From an uncultured Lachnospiraceae bacterium (lineage in GTDB: Bacteria > Bacillota > Clostridia > Lachnospirales > Lachnospiraceae), in contig CAMGZH010000004.1 of NCBI GenBank assembly GCA_946182825.1, positions 40,252 through 104,251 on the forward strand: 64,000 bases of DNA, given 5' to 3'. Positions 1-64,000 of this stretch are shown here, in pieces (position 1 is the first letter of the stretch; the number at the start of each line of letters is the position of its first letter). Below the pieces are notes generated by a model, which saw only the letters and a program-made list of their open reading frames with translations, was not told where the DNA came from and searched no databases. A program made the translations under genes and the position numbers.

Positions 1-354
1 GAAGAAGTAAAGAAAGCAACAGAAGAGGTAAAGAGTAACGCATCAAAGGCTGTAACTGACGCCAAGACAATTGCTAAGAAGGCTTCAACAACAGCTAAGA
101 AGACTACAACAAAGGCAGCATCCACAGCTAAGAAGACTGCTACAAAGGCAGCTTCTAAGGCAACCGTTGCAGAGCCAAAGGTTATCCTTCAGTATGAGGG
201 TAACGACTATGATTTAGCTTCTATCTTAGAGAGTGCTAAGAAGGCATATTCTAAGAGCAAGAAGAGCATCAAGGAAGTAAGCGTATACGTTAAGCCGGAA
301 GATCACAAGGCTTATTATGTAGCTGACGGTAACGTTGGCAGCGTTGATTTCTAA
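1..354 (+). CDS. C-terminal part of a Lys/Ala-rich (histone H1-like) protein with a small C-terminal domain, DUF6465-like; 5' truncated by window edge
   Basis: Frame 1 is open from base 1 to TAA at 352-354: EEVKKATEEVKSNASKAVTDAKTIAKKASTTAKKTTTKAAS...VILQYEGNDYDLASILESAKKAY...VYVKPEDHKAYYVADGNVGSVDF. Confidence 0.7.
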   Translation, partial: EEVKKATEEVKSNASKAVTDAKTIAKKASTTAKKTTTKAASTAKKTATKAASKATVAEPKVILQYEGNDYDLASILESAKKAYSKSKKSIKEVSVYVKPEDHKAYYVADGNVGSVDF

Positions 355-378
355 TTTTGTCCAAGCGAAGATACATGA

Positions 379-413
379 ATCAGCACTCTCATTCAGAGAG
401 TGCTGATTTTTTG
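379..413 (+). terminator. Hairpin ATCAGCACTCTC-ATTCA-GAGAGTGCTGAT followed by a T-run; its arms also match CIRCE (see findings)
   Basis: Perfect inverted repeat plus TTTTTT directly after the upstream CDS. Confidence 0.75.
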
Positions 414-442
414 TTGACTTTTTTTATAGGGGGAACTACAAT
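414..442 (+). promoter_or_regulatory. Sigma-A-type promoter for htpG: TTGACT-N17-TACAAT
   Basis: -35 at 414-419, 17-bp spacer, -10 at 437-442, about 60 bp upstream of htpG. Confidence 0.7.
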
Positions 443-455
443 AGGACTGTTGATA

Positions 456-482
456 TTAGCAGTCGATGAGACTGTTTGCTAA
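456..482 (+). promoter_or_regulatory. Degenerate CIRCE-like (HrcA) operator in the htpG 5' leader
   Basis: TTAGCAGTC-N9-GTTTGCTAA, 15/18 match to TTAGCACTC-N9-GAGTGCTAA with exact 9-9-9 geometry. Confidence 0.5.
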
Positions 483-503
483 CAATATAAAGGAGCGTGT
501 GTT

Positions 504-2561
504 ATGTCAGAAAAACATGGTAGCTTATCCATTACAAGTGAGAATATTTTCCCGGTTATTAAAAAGTGGCTGTATTCAGACCATGATATTTTCTATCGTG
601 AGTTAGTAAGTAACGGCTGTGATGCAATCACCAAGTTGAAGAAGCTGGATATGATGGGAGAGTACGAACTTCCGGAGGGCTTTAAGGCTAAGGTGACCGT
701 TGAGGTGAACCCTGAGAAGAAGACCATTACCATTACAGATAACGGTCTTGGTATGACAGAGGAGGAAGTGGATCAGTATATTAACCAGATCGCTTTTTCC
801 GGTGCAACAGACTTTTTGACCAAGTACAAGGACAAGGGAAATGATGATCAGATCATCGGTCACTTCGGTTTAGGTTTTTACTCTGCCTTTATGGTAGCGG
901 ATGAAGTTCATATTGATACTCTTTCCTATAAGGATGGTGCAACAGCGGTTCATTGGGAGTGCGACGGCGGTACGGAATTTTCCATGAATGACGGTACAAA
1001 GTCTTCTGTCGGTACGTCCATTACTCTCTTTTTGAATGAGGACTGCCTGGAGTTTGCCAATGAGTATCGTGCCCGTGAGGTGTTACAGAAGTATTGTTCC
1101 TTCATGCCGACTGAGATTTATCTTACAAAGGCAGATGCTCCGACGGAGTACGAGGAGATCGATCCGGAAGACAAGAGAGACACCGATACGGTGGTGGAAG
1201 AGATTCATGAGGATGCAAAGTACGAGGAGAAGGAAAAGGAAGACGGAAGCAAGGAAAAGGTCGAGGTTAGTCCTGCCAAAGATAAGCTTAAGATCGTTAA
1301 GCGCCCGGTTCCTTTAAATGATACAAACCCTCTCTGGACAAAGGCACCTTCTGAGTGCAGCGACGAGGATTATAAGGACTTTTACCGCAAGGTATTTATG
1401 GACTATAAGGAGCCGTTGTTCTGGATCCATCTGAATATGGATTATCCGTTTAACCTGAAGGGTATTCTTTACTTCCCTAAGATCAACACCGAGTATGATT
1501 CCATTGAGGGAACCATTAAGCTTTACAACAACCAGGTGTTTGTAGCGGACAACATTAAGGAAGTTATTCCGGAGTTCTTTATGCTCCTTAAGGGTGTGAT
1601 CGATTGTCCGGATCTGCCTCTGAATGTAAGCCGAAGCGCTCTTCAGAACGATGGCTTTGTATCAAAGATCCGTGATTACATCATCAAGAAGGTTGCGGAC
1701 AAGCTTACCGGTCTTTGCAAGACAGAGAAGGAAAGCTATGAGAAGTACTGGGACGATATCAGCCCATTCATTAAGTTTGGTTGCTTAAAGGATACAAAGT
1801 TCTGTGATCGCATGAACGACTATATTCTGTTTAAGGATATCAATGATGCGTATGTAACCCTTCCGGAGCTCTTAGAGGCGGATCAGAAGAAGAAGGAAGA
1901 GGAGAAGGCAGGCGCATCCGAGGAAGGCGAGAATGCTTCTTCTGAGATCAAGGATGAGGATAAGACAGCTGTTTACTATGTTACCGACATGAAGCAGCAG
2001 AGCATGTATGTGGAGATGTTTAAGGATAATGATATGAATGCCGTTATTCTTGATCATGCCATTGATGCATCCTTTATCACACAGCTTGAGCAGCGGAACC
2101 AGCACTACAAGTTCCTTCGCATTGATGCGGATATTACAACGGCACTGGCAGAAGAGACCGATGAGAATGCATACAAGGAAGAGAAGGATACTCTGACGGA
2201 GATCTTTAAGAAGGCTCTTGGAAAAGAGGATCTGACGGTTGAGGTTCAGAAGTTAAAGTCTGCAGATACAGCCGCTGTTATCGGTCGTGATGAGAATATG
2301 CGCCGTATGTCCGATATGATGAAGATGTATTCCATGGGTCAGGGCACCGATGATGCCTTTATGGGACCTGAGACACTCATTCTGAATGCGGATCATGACC
2401 TTGTGAAGTATCTTGTAGCCCATAAGGACAGTGAGCATGCAGATCTCTTTGCACATCAGCTTTACGATCTGGCAGAGATCAGCAATCAGCCGCTTTCACC
2501 GGAAGCTCTTTCCGAGTTTATCAAGAGATCCAATGAGATCATGATGCTTCTGGCAAAATAA
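504..2561 (+). CDS. htpG: Molecular chaperone HtpG (Hsp90)
   Basis: MSEKHGSLSITSENIFPVIKKWLYSDHDIFYRELVSNGCDAITKLKKLD; RBS AAGGAG; full-length Hsp90 architecture. Confidence 0.95.
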   Translation: MSEKHGSLSITSENIFPVIKKWLYSDHDIFYRELVSNGCDAITKLKKLDMMGEYELPEGFKAKVTVEVNPEKKTITITDNGLGMTEEEVDQYINQIAFSGATDFLTKYKDKGNDDQIIGHFGLGFYSAFMVADEVHIDTLSYKDGATAVHWECDGGTEFSMNDGTKSSVGTSITLFLNEDCLEFANEYRAREVLQKYCSFMPTEIYLTKADAPTEYEEIDPEDKRDTDTVVEEIHEDAKYEEKEKEDGSKEKVEVSPAKDKLKIVKRPVPLNDTNPLWTKAPSECSDEDYKDFYRKVFMDYKEPLFWIHLNMDYPFNLKGILYFPKINTEYDSIEGTIKLYNNQVFVADNIKEVIPEFFMLLKGVIDCPDLPLNVSRSALQNDGFVSKIRDYIIKKVADKLTGLCKTEKESYEKYWDDISPFIKFGCLKDTKFCDRMNDYILFKDINDAYVTLPELLEADQKKKEEEKAGASEEGENASSEIKDEDKTAVYYVTDMKQQSMYVEMFKDNDMNAVILDHAIDASFITQLEQRNQHYKFLRIDADITTALAEETDENAYKEEKDTLTEIFKKALGKEDLTVEVQKLKSADTAAVIGRDENMRRMSDMMKMYSMGQGTDDAFMGPETLILNADHDLVKYLVAHKDSEHADLFAHQLYDLAEISNQPLSPEALSEFIKRSNEIMMLLAK

Positions 2562-2575
2562 AAGTTTTGTAATGA

Positions 2576-2622
2576 AAAAGCAGGACCGATGGTTCTTAAT
2601 GAACCATTGGTCCTGCTTTTTG
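2576..2622. terminator. Bidirectional intrinsic terminator between htpG (+) and the activase gene (-)
   Basis: AAAGCAGGACC(GA)TGGTTC-TTAAT-GAACCATTGGTCCTGCTTTTT, A-rich on the left and T-rich on the right. Confidence 0.8.
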
Positions 2623-2630
2623 TTTTATCT

Positions 2631-2655
2631 CAGTCGGAGGTCCAATCTCCGACTG
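2631..2655. repeat. Second 9-bp inverted repeat in the convergent intergenic region
   Basis: CAGTCGGAG-GTCCAAT-CTCCGACTG. Confidence 0.6.
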
Positions 2656-2683
2656 AAATAAGCGCTCTGCGAGACTTGAACTG

Positions 2684-5600
2684 TTATGCGGTTTCCTGTC
2701 CGCTCTGTTCCTTTTTCAGGTTCTTGACTGCGGTGGAAAGCATCAGCTTGATACGGTTGAGCTGGTTGACCTCGGAAGCACCCGGATCATAGTCGATGGC
2801 AGCAATGTTAGCGGTAGGATTTTCCTTGCGGATCTCCTTGATAACACCCTTGCCGACGATGTGGTTCGGCAGGCAACCGAATGGCTGGATACAAACGATA
2901 TTGTTGGCACCTTCGCCAATGAGCTCTAACATCTCGCCGGTAAGGAACCAGCCTTCACCGGTCTGGTTACCCATGGAAACGATGGATTTTGCTTTATCTG
3001 CCGTTTCATTGATGTAGGCTGGTGCTGTGAAGCGTTCACTCTCGTTATAAGCTTCACGGGCTGCCTTACGAAGCCACTCGAAGAAACGGATGCCAAGGTT
3101 TGCGATCCTTGCGCTCTTCTTGGAAAATCCAAGGTTCTCCTCCTTGAAGTTCGTGTTGTAGAAACAGTACAGAAGGAAATCGGTAAGGTCCGGTACCACT
3201 GCCTCAGCGCCTTCCTGCTCCAGAAGATCTGCCAGGTGGTTGTTTGCCATGGGCAGGAACTTGACTAAGATCTCTCCAACGATACCGACTCTTGGCTTTA
3301 CCTCATTTGTGATGGGTAATGTGTCAAAGTCATGGATGATATTCTTACACATCTTCTTGAATTTGCGATGTGAGAGGAAGTGGTCAGAGGAAACAAAGTC
3401 AATGACCTTCTTTTTCCATTTCTCGTGTAAAGCGTTTGCTGAGCCTTTTTCAAGTTCGTAAGGACGAACATGAAGCAAACAGCGTAGGAAGATATCACCG
3501 AAGACAAGGGCATAAAGTCCATGCTGGATGACCTTTGGCGTCAGCTTAAATCCCGGGTTCTTCTCAAGTCCGCTGACGTTGATGGAGATGACCGGAATCT
3601 TCTCGTAGCCGGCTTTAGCCAAGGCACGTCGGATAAAGCCGATGTAGTTACTTGCACGGCAGCCGCCTCCGGTCTGGGAGATCAGAAGGGCAGTGCGCTC
3701 AAGATCATACTTGCCGGATTTCAGTGCGCTCATAAGCTGTCCGATTACGAGGAGGGACGGGTAACAAGCATCGTTGTTGACGTACTTAAGTCCCTGATCG
3801 ATACAATCCTTTGCAGGGATGTCCGGTACAACAATATGGTAGCCGGCTGCATTCATTGCCGGAGCGATGAGATCGAAGTGGATCGGTGACATCTGCGGAC
3901 AAAGAATGGTGTATTCTTTTTTCATCTTCTTGGTAAAGATGGTTCTCTTATAGCTGGAAGGAACGATCTTACGCTTGCTAACGGCGAGCTTGTCGGCACG
4001 ACGCTGACGGACACGGATGGCTGCAAGCAGGGAGCGGATTCGGATCCTGGCAGCGCCAAGGTTATTTACCTCATCGATCTTCAGGCAGGTGTAAATCTTA
4101 CCGGAATGGGAGAGGATGTCATTGACACAGTCGGTCGTTACAGCATCCAGACCGCAACCGAAGGAATTCAACTGGATCACATCCAGGTTCTCGGTCTTTT
4201 TCACATAGTTGGCAGCGGAGTACATTCTGGTGTGGTACATCCACTGATCCATTACGATCAGAGGACGCTCAAGCTTACCCAGGTGGGAAATGGAATCCTC
4301 TGTCAAAACAGCCATGCCATAGGTGGTGATAAGATCCGGAATACCATGATTGATCTCAGGATCAACGTGGTACGGACGGCCGGCAAGAACGATGCCGTGA
4401 CGACCGGTCTCCTTCAGGTAGGCAAGGACTTCCTCACCCTTTTCCTCCATGTCATGACGGAATCTGCCCAGCTCAAACCAGCCGGCATGGGCGGCGTCAC
4501 GGATCTCGCTCTCAGGAATATGGAATTCCTTTGTGAAAACCTTTACCAGTTGTCCTGCCAATGTATCCTCGGATGTGAAGGCCATAAACGGATTAAGGAA
4601 ACGAACCTTACCGGTGGTAATGGCTTCCACGTTGTTCTTGATATTCTCGGCATAGGAGGTAACGATAGGGCAGTTGTAGTGATTGTTACTGCTTGGGAAC
4701 TCGTTACGCTCGTATGGAATACAAGGGTAGAAGATGGTCTTGACACCTTCGTTAATGAGCCACTGTACGTGTCCGTGTGTCAGCTTTGCAGGATAACACT
4801 CGGATTCACTTGGGATACTCTCGATACCAAGCTCGTATACCTTTCGGTTGGACTGAGGTGAGAGAACAACGGAAAATCCGAGCTTACGGAAGAAGGTAGC
4901 CCAGAAAGGATAGTTCTCATACATATTCAGCACACGAGGAATACCGATAACGCCGCGCTTTGCCTGGTCGGCAGGAAGGGGCTCGTAGTTGAAAAGACGC
5001 TTGTACTTGTATTCGTAAAGGTTCGGAATATGATCCTTGTTCTTTTCCTTACCAAGACCACGCTCACATCGGTTTCCGGTAATAAAGCGACGGTTGTCGG
5101 AGAAACGGTTGATGGTGAGCATGCACTTGTTGGTACAACCCTGACAGTGTGTCATCTTTGTCTCAAAGGTAAGATTCAGGATCTCATCCATTGGCAGCAT
5201 GGTTGTGGACTTTACGTCCTCATAGCGCTCACGGGCGATGAGAGCAGCACCGAAGGCGCCCATGATGCCGGCGATATCCGGTCGTGTGACCTTGACACCG
5301 CTGATCTGCTCAAAGGCACGAAGAACAGCGTCATTGTAGAAGGTTCCACCCTGAACAACGACGTTCTTACCAAGCTCCTTCGGGTCGGAGAGCTTGATGA
5401 CCTTAAACAGGGCGTTCTTGATGACGGAATAGGCAAGTCCGGCGGAAATATCCGCAACGGATGCACCTTCCTTCTGCGCCTGCTTAACCTTGGAATTCAT
5501 AAATACGGTACAACGGGTACCAAGATCGATTGGATGCTGGGCAAACAAAGCTTCCTTTGCAAAGTCGCGGACACTGAAGTTAAGGGACTTTGCGAAGGTT

Positions 5601-6967
5601 TCGATGAAGGAACCGCAGCCGGAGGAGCATGCCTCGTTCAGCTGTACGGAATCAACGGTCTGATCCTTGATCTTGATGCACTTCATATCCTGTCCGCCGA
5701 TATCGAGGATACAGTCTACTTCCGGATCAAAGAAGGAAGCGGCATAGTAATGCGCAACGGTCTCGACTTCACCGTCATCGAGCTGGAAGGCGGATTTGAG
5801 GAGAGCTTCGCCGTAACCTGTGGAACAGGAGTGTACGATATGGGCATCGGCAGGAAGCTTTTCTTTGATTTCCTTCATGGCACGAATGGAAGTCAAAAGA
5901 GGAGATCCATTGTTATTGTCATAGAAAGAATATAAAAGCTTACCGTCGTCATCGATCAAAGCAATCTTGGTGGTGGTGGAACCGGCATCAATACCGAGGT
6001 AGACATTGCCCTTGGCTGTCGTGATGTCCCCGGTCTGTACATGGTTGTTACCGTGGCGGGTGACAAAGGCATCGTATTCGGCCTGATCCTTGAAAAGAGG
6101 ATCCATACGGGCAACCTCAAACTCCATGTGCAGCTCACCGGAAAGCTTCTCTTCGATGCTGGAAAGCTCCATGGTGGTGTCTTCCTTGTAGTTAAGAGCA
6201 GAACCGATGGCAGCGAACAGATGTGAGTTCTCCGGAATGATGGTGTGCTCTTCATCAAGCTTTAATGTGCGGATGAAGGTCTCACGCAGCTGATCAAGGA
6301 AGTGTAAAGGACCACCTAGGAAGGCAACATGACCGCGGATGGGCTTACCGCAGGCAAGTCCGGAAATGGTCTGGTTGACCACAGCCTGAAAAATGGAAGC
6401 GGAAAGATCCTCTCTTGTTGCACCCTCGTTGATCAGAGGCTGAATATCGGTTTTCGCAAATACACCGCAGCGGGCAGCAATGGGATAGATGGACTGGTAA
6501 TCCCTGGCATAGGTATTCAGACCGGTTGCATCCGTTTGGATCAGGGAGGCCATCTGATCGATAAAGGAACCGGTTCCACCGGCACAGATACCGTTCATAC
6601 GCTGCTCAACATTGCCGTTCTCGAAGTAAATGATCTTCGCATCCTCACCACCAAGCTCGATGGCAACATCGGTCTTGGGAGCATAGTGGGTAAGGGCGGT
6701 AGCAACGGCAACCACTTCCTGGGCAAAAGGGATCCCAAGATGCTTAGCCAGAGTCAGTCCGCCGGAACCTGTAATGATGGGGGCAACCATAATCTCACCT
6801 GTTACTTGCTTTGCCTTTTTTACAAGTGAAAGCAGTGTCTCACGAATGTTGGCAAAATGACGTTCGTAATCTGAGAACAGTAGATTATCATCTTTGTCGA
6901 GAACCGCAACTTTGACGGTTGTTGAACCGATATCGATCCCCAACTTGTGTAATTCTTTATTACTCAT
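2684..6967 (-). CDS. Giant acyl-CoA dehydratase activase-type protein: two BcrAD/BadFG ASKHA domains fused to a DUF2229/dehydratase-like C-terminus
   Basis: [20 protein letters not shown] and [35 protein letters not shown] and [16 protein letters not shown] activase motifs; start set at MSNKELHK, preceded by AGGTGA. Confidence 0.88.
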
Positions 6968-7078
6968 TGATTCACCTAATTTCATATTAAAATATATTTG
7001 TTGAATAACACAACATTACACATTATAGAGGAGGGAAGAGTCTATTACAATCTACAAATTGTATATTTTGTTGGATTG

Positions 7079-7092
7079 AATTGTATACAATT
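7079..7092. promoter_or_regulatory. 14-bp perfect palindrome AATTGTATACAATT, candidate operator
   Basis: Perfect palindrome in the divergent intergenic region; half-site AATTGTATA repeated at 7057-7065. Confidence 0.4.
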
Positions 7093-7181
7093 TTATGAGA
7101 AATGGTAATCCCTTTACTGACAGAGGGGGATTGGCAATGGTATAATTAAGGTACATTACCGATGAAAAGGAGGGCATAACT

Positions 7182-8321
7182 ATGACGAAAAAGAACGGCA
7201 AAATTGAGGTGATGCGCTTTGTTTTTTCTGTGATCATTATTTTGTTCCACTGTCACAGAAGCATTGGTTTCAATCATCTGGTCCTTGCAGGGGAACGGAT
7301 CCCGGTATTGAACAGGGGGTATTTCGGGGTTGAGTTTTTCTTTGTGATCTCTGGACTTTTAATGGCAAAGTCTATACATAAGAAGCGAAAGAGTCAAAGG
7401 CTGGGACTGTCAAAGCCGGTGGAGCTTGGACGGCAGACCGTCCGCTACATGCTTAAGAAATACATTTCGATCTTTTCCTATCATATTCTTCCCTTTGTGG
7501 CGCTGATCATTCTTAAGGTTATTACAAGGGACATTTACGAGGGTGGAGCGAAGGATGTATTGCAGTATTTCTTTAACTGTATTCCGGAATTCTTCTTCCT
7601 CCAGAAATTCGGTTTTACCTATACGAATGTCGATGTGATCGAATGGTACATTTCCGCAATGCTGATTGCCATGATGGTTTTATATCCCATCGTTATGAAG
7701 TTCTACTATATGTACACAAGAGTCGTGGGTCCGTTGCTGGCTTTATATATTCTTGGTCTTCTCCAGTATAACTACGGAACCTTTGCGGATCAGGACCGAT
7801 GGGTGCTCTTCGGTTACGGAAGTGTATTCCGCGCTATTGCAGAGATCTCACTGGGGGTTTGCGCCTTTGAACTGGCACGTTTTCTGTCCCACCGCTATTT
7901 TACCAGAAGAGACAAGCGGATCATGACAGCTGTGGAGTATCTGGGATTCGGAGTGGCACTGTTTTATTCCTTTTCCAGCTATACCTCAAGGTATGAGATT
8001 CATGTGCTGATCTTTTTGACCCTTTCTGTGGTTTTGTCTTTCTCCGGTCAGACTTACGGAGAAAAATTCTGGAATCAGTCCTGGGCCTATGCTCTGGGCA
8101 GATTTTCCCTTCCACTGTACCTGTGTCAGCTGTTGGGACTTAACCTCGTCTGCGGATTTTTAGGTGATTTGCCAAAGACAGCCCAGACCGCGCTGGTACT
8201 TGTCTTTACCCTGGCATTTGCACTGGTCTCCATTCCGGTAGGGGACAGGATCTATCAGTGGATTATTGACAAGAGAAAAACAACAAAATATAATAAAATG
8301 AATGCGCCATACGAGGGGTGA
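7182..8321 (+). CDS. Acyltransferase 3 family integral membrane protein
   Basis: MTKKNGKIEVMRFVFSVIIILFHCHRSIGF...GYFGVEFFFVISGLLMAKS: typical N-terminus of OafA/Acyl_transf_3; multiple TM segments. Confidence 0.85.
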   Translation: MTKKNGKIEVMRFVFSVIIILFHCHRSIGFNHLVLAGERIPVLNRGYFGVEFFFVISGLLMAKSIHKKRKSQRLGLSKPVELGRQTVRYMLKKYISIFSYHILPFVALIILKVITRDIYEGGAKDVLQYFFNCIPEFFFLQKFGFTYTNVDVIEWYISAMLIAMMVLYPIVMKFYYMYTRVVGPLLALYILGLLQYNYGTFADQDRWVLFGYGSVFRAIAEISLGVCAFELARFLSHRYFTRRDKRIMTAVEYLGFGVALFYSFSSYTSRYEIHVLIFLTLSVVLSFSGQTYGEKFWNQSWAYALGRFSLPLYLCQLLGLNLVCGFLGDLPKTAQTALVLVFTLAFALVSIPVGDRIYQWIIDKRKTTKYNKMNAPYEG

Positions 8322-8352
8322 CAGACGCGTTTAGAAAGGATATTTCGATACG

Positions 8353-9261
8353 ATGATCAACAAGTTGGAGCGCAAATTCGGTAAGTATGCAATTCCTCAT
8401 CTGATCAATTATTTGATCGGTGGATACATTTTGGGCTATTTGCTTGAATTTGGAGGAAGAACCACCGGCACACCGTTTCTGGATTTTATGCGATTGGATC
8501 CCTATGCGATCCTGCATGGTCAGGTCTGGAGAATCATTACCTGGGTTCTGATCCCGCCGGAGCAGAACATGCTGTTTGCCGTTATTATGATGATTTTTTA
8601 CTGGCAGCTGGGTTCGGCACTGGAGAGGGCATGGGGAACTTTCCGCTTTAATTTTTACATTTTTGGAGGAATCCTTTGTTCGGTGATCGGTGCAATGCTG
8701 GTTTATGGAATTTATTCCTTCAGTCTGATGGGAAATGCGGATATCGGCTCATATCAGGAGATCCTGAGCAGTTCGATCAGCAATATTTTTTCCACCAACT
8801 ATATTAACCTTTCCATTTTCCTTGCATTTGCCATGACGTACCCGGAGGAACAGATCCTTTTGTACTTTTTCATCCCGATCCGGATGAAGTGGCTTGCCCT
8901 TGTATACGCGGTTCTTATCGGAGTGGATGTTGTGACGGCAGTCATTTCCGGAAGCTGGGGCGTTGTGATCGCAATTGTTGCATCACTGGCAAACTTTTTG
9001 ATCTTCTTCCTGATGACGAGGAATTTCAGAAGGTATTCCCCGAATGAATTCCGCCGCAAGCGTAATTTCCGTAAGGCCTATGATGCAGGTTCCCATGCCC
9101 GTCAGCAGTTCCGTCAGGATGGACAGGCAAGGCATAAGTGCTGTATCTGCGGACGGACCGAGATCACGAATCCGGAACTGGATTTCCGTTATTGCAGCAA
9201 ATGCAATGGAGCATATGAGTATTGCAGCGACCACCTTTTCACTCATACACATGTGAAATGA
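8353..9261 (+). CDS. Rhomboid-like membrane protein without a recognisable GxSG motif, with C-terminal zinc-ribbon-like tail
   Basis: VWRIITWVLIPP, GSALERAWGTFRFNFYIFGG, rhomboid-like hydrophobic pattern; CCICGRTE...YCSKCNGAYEYCSDHLFTHTH. Confidence 0.6.
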   Translation: MINKLERKFGKYAIPHLINYLIGGYILGYLLEFGGRTTGTPFLDFMRLDPYAILHGQVWRIITWVLIPPEQNMLFAVIMMIFYWQLGSALERAWGTFRFNFYIFGGILCSVIGAMLVYGIYSFSLMGNADIGSYQEILSSSISNIFSTNYINLSIFLAFAMTYPEEQILLYFFIPIRMKWLALVYAVLIGVDVVTAVISGSWGVVIAIVASLANFLIFFLMTRNFRRYSPNEFRRKRNFRKAYDAGSHARQQFRQDGQARHKCCICGRTEITNPELDFRYCSKCNGAYEYCSDHLFTHTHVK

Positions 9262-9308
9262 TGCCACCCGTGGCTCATAGATAGATTTAGAAATAAGAGG
9301 AACAGACA

Positions 9309-10982
9309 ATGTCAGACAGTACAGCAGAAATCAAAAGCAGAAACTTTATTGAGGAAGAGATCGACAAGGATCTTGCGGAGGGCGTGTATGACCACGTTGT
9401 AACACGATTCCCGCCGGAGCCGAATGGATTTTTACATATCGGACATGCCAAGTCCATCATTTTGAATTACGGTCTTTCCCAGGAGTACAACGGAGACTTC
9501 CACATGCGTTTCGATGACACCAATCCGACGAAGGAGAAGAGTGAATTCGCAGAGGCGATCCAGAAGGATATTCACTGGCTCGGAGCAAAGTGGGATGAGA
9601 CCAAATATGCCTCCGATTACTTTGAGCAGATGTATGAGTATGCTGTCAAGCTGATCAAGAAGGGCAAGGCATATGCCTCAGATCTGAATGCAGAGCAGAT
9701 TCGTGAGTACCGTGGTACTTTGACAGAACCGGGTAAGAAGGATCCGAATTCCGAACGTCCAATCGAGGAGTCCCTTCAGATCTTTGAGGATATGAGGGCC
9801 GGCAAGTATGAGGACGGTTCCATGGTTATCCGTGCGAAGATCGATGTAAATTCTCCCAACATCAATATGAGAGATCCTATCATTTATCGTGTGGCTCATA
9901 TGAACCATCACCGCCAGGGAGACAAGTGGTGCATCTATCCTATGTACGATTTTGCTCATCCGATCGAGGATGCCCTTGAGGGAATTACACATTCCATCTG
10001 TACTCTGGAGTTTGAGGACCATCGTCCTTTATATGACTGGGTCGTTCGTGAGTGCGAATTTGAGAATCCACCACGTCAGATCGAGTTTGCCAAGCTTTAC
10101 CTTAAGAATGTCGTAACCGGTAAGCGTTACATCAAGAAGCTGGTGGAAGATGGTATTGTAGACGGATGGGACGATCCTCGTCTTGTATCCATTGCGGGAC
10201 TTCGTCGCCGCGGTTACACACCGGAGGCCATTCGCCGCTTTGTGGAGCTTTGCGGCGTCAGCAAGGCAAATTCCACAGCAGAGTATCCGATGCTGGAGTA
10301 CTGCATCCGTGAGGATCTTAAGACAAAGGTTCCACGTGTGATGGCAGTCCTTGATCCGGTTGAGCTTGTGATCGACAACTATCCGGAGAATGAGACGGAG
10401 GAACTAGAGGTTCCGAACAATCTTGAGAACGAAGCTCTTGGAAGCCGTAAGGTCACATTCTCTAAGCATTTATATATTGAGCGCAGTGATTTTATGGAAG
10501 AGCCGGTTAAGAAGTACTTCCGCATGTTCCCGGGGAACGAGGTTCGTCTGATGAATGCCTATTTTGTTACCTGCACCGGTTGCGATAAGGATGAGAACGG
10601 CAATGTCATCCGAATCCACGGAACCTATGATCCTCTGACTCGTGGTGGTAACAGCAACGACGGCCGTAAGGTCAAGGGCACCATTCATTGGGTCAGCAAG
10701 GAAACAGCAATTACAGCTCCTGTTCGTCTCTATGAAAATATTGTAGATGAGGAAAAAGGAGTTTATAATGAGAATGGTGAAGTAAATGTAAATCCAAATT
10801 CTCTTGTTGTAATGAACGATGCGAAGCTTGAGTCATCCCTTCTGGATGTGAAGGCATATGACAGTTTCCAGTTTGTACGCAACGGTTTCTTTACAGTAGA
10901 TAGCAAGGACTCGAAGGACAAGGCACCGGTGTTTAACAGAATCGTATCTCTTAAGAGCTCCTTTAAGCTGCCAAACAATTAA
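9309..10982 (+). CDS. glnS: Glutaminyl-tRNA synthetase
   Basis: [53 protein letters not shown] motif; class I Gln/GluRS architecture, 557 aa. Confidence 0.93.
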
Positions 10983-10995
10983 AAAGGAAGATAGA

Positions 10996-11907
10996 ATGAA
11001 TTTATTATCAGGACTTGAAAAATTTGGTTTGAATGTTAAGGGTGACCTTGATATTACAGATGACGGTAAGAAAAAGACAAAGAACCAGGCGGCAGGCAAA
11101 GCCAGTGCCGCTTCTACTAAGATCGAGGAGAAGGATCTGGTTCTGGAGAAGAGTGTGCAGTGCCCGGTTTGTGATTACAAATTCAAGACACTGACTGCTA
11201 AGAGCAGTAAGGCAAAGCGCTTGGAGCCGGATTCCGATCTGCGCCCGAATTTTGAGGGAATCGATACCTTGAAGTATGAGGTCTGCTCCTGCCCGAATTG
11301 CGGTTATTCCGCAATGAATAAGTTCTTTGAGCATCTGTCCATGTCCCAGATCAAGTGGATTCGTGAGGCAGTAGGAGAGAACTTCAGCCCAGTGGAGGAG
11401 AAGCAGGAAGAGATCTATTCCTATCAGGAGGCTGTGGATCATTATAAGTTAGCACTTGTCTGCGCTATGGCTAAGCATGGAAAGCTTTCCGAGAAGGCTG
11501 TTGTCTGCCTGCGTATCGCATGGCTTCGCAGAGGCGAACTTAAGACGCTGACGGATAAGACACCAGAGGTCGAGGAGAAGCGTAAGCAGTTGACCACGGA
11601 GATGGAGGGCTTCTATCGTCAGGCGTATGAGGGTCTGAAGAAGGCTTTCTCAACAGAGACACCGCCATACTGTGGGATGAACTCCAATACCGTTGAGTAT
11701 CTTCTTGCGAATATGGCATATCATTTCAAGGAGTACGGTGAGGCATCAAAGCTTGTAACAGGATTGCTGGGTAATCCGAATACACCTTCAAGGGTCAAGG
11801 ATCTTTGCAGAGATCTTAAGGAAGAAATCGTGAAAGAGGTTAAGATCGCAAAGGTAAAGGCTGCAAAGGCTGCTGCGGCTAAGGGTCAGACTCCTTCCGC
11901 CAAATAA
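10996..11907 (+). CDS. DUF2225-type protein with paired CxxC motifs
   Basis: CPVCDYKF...LKYEVCSCPNCGYSAMNKFFEHLS. Confidence 0.75.
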   Translation: MNLLSGLEKFGLNVKGDLDITDDGKKKTKNQAAGKASAASTKIEEKDLVLEKSVQCPVCDYKFKTLTAKSSKAKRLEPDSDLRPNFEGIDTLKYEVCSCPNCGYSAMNKFFEHLSMSQIKWIREAVGENFSPVEEKQEEIYSYQEAVDHYKLALVCAMAKHGKLSEKAVVCLRIAWLRRGELKTLTDKTPEVEEKRKQLTTEMEGFYRQAYEGLKKAFSTETPPYCGMNSNTVEYLLANMAYHFKEYGEASKLVTGLLGNPNTPSRVKDLCRDLKEEIVKEVKIAKVKAAKAAAAKGQTPSAK

Positions 11908-11956
11908 GGACGGGTATTCTTTTCCTTATTTTTATACAAAAAAGTAACAAAAAACA

Positions 11957-12006
11957 AAGCAACCTTGTATAATATGGCGAAATGCCGGATGCAGGTTGCT
12001 TTTTTG
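11957..12006 (+). terminator. Intrinsic terminator downstream of the DUF2225 gene
   Basis: AAGCAACCT...AGGTTGCTTTTTT stem with inner GGC/GCC helix. Confidence 0.7.
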
Positions 12007-12100
12007 ATTCAATTAAACTATTATATTTCCTAGAAACACAAATGTCCGTCAGGCGTGGACAGTTGTGGGATAAGGAAAAAGAAAAGAGTAGGAGAATATC

Positions 12101-13192
12101 ATGAGCGAGAAGTTAAGAGTAGGTATCCTTGGTGGTACCGGAATGGTAGGTCAGCGTTTTATCTCATTATTAGAGAATCACCCTTGGTTTGAGGTTACTG
12201 AGATCGCAGCCAGCCCAAGAAGTGCAGGAAAGCGCTATGAAGAGTGCGTAGAGGGTCGTTGGAAGATGGATACTCCGATTCCTGCCGCTGTTAAGGACAT
12301 CGTTGTTAAGAACGTGAACGAGGTGGAAGAGGTTGCTAAGGATGTTGACTTCGTTTTCTCTGCTGTTGATATGACAAAGGAAGAGATCAAGAAGATCGAG
12401 GAAGAGTACGCTAAGACAGAGACTCCGGTTGTTTCCAACAACAGCGCACATCGTTGGACAAAGGATGTTCCAATGGTTGTACCTGAGATCAATCCTGAGC
12501 ACTTCGAGGTTATCGAGTCTCAGAAGAAGCGTCTTGGTACAACACGCGGATTCGTTGCAGTTAAGCCAAACTGCTCCATCCAGTCTTATGCGCCGGTTCT
12601 TACAGCATGGAAGGAATTTGAGCCATATGAGGTAGTTGTTTCCACATACCAGGCGATCTCCGGAGCAGGTAAGACCTTTAAGGATTGGCCTGAGATGAAT
12701 GCCAACATCATTCCTTTCATCGGTGGTGAGGAAGAGAAGTCTGAGAAGGAGCCTCTTCGTATTTGGGGTAAGGTCGTTGGTGATGAGATCGTTCCTGCAA
12801 GCTCTGATGAGATCAAGATCACTTCTCAGTGTATTCGTGTACCGATCTTAAACGGTCATACAGCGACTGTTTTCGTTAAGTTCAGAAAGCAGCCGACCAA
12901 GGAGCAGCTCATTAAGGCTATGACAAGCTTCTCCGGACTTCCACAGGAACTTGAGCTTCCAAGTGCTCCGAAGCAGTTCATTCAGTACCTTGAGGAGGAC
13001 AACCGTCCACAGGTACAGCTGGATGTAAACTATGAGAATGGAATGGGAATCTCTGTTGGTCGTCTTCGTGAGGATAGCATCTATGACTGGAAGTTCGTAG
13101 GTCTTTCTCATAACACCGTTCGTGGTGCAGCCGGTGGAGCAGTGCTTTGCGCAGAGCTTCTTAAGGCTAAGGGATATATCACAAAGAAATAA
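12101..13192 (+). CDS. asd: Aspartate-semialdehyde dehydrogenase
   Basis: LRVGILGGTGMVGQRFISLLENHPWFEVTEIAASPRSAGKRY; VAVKPNCSIQSYAPVLTAW (catalytic Cys region). Confidence 0.92.
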   Translation: MSEKLRVGILGGTGMVGQRFISLLENHPWFEVTEIAASPRSAGKRYEECVEGRWKMDTPIPAAVKDIVVKNVNEVEEVAKDVDFVFSAVDMTKEEIKKIEEEYAKTETPVVSNNSAHRWTKDVPMVVPEINPEHFEVIESQKKRLGTTRGFVAVKPNCSIQSYAPVLTAWKEFEPYEVVVSTYQAISGAGKTFKDWPEMNANIIPFIGGEEEKSEKEPLRIWGKVVGDEIVPASSDEIKITSQCIRVPILNGHTATVFVKFRKQPTKEQLIKAMTSFSGLPQELELPSAPKQFIQYLEEDNRPQVQLDVNYENGMGISVGRLREDSIYDWKFVGLSHNTVRGAAGGAVLCAELLKAKGYITKK

Positions 13193-13207
13193 TGGCATGT
13201 CTGCTCA

Positions 13208-13266
13208 CCGATTCGGATGGCGCGTTGTTGTTTATGCGCCTGCCCGGTCGGTGGGCTTTTTTTATT
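13208..13266 (+). terminator. Probable intrinsic terminator after asd
   Basis: GCTCACCGA...TCGGTGGGC followed by TTTTTTT. Confidence 0.6.
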
Positions 13267-13322
13267 ATTTAAAATGTGTATAATAGTAGAGTGAGTCTAG
13301 AATGATTGAAAGGACGTGTAAT

Positions 13323-14537
13323 ATGAACGTTAGAGACAGATTCTTAAAGTATATTTCAATTTTTACCACATCGGATGAGACCACCGGTACCACACCAAGT
13401 ACCCCTCGTCAGTTTGATCTTGGACGGCTGCTTTGCCAGGAGCTTAAGGAGATCGGTCTTGAGGATGTGGTGTTGACAGATACATGCTATGTATACGGCC
13501 GTATTCCGGCCAGCAAGGGCTGCGAGGGTGTGAAGCCCATTGCCCTGATCTCCCATATGGATACAGCACCTGATTTTTCCGGAGAGAATGTGAAGCCTCA
13601 GATCATCGAGAATTATGATGGAGGGGATGTGACCCTTGGTGACAGTGGTAAGATCCTTTCTGTTTCGGATTTTCCGGAGCTTCCTTCCTTAAAGGGCAGA
13701 ACACTGATCACCACCGATGGAACCACACTCCTTGGTGCGGATGATAAGGCCGGCGTTGCGGCTATCGTTACAGCGGCAGAGGCAATGATCCATTCCGATG
13801 AGGCACATGGTGAGATCTGGATCTGCTTTACGCCGGATGAAGAGATTGGAGAAGGTCCGGATCATTTTGAGCTTGACCGTATCAATGCGGCTTTTGGATA
13901 CACGGTAGACGGTGGCTACGAGGGTGAGATCGCCTATGAGAATTTCAATGCATCCTCTGCCCATATCACCATTCATGGTGTGAACGTACATCCGGGTGAG
14001 GCAAAGGATCTTATGGTGAATGCAGGCCTGATCGCAACAAAGCTTGCGGCATCTCTTCCGGATGACCAGACACCGGCGGCAACAGAAGAATATGAGGGCT
14101 TTTACCATCTCATCGAGATGGAGGGAAATGTGGAGAAGGCAAAGCTTTCCTACATTCTGCGTGATCATGACGCGGACAAGTTAAAAGAAAAGGAAGCACA
14201 CCTGACGGAGCTTGTGGCAAAGGTGAATGAGACCTATGGAGAGAAGACGGCTGAAATTGAGATCTCTCATTCCTACGACAATATGATCTCTGTTGTAAAG
14301 GATCATATGGAGATCGTTCATCTGGCAGAGGATGCGATCCGTTCCCAGGGAATCGAGCCGGTTTCCGAGCCGATCCGTGGAGGAACAGACGGTGCACAGC
14401 TGACATTCAAGGGTCTTCCATGCCCGAACCTTGGAACCGGTGGATATGCCTTCCATGGTCCGTTTGAGCACGTGACAGTGGAAGCCATGGAGACTGTGGT
14501 TGAGATCCTTAAGTATATTATGACGCATGCAGGGTAA
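13323..14537 (+). CDS. pepT: Peptidase T (M20 tripeptidase)
   Basis: ALISHMDTAPDFSGENVKPQIIENYDGGD; TDGTTLLGADDKAGVAAIV; TPDEEIGEGPDHFELDRINAAFGYTVDGG. Confidence 0.92.
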   Translation: MNVRDRFLKYISIFTTSDETTGTTPSTPRQFDLGRLLCQELKEIGLEDVVLTDTCYVYGRIPASKGCEGVKPIALISHMDTAPDFSGENVKPQIIENYDGGDVTLGDSGKILSVSDFPELPSLKGRTLITTDGTTLLGADDKAGVAAIVTAAEAMIHSDEAHGEIWICFTPDEEIGEGPDHFELDRINAAFGYTVDGGYEGEIAYENFNASSAHITIHGVNVHPGEAKDLMVNAGLIATKLAASLPDDQTPAATEEYEGFYHLIEMEGNVEKAKLSYILRDHDADKLKEKEAHLTELVAKVNETYGEKTAEIEISHSYDNMISVVKDHMEIVHLAEDAIRSQGIEPVSEPIRGGTDGAQLTFKGLPCPNLGTGGYAFHGPFEHVTVEAMETVVEILKYIMTHAG

Positions 14538-14575
14538 GCGATCGGTAGATTCAGTGCAGGATAAGGGAAAGACGT

Positions 14576-15940
14576 ATGGAGAGAAGACAGGCTGATAAGC
14601 AGTTTTTACAGAAGGTGTATGAGGAGAGCGGAAATGCTGCTGTTCTGATGATAGCATCTGCAAACAGTGAGAGGGAAAGCCTTCTTGAGAGCTTTTTAAA
14701 GGATAAAAAGTTTTTTTACTATGATTGTGATTATGCATCCGCAAATCTTCAGCTTGCTCTTTTGCAAAAGCAGGTCAGTCTGCAGTGCGACCAGCGGCTT
14801 TCCCATAATACCTATGATGAATGTTTCTCAAGGATCCGAAGCGGTGATGCCAGCAAGCTGGTGGTGGTGTTAGACCATGTGGAGCGGGTCGGCAAGAAGA
14901 ATACCCTGTTTTTCGAGGCGGTTGCAAAGCTCCGTAAAAAACAGCTGTATCCAGGGCCGGTTCTGATCCTGCTTTTGACATCGACGTTGACCTGGAATCA
15001 TAAGGATCTGAAGGAGCAGTTGGGAGAGAAGCTTTTTGGCTGTATCGACCATCGACTGCAGGTGGCGGACATCAGTTTTCTTGATCTTGTCCGCTGTCTG
15101 AAAGATTATTCGGTGAAGGATTCCGTTCAGACCTACGGTGTGATCGGTGGAATCCCGGAGTATGTCAGCTGCTGGAATGCCGGGCTCACATTTAAGGAAA
15201 ATGTCTGCTGGCAGATCCTTTCTCCTACGGGAAGACTCTTCCATGCGGCAGAGCTTGCCATCGCCCGGGAACTTCGTGAACCGGAGGTATACAATACCAT
15301 TCTGTACGCTATGGCCTCCGGCAGGGAGAAGTTAAATGATATTTATGAGGCCACCGGTTATTCCAGACCGAAGATCAGTGTTTATCTGAAGAATCTTGCG
15401 GCCTTTGATGTGGTGGAGAAGGTGATCTCCTTCGATGCCGGCGGATGGGATAACGCCAAGAAGGGTGTGTACCGGATCAAGAATAATTTCCTTGCGTTTT
15501 ATTATCATTTTATCTATTCCAACCGTTCAGCACTGTTTCAGATGAGCAGTGAAGCCTTTTACGACACCTACATCCAGCCCGGGCTTGCGGACTATATGCA
15601 AAGAGCCTTTGTGGATGTGTGCCGGGAGTATCTTTCTCTTTTGAACAAGATGGGAAAGCTGCCCCTTTCCATTACGAAAATGGGAACCTGGGTTGGAAAA
15701 GAAGGAACCGTGGATCTTGTGGGAGAAAACGATATCCGTGAGTATGTTGCAGCGATCTGTAACTGGCATATGGATGCCATCTCCATGCAGGATTATGAGA
15801 ATTTACAGAAGAATCTAAAGCTGGCCTGCATTAAGACCAAGGTGGTCTACCTGTTTTCAGCTACCAGCTTTACAGAAGATCTAAAGGCACTGGCAGAAGA
15901 GGATCCTTCCATCGTGCTTGTGGATATGAGGTCATTATAA
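14576..15940 (+). CDS. DUF234/archaeal-type STAND-like ATPase with degenerate Walker A
   Basis: VVVLDHVERV Walker B-like; YGVIGGIPEYVSCW; winged-helix GYSRPKISVYLKNLAAFDVVEKV; YRIKNNFLAFYYHFIY; no GxxxxGK[ST]. Confidence 0.65.
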   Translation: MERRQADKQFLQKVYEESGNAAVLMIASANSERESLLESFLKDKKFFYYDCDYASANLQLALLQKQVSLQCDQRLSHNTYDECFSRIRSGDASKLVVVLDHVERVGKKNTLFFEAVAKLRKKQLYPGPVLILLLTSTLTWNHKDLKEQLGEKLFGCIDHRLQVADISFLDLVRCLKDYSVKDSVQTYGVIGGIPEYVSCWNAGLTFKENVCWQILSPTGRLFHAAELAIARELREPEVYNTILYAMASGREKLNDIYEATGYSRPKISVYLKNLAAFDVVEKVISFDAGGWDNAKKGVYRIKNNFLAFYYHFIYSNRSALFQMSSEAFYDTYIQPGLADYMQRAFVDVCREYLSLLNKMGKLPLSITKMGTWVGKEGTVDLVGENDIREYVAAICNWHMDAISMQDYENLQKNLKLACIKTKVVYLFSATSFTEDLKALAEEDPSIVLVDMRSL

Positions 15941-18018
15941 TGGGAAAATCGCTGTTTATTGCAGAGAAACCTATGGTAGCACGTGCGTTTGCCGAGGTTT
16001 TTGATGAAAAACTGACAAAGCATGACGGCTATATGGAGGGAGATCATATTGTTGTCACCTGGTGTGTGGGACATCTTGTTACAATGAGCTATCCGGAAGT
16101 CTACGATGAAAGCCTGAAACGCTGGAGACTGGATACCCTTCCTTTCATTCCGGATACCTTCAAATACGAAGTGATCCATGGTGTGAAAAAGCAGTTTGAT
16201 ATTGTAAAACGTCTTTTAAACCGTGAGGATGTCAGCCGGATCTATGTCTGCACCGATTCGGGACGAGAGGGAGAATATATCTATCGTCTGGTCCGTCAGG
16301 AGGCTGGTGTTCATGACAAGGATGAGCGACGAGTCTGGATCGATTCACAGACTGAGGATGAAATTAAAAGAGGAATTAAGGAAGCAAAGCCTTTATGCGA
16401 GTACGATCATCTTTCCGATGCAGCGTATTTAAGAGCCAAAGAGGATTATTTAATGGGAATCAATTTCTCCCGGCTTTTGACCCTTAAGTACGGAAATGAT
16501 ATGGCAGCTTTTTTAAATGAAAAGCATTGCGTGGTTTCAGTGGGACGTGTGATGACCTGTGTTCTTGGAATGGTCGTACGAAGAGAAATTGAGATCCGGC
16601 AGTTCGTCAAGACTCCCTTTTACCGCGTTCTATGTGATTCGACCATGACAGAGGAGGGGGAGAGCCTTTCTTTGGAGTGGAAGAGTGTTAAGGGAAGCGC
16701 TTATGAGAATTCTCCTCTTCTATACAAGGAAAACGGCTTTAAGGAAAAGATATCGGCCATGGAGCTGATCAAGCTTGTTTCCGGGAATCCTCAGGCCGTA
16801 CTTGACGGGGAGGATAAGATGCCGGTGGAACTTTCTCTTACGGTTGCCTCGGCAGAACGCAAGCAGGAAAAAAAGAATCCACCGCTGTTATATAACCTTG
16901 CGGAGATTCAGAATGATGCGTCGAAGTTTTTCAAGATATCCCCGGATCAGACTCTTAACATCATTCAGTCTCTTTACGAGAAAAAGCTTGTGACGTATCC
17001 GCGAACCGATGCCAGGGTCCTTTCCAGTGCCATTGCGAAGGAGATCACCAAGAACATCCGTGGTCTTATGAATATTCCCGGTCTGAAGCCCTTTGCGGAA
17101 GATATTCTTGAAAAGGAACGGTTTAAGGGGATTGAAAAGAGCCGATATACGGATGACAAGAAGATCACCGACCACTATGCCATTATTCCCACCGGGCAGG
17201 GCTTTGGTGCGTTAAACAGTCTGGATGCAACGTCGATGCATGTGTATGAGGCCATCTGCCGACGGTTTCTGGCGATCTTTTATCCTCCGGCCATCTATCA
17301 GAAGCTTTCCATCGATGCTATGGCAGGGCAGGAGCATTTCTTTGCCAATGACAAGTATCTGAAAGACGCAGGCTATCTTGCAGTGATGAATTACTCCTTC
17401 CTTAAGAAAAAGAAGGAAGACGAAACAAGTGATGCCATGCGGGAAGCCCTTGGCAATGTGAAAAAGGGAACGGTACTTTCCGCAAAGACCCTATACATCA
17501 AAGAAGGTGAGACATCCCCACCGAAGCGTTATACCTCTGGTTCTATGATTCTTGCCATGGAGAATGCGGGATCTCTGATCGAAGATGAAGAACTGCGGGA
17601 GCAGATCAAAAGTAACGGAATCGGTACTTCGGCGACCCGGGCCGGAATTCTGGAAAAGCTTGTTAAGATCCGATATCTTTCCCTGAATCAGAAGACCCAG
17701 GTCATTACCCCGACCCTGACTGGCGAAATGGTGTACTATGTGGTTGGTTACTCGGTTCGTTCAATGTTAAATGCAGCTTTAACAGCTAGCTGGGAGAAAG
17801 GATTGGGACAGGTTGCGGAAGGTGAGATCGACGAAGATGATTACATGAAGAAGCTGACGGCCTTTATCACAAGCAATACCCAGAAGGTTAAGGGTGTTTA
17901 CAACCGACAGCAGCTGATGCAGTGTTTTCAGTACGCTAGCCAGTTCTATAAGAAGGGCTCTTACGGCGGAATCAAAAAGGAAAAAGCCAAAAATAGTAAG
18001 AAAAAAGCCAATAATTAA
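15940..18018 (+). CDS. topB: DNA topoisomerase III-type (type IA)
   Basis: MGKSLFIAEKPMVARAFAEVF; TDSGREGEYIYRLV; catalytic KKLVTYPRTDARVL; overlaps the upstream stop as TAATG. Confidence 0.9.
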   Translation: MGKSLFIAEKPMVARAFAEVFDEKLTKHDGYMEGDHIVVTWCVGHLVTMSYPEVYDESLKRWRLDTLPFIPDTFKYEVIHGVKKQFDIVKRLLNREDVSRIYVCTDSGREGEYIYRLVRQEAGVHDKDERRVWIDSQTEDEIKRGIKEAKPLCEYDHLSDAAYLRAKEDYLMGINFSRLLTLKYGNDMAAFLNEKHCVVSVGRVMTCVLGMVVRREIEIRQFVKTPFYRVLCDSTMTEEGESLSLEWKSVKGSAYENSPLLYKENGFKEKISAMELIKLVSGNPQAVLDGEDKMPVELSLTVASAERKQEKKNPPLLYNLAEIQNDASKFFKISPDQTLNIIQSLYEKKLVTYPRTDARVLSSAIAKEITKNIRGLMNIPGLKPFAEDILEKERFKGIEKSRYTDDKKITDHYAIIPTGQGFGALNSLDATSMHVYEAICRRFLAIFYPPAIYQKLSIDAMAGQEHFFANDKYLKDAGYLAVMNYSFLKKKKEDETSDAMREALGNVKKGTVLSAKTLYIKEGETSPPKRYTSGSMILAMENAGSLIEDEELREQIKSNGIGTSATRAGILEKLVKIRYLSLNQKTQVITPTLTGEMVYYVVGYSVRSMLNAALTASWEKGLGQVAEGEIDEDDYMKKLTAFITSNTQKVKGVYNRQQLMQCFQYASQFYKKGSYGGIKKEKAKNSKKKANN

Positions 18019-18044
18019 AAGCAAAGTTAATAAGGAGAAGGAAA

Positions 18045-18716
18045 ATGGAATGCACAATTGCGAACATGTATGACTTGAAGGAGACCATTGCAGCAGAACT
18101 CTTTGATGGCAAGACCTATCCTTGGGAAGTGTTGCCGGAGATCGGTGACTTTATTAAGAAGCTTGGTCCTACACTTGATCCGGAGGTCTTTGAGCAGAGG
18201 GGAGAGGATATCTGGGTAGCAAAAGATGTTAAGATCTATCCTACCGCAACTCTGACCGGTCCATTGATCATCGATGAGGGAACCGAGGTTCGCCCGGGGG
18301 CTTTCATCCGTGGCAAGGCTATCATCGGTAAGAACTGCGTGGTGGGGAATTCCACAGAGATCAAAAATGATGTGATCTTTAACAATGTTCAGGTGCCGCA
18401 TTACAACTATGTGGGAGATTCTGTGCTTGGCTTCCATTCTCATATGGGTGCAGGTTCTATTACGTCTAACGTCAAGAGTGATAAGACCCTTGTTGTTGTA
18501 AAAGATAGGAACGGCGAGGAAATTGAAACAGGATATAAGAAATTTGGTGCCATGCTGGGGGACTATGTCGAGGTGGGATGTAACTCTGTGTTAAATCCTG
18601 GAACCGTAATCGGCGCTCACAGCAATGTTTATCCGTTATCCATGGTTCGCGGTGTGATCCCTGCAAATTCCATTGTCAAGAATAGAGCGGCACAGGAGAT
18701 CGTCCGTAAGGACTGA
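18045..18716 (+). CDS. Left-handed beta-helix (hexapeptide) protein, sugar nucleotidyl/acyltransferase-like
   Basis: Hexapeptide-like repeats PTATLTGPLIIDEGTEVRPGAFIRGKAIIGKNCVVGNSTEIKND. Confidence 0.75.
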   Translation: MECTIANMYDLKETIAAELFDGKTYPWEVLPEIGDFIKKLGPTLDPEVFEQRGEDIWVAKDVKIYPTATLTGPLIIDEGTEVRPGAFIRGKAIIGKNCVVGNSTEIKNDVIFNNVQVPHYNYVGDSVLGFHSHMGAGSITSNVKSDKTLVVVKDRNGEEIETGYKKFGAMLGDYVEVGCNSVLNPGTVIGAHSNVYPLSMVRGVIPANSIVKNRAAQEIVRKD

Positions 18717-18743
18717 TAACAGAGGAACCGGAAGGAAACACAA

Positions 18744-20036
18744 ATGGGAAATTTATTAAATGAACTATTAATTAATGGAACTTCTCCTTATCATGTTGGA
18801 AAGTTTATACGTGAGACATTAAATGCGACCTGCGGTTTTCAGATCCTAGATATGACGTCCCCCTGGCAGTTAGAGGCGGGCGGAAACTATGTGATCGATC
18901 TTGGATCCACCATGATCGCCTTTCGCCTTCCAAAGGATAGGAAAGGGATGCTTCCACGGGAAGAGGAGGGTGCGCCCTGTATTCGTATTACTGCCAGTCA
19001 TACAGACTATCCGGGGTTTCGGATCAAGTCGGATCCGGATATGACAGAAGGGTCTTATGTGACATTGGATACCGAGGTCTACGGCGGTCCCATTGACAGC
19101 AGCTGGCTGGATCGTCCCTTGGGTGTTGCTGGACTTGTGACGGTGGCAGGTGAAGATGCCTTTTCTGTAAAAGAGGTCTTATATGACAGTGGGCGGGCGC
19201 TTCTTACCATTCCAAATCTTGCCATTCATATGGACCGTGAGACCAATCAGGGTAAGACCTTTAACCGTCAGACACAGTTGATTCCTCTGTTTACTGCGTC
19301 AGAGGATGAAGAGAGTTTTACGGAGTTTTTGGCTTCTGATCTTGGTGTCGAGTCCGATGAGATCCTTTCCTGGGACCTGTGCGTCTATAATGCGGATCAG
19401 CCGATGCGTATCGGAAGGGACTATGAAATGTTGTCGTCGCCCAGAATTGACAACCTTTCTTCCGTGGCAGCCTGCCTTTCTGCCATGATTCGTGAGGATG
19501 AAGCGGTGTCCCTTGAGATCTCTGCCTTCTTTAACCATGAAGAGATCGGCAGTACCACCAAGGAGGGGGCGAACTCCCAGCTGTTATCCCATGTGATCAC
19601 AAGGATCTACGACAGCCTCGGTTTTTCCGGAGAGGAGGCAGACCGCAGCATTTATGACGGTTTTCTTTTGTCAGTGGATGTAGCCCATGCCTTCCATCCG
19701 AATTATAAGGAAAAGGCAGATCCGAAAAATCGTCCGGTGATGAATAAGGGCTTTGCCATTAAGGAAGCCTTTTCCCAGTCCTATGCGACGGATCCTGTCA
19801 GCATTGGAATCGTAAAGGGGATCTGCCACAGGGAAGATATCCGGTATCAGAGCTATTTCAACCGGTCGGATATTCCGGGAGGTCATACCTTAGGCGTTTA
19901 CGTGACAAGCCATCTTCCTATGCGGGCAGTGGATATCGGACTTCCGATCCTTGCTATGCATTCTGCAAGAGAGCTTTGCGGAATGGATGATTACCTTTCC
20001 ATGGAAGACCTGATACGGGAATTTTATCGCGGATAG
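18744..20036 (+). CDS. M18 family aminopeptidase
   Basis: ITASHTDYPGFRIKSDPDM; FNHEEIGSTTKEGANSQLL; SVDVAHAFHPNY; MNKGFAIK. Confidence 0.92.
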   Translation: MGNLLNELLINGTSPYHVGKFIRETLNATCGFQILDMTSPWQLEAGGNYVIDLGSTMIAFRLPKDRKGMLPREEEGAPCIRITASHTDYPGFRIKSDPDMTEGSYVTLDTEVYGGPIDSSWLDRPLGVAGLVTVAGEDAFSVKEVLYDSGRALLTIPNLAIHMDRETNQGKTFNRQTQLIPLFTASEDEESFTEFLASDLGVESDEILSWDLCVYNADQPMRIGRDYEMLSSPRIDNLSSVAACLSAMIREDEAVSLEISAFFNHEEIGSTTKEGANSQLLSHVITRIYDSLGFSGEEADRSIYDGFLLSVDVAHAFHPNYKEKADPKNRPVMNKGFAIKEAFSQSYATDPVSIGIVKGICHREDIRYQSYFNRSDIPGGHTLGVYVTSHLPMRAVDIGLPILAMHSARELCGMDDYLSMEDLIREFYRG

Positions 20037-20069
20037 TTATCTGACGATTTTATATTATTTGTAAAGCTG

Positions 20070-20108
20070 GCACACTTTTGCGCGCATGTTGCAGAAGTGT
20101 GCTATAAT
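20070..20108 (+). promoter_or_regulatory. Inverted repeat GCACACTT-N17-AAGTGTGC abutting TATAAT upstream of the pyrophosphatase gene
   Basis: Perfect 8-bp arms at 20070-20077 and 20095-20102, TATAAT at 20103-20108 followed by a short T-run. Confidence 0.45.
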
Positions 20109-20160
20109 TTTTGCAGATACACTTGGGGTATTCTTTGGAGAAATCTAATAAAGGGGGTAA

Positions 20161-22260
20161 ATGTCTATGAATGGTTTGTTGGCTATTTATTTCACCGGAA
20201 TCGGCTCGGTTCTTGCTCTTTGTTTTGCGGCATTCAATTATGTCAAGACAAAAGGGGCGGATCCCGGTACCGAAGAGATGCAAAAGATTTCGGGGGCTGT
20301 TTCGAAGGGGGCGAACGCTTATCTGAAACGGCAGTACACCGGCGTTAGCATATTCTTTGGCGTCATCTTTATTCTTCTGTTTGTTATGGCGTTTCTGGGG
20401 TATCTGACGTATTTTACGCCATTTGCCTTTTTGACCGGAGGCTTCTTTTCCGGCCTTTCCGGTTTCATCGGTATGAAAACGGCAACCATGGCCAATACGA
20501 GGACAGCCTGTGGGGCAGGTAAGAGTTTAAACCAGGGGCTGCAGGTGGCTTTTTCGGCCGGATCGGTCATGGGCTTTACGGTGGTAGGACTGGGACTTTT
20601 TGATCTTACGATCTGGTATCTGATCCTGAACTTCGCCTTTTCCGGTCAGCCCATGGATCTTCGGCTGATCAATATCACACAGAATATGCTGACCTTTGGA
20701 ATGGGTGCTTCTTCCATGGCTCTGTTCGCCCGTGTGGGTGGCGGTATTTTTACAAAGGCGGCGGATGTGGGCGCTGATCTGGTAGGTAAGGTTGAGGCAG
20801 GGATCCCGGAGGATGATCCGCGAAATCCTGCGGTGATCGCAGATAATGTAGGAGATAATGTGGGAGATGTTGCCGGTATGGGGGCGGATCTGTATGAATC
20901 CTATGTAGGCTCCATTATTTCCACCGCGGCCCTTGCGGTTGCCGCCGGCTATGGAGTGAAAGGCGTTGCGGTTCCGATGATGCTGGCGGCTCTTGGGGTT
21001 GTGGCATCTTTGGCCGGTACCTTTTTTATTCGGACAAAGGAGGGGGCTTCCCAGAAAAATCTTCTGGCAGCTCTTCGCAGAGGAACCTATATCAGTTCGG
21101 CTCTGATCATTGTCATTGCCTATTTTGCAATCCGTATTCTTTTGCCGGGTCACATCGGTGTGTATGCCGCCATTCTTTCCGGTCTGCTTTCCGGTGTTTT
21201 CATCGGAGCTTTGACAGAATATTTTACGTCGGATACCTATCAGCCCACCAGGCATCTGGCAGCTTCTTCTGAAACTGGTGGAGCAACGGTGATCATCGGC
21301 GGACTTTCCCTTGGTATGCTGTCGACGGTAGCTCCGGTGGTGATCGTATGTATCTCGGTTCTGGTAAGTTATTACTGTTCCGGTGGTGGAGAGGACTTTG
21401 CCAAGGGGCTCTACGGTGTAGGTGTTTCAGCGGTTGGAATGCTTTCGACTCTTGGAATCACCCTTGCCACCGATGCCTATGGTCCCATTGCGGATAATGC
21501 GGGGGGAATTGCCGAGATGACCCATATGCCGGCTCTTGTCCGTCAGAGGACGGATGCACTGGATTCCCTTGGCAATACCACGGCGGCAACAGGAAAGGGG
21601 TTTGCCATTGGATCGGCAGCCCTGACAGCTTTGGCCCTTCTGGTGTCCTATATCAATAAGGTGGAGCAGGTGGATCCGGACTTTACCTTCCACCTTGAGA
21701 TCAATCGTCCGGTGGTGCTTGTGGGTCTGTTTATCGGCGGAATGCTTCCGTTCCTTTTTGCTGCTCTGACTATGTCAGCGGTAGGAAAGGCTGCACAGTC
21801 CATTGTCGTAGAGGTACGCCGGCAGTTTAAGGAGATTCGGGGGATCCTGGAAGGAAAAGCGGAACCGGATTATGCAACCTGCGTAGATATGTGTACACGT
21901 TCTGCCCAGAGGCTTATGATCGCTCCGGCCATTGTCGCTGTTATTATTCCGGTGCTTGTGGGAATTGTTTTAGGTCCCGACGGTGTAGTGGCGCTTTTAG
22001 CGGGGAATACGGTGACAGGATTTGTCCTGGCGATCATGATGGCCAACGCCGGTGGTGCCTGGGATAATGCGAAAAAGTATATTGAAGCCGGAAACTTCGG
22101 CGGAAAAGGTTCACCGCAGCATAAGGCAGCTGTCATTGGTGATACGGTGGGAGATCCCTTCAAGGATACATCAGGACCGTCCATCAACATTCTGATCAAG
22201 CTGACCTCCATGGTATCGATTGTTTTTGCAAGTCTTGTAACTGCCATTCATATTCTGTAG
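20161..22260 (+). CDS. hppA: Membrane-bound ion-translocating pyrophosphatase, K+-dependent signature
   Basis: DVGADLVGKVEAGIPEDDPRNPAVIADNVGDNVGDVAGMGADLYESY; GNTTAATGKGFAIGSAALTALALL; GDTVGDPFKDTSGPSINILIKL. Confidence 0.95.
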   Translation: MSMNGLLAIYFTGIGSVLALCFAAFNYVKTKGADPGTEEMQKISGAVSKGANAYLKRQYTGVSIFFGVIFILLFVMAFLGYLTYFTPFAFLTGGFFSGLSGFIGMKTATMANTRTACGAGKSLNQGLQVAFSAGSVMGFTVVGLGLFDLTIWYLILNFAFSGQPMDLRLINITQNMLTFGMGASSMALFARVGGGIFTKAADVGADLVGKVEAGIPEDDPRNPAVIADNVGDNVGDVAGMGADLYESYVGSIISTAALAVAAGYGVKGVAVPMMLAALGVVASLAGTFFIRTKEGASQKNLLAALRRGTYISSALIIVIAYFAIRILLPGHIGVYAAILSGLLSGVFIGALTEYFTSDTYQPTRHLAASSETGGATVIIGGLSLGMLSTVAPVVIVCISVLVSYYCSGGGEDFAKGLYGVGVSAVGMLSTLGITLATDAYGPIADNAGGIAEMTHMPALVRQRTDALDSLGNTTAATGKGFAIGSAALTALALLVSYINKVEQVDPDFTFHLEINRPVVLVGLFIGGMLPFLFAALTMSAVGKAAQSIVVEVRRQFKEIRGILEGKAEPDYATCVDMCTRSAQRLMIAPAIVAVIIPVLVGIVLGPDGVVALLAGNTVTGFVLAIMMANAGGAWDNAKKYIEAGNFGGKGSPQHKAAVIGDTVGDPFKDTSGPSINILIKLTSMVSIVFASLVTAIHIL

Positions 22261-22278
22261 GAGATCGTTTCTTCAACC

Positions 22279-22327
22279 AAAAACTGCAACGACCGGTTCC
22301 CTGTAGGAACGGACCGTTGCAGTTTTC
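22279..22327. terminator. Bidirectional terminator between hppA (+) and the FN3-like gene (-)
   Basis: AAAACTGCAACG..CCGGTTCC-CTGTA-GGAACGGACCGTTGCAGTTTT. Confidence 0.75.
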
Positions 22328-22343
22328 TGTAGATATAACATTC

Positions 22344-22805
22344 TTATTGGCCGGCTACACGAACCTTTATGACGGTTGCTGCTCTTGGATTGGACCATTG
22401 TCCCATGACACGCCGTCCCATCATATTCATCCGATAGTATCGGGCCTGTATGTAGTAGGTATGTTCTGGTGTGAGACCTCCCACGGTCTTATTGCCGGAG
22501 GAAGATTGGTAGGTCTTGCCGGTCCAGGTGAAATCCTTGAAATAGGAGACACGGTATTCGACGCCGAAAACACCATCCGGAATGGTGGTGGAAAAGGTAA
22601 GCTCCTTGCCGATGGAGTTGTCGATGGTGTAGTCGTAACAGATCGGAATGCCAACCTTGGAAACCCAGTGCGGTCCCCCATCAAAGGACAGCTTGTAATC
22701 CGGAACCATCATCAGCATATAGATGATGAAACTGATGAAGATGATGGTAAGTAATACGGCAAGGGCTTTGAACCAGATGTGTTTTGGATTTTTGATGGAT
22801 GCCAT
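22344..22805 (-). CDS. Single-TM protein with a fibronectin type III-like domain
   Basis: ALAVLLTIIFISFIIYMLMMV TM segment; GVEYRVSYFKDFTWTGKTYQSS...VGGLTPEHTYYIQARYYRM FN3-like; RBS AAGGGGGGAG. Confidence 0.6.
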   Translation of the reverse strand: MASIKNPKHIWFKALAVLLTIIFISFIIYMLMMVPDYKLSFDGGPHWVSKVGIPICYDYTIDNSIGKELTFSTTIPDGVFGVEYRVSYFKDFTWTGKTYQSSSGNKTVGGLTPEHTYYIQARYYRMNMMGRRVMGQWSNPRAATVIKVRVAGQ

Positions 22806-22826
22806 AATTAACTCCCCCCTTTAATA

Positions 22827-24089
22827 TTATTGTGTGTTTTTATTAATGTATTCACTCCTGTATTTAGAATACAGGATTCTCTGACTGGTGTACAGTCCAT
22901 AATACCCTGAAACGGTATAACTGATAGCGCAGGCAAGTAGTGCGTAAGGAGCAATGGAAAAACCAAACAGCTCGATACAGATGATAAAGGCAGAAAGGGG
23001 GGCATTTGTAACGCCGCAGAAGATAGCGCCCATACCAATGGCTGCACAGAGTGCAGGCGAAAACCCGGTGAGGTTGCCAAAGAGGCAGCCAAAGGAAGCT
23101 CCGATGAAGAAGGAAGGCACGATTTCACCGCCCTTGTAACCGGCTGTGATACTAAGTACTGTAAACAGGATCTTCCATAAGAAACCAAAGGTCTTCTCCT
23201 CCTTGTTCAGGCAGGCAATGATGTAATCCACTCCGGCACCGTTATAGGTCTGGTCCCCGATGAGAAAGGTCAAAAGCAGGACACAACCGCCGCACACCAT
23301 GGCTCGGATATATGGGTTCTTGAAGTATTTCTTACCGAGGCCCTCTCCGAGGTGGAGACTCAGGCAAAACAGCATGGACACCAGTCCGCAAAGGGTGGCC
23401 AGCAAAGCGATCCAGAGTGCTGATTGGATGCGAAAAGCCGGAAGTGCGCCGATATCATAGTGCTGTGACGGAGCCTTAAGCATAAGGGCAACGGCGCGGG
23501 CTGTGAAGGAAGCAAGGACCGTGGGCAAAAAAGCGTTGTAATTGATCTGTCCCACAACCACTACCTCCAGAGCAAATACTGCGGCTGCCATGGGGGTTCC
23601 AAACAGTGCTGAGAAGGAAGCTGCCATTCCAACCATGATCATGGTGCTTTTGCCCTTGGAGGAGATATGGAAGAGTTTTCCGATATTCTCTCCAAGAGAT
23701 CCTCCAAGCTGGAGAGCAGCCCCCTCCCGGCCGACGGAAGCGCCCACAAAGTGGGAGAACACTGTGGAAATGAAGATCAAAGGTGCCATGCGAAGGGGAA
23801 TGGATGCGTCGGAGTGGATCGCCGACAGGACAAGGTTCGTTCCTTTATCCCCCTCGTCACCGCAGACCTTGTATAGCCACAGCAGGATCACCGCTCCGAT
23901 GGGCAATGCCAGAAGAACGGTATCGTGGGTCAGACGATAGGATGTGGCAAGGCGGATACAATGATAAAAGGCTCCGCCGAGCACACCAAGGAGAGCACCG
24001 GTCACCACGGAGAAAAAGACCCAACGTAAGGTAAACCATGCTCTGTTGCCGTTATGTTTTAATTTGTGTTTTAACCATTTTTTATCCAT
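22827..24089 (-). CDS. ClC family anion channel/antiporter, possibly CLC-F (fluoride)-like
   Basis: GDKGTNLVLSAIHSDASIPLRMAPL...FVGASVGREGAALQLGGSLGENIGK; FGTPMAAAVFALEVV; start set at MDKKWLKHK. Confidence 0.82.
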   Translation of the reverse strand: MDKKWLKHKLKHNGNRAWFTLRWVFFSVVTGALLGVLGGAFYHCIRLATSYRLTHDTVLLALPIGAVILLWLYKVCGDEGDKGTNLVLSAIHSDASIPLRMAPLIFISTVFSHFVGASVGREGAALQLGGSLGENIGKLFHISSKGKSTMIMVGMAASFSALFGTPMAAAVFALEVVVVGQINYNAFLPTVLASFTARAVALMLKAPSQHYDIGALPAFRIQSALWIALLATLCGLVSMLFCLSLHLGEGLGKKYFKNPYIRAMVCGGCVLLLTFLIGDQTYNGAGVDYIIACLNKEEKTFGFLWKILFTVLSITAGYKGGEIVPSFFIGASFGCLFGNLTGFSPALCAAIGMGAIFCGVTNAPLSAFIICIELFGFSIAPYALLACAISYTVSGYYGLYTSQRILYSKYRSEYINKNTQ

Positions 24090-24167
24090 AGTCCTATTAT
24101 AACAAAAATGATACAATAAATGCGTGTGTTTCATAAAGAAAATTGGAACAAAAGAGAGGTAATGTCT

Positions 24168-25001
24168 ATGATGAACGAATATGAGAGATTGGAAAGATGC
24201 CTGAGGGCAATTCGTGAGAAAACAGATTTTATACCCAAGGTGGCGTTAGTCTTAGGAAGCGGTCTTGGTAATTTTGGAGATACAATGGATCTTAAGGCTG
24301 TGGTGGATTACAAGGATATTGAAGGATTCCCTGTTTCCACCGCGCCGGGACACAAGGGAAGGTTTCTTTTTGGAATGGTAGGAGGTACGCCGGTGGTATG
24401 TATGCAGGGAAGGGTACATTACTACGAGGGCTATGATATGTCATCGGTGGTCCTTCCCATTCGTCTGATGGGACTTTTAGGAGCCAAGTTTCTGATCCTT
24501 ACCAATGCTTCCGGTGGAATCTCCACGAGATTTCGTCCGGGGGATCTTATGATGATCACCGATCAGATCTCCTGTTTTGTTCCGTCTCCGCTGCGGGGAG
24601 AGAATATAGGAGAACTTGGAAAGCGATTTCCGGATATGAGCCAGATCTATGACTGGGAGCTTCAGAAGATCATCATTCAGAAGGCGCTGGAAGAGAACAT
24701 CGATCTTAAGGATGGTGTCTATATTCAGACCCAGGGTCCTAACTACGAAAGTCCGGCAGAGGTCAATATGTGTCGTCTTCTGGGGGGCGATGCTGTGGGT
24801 ATGAGCACTGCCTGCGAGGCTGTGGCTGCCAACCATATGGGAATACGGATCGCAGGTATTTCCTGTATCTCCAATATGGCGGCAGGTATTTCGCCGGTTG
24901 CCCTTTCCGAGGAGGAAGTGATCGAAGCGGCCAACCAGGTGGCGGATAAATTTACAAGACTGGTGAGCGGGCTGATCAAGGAGATCGGAAAGCGATATTG
25001 A
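24168..25001 (+). CDS. Purine nucleoside phosphorylase (trimeric class)
   Basis: VALVLGSGLGNFGD; GFPVSTAPGHKGRFLFG; MQGRVHYYEGYDM; LTNASGGI; AVGMSTACEAVAANHMGIRIAGISCISNMAAGI; RBS GAGAGGTA favours the ATG at 24168. Confidence 0.93.
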   Translation: MMNEYERLERCLRAIREKTDFIPKVALVLGSGLGNFGDTMDLKAVVDYKDIEGFPVSTAPGHKGRFLFGMVGGTPVVCMQGRVHYYEGYDMSSVVLPIRLMGLLGAKFLILTNASGGISTRFRPGDLMMITDQISCFVPSPLRGENIGELGKRFPDMSQIYDWELQKIIIQKALEENIDLKDGVYIQTQGPNYESPAEVNMCRLLGGDAVGMSTACEAVAANHMGIRIAGISCISNMAAGISPVALSEEEVIEAANQVADKFTRLVSGLIKEIGKRY

Positions 25002-25101
25002 AGGAGTAGAAGGTAAGATTCTAAAAAAGATAACAGGAATCTTAAATTATTCATAGAGAAGAATCGAGAAGTTTTGTTTACAATTAGAAAGGAAGCTGCA
25101 C

Positions 25102-26397
25102 ATGAATGTACAGTTTAAGAATGCCAGGATCCTGAAGACCAATCCGGATCACAGTTTCGAGGTCATACCGGGAGAGCTGTGGGTGAAGGGAAACAGGATC
25201 TGTTATATCGGAGATGGGAAGGACACAGGACGCGTGACAGAAAATACTCCGATTGCCTGGGAGAATCCAATCGATTGTCAGGGGAATCTTTTGATTCCGG
25301 GATTTAAGAATGCACATACTCATACCCCGATGACCTTTCTTAGATCTTATGCAGATGATATGCCACTGCAGGACTGGCTGACCAAGCAGGTATTTCCGAA
25401 AGAAGCGCAGCTGACAGAGGCGGATGTGTACTGGCTGGATATTTTGGGTGTTATGGAGTATCTGACCAGTGGTATCACCTCGAATTTTGATATGTATCTG
25501 TTCCCGGTAGAGAATGCGAAGGCGTTTCGCGATTGTGGATTTCGTTCGGTTCAGACTTCGGGGATCAATAATTTCAGTTACAGCATAGAGGAAGTGGAAC
25601 AGCATTACCTTGCAATCAATGAGATGGGAGAGCTGAATTCCTTTATTCTGGGGTTCCACGCCGAGTACACGACCTCGAAGGAGATCATGGAAGGACTTGC
25701 GGAACTTGCCCACAGATACAAAAGCCCGATCTACCTTCATAACGCCGAGACCCGGCGGGAGGTGCTTGAGTGCAAACAGCGTTGGGGCATGACCCCTACC
25801 CAGCTGACAGAGGAACTGGGACTTTATGATTTTGGCGGTGGCGGATACCATATGGTTCATATGGAGGAGGCTGATTACGAGATCATGAAGCGTCGGAATC
25901 TGTTTGTGGTTACCAATCCCTGCTCGAATTTGAAGCTTGCCAGTGGAATTGCGCCTATTAAGCGCTTTTTGGATGAGGGCATCCCCCTTGCCATCGGAAC
26001 CGACGGCCCGGCAAGTAACAATGCCTTGGACTTTTTCCGCGAAATGTATCTGATGACAGCCCTTGCCAAGGTAAGGGAGGAGGATGCATCCTGCGTTTCT
26101 GCAGAAGAGGTGCTGTATGCCGCAACCGTAGGCGGTGCCCATGCCATGAACCTGCCGGACTGTGACCGGTTGGAAGAGGGGAAGAAGGCGGACCTTGTCA
26201 TGATCGATCTAAGACAGCCGAATATGCAGCCGGAGAATAACCTTGTGAAGAATCTTGTGTATTCCGGAAGCAAGTCCAATGTCAAGCTTACCATGGTCAA
26301 CGGCAAGATCCTCTATCACGACAACAAATACAACATTGGCTTTGACCCGGAAGAGGTCTATGCAAAGGCTAATGCTATCATAAGAAGAATGAAGTAG
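25102..26397 (+). CDS. mtaD: Amidohydrolase, probable 5-methylthioadenosine/S-adenosylhomocysteine deaminase
   Basis: LLIPGFKNAHTHTPMTFLRSYADDMPLQDWL; GFHAEYTTS; HNAETRREV; AIGTDGPASNNALDFFREM. Confidence 0.85.
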   Translation: MNVQFKNARILKTNPDHSFEVIPGELWVKGNRICYIGDGKDTGRVTENTPIAWENPIDCQGNLLIPGFKNAHTHTPMTFLRSYADDMPLQDWLTKQVFPKEAQLTEADVYWLDILGVMEYLTSGITSNFDMYLFPVENAKAFRDCGFRSVQTSGINNFSYSIEEVEQHYLAINEMGELNSFILGFHAEYTTSKEIMEGLAELAHRYKSPIYLHNAETRREVLECKQRWGMTPTQLTEELGLYDFGGGGYHMVHMEEADYEIMKRRNLFVVTNPCSNLKLASGIAPIKRFLDEGIPLAIGTDGPASNNALDFFREMYLMTALAKVREEDASCVSAEEVLYAATVGGAHAMNLPDCDRLEEGKKADLVMIDLRQPNMQPENNLVKNLVYSGSKSNVKLTMVNGKILYHDNKYNIGFDPEEVYAKANAIIRRMK

Positions 26398-26451
26398 GGA
26401 GCTTGTGCCCTTATTGTGTTTTGCTCCCTTAATGTGAAGGGAGCATTTTTT
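26396..26451 (+). promoter_or_regulatory. Candidate competing RNA structures: terminator/SD-sequestering hairpin 422-445 versus alternative helix 396-402/423-429
   Basis: AGGGAGC ... TGCTCCCTT-AATGTG-AAGGGAGCA-TTTTTT-ATG. Confidence 0.55.
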
Positions 26452-28083
26452 ATGAAAAAAAGAATGGTTACGTTACTATTGGCCGGAATCCTTGCAGCTT
26501 CTGTATTGTCTGGCTGCGGAGGTTCTGTCGGTTCTAAGGGGCTTTCCCAGATGCAGTCCGTGAATGAGGCGGTTCCTACGGTAAAGCTGGATGACAAGTA
26601 CCGCAGCTGCTACGAGATCTTTGTCTATTCTTTTTATGACAGTGACGGAGACGGAATCGGAGATCTGAAGGGCGTGGACGAAAAGCTGGATTACGTACAA
26701 AAGCTTGGAGCGGATGAGATCTGGCTGATGCCGATCTGTCCTTCTCCGACCTATCACAAGTATGATGTAACGGATTATGAAGCCATTGACCCGCAGTATG
26801 GAAGTATGGAGGATTTTAAAAAGCTTGTGGCAGACTGTCATAAGAGGGGAATCACGGTGATTACCGATCTGGTGTTAAACCATACCTCAAGTGAACATCC
26901 ATGGTTTCAAAAGGCTTGTGATTATCTGAAGCATCTTCCGAAAGGGAAGAAACCGGATCCTGAAAAATGTCCCTATGTGTCCTACTATAATTTTACCCGG
27001 GACACGGATAAGACCGGATATGCAAAGCTTTCCGGAACGGACTGGGCTTATGAGGCAAGATTCTGGGAGGGAATGCCGGATCTGAATCTGGATCAGCCCA
27101 AGGTACGAAAGGAGATCGAGGCCATTACAAAGTACTGGACGGATCTTGGTGTGGATGGCTTCCGTCTGGATGCAACCACCAGCTATTACACCGGTCAGAA
27201 CAGCAAAAATATTTCCTTTATGACCTGGCTGAATGATACAGTGAAAAAGCAGAATCCAAAGGCTTACATGGTAGGAGAGGCATGGACGGATTCCATGACC
27301 TATACCAGTTTTTACAAAAGCGGGATCGACAGCTTTTTTGATTTTGACTTTGCAGGAAATGACGGAACCATTGCCAAGGCAGTGCGTGGAAATGTGACAG
27401 CAGAAGCGTTTGGAAAGGCTATGCTGCAGATTCAAGATCGGATCGCCGGCAACCAGGCGACGGGCATCGATGCGCCTTTTTACACCAATCATGATATGGC
27501 CCGTTCTGCCGGATATTATTCCCAGGATGACAAGGGAGAGAAGACAAAGTTTGCCCAGGGATTGAATCTTATGATGAGCGGAGATGCCTTCCTCTACTAC
27601 GGAGAAGAGATCGGCATGAAGGGATCGGGCATCGATGAGAACAAGCGGGCTCCGATGTACTGGTCTTCTAATTCGAAGGCGAAGGGAATGACAAGGGGGC
27701 CCCAGGGAATGGAGACGTTCGATATGAAGTTTGCTCCCCTTGAAAAGCAGCAGAAGGATCCTTATTCCATCTACTCTTATGTGCAGCAGGCATTGCGATT
27801 GCGGAAAAATTTCCCGGCCATTGCAAGGGGGGAGATCTCCATGGATGAGGGATGTTCGGATGAGAAGATCCTTGTAATCGAAAAAAAGCCAAAAGATACT
27901 TCCCTTACTCCCGTTGTCTTAGTGTATAATATGTCCGATAAACAGCAGGAGGTGGATCTTTCCAAAATGTCATTTGCGCAGAAAACACTTTCCGGTGTCC
28001 TTTGTGTGAACAAGAAGGAGATCACCCTTTCCGGACAGACACTTACCATGCCGGGCAGAAGTATTGCTGTTTTGACCAAATAA
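26452..28083 (+). CDS. Alpha-amylase family (GH13) lipoprotein
   Basis: Lipobox VLSGC; YEIFVYSFYDSDGDGIGDLKGVDEKLDYVQKLGADEIWLMPICPSPTYHKYDVTDY; DGFRLDATTSYY; VGEAW; FYTNHDMAR. Confidence 0.93.
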   Translation: MKKRMVTLLLAGILAASVLSGCGGSVGSKGLSQMQSVNEAVPTVKLDDKYRSCYEIFVYSFYDSDGDGIGDLKGVDEKLDYVQKLGADEIWLMPICPSPTYHKYDVTDYEAIDPQYGSMEDFKKLVADCHKRGITVITDLVLNHTSSEHPWFQKACDYLKHLPKGKKPDPEKCPYVSYYNFTRDTDKTGYAKLSGTDWAYEARFWEGMPDLNLDQPKVRKEIEAITKYWTDLGVDGFRLDATTSYYTGQNSKNISFMTWLNDTVKKQNPKAYMVGEAWTDSMTYTSFYKSGIDSFFDFDFAGNDGTIAKAVRGNVTAEAFGKAMLQIQDRIAGNQATGIDAPFYTNHDMARSAGYYSQDDKGEKTKFAQGLNLMMSGDAFLYYGEEIGMKGSGIDENKRAPMYWSSNSKAKGMTRGPQGMETFDMKFAPLEKQQKDPYSIYSYVQQALRLRKNFPAIARGEISMDEGCSDEKILVIEKKPKDTSLTPVVLVYNMSDKQQEVDLSKMSFAQKTLSGVLCVNKKEITLSGQTLTMPGRSIAVLTK

Positions 28084-28099
28084 AGGATAAGGAGACAAC

Positions 28100-28855
28100 A
28101 TGCTTCGGGTTACATTTATACATCACAGTGCCTTTATGGTAGAGACCGATCAAAGGACACTGGTTTTTGATTATTTCCCGGCGAAGGAATTTCCGGAATA
28201 TGAATTCCACGGGAAGAAGCCGGTGTTTTCAGCGGGCAAACCCATCTATGTGTTTGCTTCCCACAGCCACAGGGATCATTTTTCCCGGGAGGTTCTAACG
28301 TGGGGATTGGAGCGGGAAGACATCACCTATGTTTTTTCAAGGGATATCAAGGTTTCAAGATTTTCCCTCGTCAAAGACGGGATCGATCCGGCGATTCGAA
28401 AGAGGATCCGTTTTATGACACCGGTGTCCGACCTTGAACTGGACGGGATGCAGATCCATACCCTTCGAAGTACGGAGGTGGGGGTCGCCTTTTATATCGA
28501 GTGTGACGGATACCATATCTATCATGCAGGGGATCTGAATGAATGGAACGTAAGTGGACAGGGGGGATCTTTGTTCACAGAGATTTATACCGGCGGCTAC
28601 GAAAAAGAGATCCGTTATCTGAAGGATCGACATATTGATCTGGCGTTTGTGGTGTTGGATCCCAGACTGCAGAAGGGCTATATGAAGGGAATGGACTATT
28701 TCCTGAATCATGTTCAGGCGGATCTTGTGTTCCCGATGCATTGCTTTGAACAGTTTGATCTCATTGAAAAATATAAAAAAAGACCTCAGGTCACGGCCTT
28801 TAAGGATAAGATCGTCGACATTGACAGGGATAACGTTATATTTGAAATTGAGTAA
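28100..28855 (+). CDS. MBL-fold metallo-hydrolase
   Basis: FASHSHRDHFSREVL; YHIYHAGDLNEWN; LVFPMHCFEQ. Confidence 0.85.
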   Translation: MLRVTFIHHSAFMVETDQRTLVFDYFPAKEFPEYEFHGKKPVFSAGKPIYVFASHSHRDHFSREVLTWGLEREDITYVFSRDIKVSRFSLVKDGIDPAIRKRIRFMTPVSDLELDGMQIHTLRSTEVGVAFYIECDGYHIYHAGDLNEWNVSGQGGSLFTEIYTGGYEKEIRYLKDRHIDLAFVVLDPRLQKGYMKGMDYFLNHVQADLVFPMHCFEQFDLIEKYKKRPQVTAFKDKIVDIDRDNVIFEIE

Positions 28856-28862
28856 GAGTAGA

Positions 28863-28890
28863 GGCGTCGGCATTGACCGATGCCTTTTTT
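28863..28890 (+). terminator. Intrinsic terminator
   Basis: GGCGTCGG-CATTGA-CCGATGCC-TTTTTT. Confidence 0.8.
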
Positions 28891-28967
28891 GTGGTTATAA
28901 TTGGAATGTTGTGACGTGTTGGAACGTTACAATGTATAAACATTAGAAAGACCGGAGGATGAAATCC

Positions 28968-31640
28968 ATGAAATATGGTGTAAATGAACTGAGAAGAATG
29001 TACTTAGAGTTCTTCGAGAGCAAGGGCCATCTGAAGATGAAGAGCTTTTCTTTGGTTCCTCACAATGATGATAGTCTGTTACTGATCAATGCCGGAATGG
29101 CACCACTTAAGCCTTACTTTACTGGTCAGGAAGAGCCACCAAGACATCGTGTCACCACCTGTCAGAAGTGTGTACGTACCGGCGATATTGAGAACGTAGG
29201 TAAGACAGCCCGTCACCTTACTTTCTTTGAGATGCTCGGTAACTTCTCCTTCGGTGATTACTTTAAGAATGAGGCGATCCACTGGTCCTGGGAATTCCTG
29301 ACAGAGGTCTTAGGTCTTGAGAAGGATCGTTTATATGTCACCATCTTCGAGAATGATGATGAGGCATACGAGATCTGGAACAAGGAGATGAAGGTACCGG
29401 ATGATCACATCATGCGAATCGGTCGTGATGAGACCGGTGCCAGCGATAACTTCTGGGAGCACGGCAGTGGTCCTTGCGGTCCTTGTACCGAGATCCACTA
29501 CGACCGTGGCGTGAAGTACGGCGATGGTCCGGAGGACGTTCTGGGAGGTGAAGGCGATCGTTTCATGGAGGTATGGAACAACGTATTTACCCAGTTTAAC
29601 AATGACGGTAAGGGTAACTATACAGAGCTTGCACAGAAGAACATCGATACCGGAATGGGTCTGGAGCGTCTGGCTCTTGTTATGCAGGATGTGGGAACTG
29701 TCTTTGATGTAGATACCATGAAGGCTATCCGTGATGCTGTATGTGATCTTGCAGGCAAGAAGTATCGTGATGATGACAAGGATGATATTTCCATCCGTCT
29801 GATCACAGATCATATCCGTTCTACAACCTTTATGATCTCCGACGGTATCCTTCCTTCCAATGAGGGTCGTGGATACGTTCTTCGTCGTTTGATCCGTCGT
29901 GCTGCCCGTCACGGCCGTATGCTCGGTATCAAGGGTGAGTTCATGGCGAAGATGGCAGATGTGGTTATCCGTGAGAGCAACGACGGTTATCCTGAGCTTC
30001 TTGAGAAGCAGGAGTTTATCCGTCGCGTATTGACCGAAGAAGAGCATAAGTTCAATGCTACCATCGATCAGGGTCTTGCGATCCTTGCAGATCTTGAGGC
30101 AAGCCTTAAGGCTGAGGGTAAGACCGTTCTTTCCGGTGCAGATGCATTCCGTCTGTATGATACCTACGGATTCCCGGTTGATCTTACAGCTGAGATTCTG
30201 GGTGAGAAGGGCTTTACCTATGATGAGAAGGGCTTCAAGGATGCGATGGAAGAGCAGCGTGCCAAGGCGCGTGGCGCTCGTAAGACAACCAACTACATGG
30301 GTAAGGATGCTTCTGTTTACGACGATATCGATAAGACACTTACCACAGAGTTCGTTGGTTATGACACCTTAGAGACCGAGGCTAAGATCACAGTTTTGAC
30401 AACTGAGGTCGATCCGGCTGCAGGCAAATACGGTGAGATCGTGGATTGCTTAAGCGAGGGAATGAAGGGAACCATCGTCTGCGACAAGACAAGCTTCTAC
30501 GGAACCATGGGTGGACAGGTAGGCGATACCGGTGTGATCAAGACTGCAAACGGAAGCTTTAAGGTTTGCGACACCATCCATCTTCTCGGTGGCAAGATCG
30601 GCCATGTGGGTGTGATGACAAGCGGTAGCCTTAAGGTATCCGATACCGTTACGATGGCAGTGGATGAGAGCAGAAGAGCTATGATCTGCGCGAACCACTC
30701 TGCAACCCACCTGCTTCAGAAGGCTCTGCGTGAGGTCCTTGGTGATCACGTGCAGCAGGCCGGTTCCTACCAGGATGATAAGCGTCTTCGCTTCGATTTC
30801 ACACATTTCTCCGCTATGACAGAGGAGGAACTTGCCAAGGTAGAGAACCTTGTGAATGAGCGCATTGCATCTGCAACACCTGTTGTAACAGATGTTATGA
30901 CACTTGAGCAGGCGAAGGAGACCGGAGCTATGGCTCTCTTCGGTGAGAAATACGGTGACACGGTTCGCGTGGTTCGCATGGGAGATTTCTCTACTGAGCT
31001 TTGCGGCGGTACACACGTTAAGAATACCAGTGATATTGCCCGTATTAAGATCCTTTCCGAGGCAGGTGTGGCAAGCGGCGTTCGCCGTATCGAGGCACTG
31101 ACATCCGTCAATGTATTCGAATACTATGCAGATCTTGAGAAGAAGGCAAAGGAGGCCGCAGCTCTTCTTAAGACCAACGTGGACGGACTTTCTGATCGTA
31201 TTACTGCTCTTGAGAAAGAACTGAAGGAAGTCAAGTCTGAGAACGACGCATTAAAGTCAGCAGCAGCAAAAGAGTCTCTTGGTAATGTTGAGGATCAGAT
31301 CACAGAGGTATGTGGTGTGAAGTTCCTTGCAACTAAGATGACAGGTGTTGGCGGAAACGAGCTTCGTGATCTTGGAGACTCTCTGAAGGATAAGATCGGT
31401 GAGGGCGTGATCGTACTTGCATCTGAGGCAGATGGTAAGGTCGTTCTCCTTGCAATGGCAACCGATGAGGCGCAGAAGAAGGGTGCCCATGCAGGTAATC
31501 TGATCAAGGCAATCGCCAAGACTGTTGGCGGCGGCGGTGGCGGACGTCCGAACATGGCACAGGCCGGCGGTAAGAATCCTGCAGGTATTGATGATGCATT
31601 GGCACAGGCTAAGGAAGTATTAGAGCAGCAGCTTGGCTAA
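28968..31640 (+). CDS. alaS: Alanyl-tRNA synthetase
   Basis: NELRRMYLEFFESKGHLKMKSFSLVPHNDDSLLLINAGMAPLKPYFTGQEEPP; LCGGTHVKNTSDI; start at 28968 gives better spacing to GGAGG. Confidence 0.95.
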   Translation: MKYGVNELRRMYLEFFESKGHLKMKSFSLVPHNDDSLLLINAGMAPLKPYFTGQEEPPRHRVTTCQKCVRTGDIENVGKTARHLTFFEMLGNFSFGDYFKNEAIHWSWEFLTEVLGLEKDRLYVTIFENDDEAYEIWNKEMKVPDDHIMRIGRDETGASDNFWEHGSGPCGPCTEIHYDRGVKYGDGPEDVLGGEGDRFMEVWNNVFTQFNNDGKGNYTELAQKNIDTGMGLERLALVMQDVGTVFDVDTMKAIRDAVCDLAGKKYRDDDKDDISIRLITDHIRSTTFMISDGILPSNEGRGYVLRRLIRRAARHGRMLGIKGEFMAKMADVVIRESNDGYPELLEKQEFIRRVLTEEEHKFNATIDQGLAILADLEASLKAEGKTVLSGADAFRLYDTYGFPVDLTAEILGEKGFTYDEKGFKDAMEEQRAKARGARKTTNYMGKDASVYDDIDKTLTTEFVGYDTLETEAKITVLTTEVDPAAGKYGEIVDCLSEGMKGTIVCDKTSFYGTMGGQVGDTGVIKTANGSFKVCDTIHLLGGKIGHVGVMTSGSLKVSDTVTMAVDESRRAMICANHSATHLLQKALREVLGDHVQQAGSYQDDKRLRFDFTHFSAMTEEELAKVENLVNERIASATPVVTDVMTLEQAKETGAMALFGEKYGDTVRVVRMGDFSTELCGGTHVKNTSDIARIKILSEAGVASGVRRIEALTSVNVFEYYADLEKKAKEAAALLKTNVDGLSDRITALEKELKEVKSENDALKSAAAKESLGNVEDQITEVCGVKFLATKMTGVGGNELRDLGDSLKDKIGEGVIVLASEADGKVVLLAMATDEAQKKGAHAGNLIKAIAKTVGGGGGGRPNMAQAGGKNPAGIDDALAQAKEVLEQQLG

Positions 31641-31660
31641 TATCATATAGACAAAGTATG

Positions 31661-31699
31661 AAGAAGGGGATCATAGCACTATGATCTCTTTCTTTTTTT
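31661..31699 (+). terminator. Intrinsic terminator after alaS
   Basis: AAGAAGGGGATCATA-GCAC-TATGATCTCTTTCTTTTTTT (with G-U pairs). Confidence 0.75.
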
Positions 31700-31719
31700 C
31701 ATGAATGGAAAGGATGAAC

Positions 31720-33096
31720 ATGCCAAAAGAAAATAAAATGGGAACCATGCCGGTGGGACCGTTGCTGATGAATATGTCGATCCCCATGATGATCTCCATG
31801 CTGGTACAGGCACTGTACAACATTGTGGATTCGGCCTTCGTGGGAATGATCTCGTCACAGGCCCTTGCAGCGGTATCCCTTGCCTTCGTATACCAGAATC
31901 TTTGTATTGCACTGGGCATCGGAACAGGTGTGGGAGTCAATGCCCTGGTGGCAAGGCATTTAGGAGAGAAAGACAGGGAGAAGGCTTCCAGAGTGGCAAA
32001 CACTGGAATCAAATTAGCCCTTATAACATCCGTGGTATTTTGTATCATCACCGTTCTTTCGGTGGGACCGTATTTTTCCTCTCTCAGTGGGAAAAACAAC
32101 GATCTTTCGCCAGCGACCATGGAAGCGGGCAGGGAGTATATCCTGATCTGTTGCGGTATTCCCTTCGGAGTTTTTGTTCAGACGATGATGGAGAAGCTTC
32201 TTCAGGCCACCGGACGGACAAAACTTTCCATGATCTCCCAGATGACAGGTGCGATCTTTAACTGCATTATGGATCCTCTCTGGATCTTTGGAATCGGACC
32301 GTTCCCGAAAATGGGAGTGGCAGGTGCTGCGCTGGCTACCATCGGTGGTCAGTTCCTGGGAGCCTTTGTAGCTTTGTATTTTAATGTGCGCTATAACCGG
32401 GAGATCGAGATCAACTGGAAAAAGTATCCTCTCGAAAAAGCGACGGTGGTTGCCATCTACAGCATCTCCCTTCCTACCATCATCATGCAGGCGGTGGGTT
32501 CGGTGATGTACTATGGTTACAGTAAGATCGTTGTACGTTTTACCGAAGATGCGGTAACGGTTTTCGGATCTTACTTTAAGCTGCAGAGTTTTGTCTTTAT
32601 GCCGATCTTTGGACTTAACAACGGAATGATCCCCATTGTCGGCTACAACTATGGAGCGTCAAAACCGGAGCGTATCCGGAAGGCCGTACATATTGCAACG
32701 CTGATTGCCGTGGGCATTATGGCGGTGGGAACTATGATCTTTATGATCTTCCCCAGACAGCTCCTCGGAATCTTCTCTGTTAATGACAGGATCCTTGCTA
32801 TCGGAATTCCGGCCCTTCGTATTATCAGCGTGCATTTCTGCATTGCCGGTTTTTGCATCGTGTCAAATTCCTTCTTCCAGGCCATGGGACATGGTATGTT
32901 AAGCCTGTTCGTATCGGTGGGAAGACAGATCGTGATCCTGCTTCCGGCAGCTTTTATTCTGTCGGTGATCGGTGGATTGTCCGTTGTATGGTGGGCTTTT
33001 CCTATTGCTGAGATAGCCTCTGCAACGCTGTGCATCATCTTCCGAAGAAGAGTTGACCGGTTGGAGATCCGGCCGCTTGAAAAAGGGAATGCATAA
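31720..33096 (+). CDS. MATE family efflux transporter
   Basis: MGTMPVGPLLMNMSIPMMISMLVQALYNIVDSAFVGMISSQALAAVSLAFVYQNLCIALGIGTGVGVNALVARHLGE. Confidence 0.92.
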   Translation: MPKENKMGTMPVGPLLMNMSIPMMISMLVQALYNIVDSAFVGMISSQALAAVSLAFVYQNLCIALGIGTGVGVNALVARHLGEKDREKASRVANTGIKLALITSVVFCIITVLSVGPYFSSLSGKNNDLSPATMEAGREYILICCGIPFGVFVQTMMEKLLQATGRTKLSMISQMTGAIFNCIMDPLWIFGIGPFPKMGVAGAALATIGGQFLGAFVALYFNVRYNREIEINWKKYPLEKATVVAIYSISLPTIIMQAVGSVMYYGYSKIVVRFTEDAVTVFGSYFKLQSFVFMPIFGLNNGMIPIVGYNYGASKPERIRKAVHIATLIAVGIMAVGTMIFMIFPRQLLGIFSVNDRILAIGIPALRIISVHFCIAGFCIVSNSFFQAMGHGMLSLFVSVGRQIVILLPAAFILSVIGGLSVVWWAFPIAEIASATLCIIFRRRVDRLEIRPLEKGNA

Positions 33097-33116
33097 TAAA
33101 AAAACTATGTTATACT

Positions 33117-33159
33117 AAAAGCAGAATGATCCTTTTTATAAGGGGAATTCTGCTTTTTC
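33117..33159 (+). terminator. Intrinsic terminator after the MATE gene
   Basis: AAAAGCAGAAT...ATTCTGCTTTTT. Confidence 0.7.
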
Positions 33160-33213
33160 TTTGTCGAAAGAGCAGCATAATAAACAGATATGTTCTAGTG
33201 AGAAGAGGTTGAA

Positions 33214-35313
33214 ATGGGACTTGAAAAATGGCAAGAAAATAAAGTACTGCATGAGGCAGGATCGCACGTACAGGCATTGGAGATCGTTCTATCCGGAATT
33301 GTCGAATTGTCCATCGGTAAGCGCTCTGTTTCACTTGGAGCAGGTTGTATTTTAGGTATTACAGAACAACCGGGGAAGGAATACCGTTTTACCTACATGG
33401 CGAAGAGCGAAGTGACGACCTATTCCTATCCCTATACGAAGCGGGAAGATCTTGAGAAGCTTCTGCATGCCAATCAGAAGATCGCGCCGACCATTACATC
33501 GGCCATCATGAGAGGTGGGATGGAACTGTATCGACTGAATGAGAAAATCGCCGCCGAGGCTAGGGATTTTTATACCACGATCCTTCGGGACAGGAAGGCA
33601 TATCCGATGCTTTGTGCAGATGCAGGGGAGAAGCCGAAGGATTTTCCGGAGCTGGATCAGATCAAGGCACCGGCACCCTTTGGAAAGGTACCGCACTGGC
33701 AGGTGGCTTTTTTCAATAAGTTAGAAGAATGCGACGACACCCTGCGGAAGATCTATGAGATGGGATCGGATCTGTGCAGCGGTTTTGTCTATATTGCGGC
33801 AGATTATATCGATCGGAACGGCAAAGAAATTGTGAAATATCATGAGTATCTTCAGGAAACATCAAGGCTTACGGCTGGTTTTTCCATGCATGTATCTGCG
33901 TTAAAGTCCAAGAAGGCTGCTTTGGAACAGGGAGATAATGCTTCCATGCCTCCACTTGAGAACCTTTTGGATCGGATTCTGATGTATGCTCAGATCGCTC
34001 CGGAGCAGGCTCAGGCGTTCAAGGCATTGATGAATTCCTATAAGAAATTCCCTGACCGGGGAGGATCTTCGGATGATATCCGTAATCTTCGTCGTAAGAT
34101 CACCAAAGAGTTTTATTCCATCTACGAAGGCGTGTTCCTCCATTATTTGAAGGATCCTGCCGTTCCACCGGAGGCTATGATGTTTTTGATGTTCGGTGTT
34201 ATGGATGAGAGCCTTCTGAAGGAGGAACAGTTACGACGTCTCTATGGTTTTTCCGTGGCGCACCGCAAGGATCCTTCGGGGCGGATTTTGACGATTCCCG
34301 AATGGTTGGAGAAGATCTATCATCTGGAGGTAGAACCTTCCAAGAATGAGTTTGACATGGATTATCCATCCTATCTTCGCGATTGCAAGATGAATGGAGA
34401 TATTTCCGAGGAAGAGGAACGGCGTCTTCTAAATGACAGGGAACATCGGCTGAATTTTGAGATCACCAATCTCTTTACCCTTGGAAATCGCATGACCTTC
34501 GGGCGTATTTCATCTTTCTTCCCGGTGATGGATGATGTGAATGTTCTAACACCGCTAGATCGGGGCTATATGAGTCAGCAGAAGGTCCGGGAAGCTTTTG
34601 ATGAGGTAAGAGACTGTGATTATTCCATCTTTTACAGGAATGATGTCTATAGTAATCCGGAATATAATGTGACCCAGATTCCCATCCATAAGGAGGTGCT
34701 TCCTTATGTGATCCTGATGCCAAATGTCGGAAACCGCTGTGTTTTATGGCAGGAGATCGAAGGTAAGAAGCGTACTTCTCCGGGACGGATGCTGATGCCG
34801 ATCTTTCTGGCAGGAGAGCTTATGGATTCTGTTATCAGGCTTTGCGGCGAATTCCGCTGGGAAATGTGTAAGACGGAACAGGGTGTTCACTGGAATGATC
34901 TGAGTGATCCTTCTCTTACAGCAGAGTATAGCGATTACCTTCAGTTCTATAAGAAGAATTCCATGCTTTCCGGGGATTATAAGGAGAAGGTAAAGCGGCA
35001 GCTTCAGAAGATGAACAATAATTTCAAGAATGTATTTGTAACGGATTACCATTCCTACATGAAATTTGAAAGCAAGGGAGCTCTCAGGCTGAATAAGGTG
35101 ACAAGGGAGATCCTCTTCAAATACTGTCCGTTAAGTGGTGACAGTTTGAATATCCTTGGATCCAATCCGCAATATGAGCAGATGATCGCAAAGCACCGTA
35201 ATCATCAGAATCAGGCCCAGCGTCCGATCATTGTTACCATCAAACGCTTCGATAAGGAACAGATCGAACGTCCCCGGGAGCTGATGGATGAGATCGAATA
35301 TTTAAAGCGCTAG
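33214..35313 (+). CDS. Large uncharacterised protein with N-terminal cyclic-nucleotide-binding/cupin-like region
   Basis: HEAGSHVQALEIVLSGIVELSIGKRSVSLGAGCILGITEQPGKEYRFTYMAKSEVTTYSYP resembles a CAP-family beta-roll; remaining ~570 aa not recognised; RBS AGAGG. Confidence 0.6.
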   Translation: MGLEKWQENKVLHEAGSHVQALEIVLSGIVELSIGKRSVSLGAGCILGITEQPGKEYRFTYMAKSEVTTYSYPYTKREDLEKLLHANQKIAPTITSAIMRGGMELYRLNEKIAAEARDFYTTILRDRKAYPMLCADAGEKPKDFPELDQIKAPAPFGKVPHWQVAFFNKLEECDDTLRKIYEMGSDLCSGFVYIAADYIDRNGKEIVKYHEYLQETSRLTAGFSMHVSALKSKKAALEQGDNASMPPLENLLDRILMYAQIAPEQAQAFKALMNSYKKFPDRGGSSDDIRNLRRKITKEFYSIYEGVFLHYLKDPAVPPEAMMFLMFGVMDESLLKEEQLRRLYGFSVAHRKDPSGRILTIPEWLEKIYHLEVEPSKNEFDMDYPSYLRDCKMNGDISEEEERRLLNDREHRLNFEITNLFTLGNRMTFGRISSFFPVMDDVNVLTPLDRGYMSQQKVREAFDEVRDCDYSIFYRNDVYSNPEYNVTQIPIHKEVLPYVILMPNVGNRCVLWQEIEGKKRTSPGRMLMPIFLAGELMDSVIRLCGEFRWEMCKTEQGVHWNDLSDPSLTAEYSDYLQFYKKNSMLSGDYKEKVKRQLQKMNNNFKNVFVTDYHSYMKFESKGALRLNKVTREILFKYCPLSGDSLNILGSNPQYEQMIAKHRNHQNQAQRPIIVTIKRFDKEQIERPRELMDEIEYLKR

Positions 35314-35474
35314 CGCTATATATAGTAGATATAAGAAAAGTATCAACTAAATACAAAAAAATGCGTAAAACAGTTTGACGGACAAAAAATCTGTGATATA
35401 ATAACTTTTGTGTGAAATGACCTATTCAGTCAGAGAAGAACACAAATCCCACAACTGGAGGGAGGTTGAGTAGA

Positions 35475-35651
35475 GTGTCAAGCGTTATCGTAAAAGAGAA
35501 TGAGTCTTTAGACAGTGCACTTCGTCGTTTTAAGCGTAACTGCGCTAAGGCAGGTATCCAGCAGGAGATCCGCAAGAGAGAGCATTACGAGAAGCCTAGT
35601 GTTAAGCGTAAGAAGAAGTCTGAAGCTGCTAGAAAGCGTAAGTATAACTAA
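35475..35651 (+). CDS. rpsU: 30S ribosomal protein S21
   Basis: (M)[60 protein letters not shown] start, RBS GGAGGGAGG. Confidence 0.96.
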
Positions 35652-35698
35652 TTCGTAGTATGCTTATGTGCTTTTCGACACATGAGTTTCGGGATGAG

Positions 35699-35730
35699 AA
35701 GGAGACAGGTTTTTACTTGTCTCCTTTTTT
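35699..35730 (+). terminator. Intrinsic terminator after rpsU
   Basis: AAGGAGACAGG-TTTTTA-CTTGTCTCCTTTTTT. Confidence 0.85.
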
Positions 35731-35754
35731 GTATAAATAAGGAACAAAGGATTT

Positions 35755-36288
35755 ATGATTAAGAGAATAAGCAGGGAAAAGGTTTATCAGGGTGCGATCC
35801 TTGATGTGTATCAGGATGAGATGGAACTGGACAATGGCAGCCGGGAAAAATGGGATTTTGTATCCCATCGTATGGGAGCGGCGGCTGTTGTGGCTGCAAC
35901 CAAAGAGAAAAAGCTTCTTTTGGTGAAGCAGTATCGGCCTGCCCTGGAGCGATATACATTGGAACTGCCTGCCGGTTGCCGGGATCAGAAGACAGAGGAT
36001 ACCCTCACCACTTCCATGCGGGAGTTGAGGGAAGAGACAGGATACGTCAGTGACAAGTGGAGGAAGCTGTTTTCCCTTAAGACGACGGTGGCCTTCTGCG
36101 ATGAGTCGGTTGACGTGTATCTTGCGGAAGATATAATAAGAGAGGGCGGGCAGGAGCTTGATCCTGCAGAGGATATTGAGATCGGACTATATGATCTTGA
36201 GGAGCTTTTGCCTATGATCTATGACGGAAGGATGCAGGACGGTAAGACCATTGCCGGTATCCTTGCGTATGCGAATCTTCAAAGATAA
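35755..36288 (+). CDS. NUDIX hydrolase (ADP-ribose pyrophosphatase-like)
   Basis: ELPAGCRDQKTEDTLTTSMRELREETGYVSDKW (Nudix box-like). Confidence 0.88.
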   Translation: MIKRISREKVYQGAILDVYQDEMELDNGSREKWDFVSHRMGAAAVVAATKEKKLLLVKQYRPALERYTLELPAGCRDQKTEDTLTTSMRELREETGYVSDKWRKLFSLKTTVAFCDESVDVYLAEDIIREGGQELDPAEDIEIGLYDLEELLPMIYDGRMQDGKTIAGILAYANLQR

Positions 36289-36319
36289 AGCATCCAGGTG
36301 TTAAAGGAGAAAATATAAA

Positions 36320-37396
36320 ATGAGCGTATATTTAATTGATTATGAAAATGTCCATTTTGCCGGGCTTGAAGGGGTCGAGAAGCTAAGACCCCAGGATGAG
36401 GTGATCATGTTCTACAGCCAGAATGCTTCCACCATTCCTATGGAGCTCCACGTTAAGATGATGGAGTGTCCGGCGAAGATCCAGTTTATGCATATTAAGA
36501 AGACGGCAAAGAATTATCTGGATTTTCAGCTGGCAGCGATCTCCGGCTATCTGGTAGCTACGACGCAGCAGACGGATTTTATTGTGATCAGTATGGATAC
36601 CGGATTTGATTCGGTTCTGGATCTTTGGAACACACAGGAATTCGTGGGCAGACGGGTTCGTTTCTCCAAGAGAAGTCAGATCGCAGAGGTTTCCAGTCGA
36701 CCAAAGAAGAAGGGAACGAAGAAGCCTGCTGCTAAAAAGCCTCAGGAGGAGGCAGCCGATCCGAAGCTCCAGCTTTCAAAGCCTTCAAAGCCTTCAAAGA
36801 CATTCGAGGCAGAGAGGGCAAAGGAGGGAGTGAAAGACTTTGCGGATGGCGTGAAACGGATCAACTCCGAGCTCCTTCTTAGAGCAAGGGAAGCCTTTGC
36901 TCTTCCGGAGGAACAGCCAAAGGAACAGCCGAAGGAACCGTCTAAGAAAGCTGCAAAGAAGCGTAGCCGTAAGAGGGTGTCTGATGCACTGATCCGAGCC
37001 ATTGATGAGGTGGAACAGTCCGTTGCCCGGGTCGACCTTGATACGCCGAAGGCCAAGGAAGAGCCAAAGGCAAAGGAGGAACTGAAGACCAAGGAAGAGC
37101 CAAAGGCAAAGGAGGAACCGAAGACTAAGGAAGAGCCAAAGGCGAAGAAGGAGCCAAAGACTAAGAAGGAACCAAAAGCCAAGGCGAAGAAGCTTACGGC
37201 GGAAGAGAAGGAAGTGATCCGGACCGCAGTTAAGGAAGTGGGATTAAAGCCGGCAGAGTATACCAAGCTGTATAAGATCGTTGCAAACAGCGAGGAGAAG
37301 CAGGATTACAATAAGGAACTTGTTCAGGTCTTTGGACAGGAAAAGAGCGGATCGATCTATCAGGCGACCCGAAAGGCGTTTGAAGATATGAAATAA
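36320..37396 (+). CDS. PIN/NYN-like domain protein with long Lys/Glu/Pro linker and helical C-terminal domain
   Basis: MSVYLIDYENVHFAGLEGV...YLDFQLAAISGYLV...FIVISMDTGFDSVLDLW; (T/A)KEEPKAKEEPK repeats. Confidence 0.7.
   Translation: MSVYLIDYENVHFAGLEGVEKLRPQDEVIMFYSQNASTIPMELHVKMMECPAKIQFMHIKKTAKNYLDFQLAAISGYLVATTQQTDFIVISMDTGFDSVLDLWNTQEFVGRRVRFSKRSQIAEVSSRPKKKGTKKPAAKKPQEEAADPKLQLSKPSKPSKTFEAERAKEGVKDFADGVKRINSELLLRAREAFALPEEQPKEQPKEPSKKAAKKRSRKRVSDALIRAIDEVEQSVARVDLDTPKAKEEPKAKEELKTKEEPKAKEEPKTKEEPKAKKEPKTKKEPKAKAKKLTAEEKEVIRTAVKEVGLKPAEYTKLYKIVANSEEKQDYNKELVQVFGQEKSGSIYQATRKAFEDMK
37052..37190 (+). repeat. 36-bp tandem repeat, about 3.9 copies, coding (TKEEPKAKEEPK)n
   Basis: Units at 37052-37087, 37088-37123, 37124-37159 and a partial at 37160-37190. 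Confidence 0.85.
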
Positions 37397-37435
37397 AAAA
37401 GGATGTGAAACCGTTGGTTTCACATCCCTTTTTTT
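37395..37435. terminator. Bidirectional terminator
   Basis: AAAAAA-GGATGTGAAACC-GTT-GGTTTCACATCC-CTTTTTTT, 12-bp perfect stem. Confidence 0.9.
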
Positions 37436-38465
37436 ATGCGTTTTCAGCAAGCTCGAAGAGAAGCTTCTGTGTGTCTTCCCAGCCGATGCATGCATCGGTG
37501 ATGGACTGTCCGTAGGTCTGGTGGTCAGAGATCTTCTGATTACCTTCTACGAGATAACTCTCGACCATAACACCCTTTACAAGGTTGCGGATGTCGGAAG
37601 AAAATTTACGGTTGTGCATTACTTCATGAACGATACGAAGCTGCTGCTTGAACTGCTTGCCGGAGTTGGAATGGTTGGCATCGATGATGCAGGCCGGATT
37701 GACAACATCCATCTTGTCATACATCTCGTTCAAACGTACCAGATCCTCGTAATGGTAGTTCTGGGTGGTGTTACCGTGCTTACTTACAGCACCACGGAGA
37801 ATGGTGTGGGTGTAAGGGTTACCCGGTGTCTCGACTTCATAACCGGCAAATACAAAGTGATGAGGATGCTGGGCTGCATAAACAGAGTTAAGCATAACGG
37901 AGAAGTCACCACTGGTCGGGTTCTTCATTCCGCTGGCAACGTCAAAACCGCTTACGGTCAGACGGTGCTGCTGATCCTCAACGGAACGTGCGCCGATGGC
38001 AACGTAGGAGAGAAGATCCTCTACGTATCTCCAGTTCTCTGGGTAAAGCATCTCATCGGCAGCAGACAGACCAAACTGCTCGATGCTTTTGATGTGAAGC
38101 TGTCTCATGGCGATGAGACCTTCCACCATGTCAGGGTCGCCCATTGGGTCAGGCTGTGAAGCGATTCCCTTGTAGCCTTCACCTGTGGTACGTGGCTTGT
38201 TGGTATAGATTCTCGGAACAACAAGTACCTTGTCGCTGATCTGATCTGCAACGGTCTTGAGGCGGCTGATATATTCCAAGACGGAGTCCTCGTTATCTGC
38301 GGAACATGGACCGATGATCGCAAGGAAACGATCGTCCTTACCGCTGATAATGTCGTTGACCTCCTGATCACGTTTTTTCTTGATGGCAATGCCTTCAGTA
38401 GAAAGAGGAAGTCTCTGACGGATCTCCTCCGGAGTCGGCATAGCTTTTAAATAAGTGAAGCTCAT
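37434..38465 (-). CDS. aroF: 3-deoxy-7-phosphoheptulonate (DAHP) synthase
   Basis: FLAIIGPCSADNEDSVLEYISRLKTVADQISDKVLVVPRIYTNKPRTTGEGYKG; CIIDANHSNSGKQ. Confidence 0.92.
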   Translation of the reverse strand: MSFTYLKAMPTPEEIRQRLPLSTEGIAIKKKRDQEVNDIISGKDDRFLAIIGPCSADNEDSVLEYISRLKTVADQISDKVLVVPRIYTNKPRTTGEGYKGIASQPDPMGDPDMVEGLIAMRQLHIKSIEQFGLSAADEMLYPENWRYVEDLLSYVAIGARSVEDQQHRLTVSGFDVASGMKNPTSGDFSVMLNSVYAAQHPHHFVFAGYEVETPGNPYTHTILRGAVSKHGNTTQNYHYEDLVRLNEMYDKMDVVNPACIIDANHSNSGKQFKQQLRIVHEVMHNRKFSSDIRNLVKGVMVESYLVEGNQKISDHQTYGQSITDACIGWEDTQKLLFELAENA

Positions 38466-38510
38466 GTTGATTGTCCTTTCTTTTTCTAAAAATATGTTGC
38501 ACAGGCAATG

Positions 38511-39374
38511 TTACGGGAAGCAGATCCGCTGGATCTCTGCTACCGGCATATCCTTGCCTGTCCATAGCTTAAAAGAAGCGCTACCCTGGTAGAGTAGCAT
38601 GTCAGCCCCGTTGAAATAGGTGCATCCCGTTTCCTTTGCCATGGCAAGGAGAGGGGTCAGGGGCGGTTCATAGATGATGTCCGATACCACAAGGTCTTGC
38701 CGCAGCATATGCTTTGGAACAAGGCTTCGATCATCATCTCCCATACCAACGTTGGTGGCGTTGGTGAGAAGGTCACTGCCTGCAATGGAAGAGGCAAGGG
38801 CCTCCTCGTCTGCCATATCAATGACGGTGACCAGACAGTCGGTTCCCTCGGTCACCTTATGGGCAAAGGCGAGGGTGTCTTCAAAGGTCTTGTTTTTTCT
38901 TTTGAAGATCCGGATCTCTTTCATTCCATCCAGGGCGGCCTGGGCGATGATCGCAGTGGCTGCACCGCCGGCACCAAGAATGGTCATGACCTTGCCTCTT
39001 GGATCAAAACCGGTTTGCCGCAGAGACTCCATATATCCGTAGCCGTCTGTTGTATCGCCGGTGAGTATGCCGCCGTCATTGATTACGGTGTTGACAGCAC
39101 CGCAGAGGGTAGCGGCCCTGGACAGGTGATCCAGATACGGAATGACCGTTCGCTTAAAGGGCATGGTCAGATTAAAGCCTCTTGCCTCCATAAGCTTTAG
39201 GGAAGACACAGCCTGACCGATCTGATCCGGTTCAATGTCAAAGGCAAGATATACATAGTCAAGTCCAAGAAGTCTTGCAGCCTGCGTGTGCATCTTCGGA
39301 GAGATGCTGTGATGTGCAGGGTGTCCTAAGAGGGCAAGAAGTCTTGTGTGACCATTGATGTAAGTAAGGTCCAT
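38511..39374 (-). CDS. aroE: Shikimate dehydrogenase
   Basis: LLALLGHPAHHSISPKMH; GFNLTMPFKRTVIPYLD; DTTDGYGYMESL; LGAGGAATAI; TNATNVGM. Confidence 0.93.
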   Translation of the reverse strand: MDLTYINGHTRLLALLGHPAHHSISPKMHTQAARLLGLDYVYLAFDIEPDQIGQAVSSLKLMEARGFNLTMPFKRTVIPYLDHLSRAATLCGAVNTVINDGGILTGDTTDGYGYMESLRQTGFDPRGKVMTILGAGGAATAIIAQAALDGMKEIRIFKRKNKTFEDTLAFAHKVTEGTDCLVTVIDMADEEALASSIAGSDLLTNATNVGMGDDDRSLVPKHMLRQDLVVSDIIYEPPLTPLLAMAKETGCTYFNGADMLLYQGSASFKLWTGKDMPVAEIQRICFP

Positions 39375-39412
39375 AGGGGCACCTCCTGTCGAAATAAATT
39401 TAACACTTCAAC

Positions 39413-39474
39413 ATGATAAAGTATCCAGAGCAAAAAGTCAAACACTTGCGCCCATCTCTCTGGTGTTTTATACT
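39413..39474. promoter_or_regulatory. Back-to-back divergent promoters: aroE-aroF (-) TTGACT-N17-TATCAT and aroD-aroK (+) TTGCGC-N17-TATACT
   Basis: - strand -35 at 441-436 and -10 at 418-413; + strand -35 at 446-451 and -10 at 469-474 (add 39000). Confidence 0.6.
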
Positions 39475-39523
39475 AAAAACCGTTCACACGGACAAAAATG
39501 CAGGAATTAGGAAAGGATACGCT

Positions 39524-40282
39524 ATGCCAGTTATTGTTAAGGGGCATTTACTGGACCGTCATCGTCCCACCGTATGTGTGCCGGTTACAAAGAATACAGA
39601 AGAAGAGATCTTAAAGGAAATCCGCCATCTGTGCAGGCAGGATGTAGAAATGATCGAATGGAGAGCTGATTTCTATGAGGATCTTTTGGATGAAGAAAAG
39701 TTAAAGCAGATCTTAGAGAAAATTGGAAGGATCGTAGAAGATCATATTCTTCTGGTTACGATTCGTACAAAGGCCCAGGGAGGAGAGATTGCTCTTGATG
39801 AGACAGAGTATGCCCGTCTGCTTTTGACCATTGCCATTACCCATAAGGCGGATATTTTGGATGTGGAGCTTTTATCCTTAAAGGATCCGGCCCGTTCCAT
39901 TGCAAGACTTCATGAGCATGGAACGGTGATCCTTGCATCCCACCATGATTTTGATAAGACACCGGAGAAGGCTGTGATGCTTTCTGTTTTGGAGCATATG
40001 AAGGAGGCGGATGCGGATCTTGTCAAGCTGGCTGTGATGCCAAAGTCTATGGAGGATGTGCTGCTTCTGTTGGAGGCAACGCTTCAGTTCCACCGGCAGG
40101 ATCCTCATGTTCCTCTGATTACCATCAGTATGGGAAGCCTTGGACTTTTATCAAGACTGACAGGACAGATCTTTGGTTCCTGTATTACCTTCGCCAGCAT
40201 GGGACAGGCTTCGGCTCCGGGGCAGATCGATGCAAAAGAACTGGCGGAAGCCTTGGACTTTATTGATAAGTACTATCGTTAG
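39524..40282 (+). CDS. aroD: Type I 3-dehydroquinate dehydratase
   Basis: TVCVPVTKNTEEEILKEIRHLCRQDVEMIEWRADFYEDL; ILASHHDFDKTP; DLVKLAVMPKS; start ATG 39524 with GAAAGGA RBS. Confidence 0.93.
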   Translation: MPVIVKGHLLDRHRPTVCVPVTKNTEEEILKEIRHLCRQDVEMIEWRADFYEDLLDEEKLKQILEKIGRIVEDHILLVTIRTKAQGGEIALDETEYARLLLTIAITHKADILDVELLSLKDPARSIARLHEHGTVILASHHDFDKTPEKAVMLSVLEHMKEADADLVKLAVMPKSMEDVLLLLEATLQFHRQDPHVPLITISMGSLGLLSRLTGQIFGSCITFASMGQASAPGQIDAKELAEALDFIDKYYR

Positions 40283-40290
40283 GATGTTTT

Positions 40291-40812
40291 ATGAACAATA
40301 TCTATTTGATCGGTTTTATGGGTTGCGGCAAAACAAGCAGCGGTAAAAAGCTCAGTAAATTATTAAATATTCCCTTTCTGGATACGGATCAGATGATCGT
40401 AGAGACAGCAGGTAAAAAGATTCCGGATATTTTCAATGAAGAAGGAGAGGAAGCCTTTCGTGCCAGGGAGACGGAGGTGTTTCGTCGTCTTGCCGAAGAG
40501 AAGACCTGTGGGGCTGTAATATCCTGTGGCGGTGGTGCTGCTCTGCGGGAGGAAAATGTCACCCTTATGAAGCAGGGAGGCATTGTTGTCATGCTTACGG
40601 CAAAGCCGGAGACGATCTATCACCGGGTAAAGGGGGGGCATAACCGTCCCCTTCTTGAGGGACGGATGAATGTAGAAGGCATAGCGGAATTGATGGAGGG
40701 GAGGCTTCCCTTCTATGAGAAAGCAGCCGATGTGAAAATAAAGACGGATCGTCTGCGCTGTGCCCAGGTAGCAAAAAATATTCAAAAAGCAATAAAGGCA
40801 ATGGAGTCCTAA
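40291..40812 (+). CDS. aroK: Shikimate kinase
   Basis: IYLIGFMGCGKTSSGKKLSKLLNIPFLDTDQMIVETAGKKIPDIFNEEGEEAFRARETEV. Confidence 0.94.
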   Translation: MNNIYLIGFMGCGKTSSGKKLSKLLNIPFLDTDQMIVETAGKKIPDIFNEEGEEAFRARETEVFRRLAEEKTCGAVISCGGGAALREENVTLMKQGGIVVMLTAKPETIYHRVKGGHNRPLLEGRMNVEGIAELMEGRLPFYEKAADVKIKTDRLRCAQVAKNIQKAIKAMES

Positions 40813-40877
40813 CTTGACATAGGAGGACTCTTTTGCTAATATACCAAAGGTAAGTCAAGTGAATCATTCTCACATTT

Positions 40878-40951
40878 GTAGGCGTAGCGTAGTTGGATAA
40901 CGCATCAGACTCCGACTCTGAAGATCGCTGGTTCGAATCCAGTCGTCTACA
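40878..40951 (+). tRNA. tRNA-Arg, anticodon CCG
   Basis: Cloverleaf: acceptor GTAGGCG/CGTCTAC, D-stem GCGT/ACGC, anticodon arm TCAGA-CTCCGAC-TCTGA, T-arm GCTGG-TTCGAAT-CCAGT, discriminator A, no encoded CCA. Confidence 0.95.
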
Positions 40952-40969
40952 TTTTTTATTGCATTAAGG

Positions 40970-40993
40970 ACAGGCCGAAAGGCCTGTATTTTT
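40970..40993 (+). terminator. Intrinsic terminator after tRNA-Arg
   Basis: ACAGGCC-GAAA-GGCCTGT-ATTTTT. Confidence 0.85.
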
Positions 40994-41048
40994 GCAAATA
41001 GGGATTTAACAGATTCGGAACATGAAGATGTTCTAAAGGAGAAGATGA

Positions 41049-42287
41049 ATGGATAAGTTACTTGATTTAATAAAAGATAAAAAGCGTTATGTTGCAGCCT
41101 GTGGTGTTGCAGTTTTAATGATCCTTTTGCTTGTATATGGAATGAACCTGAACAAGCATGGCGAAATAACAGGAAAGAACAGTACCACCGAGTACGAGAA
41201 AGAGAAAGAGGATTCCAAGCTTCATAAGCTTTTGAAGTCCTATTATAAGTCATATGCAGCGGGAGATACCGCTTCCCTTGCCAAGATTGCAGATCCGATC
41301 TCCGATGAAGAGAAGAGTTATATCGGATTTATGGCAGGTCAGATCAATTCCTATGATATCAAAGAGGTTTATACCAAGAAGGGTATCAAGGATAATGCGA
41401 AGCTTGTCTCAGCTTATGTTGAGATCCATTTTAAGGGGGTTAAGACCCCGGCTCCGGGACTTGACTTTTTCTATGTAGAAGAGGACAAGGACGGCACATT
41501 AAAGATCAATAACCTTTATAGTGCTTATAACCAGGAAAACGGCAAGATCGATATGGATCAGAACATTGTAAGCCGTATCGCTGCCTTTGAAGAGGAAAGC
41601 GATGTTGTTGAATTAAAGGCCAAGGTTCAGAAGGAATTCAATGAGATCTCTCTTAAGGATAAGAGTTTCTCAACCTTTATGACCGATACGCTTCCAAAGG
41701 CTGCCAAGAAGTGGGCGGCAGATTATAAGCAGAAGGAAGCAGATGCCAAGAAGGCCGCAGAGAAAAAAGCTGCTGAGAAGAAGGCCGCAGAGAAAAAGGC
41801 TGCTGAGAAGAAGGCTGCTGAGAAGAAAGCGGCTACAAAGAAGGCTGCACAGGAGAAGACTGCAAAGAAGGACAATAAGACATATCTTTACACAAAGGAC
41901 AAGGTCAACCTTCGTAAGAAACCTACGGTAGACTCCAAGATCATCAAGACCTTGAAGAAGGGTAAGAAGGTAATCAAACTTGGCAAGTCCGGTAAGTTCT
42001 ACAAGGTCAAGGTAGGTGGCAAGACCGGATACATCCACTCCATGTACCTTAAGGGAACCGGCAAGAAGTCTTCTGGCAGTTCTTCTGCCAAGAAGGTCAA
42101 GTCCGGGAAGGTGATCACATTAAGTGATACCGTTAATATCCGTAAGAAGAAGAGCCAGAGCTCAAAGCGTATTGCAGTTGCTTACGTGAACGAGCAGATC
42201 AAGGTGGTCAAGTCCTACGACAGTGGCTGGTCCAAAGTCAAGTATGAGGGCAAGACCGGATATGTTAAGACAAAGTATCTGAAGTAG
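41049..42287 (+). CDS. Membrane-anchored protein with EKKAA-repeat linker and two bacterial SH3 domains
   Basis: TM VAACGVAVLMILLLVYGM; KDKVNLRKKPTVDSKIIKTLKKGKKVIKLGKSGKFYKVKVGGKTGYIHSMYLK and DTVNIRKKKSQSSKRIAVAYVNEQIKVVKSYDSGWSKVKYEGKTGYVKTKYLK. Confidence 0.85.
   Translation: MDKLLDLIKDKKRYVAACGVAVLMILLLVYGMNLNKHGEITGKNSTTEYEKEKEDSKLHKLLKSYYKSYAAGDTASLAKIADPISDEEKSYIGFMAGQINSYDIKEVYTKKGIKDNAKLVSAYVEIHFKGVKTPAPGLDFFYVEEDKDGTLKINNLYSAYNQENGKIDMDQNIVSRIAAFEEESDVVELKAKVQKEFNEISLKDKSFSTFMTDTLPKAAKKWAADYKQKEADAKKAAEKKAAEKKAAEKKAAEKKAAEKKAATKKAAQEKTAKKDNKTYLYTKDKVNLRKKPTVDSKIIKTLKKGKKVIKLGKSGKFYKVKVGGKTGYIHSMYLKGTGKKSSGSSSAKKVKSGKVITLSDTVNIRKKKSQSSKRIAVAYVNEQIKVVKSYDSGWSKVKYEGKTGYVKTKYLK
41754..41828 (+). 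repeat. 15-bp tandem coding repeat (AAEKK)x5
   Basis: gccgcagagaaaaaa/gctgctgagaagaag alternating units. Confidence 0.85.
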
Positions 42288-42313
42288 ATGAAGCAGAAAT
42301 GATTCTGTAACAG

Positions 42314-42342
42314 GGTGGCAGGAATGATCCTGCCACCTTTTT
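42314..42342 (+). terminator. Intrinsic terminator
   Basis: GGTGGCAGGA-ATGA-TCCTGCCACC-TTTTT. Confidence 0.9.
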
Positions 42343-42416
42343 CACTCAATGGGAACGATTGTGGGAGCGGGTGTGCCCCTTCCGGGAATCGGTAGAAATT
42401 AGAATGAGGTGTGAAA

Positions 42417-45204
<2,788 letters not shown>

Positions 45205-45219
45205 ATTTAAAAACAAATC

Positions 45220-45248
45220 TTGCGAATTGACAATTGTTTGACTATACT
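45220..45248 (+). promoter_or_regulatory. Promoter for metA: TTGCGA-N17-TATACT
   Basis: -35 at 45220-45225, -10 at 45243-45248. Confidence 0.5.
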
Positions 45249-45305
45249 TATGAGAAATGCGAGACTTTCAGTAAGGACTTTTAACAATTTGAGGAGAGTG
45301 ATTAC

Positions 45306-46268
45306 ATGCCGATTCGAACACCGATAGATCTCCCGGTGAATGAAATACTTCAAAAGGAAAATATTTTCCTTATGGATGAAAACAGAGCAACCCATCAGGA
45401 TATTCGTCCCATTAAGATTGGTATCCTGAATCTGATGCCTCTTAAGGAGGATACGGAACTTGCCCTACTTCGTGCCATGTCAAACACTCCGCTTCAGATT
45501 GATGTGACCTTTTTGTGTACGGCCTCCCATATGGCGACCCATACGTCCAAGAGCCATTTGAACAAGTTCTATGAGAATTTTGATGATATTAAGGATTCGA
45601 CGCTGGATGGTCTCGTGATCACAGGAGCTCCGGTGGAACTGATGGAGTTTGAAGAGGTGGATTACTGGGATGAATTCACCAGGATCCTGGATTGGGCGAA
45701 GACCAACGTTACCTCCACCATGTTCATCTGTTGGGGTGCACAGGCTGCTATGTACTATTATTACGGAATTCCGAAGGTAAAGCTGGATCATAAGCTGTTT
45801 GGGGTCTTTCCGCATACGGTGCAGCATCGGAAGGTGCCGCTGGTGCGAGGCTTTGATGATATTTTCTGGGCTCCCCATTCCAGAAATACAGAGGTGGATG
45901 ATGAGGCGGTGCGTCAGAACGATAATCTCATTGTTTTGGCAGAGTCACCGGAGGCCGGCATCTTTCTTTGTATCAGCAAGGATGGCAGTGAGATCTATGT
46001 GATGGGACATCCGGAATATGATCGCATGACCTTGGATAAGGAATACAGAAGAGATCTGGATAAGGGACTTCCCATTGACCTCCCGGTGAATTATTATCCG
46101 AAGGATGATATGAATGAAAAGCCGCGGTTGTCCTGGAGAGGTCATGCCAATACGTTGTATACCAACTGGCTGAATTACTATGTATACCAGAACACACCGT
46201 ATGAAATGAACCGGATCCCGCAGGATCGAATTTTAACAAGTAAAAAGAACCTTCAGCTGGAGGTATAA
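45306..46268 (+). CDS. metA: Homoserine O-acyltransferase (MetA family)
   Basis: MPIRTPIDLPVNEILQKENIFLMDENRATHQDIRPIKIGILNLMPLKEDTELALLRAMSNTPLQIDVTFL; MFICWGAQAAMYYYYGI. Confidence 0.95.
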   Translation: MPIRTPIDLPVNEILQKENIFLMDENRATHQDIRPIKIGILNLMPLKEDTELALLRAMSNTPLQIDVTFLCTASHMATHTSKSHLNKFYENFDDIKDSTLDGLVITGAPVELMEFEEVDYWDEFTRILDWAKTNVTSTMFICWGAQAAMYYYYGIPKVKLDHKLFGVFPHTVQHRKVPLVRGFDDIFWAPHSRNTEVDDEAVRQNDNLIVLAESPEAGIFLCISKDGSEIYVMGHPEYDRMTLDKEYRRDLDKGLPIDLPVNYYPKDDMNEKPRLSWRGHANTLYTNWLNYYVYQNTPYEMNRIPQDRILTSKKNLQLEV

Positions 46269-46271
46269 AAT

Positions 46272-46304
46272 AAAAGGAGAAAGCCCGATGGGCTTTCTCC
46301 TTTT
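46272..46304. terminator. Bidirectional terminator between metA (+) and argG (-)
   Basis: AAAAGGAGAAAGCCC-GAT-GGGCTTTCTCCTTTT, 15-bp perfect stem. Confidence 0.9.
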
Positions 46305-46329
46305 GTGTTAAGGATGATAAAAGAACAGA

Positions 46330-47568
46330 TTAGTTGTTCTTTGTGTTTTCGTTTGCTAAAACTTCCTGCATCTTCATGGCACGAACCTTTAACGGAAGAC
46401 CGAATAAGGTGATAAAGCCTTCTGCATCATGATGATCGTAAAGATCGCCAGTGGTGAAGCTTGCAAGGGACTCATTGTAAAGTGAGTATGGAGAAGAGCT
46501 TCCGGCCTTGATGATGTTGCCCTTGAAGAGCTTGAACTTGACCTCGCCTGTTACTGGCTTCTGGATCTCCTTGGTGAATGCAAGCAGAGCCTGAGTCAAT
46601 GGAGTAAACCACTTACCTTCGTATACGAGCTGTGCAAGACGGTTGGCGATATCCTTCTTGAAATCCATGGTATCCCGGTCGAGGCAGAGCTCCTCAAGCT
46701 GCATGTGAGCCTCCATTAAGATGGTTCCGCCCGGGGTCTCGTATACACCACGGCTCTTCATACCTACGACACGGTTCTCTACGATATCAACGATACCGAT
46801 ACCGTGCTTGCCGCCGAGACGGTTTAACTCGCGGATAATGTCAGCCGGCTTCATGGACTTGCCGTTTACGGTCTTTGGAACGCCTTCCTCGAAGGTCATG
46901 GTAACATACTCACCCTCATCCGGAGCCTTCTCAGGGGTTGTGCCAAGGACGAGAAGATGCTCGTAGTTTGGCTCGTTGGAAGGATCCTCAAGCTCCAAGC
47001 CCTCGTGGCTGATGTGCCAGAGGTTACGGTCACGGGAATAACTCTGGTCAACAGAGAATGGAAGATTGATGCCGTGAGCCTTGGCATAATCGATCTCATC
47101 CTGACGGGACTGAAGGTTCCACTTGTCGTCACGCCATGGAGCAATGATCTTGATATCCGGAGCAAGAGCCTTGATACCAAGCTCAAAACGAATCTGGTCA
47201 TTACCCTTACCGGTAGCGCCGTGGCAGATGGCAACGGCGTTTTCCTTACGTGCGATCTCAACCAGCTTCTTGGCAATGCCTGGACGAGCCATGGAAGTAC
47301 CAAGGAGGTATTTGTTCTCATAAACAGCATCAGCCTGTACACACGGAACGATATAATCCTCGGCAAACTCATCTGTAATATCTTCAATGTAAAGCTTGGC
47401 TGCACCGGAGAGCTTGGCACGCTCTTCAAGTCCATCCAGTTCTTCTTCCTGTCCGCAGTCTACGCAGCAGCATACAACGTCATAGTTATAGTTTTCCTTT
47501 AACCAGGGGATGATTGCAGTAGTATCAAGTCCACCGGAGTAAGCGAGTACAACTTTTTCTTTAGCCAT
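46330..47568 (-). CDS. argG: Argininosuccinate synthase
   Basis: KVVLAYSGGLDTTAIIPWLKENYNYDVVCCCVDCGQEEELDGLEERAKLSGA; CHGATGKGNDQIRFE. Confidence 0.96.
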   Translation of the reverse strand: MAKEKVVLAYSGGLDTTAIIPWLKENYNYDVVCCCVDCGQEEELDGLEERAKLSGAAKLYIEDITDEFAEDYIVPCVQADAVYENKYLLGTSMARPGIAKKLVEIARKENAVAICHGATGKGNDQIRFELGIKALAPDIKIIAPWRDDKWNLQSRQDEIDYAKAHGINLPFSVDQSYSRDRNLWHISHEGLELEDPSNEPNYEHLLVLGTTPEKAPDEGEYVTMTFEEGVPKTVNGKSMKPADIIRELNRLGGKHGIGIVDIVENRVVGMKSRGVYETPGGTILMEAHMQLEELCLDRDTMDFKKDIANRLAQLVYEGKWFTPLTQALLAFTKEIQKPVTGEVKFKLFKGNIIKAGSSSPYSLYNESLASFTTGDLYDHHDAEGFITLFGLPLKVRAMKMQEVLANENTKNN

Positions 47569-47631
47569 GTTCTTTCCTTTCTTCTTCCATAACTGTCGTC
47601 ATGTTTGTATCTGAGTAATTTCACAATTCAT

Positions 47632-47660
47632 AATATACACTAACGCCATTCCTGTTTCAA
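47632..47660 (-). promoter_or_regulatory. argG promoter TTGAAA-N17-TATATT
   Basis: Reverse strand reading: TTGAAA caggaatggcgttagtg TATATT. Confidence 0.6.
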
Positions 47661-47661
47661 G

Positions 47662-47675
47662 TGTAATTTTATACA
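47662..47675. promoter_or_regulatory. ArgR/AhrC box-like site TGTAATTTTATACA
   Basis: Matches TGNAWWWWWWTNCA, adjacent to the argG -35. Confidence 0.5.
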
Positions 47676-47735
47676 TTATTATTTCTGATATGCGATAAAA
47701 AATACAATTAAGTCTTGAAAAAGCCAAGAGACTTA

Positions 47736-47749
47736 TGTATTATTATGCA
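47736..47749. promoter_or_regulatory. ArgR/AhrC box-like site TGTATTATTATGCA
   Basis: Matches TGNAWWWWWWTNCA. Confidence 0.5.
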
Positions 47750-47769
47750 AAAGAAAAACAAACAATTGT

Positions 47770-47798
47770 CTGACACCTTTCGGGAAAAAGAGTATACT
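47770..47798 (+). promoter_or_regulatory. Promoter CTGACA-N17-TATACT upstream of GNAT-argJBD
   Basis: -35 at 47770-47775, -10 at 47793-47798. Confidence 0.55.
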
Positions 47799-47837
47799 AT
47801 ATATTGTTACTTCCCGTTTGTACACAGGTGAGTAGAA

Positions 47838-48308
47838 ATGGAAAAGAAAAAGATGAAACACATTATAATCAGACCTCTTGTGATAGAGGACTACGATAAG
47901 GTCCATGATCTGTGGATGACCATTCACGGATTTGGTATTCGATCCATTGATGATTCGAAAGAGGGCGTCCTTCGTTTTCTGGAGCGTAACCCCGGGATCT
48001 CGGTTGTGGCAGAAGAAGCAGGAGAGATCGTCGGAAGTATTTTATGCGGTCACGATGGCAGAACCGGAAGTTTTTACCATGTATGTGTCCGGGAGGACAA
48101 ACGAAGACAGGGGATCGGCAAGGCAATGGCAACCGCCTGTATGGTTGCCCTTCAAAAGGAAAAGGTGAATAAAATTTCACTGGTAGCCTTTGCTGATAAC
48201 CGGATCGGCAATCAGTTCTGGCAGGAAGAGGGATGGACCGAGCGGGTGGATTACAACTGCTATGATTTCTATCTGAATGCGGAAAACATTACGAAGTTTA
48301 ATCAGTAA
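47838..48308 (+). CDS. GNAT family N-acetyltransferase
   Basis: IIIRPLVIEDYDKVHDLWMTIHGFG...GSILCGHDGRTGSFYHVCVREDKRRQGIGKAMATACMVALQKE. Confidence 0.88.
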   Translation: MEKKKMKHIIIRPLVIEDYDKVHDLWMTIHGFGIRSIDDSKEGVLRFLERNPGISVVAEEAGEIVGSILCGHDGRTGSFYHVCVREDKRRQGIGKAMATACMVALQKEKVNKISLVAFADNRIGNQFWQEEGWTERVDYNCYDFYLNAENITKFNQ

Positions 48309-48335
48309 GCAAGATCACTAGAAAGGTCAATTTTT

Positions 48336-49562
48336 ATGGAAAAGATCAAAGGCGGCGCAACAGCGGCAAAGGGATTTATGGCAGCACATACAGCGGCCGG
48401 GATCAAGTATAAGGACAGGGATGATATGGCATTGCTTTACAGTAAGTTCCCCTGTAAGGCAGCAGGTACCTTTACACGAAATGTTGTAAAGGCGGCTCCG
48501 GTGCTTTTCGATAAAAAGCTTGTGGAAGCCTCACAGCATATTCAGGCGGTTGTGATCAATGCGGGAATCGCCAACGCCTGCACAGGTGAAGAGGGATATG
48601 GCTACTGTAATGAGACTGCAAAAGCCTGTGAGGCGGCTCTTTCCCTTGATCCGGGCAGCACTCTGGTGGCTTCCACCGGTGTTATCGGAATGCAGCTTCC
48701 TATGGAGAAGATCGCAGCCGGTATCAAGGTCCTTGCCAACGGCCTTGCAGAGGGAATCGAAGCAGGTAATGCGGCGGCAAAGGCCATTATGACAACGGAC
48801 ACAAAGGAGAAGGAGGCTGCGGTTGCCATCACCCTTTCCGATGGAACCAGGGTGACCATCGGAGGAATGGCAAAGGGCAGCGGAATGATCCATCCGGATA
48901 TGTGTACCATGCTCTGTTTTATGACAACGGATGCAGTGATCGGAAAGGAACTTCTTCAGAATGCCTTATCCTCTGTGGTAGAGGACAGTTTTAACATGAT
49001 TTCTGTGGATGGTGACACCTCCACCAATGATACCTGCCTGCTTCTTAGCAACGGGGCAGCAGGAAATGCAGAGATCCTGGAGGATACAGAGGACTATAAG
49101 AAGTTTTATGAGGCGTTATCCCATGTAGCATCCACCATTGCCAAGAAAATGGCAGGAGACGGAGAGGGAGCCACGGCTTTGTTTGAAGTGGTGGCAAAGC
49201 ACTGTCGCACCAAACAGGAGGCGAAGACGTTTGCCAAGTCTGTGATCACATCTAATCTGACCAAGGCAGCAATCTTCGGTCATGATGCCAACTGGGGCCG
49301 TATTCTTTGTGCATTGGGGTATTCAGGCTGCGATTTTGATCCGTTAAAGGTGGATCTGACCGTTGAGAGCAAGGCGGGAACCATTCGTCTGGTGGAAAAC
49401 GGTGTGGCCTTAAACTACAGCGAAGAAGAGGCTACCAAGGTACTTTCCGAGGAGAAGGTCACCTGCATCTGTGATATGAAGCAGGGTAGCGAAGAGGCCT
49501 ACGCCTGGGGCTGTGACCTGACCTATGACTATGTAAAGATCAACGCGGATTACCGTTCCTGA
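48336..49562 (+). CDS. argJ: Glutamate N-acetyltransferase/amino-acid acetyltransferase
   Basis: [81 protein letters not shown]. Confidence 0.95.
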
Positions 49563-49611
49563 TCCTACAGGCAAAAGAGAAAAAGAGAAAAGAATAAGGG
49601 AGATATTGGCA

Positions 49612-50511
49612 ATGAAAGTAGATTCTATGCAGGATGCAAAGGCAAAGGCAGAGGTTTTGATCGAGGCGCTTCCGTATATTCAGCGTTTCAATCGTAAGAT
49701 CATCGTTGTGAAATACGGCGGATCTGCTATGGTGGATGAAGAGCTGAAGCAGCAGGTGATCCAGGATGTGACCCTGTTAAAGTTGGTTGGTTTTAAGCCC
49801 ATCATCGTTCACGGTGGTGGAAAGGAAATCAGTAAATGGGTTTCCAAAGCAGGCATGGAGCCAAAGTTCATCAACGGACTTCGTGTGACCGATGAGCCTA
49901 CGATGGAGATCGCAGAGATGGTACTGAACCGTGTGAACAAATCCCTGGTATCCATGGTGGAAAAGCTTGGTGTATCTGCCATCGGAATCAGTGGAAAAGA
50001 CGGCGGTCTCTTAAAGGTTGAGAAAAAATATTCCATGGGAGAGGATATCGGATTTGTGGGTGAGATCAAGGAAGTGAATCCAAAGATCCTCTATGATATG
50101 CTGGAGCGGGATTTTTTACCCATCGTTTGTCCCATTGGAATGGATGATGATTACAATACCTACAACATCAATGCAGATGATGCTGCCTGCGCTATCGCAA
50201 AGGCACTGGAGGCAGAAAAGCTGGCATTTTTAACGGATATCGAGGGTGTGTACAAGGATCCGGACGATTCTTCCACTCTGATCTCCGAACTTACCGTCTC
50301 CGAGGCAAAGGATCTGATCACAGAAGGTTATATCGGCGGTGGTATGCTTCCGAAGCTTAATAACTGTATCGATGCCATCGAAGAAGGGGTTTCGAGAGTG
50401 CATATCTTAGACGGACGAATTGCCCACTGTCTGCTTCTTGAGATCTTTACCAACAAGGGTATTGGAACAGCTATTTTAGAGGATGAACAGGAGAAGTATT
50501 ACAATGAATAA
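49612..50511 (+). CDS. argB: Acetylglutamate kinase
   Basis: [59 protein letters not shown]. Confidence 0.95.
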
Positions 50512-51700
50512 TGCCGAATATATCAAGCGTACCGACGAAAGCCTTTTGCATGTATATAACCGTTTCTCGGTTATTTTTGATCATGGTGAGGGTGTATATT
50601 TATACGACACCGATGAGAAAAAATATCTGGACTTTGCCAGTGGAATCGGTGTGATGGCCCTTGGCTATCATGACAAGGAGTATACCGATGCCCTTAAGGA
50701 TCAGGTGGATCTGCTGCTGCATACATCCAACCTCTACTATCACAAGCCGTTACATGATGCGGGGGCGGCTGTTGCCGCTGCCAGTGGAATGGATAAGGTG
50801 TTCTTTACCAATTCCGGAGCAGAGGCCATTGAGGGTGCACTTAAGACAGCCAAAAAATATGCTTACCTAAAGCACGGAAGAAAAAATTACGAGATCATTG
50901 CCATGAATCACAGCTTCCATGGACGGACCGTGGGTTCTTTGTCGGTGACAGGAAACGAACATTACCGGGAAGCCTTTTATCCTTTGATGGATGGTGCGAG
51001 ATTTGCAGACTTTAATGATTATGAAAGTGTTGAGTGTCAGGTGAATGAAAATACCTGTGCCATCCTGATGGAGACGATCCAGGGAGAGGGGGGGATCTAT
51101 CCTGCGGATGAAACCTTCTTAAAGAAAATCCGTAAGCTCTGTGATGACAGGGGCATCCTTTTGATCCTGGATGAGATCCAATGCGGTGTCGGTCGTAGCG
51201 GCAGCATGTTTGCCTTCCAGAAGTATGGCATCCGTCCGGACATCCTTACCATGGCGAAGGCCCTGGGAGGCGGTGTTCCGGTGGGGGCTTTTGCGGTGAC
51301 CGAAGAGGTGGCAGACCATTCCCTTGTTCCGGGGGATCACGGTACGACGTACGGCGGAAATCCTCTTGTTACCAGAGCTGTGAAGACATCCCTTGATCTG
51401 ATCGCAAAGCGAAAGCTTACCGACCATGTAACCGAGTTGACGCCGTATTTTGAAAGGATCCTGGAGGATCTTACCCAGCGGTATGACTTCATTACGGGAC
51501 ACCGTGGTATGGGCTTTATGCAGGGACTTATTCTGACCATTCCGGTGGGAGACGTGGTAAAAAAGGGACTGGAAGAGGGGATCATTCTTTTGTCAGCCGG
51601 AAATGATGTCCTTCGTATGCTTCCTCCTCTTGTTATGGAAAAGGACGGATTTGACGAAATGCATGAAAAACTTATTCGTATCTTCGATACCTTTGCATGA
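50504..51700 (+). CDS. argD: Acetylornithine aminotransferase
   Basis: [81 protein letters not shown] overlaps the argB 3' end. Confidence 0.95.
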
Positions 51701-51780
51701 GTTTTATCTTGTAAATCAAACAGAATTTTAATAAAATAAAGTCGTGCAGTTTCATCGGCCTTCCTTTTGGGAGGAACGAT

Positions 51781-52416
51781 ATGAAAAAGACAGTTTGTAT
51801 GATTTTATTTACAGGACTGCTTTGCTTCCTTGTTGTGTTGCCGGGCTGTTCTCGTCAGTCTTATTTTCAGACGAAGAGCAGTCGGGAGGAGAACGGGAAG
51901 ACAAAGCTTTCTTTAGGTTCAAAGTCGAAAAAGACAGCCCCTGCAGGGGAAGCGTCGGATAAGATCTATGTGCAGGTGGCCGGAGCTGTGGCTTCTCCCG
52001 GGGTATATGAGCTTGACCGGGACAGTCGTGTGTTTCAGGCGATCCGTGCTGCCGGCGGCCTGACGAAGAAGGCCTACGACAGGGATCTGAACCAGGCCGG
52101 TGTGCTTTCGGATGGACAGAAGATCTATGTTTTATCCAGGAAGGAAGCGAAAGAGACCGGGAAGGTCGAAGAGACGGAATCGGGCGGGGGACAGTCCTCC
52201 GGGAAGGCTACGGAGGGATCCGCAGAACTTGTGAATATTAATCAGGCAGATAAGAATGCGTTGGTGACACTTCCCGGTATTGGAGATACCAGAGCGGAAG
52301 CGATCCTTGCTTATCGCAAAGAGCATGGTCCCTTTCAGGATCCCAAGGATATCACCCTTGTGAGCGGGATCGGCTCTTACACATATGAAAAATTGAAAGA
52401 TAAAATAATAATATAG
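51781..52416 (+). CDS. comEA: ComEA family protein (SLBB plus helix-hairpin-helix), predicted lipoprotein
   Basis: Lipobox VLPGC; KIYVQVAGAVASPGVYELDRDSRVFQAIRAAGGL; VNINQADKNALVTLPGIGDTRAEAILAYRKEHGPF. Confidence 0.88.
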   Translation: MKKTVCMILFTGLLCFLVVLPGCSRQSYFQTKSSREENGKTKLSLGSKSKKTAPAGEASDKIYVQVAGAVASPGVYELDRDSRVFQAIRAAGGLTKKAYDRDLNQAGVLSDGQKIYVLSRKEAKETGKVEETESGGGQSSGKATEGSAELVNINQADKNALVTLPGIGDTRAEAILAYRKEHGPFQDPKDITLVSGIGSYTYEKLKDKIII

Positions 52417-52436
52417 ATCGTTTGGTTGAGGATAAC

Positions 52437-53123
52437 ATGGCTAAAGTATTGGTTGTAGATGATGAGAAGTTGATCGTTAAGGGAATTCGTTTTTCTCTTG
52501 AGCAGGATGGCATGCAGGTGGACTGCGCCTATGACGGAGAGGAAGCTCTGTCGAAGGCGACAGAAGGAGAGTATGACATGATTCTTTTGGATGTTATGCT
52601 TCCGAAGCTGGATGGTTTTCAGGTGTGTCAGAGAATTCGGGAGTTTTCTACGGTTCCGATCATGATGCTTACCGCAAAGGGTGATGATATGGATAAGATC
52701 CTGGGCCTTGAGTATGGCGCGGATGACTATATTACCAAGCCTTTTAATATTCTTGAGGTGAAGGCAAGAATCAAGGCGGTTATGCGCAGAAGTCACAGAA
52801 ACGATACTTCCAGGGAGAACAGCAGTCAGATCACCAGCGGCGATATCCGTATCGATAATGACAGCCGTCGTCTCTTTATCAAAGATAAGGAATTTAATCT
52901 TACCACCAAGGAATTTGAAATGCTTTGCCTTCTTGTGACCAATCCGGGAAAGGTATACAGCAGAGATGTTCTGTTGAAGGAGATCTGGGGTGCAGATTTC
53001 CCCGGAGACGCCAGAACGGTAGACGTTCATATCCGTCGTCTGCGTGAGAAGATCGAGCCTAACCCCAGTGAGCCGCGTTACGTACATACGAAGTGGGGTC
53101 TCGGTTATTACTATCAGAAATAA
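52437..53123 (+). CDS. OmpR/PhoB-type response regulator
   Basis: KVLVVDDEKLIVKGIRFSLEQDG...ILLDVMLPKLDGFQVCQRIR...MLTAKGDD; winged helix DARTVDVHIRRLREKIE. Confidence 0.95.
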   Translation: MAKVLVVDDEKLIVKGIRFSLEQDGMQVDCAYDGEEALSKATEGEYDMILLDVMLPKLDGFQVCQRIREFSTVPIMMLTAKGDDMDKILGLEYGADDYITKPFNILEVKARIKAVMRRSHRNDTSRENSSQITSGDIRIDNDSRRLFIKDKEFNLTTKEFEMLCLLVTNPGKVYSRDVLLKEIWGADFPGDARTVDVHIRRLREKIEPNPSEPRYVHTKWGLGYYYQK

Positions 53124-53140
53124 AGGTTGTTCGTGCTATT

Positions 53141-54574
53141 ATGAAGCGTTTTTCCATACCAACTATTTTCAATAGTCTGCGTGTCAGAATTTTTATTCTT
53201 GTACTTTTGGTAGGATTGATCCCCGGAACTCTGATTGGAGGTCTTTTCTTCCAGATGTACCAGAAGAAGGCTCTGAGCAATGATGCTGTATCTATGACAT
53301 CTCAGGCACAGTTGCTTTCCAATCAGATCGTTACAACAGGATATTTGTCCAATCCGACCATGGATGCCATCAATAATCAGCTGATGGCTCTGGGGAATAT
53401 TTATTCCGGTCGGATTATGATCCTGAACAGTTCCCTTCAGGTGGTGAATGATACGTATGATATCTACACCGGAAGGACCATGGTCTGGCAGAATGCGATC
53501 CTTGCCCTCAGAGGAAAGAGAAGTTCCACCTATGACAATGACAGCCACTGTCAGGTCATTGCGGTTCCGATTATGGGAACCGGCGTGGGCAGTACGGTGG
53601 AGGGGGTTATCGTTATCACAAAGTCCACCGATTATCTTGAACAGAATGTAAGCTTTTATACCAGGCTCCTTGTGTTCAGCGTGCTTGTCGCCGCCATTAT
53701 CGCTACCATTGTAGCACTTTTTTCCTCTATTTATCTGACGGATCCTTTAAGGAAGCTGTCAGCTGCCATCCTGAACCGGCAGAATAGTGGAGAGCAGGTC
53801 ATGGTTTCGGATGTTGCTGAGACCACGGAGATCTCGAAGCACTTCAATGAGGTCATGACCCGGATGGATGAGATCGATGCTTCCCGTCAGGAATTTGTAT
53901 CCAACGTGTCCCATGAGCTTAAGACACCGCTGACCTCCATGAAGGTTCTTGCGGATTCTCTGACTTCTATGGGGGATGAGGTTCCGGTGGAACTCTACCG
54001 GGACTTTATGGATGACATTACCCACGAGATCGATCGTGAGACCAAGATCATCAACGATCTGTTATCTCTTGTGCGACTGGATAAGTCTGGTGTTACCTTG
54101 AACATCGAAGCGAAGAACATCAATGAGATGCTGGAACAGCTGATGAAGCGTCTTCGCCCGATTGCTGAGAAGAATCAGGTGGAGCTTGTTATGGAATCCT
54201 TCCGTCCGGTGACCGCAGAGGTGGACGAAGTGAAGTTTTCGCTGGCGATCATGAATCTGATCGAGAACGGTATCAAGTACAACCAGCAGGGAGGCTATGT
54301 CCATGTATCCCTGAATGCAGATCACCAGTATTTTTTCATTCGTGTAGAGGATTCCGGAATGGGAATTCCGGAGGATTCTTTGAATCGTATTTTCGAGAGA
54401 TTTTACCGTGTGGACAAGTCACATTCCAGAGAGATCGGCGGTACAGGGCTTGGCCTCGCCATTACCAAGAATGCCATCGATATGCACCATGGACAGATTC
54501 AGGTTCATTCTATGGTGGGTGAGGGTACGACCTTCGATGTACGTGTACCTCTCAGCTATATTAAGGAGTCATAA
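53141..54574 (+). CDS. HAMP-containing sensor histidine kinase
   Basis: TM VRIFILVLLVGLIPGTLIGGLFF; FVSNVSHELKTPLTSMKVLADSL (H-box); GMGIPEDSLNRIFERFYRVDKSHSREIGGTGLGLAI. Confidence 0.95.
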   Translation: MKRFSIPTIFNSLRVRIFILVLLVGLIPGTLIGGLFFQMYQKKALSNDAVSMTSQAQLLSNQIVTTGYLSNPTMDAINNQLMALGNIYSGRIMILNSSLQVVNDTYDIYTGRTMVWQNAILALRGKRSSTYDNDSHCQVIAVPIMGTGVGSTVEGVIVITKSTDYLEQNVSFYTRLLVFSVLVAAIIATIVALFSSIYLTDPLRKLSAAILNRQNSGEQVMVSDVAETTEISKHFNEVMTRMDEIDASRQEFVSNVSHELKTPLTSMKVLADSLTSMGDEVPVELYRDFMDDITHEIDRETKIINDLLSLVRLDKSGVTLNIEAKNINEMLEQLMKRLRPIAEKNQVELVMESFRPVTAEVDEVKFSLAIMNLIENGIKYNQQGGYVHVSLNADHQYFFIRVEDSGMGIPEDSLNRIFERFYRVDKSHSREIGGTGLGLAITKNAIDMHHGQIQVHSMVGEGTTFDVRVPLSYIKES

Positions 54575-55519
54575 TTGAAGAATTCGCGTGGGAACAACTT
54601 CATAAGAATCATCCTTTGTTGCAGTATGCTGCTTTGTCTTCTGACCGGCTGTGGTTCTGGGAAAGCATCTGGGAAGACGACCAAGGGGAATATCACAATC
54701 TATTACCTGAACCAGACCAAGACCTCTCTTTATCCGGTGAATGTCAAAATGAAAGAGACCGCAACACCGGAGCAGCTGAATTTTCTGATCTCAAAGCTGT
54801 CCACCGCTGTGGAGGATGCGGATTATACCAATCCGATCCCGGGTAGTGTCAGTGTTCGTCATACCACCTTAAAAGGGAAAAAGCTCATTATTTCCTTCAG
54901 CAGGGACTATCAGACCTTGAATCCGGTACAGGAGGCTCTGCTCAGGGCGGCTGTGGTTAAGACCATTACCCAGCTCTCGGACGTTTCGACCATTTCCTTT
55001 AAGATCGTGGATGAGACTTTGCTGGATGCCCAGGGAAGTCCGGTGGGGGCTATGACAGCCGATTCCTTTGTGGACGATTTCGGAAGTGAGCAGGATTCTA
55101 CACGGGAAGCGGAACTTACCCTGTTTTATCCTGTGGCAGACGGCAGCGGTATCTATCGTGAGGTTCATGATGTTCACTACAATGAGAATGTTCCTCTGGC
55201 GCAGGTGGTACTTCGCCAGCTCAGTAAGAGTCCGGAGCGTTCCGATGCCCGTTCGGCGATCCCCTCCAATGTGAAGGTACTCTCGGTCAACACCAGTGAA
55301 GGGGTCTGCTATGTGGATCTGGATCAGTCCCTGTTTAGCAATGAGACGGTGGGGTATCAGAAGATGACCATTTATTCCATCGTTAATTCTCTTTGTCAGC
55401 TGGATCAGATCAACCGTGTTCAGATCCTGATCGGATCGGGCGACAGTGCCTCTATCCTTGAATCAGACGATCTCAGCAATACCTATGCTGCAGATGAATC
55501 CTATGTAATCAATCAATAA
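54575..55519 (+). CDS. GerMN domain lipoprotein
   Basis: Lipobox LLTGC; two GerMN-like segments (ITIYYLNQTKTSLYPV..., LTLFYPVADGSGIYREVHDV...); TTG start with AAGGAG directly after the kinase stop. Confidence 0.82.
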   Translation: MKNSRGNNFIRIILCCSMLLCLLTGCGSGKASGKTTKGNITIYYLNQTKTSLYPVNVKMKETATPEQLNFLISKLSTAVEDADYTNPIPGSVSVRHTTLKGKKLIISFSRDYQTLNPVQEALLRAAVVKTITQLSDVSTISFKIVDETLLDAQGSPVGAMTADSFVDDFGSEQDSTREAELTLFYPVADGSGIYREVHDVHYNENVPLAQVVLRQLSKSPERSDARSAIPSNVKVLSVNTSEGVCYVDLDQSLFSNETVGYQKMTIYSIVNSLCQLDQINRVQILIGSGDSASILESDDLSNTYAADESYVINQ

Positions 55520-55532
55520 TGAGGTAATTTCT

Positions 55533-56450
55533 ATGAATAAACGGCCGCTGCTTTTATGCAGCGCCGCTTATCTGACAGGGATCTTCCTGTCCCTATGGAG
55601 AAGCCCCGTTCCGGTGCTTCTTATTCCTGTATGTTTTCTTTTATATTGTCGTAGACGACGTGCTGCCGAAATTGTTTTGGGAGCAGGTTTTGTTTTACTT
55701 TTTTTCCTGTTGGGGTATGTGCTCTTTGAACGGGCTTCCCTGGCCTATGACAGGGATCATTCCCACTTTTTGGAGGATAAAAAAAGGATCGATTTGCAGG
55801 GTCAGATCAGCGGCAAACAATGGAAGGGGGACAGGCTGTATGTGACACTCGATGATGTCCGGGTGCAACAGGAGAAGCCAGTCTCTTTGGATACAAAAGT
55901 TCTTCTCTTATGCAGGAAGGATCGTTTTTGCTACGGTGATATTCTTTTAGTGAAAGGGGACAATCTTGCCTTTGTGTTGCCGGGCAATCCCGGTGAGTTT
56001 GACGAAGTGGCTTACTACCGATCCCGGAATATCAGTGGAAGGATTTCGGAAGCATCCGGTGGATGTGTTGCCGGGGCAACGGGGCCGGCGAGGATCCGCT
56101 TTCTTTTGCAGGAGATGCTCTGGCGGCTTCGCAACAGGATCGCTTCAGTTTATCAGGCGTTGATGCCGGGGGAAGAGGGCGGAATCTTAAACAGTATCTG
56201 TCTTGGAGACAGGTCCGCTCTTTCTTTTGAGGCGAGAAATCTTTTTTCGGATGCAGGCATTGCCCATGTCCTGGCAATTTCCGGATTGCATGTGTCTATG
56301 GTGGGAGGTTTTTTGTTTCGCCGGCTAAGAAGTCGGGGGATTACGCTGTCAAAAAGTGCCATCATCAGTTCTGTTCTTGTTCTGCTCTACGGAATGCTGA
56401 CCGGCGGCGGAATTTCTGTCAGACGCTCCATCCTGATGTATTTTTGCTGA
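55533..56450 (+). pseudogene. comEC: ComEC/Rec2 N-terminal part; reading frame broken at 56441-56450
   Basis: DUF4131-like N-terminus plus LFSDAGIAHVLAISGLHVSMVGGFLFRRL; ends SVRRSILMYFC*. Confidence 0.85.
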
Positions 56451-58030
56451 TGGGGTCTTATATCAGCGGGGAAGCCTATGATCTTATTTCGGGGGCATCC
56501 CTTGCTTTTCTGATCCTTTTGATCGGCTCTCCCCTTGGGATCTGTGACAGCGGTCTGATTCTATCCTTTAGCGCTGTGTGCGGTGTCGGGTTTGTGGCAG
56601 CGCCCATGCATGGGTGTTTTTTTGAGGTGCAGCGTCTTCGCTTTGAGGCGACCCATAAAATGATCAAGGGCAGTCGCTTTCGTCCTAGCGCATGGCAGAG
56701 TCTGACAGGAAGCTTTTTTTCGGCTCTATGGATCCAGCTGTTTATGCTGCCGGTGACAGCCTTTGTTTTCCATCGGTTCTGTGTGTATACCATCTTTTTA
56801 AATGTGCTGGTGATCCCGTTGCTAGGGCTGATTTTGTCCTGGGGGCTGATGGGAGGTGTCCTGGGGTGTTTTTCCTCTGTTATGGGGCAGATTCTTTTGT
56901 GGCCTTGTCATAGGCTGATCTTCCTGTACGAGTTTCTGGGGGATTGGGCCATCGGTCTTCCCTTTGGCAGGCAGGCGGTGGGATCCCCGGGAATCTTTTT
57001 GCCGGTTTTGTATTATTCGGTACTTTTGGCTTTGCCGGTGCTGATGGAGCGGTATGTATCCCGATTAAAAAAAGAACAGTCCCGAAAGCTTCCCTGGAAG
57101 AAAAGACGCTACTTTGGTGTTGTTGGAAGCCTTCGGCTGGAGGCGGTTTCCGTGCTTGTGATGACCTGTCTTGTATTTGCTTTGTTTTATCATCCCGGAG
57201 AGGTTTCCTTTGTAATGCTTGATGTGGGACAGGGAGACGGATTGGTGGTGTCCGGAGGCGAAGGTGTTGACCTGATCGATGGAGGAAGCAGTCAGAAGAG
57301 TAAGGTGGGAGAGTACACCATTCTTCCCTATCTTTCCTATCGGGGAATCAGCCGGATCGACCTTTGGTTTTTGACCCATATGGATACCGATCATGTCAGC
57401 GGTTGCGTGGAGCTTCTCCAACGGGGCTTTCCCATTGGAGAGATCCTGATGCCGCAGGCTGTAGACCGTTCCAAAGAAAATTACAGGACCATCCAGGCAC
57501 TTTGTAAAAAAAGGAAGATACCCATTGGTTATCTTTCGGCGGGGGATGTGATCTGCCGGGAGGGAGCGACGTATACGGTGATCTATCCCGATGCTGCCGG
57601 AACCCATGAAGAGGATGGAAACAACGAGAACAGCCTTGTGATGCTTCTGACGATGAAGAAGAAAGAAGGAAGAAACTGTACGTTCATGCTGACGGGGGAT
57701 ATGGGAAAGGCACAGGAAGATAGGATCCTGCAGTCAGAGACCTATCGTTCCTGTCTGAAAAGTGCCCTTGGAAGGGATGAGGCGGTCGATATCCTAAAAG
57801 CGGCCCATCACGGAAGCAAGAATTCCAACAGCACGTCCTGGCTGATGGCGTTGCAGCCGAAACTTTGCCTGGTTTCAGCCGGCCGGAAGAACCGATACGG
57901 GCATCCCCATAAGGAGGTCCTGGATCGACTGGAGGATGCAGGATGTGATATTGATCGAACAGACCGGAGTGGATGCATCACCATTCGGTTGGAGGAGGAT
58001 GCGGTTTCCATTACAAGATTTCGACGATAG
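56450..58030 (+). CDS. comEC: ComEC/Rec2 C-terminal part (rest of competence domain plus MBL domain), -1 frame relative to the N-terminal part
   Basis: Continues (L)LMGSYISGEAYDLISGASLAFLILLIGSPLGICDSGLILSFSAV...; VMLDVGQGDGLVVSGGEGVDLIDGG; THMDTDHVSG; possible ATG at 56450 overlapping the TGA. Confidence 0.85.
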   Translation: MGSYISGEAYDLISGASLAFLILLIGSPLGICDSGLILSFSAVCGVGFVAAPMHGCFFEVQRLRFEATHKMIKGSRFRPSAWQSLTGSFFSALWIQLFMLPVTAFVFHRFCVYTIFLNVLVIPLLGLILSWGLMGGVLGCFSSVMGQILLWPCHRLIFLYEFLGDWAIGLPFGRQAVGSPGIFLPVLYYSVLLALPVLMERYVSRLKKEQSRKLPWKKRRYFGVVGSLRLEAVSVLVMTCLVFALFYHPGEVSFVMLDVGQGDGLVVSGGEGVDLIDGGSSQKSKVGEYTILPYLSYRGISRIDLWFLTHMDTDHVSGCVELLQRGFPIGEILMPQAVDRSKENYRTIQALCKKRKIPIGYLSAGDVICREGATYTVIYPDAAGTHEEDGNNENSLVMLLTMKKKEGRNCTFMLTGDMGKAQEDRILQSETYRSCLKSALGRDEAVDILKAAHHGSKNSNSTSWLMALQPKLCLVSAGRKNRYGHPHKEVLDRLEDAGCDIDRTDRSGCITIRLEEDAVSITRFRR

Positions 58031-58094
58031 AAAACAAAACCGTTTTATAGTAGAATAAAAAGGATATGTAGTAAAGCAGGTGGAAAGAGGATAC

Positions 58095-59090
58095 ATGCGT
58101 TCCATTGATAATGATATTGCAAATGCCAATTACAGGCACTTATACCTTTTGTTCGGAAGCGAGCATTACCTGATCCGAGGTTACAGAGATAAGCTGTTAA
58201 GCGGGTTGAATGTAACCAAAGAGGAAGGGGATATGAATTTTACCTGGATCCGTAACCGGTCCATTACTGTGCCGGAGCTGATACAACAGGCTGACACTAT
58301 GCCGTTTTTTGCAGATGTGCGCGTGATTCTGGTTGAGAATTCAGGATTTTTCAAAGGAAGCTCCAAGGCCAATGAGGAACTGGCGGAGTACTTTAAACAG
58401 ATACCGGAAACGACAATACTGATCTTCACCGAACAGGATGTGGACAAGCGCGGCAAGGTCTATAAGGCGGCTGCGAAGGCCGGCTGTACGGAAGAGATGG
58501 AAATGCCGACGGAAAAGGAACTGATGGCTTGGATCGGAGGCAGATTAAAGGAGGCCGGACTGGGGATGAAGACAGCGGCCTGGCAGGAGTTTTATAAACG
58601 ATGCCAGTCCTCCATGGATCTGATGGATCAGGAAAGCCAGAAGCTTATTGCCTATTGCCTGAATCGGGGCGGAATTGAACAGGAGGATGTGGAGGCTATC
58701 TGTGTGAACTCCGCTGAGTCGAAGGTGTTTGATCTCATCGATGCCATGGCGAGCCGAAATGGAAAACGAGCGATGCGGGTGTATCAGGATATGCTGCTTT
58801 TGGATGAGCCGCCAATGGCAATTCTGGCGCTGATCGTTCGCCAGTTTCGTCAGTTGCACAGTCTGATGGAGATGGAGCAGCAGAGGCTTCGGCCGGAGCG
58901 GGAGAAGGAACTTCTCCATCAGAAGAGCGATTATGTTCTTCGTAAGCTGAAGGGGTATCTCCGTAATTTTAAAAAATCAGAAATCGAGGAAGTGCTGCGA
59001 CAGGCAGCGGAAAATGAAGCTGCATTTAAAAGCGGAAGACTGGATGAGAAAATGTCGGTGGAGCTTTTGATCCTTTCCTTCACCAGATAA
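58095..59090 (+). CDS. holA: DNA polymerase III subunit delta
   Basis: YLLFGSEHYLIRGYRDKL...MPFFADVRVILVENSGFFKGS...VFDLIDAMASRNGKRAMRVYQDMLLLDEPPMAILALIVRQFRQL. Confidence 0.92.
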   Translation: MRSIDNDIANANYRHLYLLFGSEHYLIRGYRDKLLSGLNVTKEEGDMNFTWIRNRSITVPELIQQADTMPFFADVRVILVENSGFFKGSSKANEELAEYFKQIPETTILIFTEQDVDKRGKVYKAAAKAGCTEEMEMPTEKELMAWIGGRLKEAGLGMKTAAWQEFYKRCQSSMDLMDQESQKLIAYCLNRGGIEQEDVEAICVNSAESKVFDLIDAMASRNGKRAMRVYQDMLLLDEPPMAILALIVRQFRQLHSLMEMEQQRLRPEREKELLHQKSDYVLRKLKGYLRNFKKSEIEEVLRQAAENEAAFKSGRLDEKMSVELLILSFTR

Positions 59091-59100
59091 ATAGGCAAAA

Positions 59101-59134
59101 TAAAACACCAGGTATGACGGTACCTGGTGTTTTA
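59101..59134. terminator. Bidirectional terminator between holA (+) and rpsT (-)
   Basis: TAAAACACCAGGTA-TGACGG-TACCTGGTGTTTTA. Confidence 0.85.
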
Positions 59135-59153
59135 TAAATAACTTGTGTTAAGC

Positions 59154-59417
59154 TTATGCTAAAGCGTTAACTGCCTTAGTAAGACGGGATACCTTACGAG
59201 CAGCATTGTTCTTATGCATGATGCCCTTACCTGCAGCCTTGTGGATTACCACATTAGCCTCAGCTAAAGCAGCTGTTGCTGCAGCCTTATCAGAAGCCTC
59301 TACAGCAGCCTCAACCTTCTTGATCGCAGTCTTAACAGAAGACTTGATAGACTTGTTACGCTCAGCTCTCTTAGCGCTTACTAAAACTCTCTTCTTAGCA
59401 GATTTAATGTTAGCCAA
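59154..59417 (-). CDS. rpsT: 30S ribosomal protein S20
   Basis: (M)ANIKSAKKRVLVSAKRAERNKSIKSSVKTAIKKVEAAVEASD...; TTG start with GGAGGTG RBS; 87 aa. Confidence 0.95.
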   Translation of the reverse strand: MANIKSAKKRVLVSAKRAERNKSIKSSVKTAIKKVEAAVEASDKAAATAALAEANVVIHKAAGKGIMHKNNAARKVSRLTKAVNALA

Positions 59418-59506
59418 CTTGTACACCTCCAATGTAAATATAATCAAAATTATTGTGATCTACATTGCAGCCGGACACGGACAGTTCAATGCAATCATAC
59501 CTGCTT

Positions 59507-59535
59507 ATAATACAAAAGGTTATGCAATCTGTCAA
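59507..59535 (-). promoter_or_regulatory. rpsT promoter TTGACA-N17-TATTAT
   Basis: Reverse strand: TTGACA gattgcataaccttttg TATTAT. Confidence 0.7.
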
Positions 59536-59536
59536 G

Positions 59537-59571
59537 GATTATCTTGTGTTTCATTAAAAAATAAGATAATC
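59537..59571. repeat. 9-bp inverted repeat between rpsT and lepA
   Basis: GATTATCTT-N17-AAGATAATC. Confidence 0.6.
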
Positions 59572-59652
59572 TAGTGGGAGTGAAGAAGAATAGCCACTAT
59601 GATAGAGGTTATTACATTGTAAGAAAATAAGTTTTTAGGAGAAGTCAAATCT

Positions 59653-61467
59653 ATGGCAATTGATCGTTCACATATTCGTAATTTCTGTATCGTAGCACAT
59701 ATCGATCACGGTAAGTCTACGCTGGCGGACCGTATGATCGAGATGACAAATACATTGACAGAGCGTGAGATGCAGGCTCAGGTTCTGGATAACATGGAGC
59801 TTGAGAGGGAAAGAGGAATCACCATCAAGTCCCAGGCGGTACGTCTGATCTATACAGCCAAGGACGGAGAGGAGTATATCCTTAATCTTATCGATACTCC
59901 AGGACATGTGGATTTTAACTATGAGGTGTCCCGTTCCCTTGCAGCCTGTGATGGAGCAATTCTCATTGTAGATGCGGCGCAGGGGATCGAGGCACAGACG
60001 CTGGCTAATGTGTACCTTGCATTAGATCATGATCTTGAGGTGCTTCCGGTCATCAATAAGGTGGATCTTCCTTCAGCGGATCCGGATCGTGTGGCAACCG
60101 AGATCGAGGACGTTATCGGGCTTGTGGCAGAGGATGCACCACGCATTTCTGCTAAGACCGGCCTGAACGTGGATGAAGTCTTAGAACAGGTAATTACGAA
60201 GCTGCCGGCACCGGAAGGAGATGAGAAGGCTCCCCTGCAGGCTCTGGTGTTTGACTCCCTGTACGATGCATACAAGGGCGTTATCGTGTTCTGTCGTGTC
60301 AAGGAAGGAACCATGAAGGCCGGAGACAAGGTGAAGATGATGGCCACTGGAGCAAGCTTTGATGTGGTAGAGGTCGGATACTTTGGAGCCGGACAGTTTC
60401 TTCCATGTGATGAACTCACTGCCGGTATGGTAGGATATATGACAGCCTCCATCAAGAATGTAAGGGATACACGTGTGGGTGATACCATTACACTGGCCAA
60501 CAACCCATGCAAAGAGCCTCTGCCGGGATATAAGAAGGTAAATCCTATGGTCTACTGCGGACTTTATCCGGCGGATGGAGCAAAGTATCCGGATCTGAGG
60601 GATGCTCTTGAGAAGCTTCAGCTGAATGATGCGGCTCTTCAGTTTGAGCCGGAGACATCCGTGGCGCTTGGTTTTGGATTCCGTTGCGGTTTCCTTGGGC
60701 TGCTGCATCTGGATGTTATTCAGGAAAGACTTGAGAGAGAATACGATCTGGATCTGGTGACCACAGCGCCGGGCGTTGTATATCGTGTGCATAAGACCGA
60801 TGGAACCATGATTGAGCTGACCAATCCGAGCAATCTGCCGGATCCGTCAGAGATCGAATATATGGAAGAGCCTATGGTGGATGCCGAGATCATGGTCACC
60901 AGTGACTATATCGGTGCCATTATGGATCTTTGTCAGGAGAGACGAGGTGAGTACGTATCTCTGGAATACATCGAGGAGGGAAGAGCGCTGGTTAAGTATA
61001 TCCTTCCACTGAACGAGATCATTTATGATTTCTTTGATGCATTGAAGAGCCGTTCCAGAGGTTATGCGTCCTTTGATTATGAGATGAGAGGCTATCAGCA
61101 GTCCAAGCTTGTGAAGCTGGATATCCTTATCAATAAGGAGACGGTGGATGCCCTGTCCTTTATCGTCTTTGAGGGAACCGCCTACGAGCGTGCAAGGAAA
61201 ATGTGTGAAAAGCTCAAGGGTAATATTCCAAGACATCTCTTTGAAATCCCGATCCAGGCAGCGGTGGGATCTAAGATCATTGCAAGAGAAACGGTTCGTG
61301 CAATGCGTAAGGATGTATTGGCAAAGTGTTACGGTGGTGATATCAGCCGTAAGAGAAAGTTGTTGGAGAAGCAAAAGGAAGGAAAAAAGCGCATGAGACA
61401 GGTCGGAAATGTGGAGATCCCACAGGAGGCCTTCATGAGCGTTCTCAAGCTTGACGATGATAACTAA
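59653..61467 (+). CDS. lepA: Elongation factor 4
   Basis: [61 protein letters not shown]-type C-terminus. Confidence 0.96.
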
Positions 61468-62737
61468 TTTACAACGAAACGATGTCGATCCACGAGAGAT
61501 CGAATTATATATTCATATTCCCTTCTGTGTGAAGAAATGCGACTACTGTGATTTTTTGTCCGGTCCTTATGACAAGCAGGTGCAGATGGAATACACCCTG
61601 TCCCTTTGCCAGGAGATCATCTGGCAGAGCAAGCGTGTGTTTGGTCGTGTGACCTCCATCTACATCGGTGGCGGAACCCCAAGCTGGCTTCCGGTGAAGC
61701 TCATGGAAAAGATCATGGATACGGTGCGGGATCATTTTGATGTGGATCCTCTGGCGGAGGTGACCATAGAGGCGAATCCGGGAACCGTTACCTGTGAGGC
61801 GGCGAACATCTATCAGAGCATCGGGATCAATCGTATTTCTGTGGGGCTGCAGTCTGCCCATAACGATGAACTGCAGCTCCTTGGAAGGATACATACCTAT
61901 GACAGGTTCCTAAGAACCTATGAGATCCTTCGGCAGGCCGGCTTTGAAAATATCAATGTGGATCTGATGACAGGACTGCCGGGGCAGACTCCGGGAAAGC
62001 TCATCGAGACCATCCGTCGGGTGTCTTCCTTACGACCGGAGCATATTTCCTGTTATGCGCTGATCATTGAAGAGGGAACTCCTTTCTATAGTAGATACCG
62101 GGCAGATGATATCCGTCAGAAAAACGGACAGCCGACCATGGAGCTTCCCAATGAAGATCAGGCCTATGAGCTGATGAAACGTGCTCAGCATGAACTTATC
62201 GCCCATGGCTATGAACAGTATGAGATCAGTAACTATGCCAAGCCGGGAATGGCCTGCAGGCACAACATCGGTTATTGGACCCGTAAGACCTATGTGGGCA
62301 TGGGAATAGGAGCGGCATCCCTGATCGCTCCGGCCTGTCTTGTTCCACAGATCGAAGGGGAAGAAGCCGGTGGTATGGGTCTTGAGCAAAGGATCACCAA
62401 TATCCGTCACATATATGATTACATTGAAGAGGCATCTCATCTGATGGCCATTGATCCCCAGGCACAGATCGAGGATGTGCCGATCTATGATCAGGTTCAG
62501 ACCATTACCCGGAAGGGTGCCATGGAGGAGTTTATGTTCCTTGGACTGCGTCAGAATGCAGGAATATCCAGGGAGGATTTCTATCAGGCCTTTGGAAAGC
62601 CAATCGACGGCGTTTATCAGGATGCGCTGTTGCAGTTGAAGAAGGAAGGCCTTCTTGAGACCCGGGAGGGTCGAATCTTTTTAACGGAGCAGGGGCTCGA
62701 TCTGTCAAATTATGCATTATCCAAATTTTTGTTTTAG
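61457..62737 (+). CDS. hemW: Radical SAM heme chaperone HemW-like
   Basis: [17 protein letters not shown] (CxxxCxxC); [20 protein letters not shown]; overlaps the lepA 3' end. Confidence 0.93.
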
Positions 62738-62743
62738 CAAGTG

Positions 62744-62772
62744 TTGACAAAGATTGGAAAGGGTGATAAATT
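62744..62772 (+). promoter_or_regulatory. hrcA promoter TTGACA-N17-TAAATT
   Basis: -35 at 62744-62749, -10 at 62767-62772. Confidence 0.75.
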
Positions 62773-62787
62773 ACCTTTTAGAAGATG

Positions 62788-62814
62788 TTAGCACTCCAGA
62801 GATTTGAGTGCTAA
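62788..62814 (+). promoter_or_regulatory. CIRCE operator (HrcA binding site), perfect
   Basis: TTAGCACTC-CAGAGATTT-GAGTGCTAA. Confidence 0.97.
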
Positions 62815-62834
62815 CAAAGAACGGAGGTGGTATT

Positions 62835-63923
62835 TTGGCAGAGAAAACAGAGCTTACAGAACGTCAGGAGAAGATCCTGAACGTTATCATCCGTAACTAT
62901 CTTGAGACCGGTGAGCCGGTAGGCAGCCGTACCATTTCCAAGAATTCGGATCTGAATTTAAGTTCCGCTACCATACGAAATGAAATGAGTGACCTTGAGG
63001 AGATGGGATATATCCTACAGCCTCATACATCGGCAGGACGAATTCCTTCCGATAAGGGCTACCGGTTTTTCGTAGATAATCTTCTGGCACAGAAGGATCA
63101 GGAGATCAATGATGTGAAGGAGATGGTGGTCGAGCGTACGGATCAGATGGAGAAGATGCTCAAGCAGGTGGTTAAGGTGCTTGCAAATTCTACGCAGTAC
63201 GCAACCATGATCTCGGCTCCGGCGGTTCGGGGGATCCGGGTTCGCTTTGTTCAGCTTTCCGCGGTAAACGATCATGAGCTTTTATCTGTTGTTGTAATGG
63301 ATGGTAATGTGGTTCGGAACCGGATCATTAAGCTGGAACAGAGTCTTAGCAATGAAGATATTCTTAAGCTGAACATGCTTTTGAATACCAATCTCTCAGG
63401 ACTTACCGTGAATGATATTAATCTGGCGCTGATTCAGAAGATGCGACAGAATGCAGGTTCCTACTCCGGGATCATTGCAGAGGTTTTGGAGAATATTGCA
63501 GGAACCATTGAAGCGGATGAGGATCGTGAGATCTACACCAGTGGAGCGACGAATATCTTTAAGTATCCGGAGCTTTCCGATTCGGAGCGGGCATCCCATC
63601 TGATCTCCGCTTTTGAAGACAAGGGAGAACTGAAGGAACTGATCGAGGATATTGAGTCCGATGAAGAGGGTAATCCCAATGGGATTAAGGTCTACATCGG
63701 TAATGACATTCCCAATATGCAGGATTGCAGTGTTGTAACTGCAAAGTATGATTTGGGAGACGGTTTCAAGGGAACCATTGGAATCTTAGGTCCGAAGCGT
63801 ATGGATTATGAGAATGTCATGAAGCAGTTGAAGAAGCTGAAGTCACAGTTGGGTGACATCGTTCATTCGTCAGAACTTCCCGGAGAATCTTCTGTTAAAG
63901 GAATCGGGAAGAAAGAATCATAA
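62835..63923 (+). CDS. hrcA: Heat-inducible transcription repressor HrcA
   Basis: ELTERQEKILNVIIRNYLETGEPVGSRTISKNSDLNLSSATIRNEMSDLEEMGYILQPHTSAGRIPSDKGYRFFV; TTG start 4 nt after GGAGGTGG. Confidence 0.95.
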   Translation: MAEKTELTERQEKILNVIIRNYLETGEPVGSRTISKNSDLNLSSATIRNEMSDLEEMGYILQPHTSAGRIPSDKGYRFFVDNLLAQKDQEINDVKEMVVERTDQMEKMLKQVVKVLANSTQYATMISAPAVRGIRVRFVQLSAVNDHELLSVVVMDGNVVRNRIIKLEQSLSNEDILKLNMLLNTNLSGLTVNDINLALIQKMRQNAGSYSGIIAEVLENIAGTIEADEDREIYTSGATNIFKYPELSDSERASHLISAFEDKGELKELIEDIESDEEGNPNGIKVYIGNDIPNMQDCSVVTAKYDLGDGFKGTIGILGPKRMDYENVMKQLKKLKSQLGDIVHSSELPGESSVKGIGKKES

Positions 63924-63944
63924 GATATAAGGAGGCCGGCAACA

Positions 63945-64000
63945 GTGGCAGATGAGAAGAAAAAGGTAGAGCAGGAGTGCAAGGAGGAAGAGGTGAAGGT
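63945..64000 (+). CDS. grpE: Start of probable GrpE (truncated by window end)
   Basis: GTG start after AGGAGG; (M)ADEKKKVEQECKEEEVK acidic/Lys-rich N-terminus immediately after hrcA. Confidence 0.7.
   Translation, partial: MADEKKKVEQECKEEEVK

Follow-up and report, generated by a model that had tools for sequence, protein, structure and literature searches.

The htpG gene of this uncultured Lachnospiraceae bacterium is preceded by two CIRCE-like elements, one on each side of its promoter. We favor, as the probable reading of the sequence comparisons, two HrcA operators flanking the promoter, the ancestral upstream one acting as the main operator and the downstream one as an auxiliary and probably weak operator. 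The features considered below are listed with their positions in the window (the whole stretch of 64,000 nucleotides that was analyzed).

1..354, plus strand: end of the upstream gene, DUF6465 family (Pfam PF20069, E 7e-23), the 5' end of which lies beyond the window
352-354, plus strand: stop codon of the DUF6465 gene, read from the sequence
377..409, plus strand: terminator-like hairpin containing the upstream CIRCE, 14 pairs and a T-run (TTTTTT)
380..406, no strand assigned: upstream CIRCE, 16/18; proposed primary HrcA operator
414..419, plus strand: htpG -35 TTGACT, its position relative to the CIRCE conserved
437..442, plus strand: htpG -10 TACAAT, conserved in the genus alignment
456..482, no strand assigned: downstream degenerate CIRCE, 15/18 arm letters; candidate auxiliary HrcA operator
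489..495, plus strand: htpG ribosome-binding site AAAGGAG, read from the sequence
504..2561, plus strand: htpG, Hsp90 chaperone, 685 aa (Pfam PF00183, HSP90, E 1e-59)
62788..62814, no strand assigned: perfect CIRCE of hrcA, found by pattern scan
62835..63923, plus strand: hrcA, 362 aa (Pfam PF01628, E 1e-63), the sole HrcA gene found in the genome

On the minus strand, a 1433-aa ORF (2684-6985) adjoins htpG; by eye, it resembles a fusion of a 2-hydroxyacyl-CoA dehydratase activator and subunit.

CIRCE-like elements in the htpG leader

The htpG promoter is formed by TTGACT and TACAAT hexamers separated by a 17-nt spacer. The element at 456-482 reads TTAGCAGTC-GATGAGACT-GTTTGCTAA (two arms and a 9-nt spacer) and fits the 27-nt CIRCE frame, deviating at three arm letters from the consensus used for scoring, TTAGCACTC-N9-GAGTGCTAA with a 9-nt spacer. 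A rescan reproduced the sequence, the coordinates, and the score of 15/18 reported for this element in the initial annotation. Its start 13 nt past the htpG -10 was likewise correct, as was the similar placement of the perfect hrcA CIRCE relative to the promoter of that gene. The site after the -10 corresponds to the CIRCE position downstream of a promoter, and the trailing CAA/TAA is the same as at hrcA and groES.

The same htpG leader contains a better CIRCE match, at 380-406, which the initial annotation did not include. This upstream element, TCAGCACTC-N9-GAGTGCTGA, agrees with the consensus in 16 of the 18 arm letters, retains the intact GCACTC-N9-GAGTGC core and ends 7 nt before the -35 motif. 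In a position-weight model trained on 44 CIRCEs of the genus, which themselves reached 26-35 bits, 380-406 scored 20.0 bits and 456-482 scored 14.0 bits, a level at which approximately 0.1 sites are expected per genome. When up to three mismatches were allowed, shuffled sequences gave an expectation of 0.01 matches per 64 kb, and the search of the whole genome (2.36 Mb) returned seven real places versus two for the reversed-pattern control. Since about two chance sites per genome are to be expected at this threshold, it is conservation that decides on 456-482.

The upstream CIRCE in Lachnospiraceae and other Clostridia

The upstream site was surveyed in 80 htpG loci from other Lachnospiraceae-like genomes, 74 of them outside the genus and with a scorable leader. 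All 74 leaders carried a CIRCE (61 perfect, 10 at 17/18, two at 16/18, and one at 15/18), separated from the TTGA motif by exactly 7 nt in 70 cases. The same arrangement was present in several other families of Clostridia in a class-wide sample. Judged from these alignments, the upstream htpG CIRCE is the ancestral and widespread site.

With such conservation of the CIRCE at 380-406 across the Lachnospiraceae and further clostridial families, the weak site was not the means by which htpG "joined" the HrcA regulon, contrary to what had been suggested. There is good support for placing htpG in the HrcA class; the entry via a weaker operator lacks such support, the ancestral 380-406 being the proposed primary site. 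The accompanying contrast with Bacillus subtilis, in which htpG stands outside the CIRCE class, does not carry over either. HrcA/CIRCE control of htpG was proposed in Clostridium acetobutylicum (PMC3828012), and an exact CIRCE was described upstream of hsp90 in C. cellulovorans (PMC8336468), so the difference from B. subtilis does not make the present case unusual. The htpG of the window resembles these Clostridium genes in having a CIRCE upstream and belonging to the HrcA class, but it differs from them in the 16/18 match of the upstream site and in the second, degenerate site downstream of the promoter. The view derived from B. subtilis, that htpG escapes HrcA control, is thereby corrected for the Lachnospiraceae, a dominant gut family, with a gap of exactly 7 bp between the CIRCE and the htpG -35 in nearly the entire sample.

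The upstream CIRCE is also contained in a predicted hairpin (377-409; RNA fold of -22.4 kcal/mol, z -6.8) that has the sequence form of an intrinsic terminator, a G+C-containing stem followed by a T-run, directly 3' of the DUF6465 gene. Such a strong terminator-like structure would fit the initial proposal in its strict form, with HrcA acting on htpG via the weak operator alone and 380-406 merely terminating transcription of the upstream gene. We consider this very improbable, since the orthologous perfect CIRCEs keep the fixed 9-nt spacer and the 7-nt gap to the -35 with the neighboring gene in either direction, and the nearest relatives lacking the weak site carry a perfect upstream CIRCE. 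A rough ORF heuristic placed the closest upstream ORF in the same direction as htpG at 36 loci and in the opposite direction at 36. Because the element persists whichever way the neighbor points, it is part of the htpG promoter and more than a terminator; a role of 380-406 as a terminator alone was rejected on the same grounds. At five htpG loci (L073, L076, L079, L084, L096), an A-rich sequence (TAAAAAATCC, TAAAAATGTC) replaces the T-run after the upstream CIRCE. The spacing to the -35 is unchanged at these loci, so the terminator form is dispensable.

Conservation and origin of the downstream element

The conservation of 456-482 in related htpG leaders, which the initial annotation had named as a check, was found in 10 of 12 congeners. 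All ten carry TTAGCARTC-N10-KTKGCTAA past the -10; in the remaining two leaders, the second site is absent and the upstream CIRCE is perfect. On the HtpG protein tree, the ten genomes with the downstream site form one clade (support 100/100), and therefore a single gain of the site suffices. On the evidence of these alignments and of the tree, the downstream site is a later, clade-specific addition that was gained once within the genus. In the same clade, some of the outer TTA/TAA letters of the upstream site have been lost while its GCACTC-N9-GAGTGC core is invariant; the association between the gain of the second site and the changes in the upstream one comes from one branch. Start to start, the two sites lie 76 bp apart in the subclade of the window and in two other genomes; in the remaining genomes the distance is 68 bp. 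An independent case is provided by the more distant genome L087, with an upstream site of 18/18 and a downstream site of 17/18 lying 80 bp apart.

HtpG identity among the ten genomes with the downstream site falls to approximately 76%, and the spacer and the flanks of the site have diverged. Invariant columns make up 14 of 18 in the arms versus one of nine in the spacer (one-sided Fisher test, approximately 0.002, a value that ignores phylogeny). A functionless chance resemblance is already unlikely because of this conservation. The reversed-pattern control, with its two or so sites expected per genome at up to three mismatches, would speak for chance, but the element is correctly placed within a heat-shock gene leader and has been kept in ten genomes against a diverging background, so we give this explanation hardly any credence.

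The orthologous downstream sites match CIRCE at 13-15 of 18 arm letters overall and at 13-14 in the sister subclade, where they score from -2.4 to 6.6 bits and would be missed by a plain CIRCE scan. Their departures from the consensus recur across species: position 7 is G or A, and the right arm lacks GAGT. The exact downstream motif, searched for in 13 genomes, matched at htpG alone, in the ten genomes; with one mismatch allowed in all 13 genomes, the control gave at most one match and the extra matches were lon CIRCEs. With this distribution, a separate regulon for the degenerate motif was rejected.

The scores far from CIRCE and the recurrent non-CIRCE letters in the sister subclade would also agree with HrcA acting on htpG via the upstream CIRCE only, 456-482 being kept for another DNA-binding protein or for a message-stabilizing 5' mRNA hairpin. 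Another binding protein could also produce the recurrent departures, and the RNA of the window can pair AGCAGUC with GACUGUU (z -2.2). The predicted RNA folds vary by species, however, and their consensus reaches just -1.6 kcal/mol; as no conserved fold was seen among the orthologs, the RNA-element reading is not supported. Against the upstream-only explanation as a whole stand the exact CIRCE frame, the position and the trailing letters that have been kept at 456-482, a comparable change of the arm at lon, and the presence of one hrcA with no second HrcA paralog or HrcA-like gene in the whole-genome search. Taken together, we regard it as rather unlikely and prefer a second HrcA operator at 456-482.

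The HrcA regulon and a putative mechanism at htpG

The genome contains five perfect CIRCEs, at groES, hrcA, hsp20 (C16:55684-55710), clpB (C19:15998-16024), and lon (C38:7974-8000). In the 12 congeneric genomes, almost every CIRCE detected at two mismatches or fewer precedes hrcA, groES, hsp20, clpB, lon, or htpG; two sites near contig ends (L177 and L208) were left without a gene. The lon CIRCE is present in every genus genome in which it was found (the genome of the window, G000, and the loci L178, L183, L200, L204, L210, L224, and L226-L228). Its right arm has been altered repeatedly, to GAGTGCTAC, GACTGCTAA, or GGTTGCTAA; the hrcA CIRCEs are perfect, as are those of groES with few exceptions. 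In three congeners, GGTTGCTAA replaces GAGTGCTAA in the lon CIRCE, the other genomes having 17-18 of 18 letters at the same position. By analogy, the altered right arm at lon, similar to that of 456-482, suggests that HrcA tolerates such arms. CIRCE control of lon and clpB illustrates how broad the HrcA regulon is, and lon offers the parallel for the altered right arms. Both genes also belong to the HrcA regulon of Spiroplasma melliferum, according to PMC5138195.

On the strength of its match and conservation, 380-406 is very likely bound by HrcA, and binding at 456-482 is fairly likely. Against the downstream operator speak its three mutations versus the limit of two inferred for functional CIRCEs of Mycoplasma gallisepticum (PMC5138195). 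With the htpG transcription start placed near 449, an assumed 7 nt past the -10, the upstream operator would cover about -69 to -43 and abut the -35, so that bound HrcA would hinder polymerase binding. In the mechanism that we propose, the main repression would come from HrcA at 380-406 excluding RNA polymerase until HrcA loses its activity under heat or another folding stress. For transcripts coming from the DUF6465 gene, this DNA also forms a predicted terminator-like hairpin. The downstream operator would cover about +8 to +34, where hrcA, groES, and lon also have their CIRCEs, and could add repression by blocking promoter escape or via HrcA bound on both sides of the promoter. This additional repression may set the share of HrcA devoted to htpG. 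A more elaborate scheme, which we find doubtful, has HrcA bridging two unequal operators across the htpG promoter (68 or 76 bp apart) in the genus, one with the inner CIRCE contacts only and the other with mainly the outer ones; the quality of the operators would order the release of the heat-shock genes, and the upstream operator would double as a terminator.

Two CIRCEs at one heat-shock promoter are described for dnaK of Lactococcus lactis (cited in PMC1676014) and for dnaK and clpB of Spiroplasma melliferum, where some copies have decayed (PMC5138195). Since such promoters were already known, the htpG case extends known biology and adds no new system. The L. lactis dnaK sites overlap the promoter, whereas here the gene is htpG and the sites flank its promoter; unlike in the two-CIRCE promoters of L. 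lactis and Spiroplasma, the weak copy at htpG has been retained in ten species. Within the genus, operator quality forms a natural series, from perfect sites at hrcA and nearly all groES genes through an altered arm at lon to a pair of imperfect sites at htpG, which lends itself to tests of how the strength of an operator grades the heat-shock release.

Some further observations concern CtsR and the hsp20 and clpB sites. Neither the Pfam model of CtsR nor a B. subtilis CtsR query gave a match in the genome, but the Pfam model missed the B. subtilis control as well, and the result carries no weight for an absence of CtsR; clpB and lon carry CIRCEs in this genome. At hsp20 and clpB, the -35 motif (TTGACG or TTGACA) sits within the CIRCE itself, as seen in G000 and at the loci L180, L184, L185, L190, L194, L196, L199, L209, L213, L214, L217, L219, and L220. 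The hsp20 and clpB CIRCEs of many congeners have one arm letter altered, from GAGTGCTAA to CAGTGCTAA, which yields the consensus -35 TTGACA.
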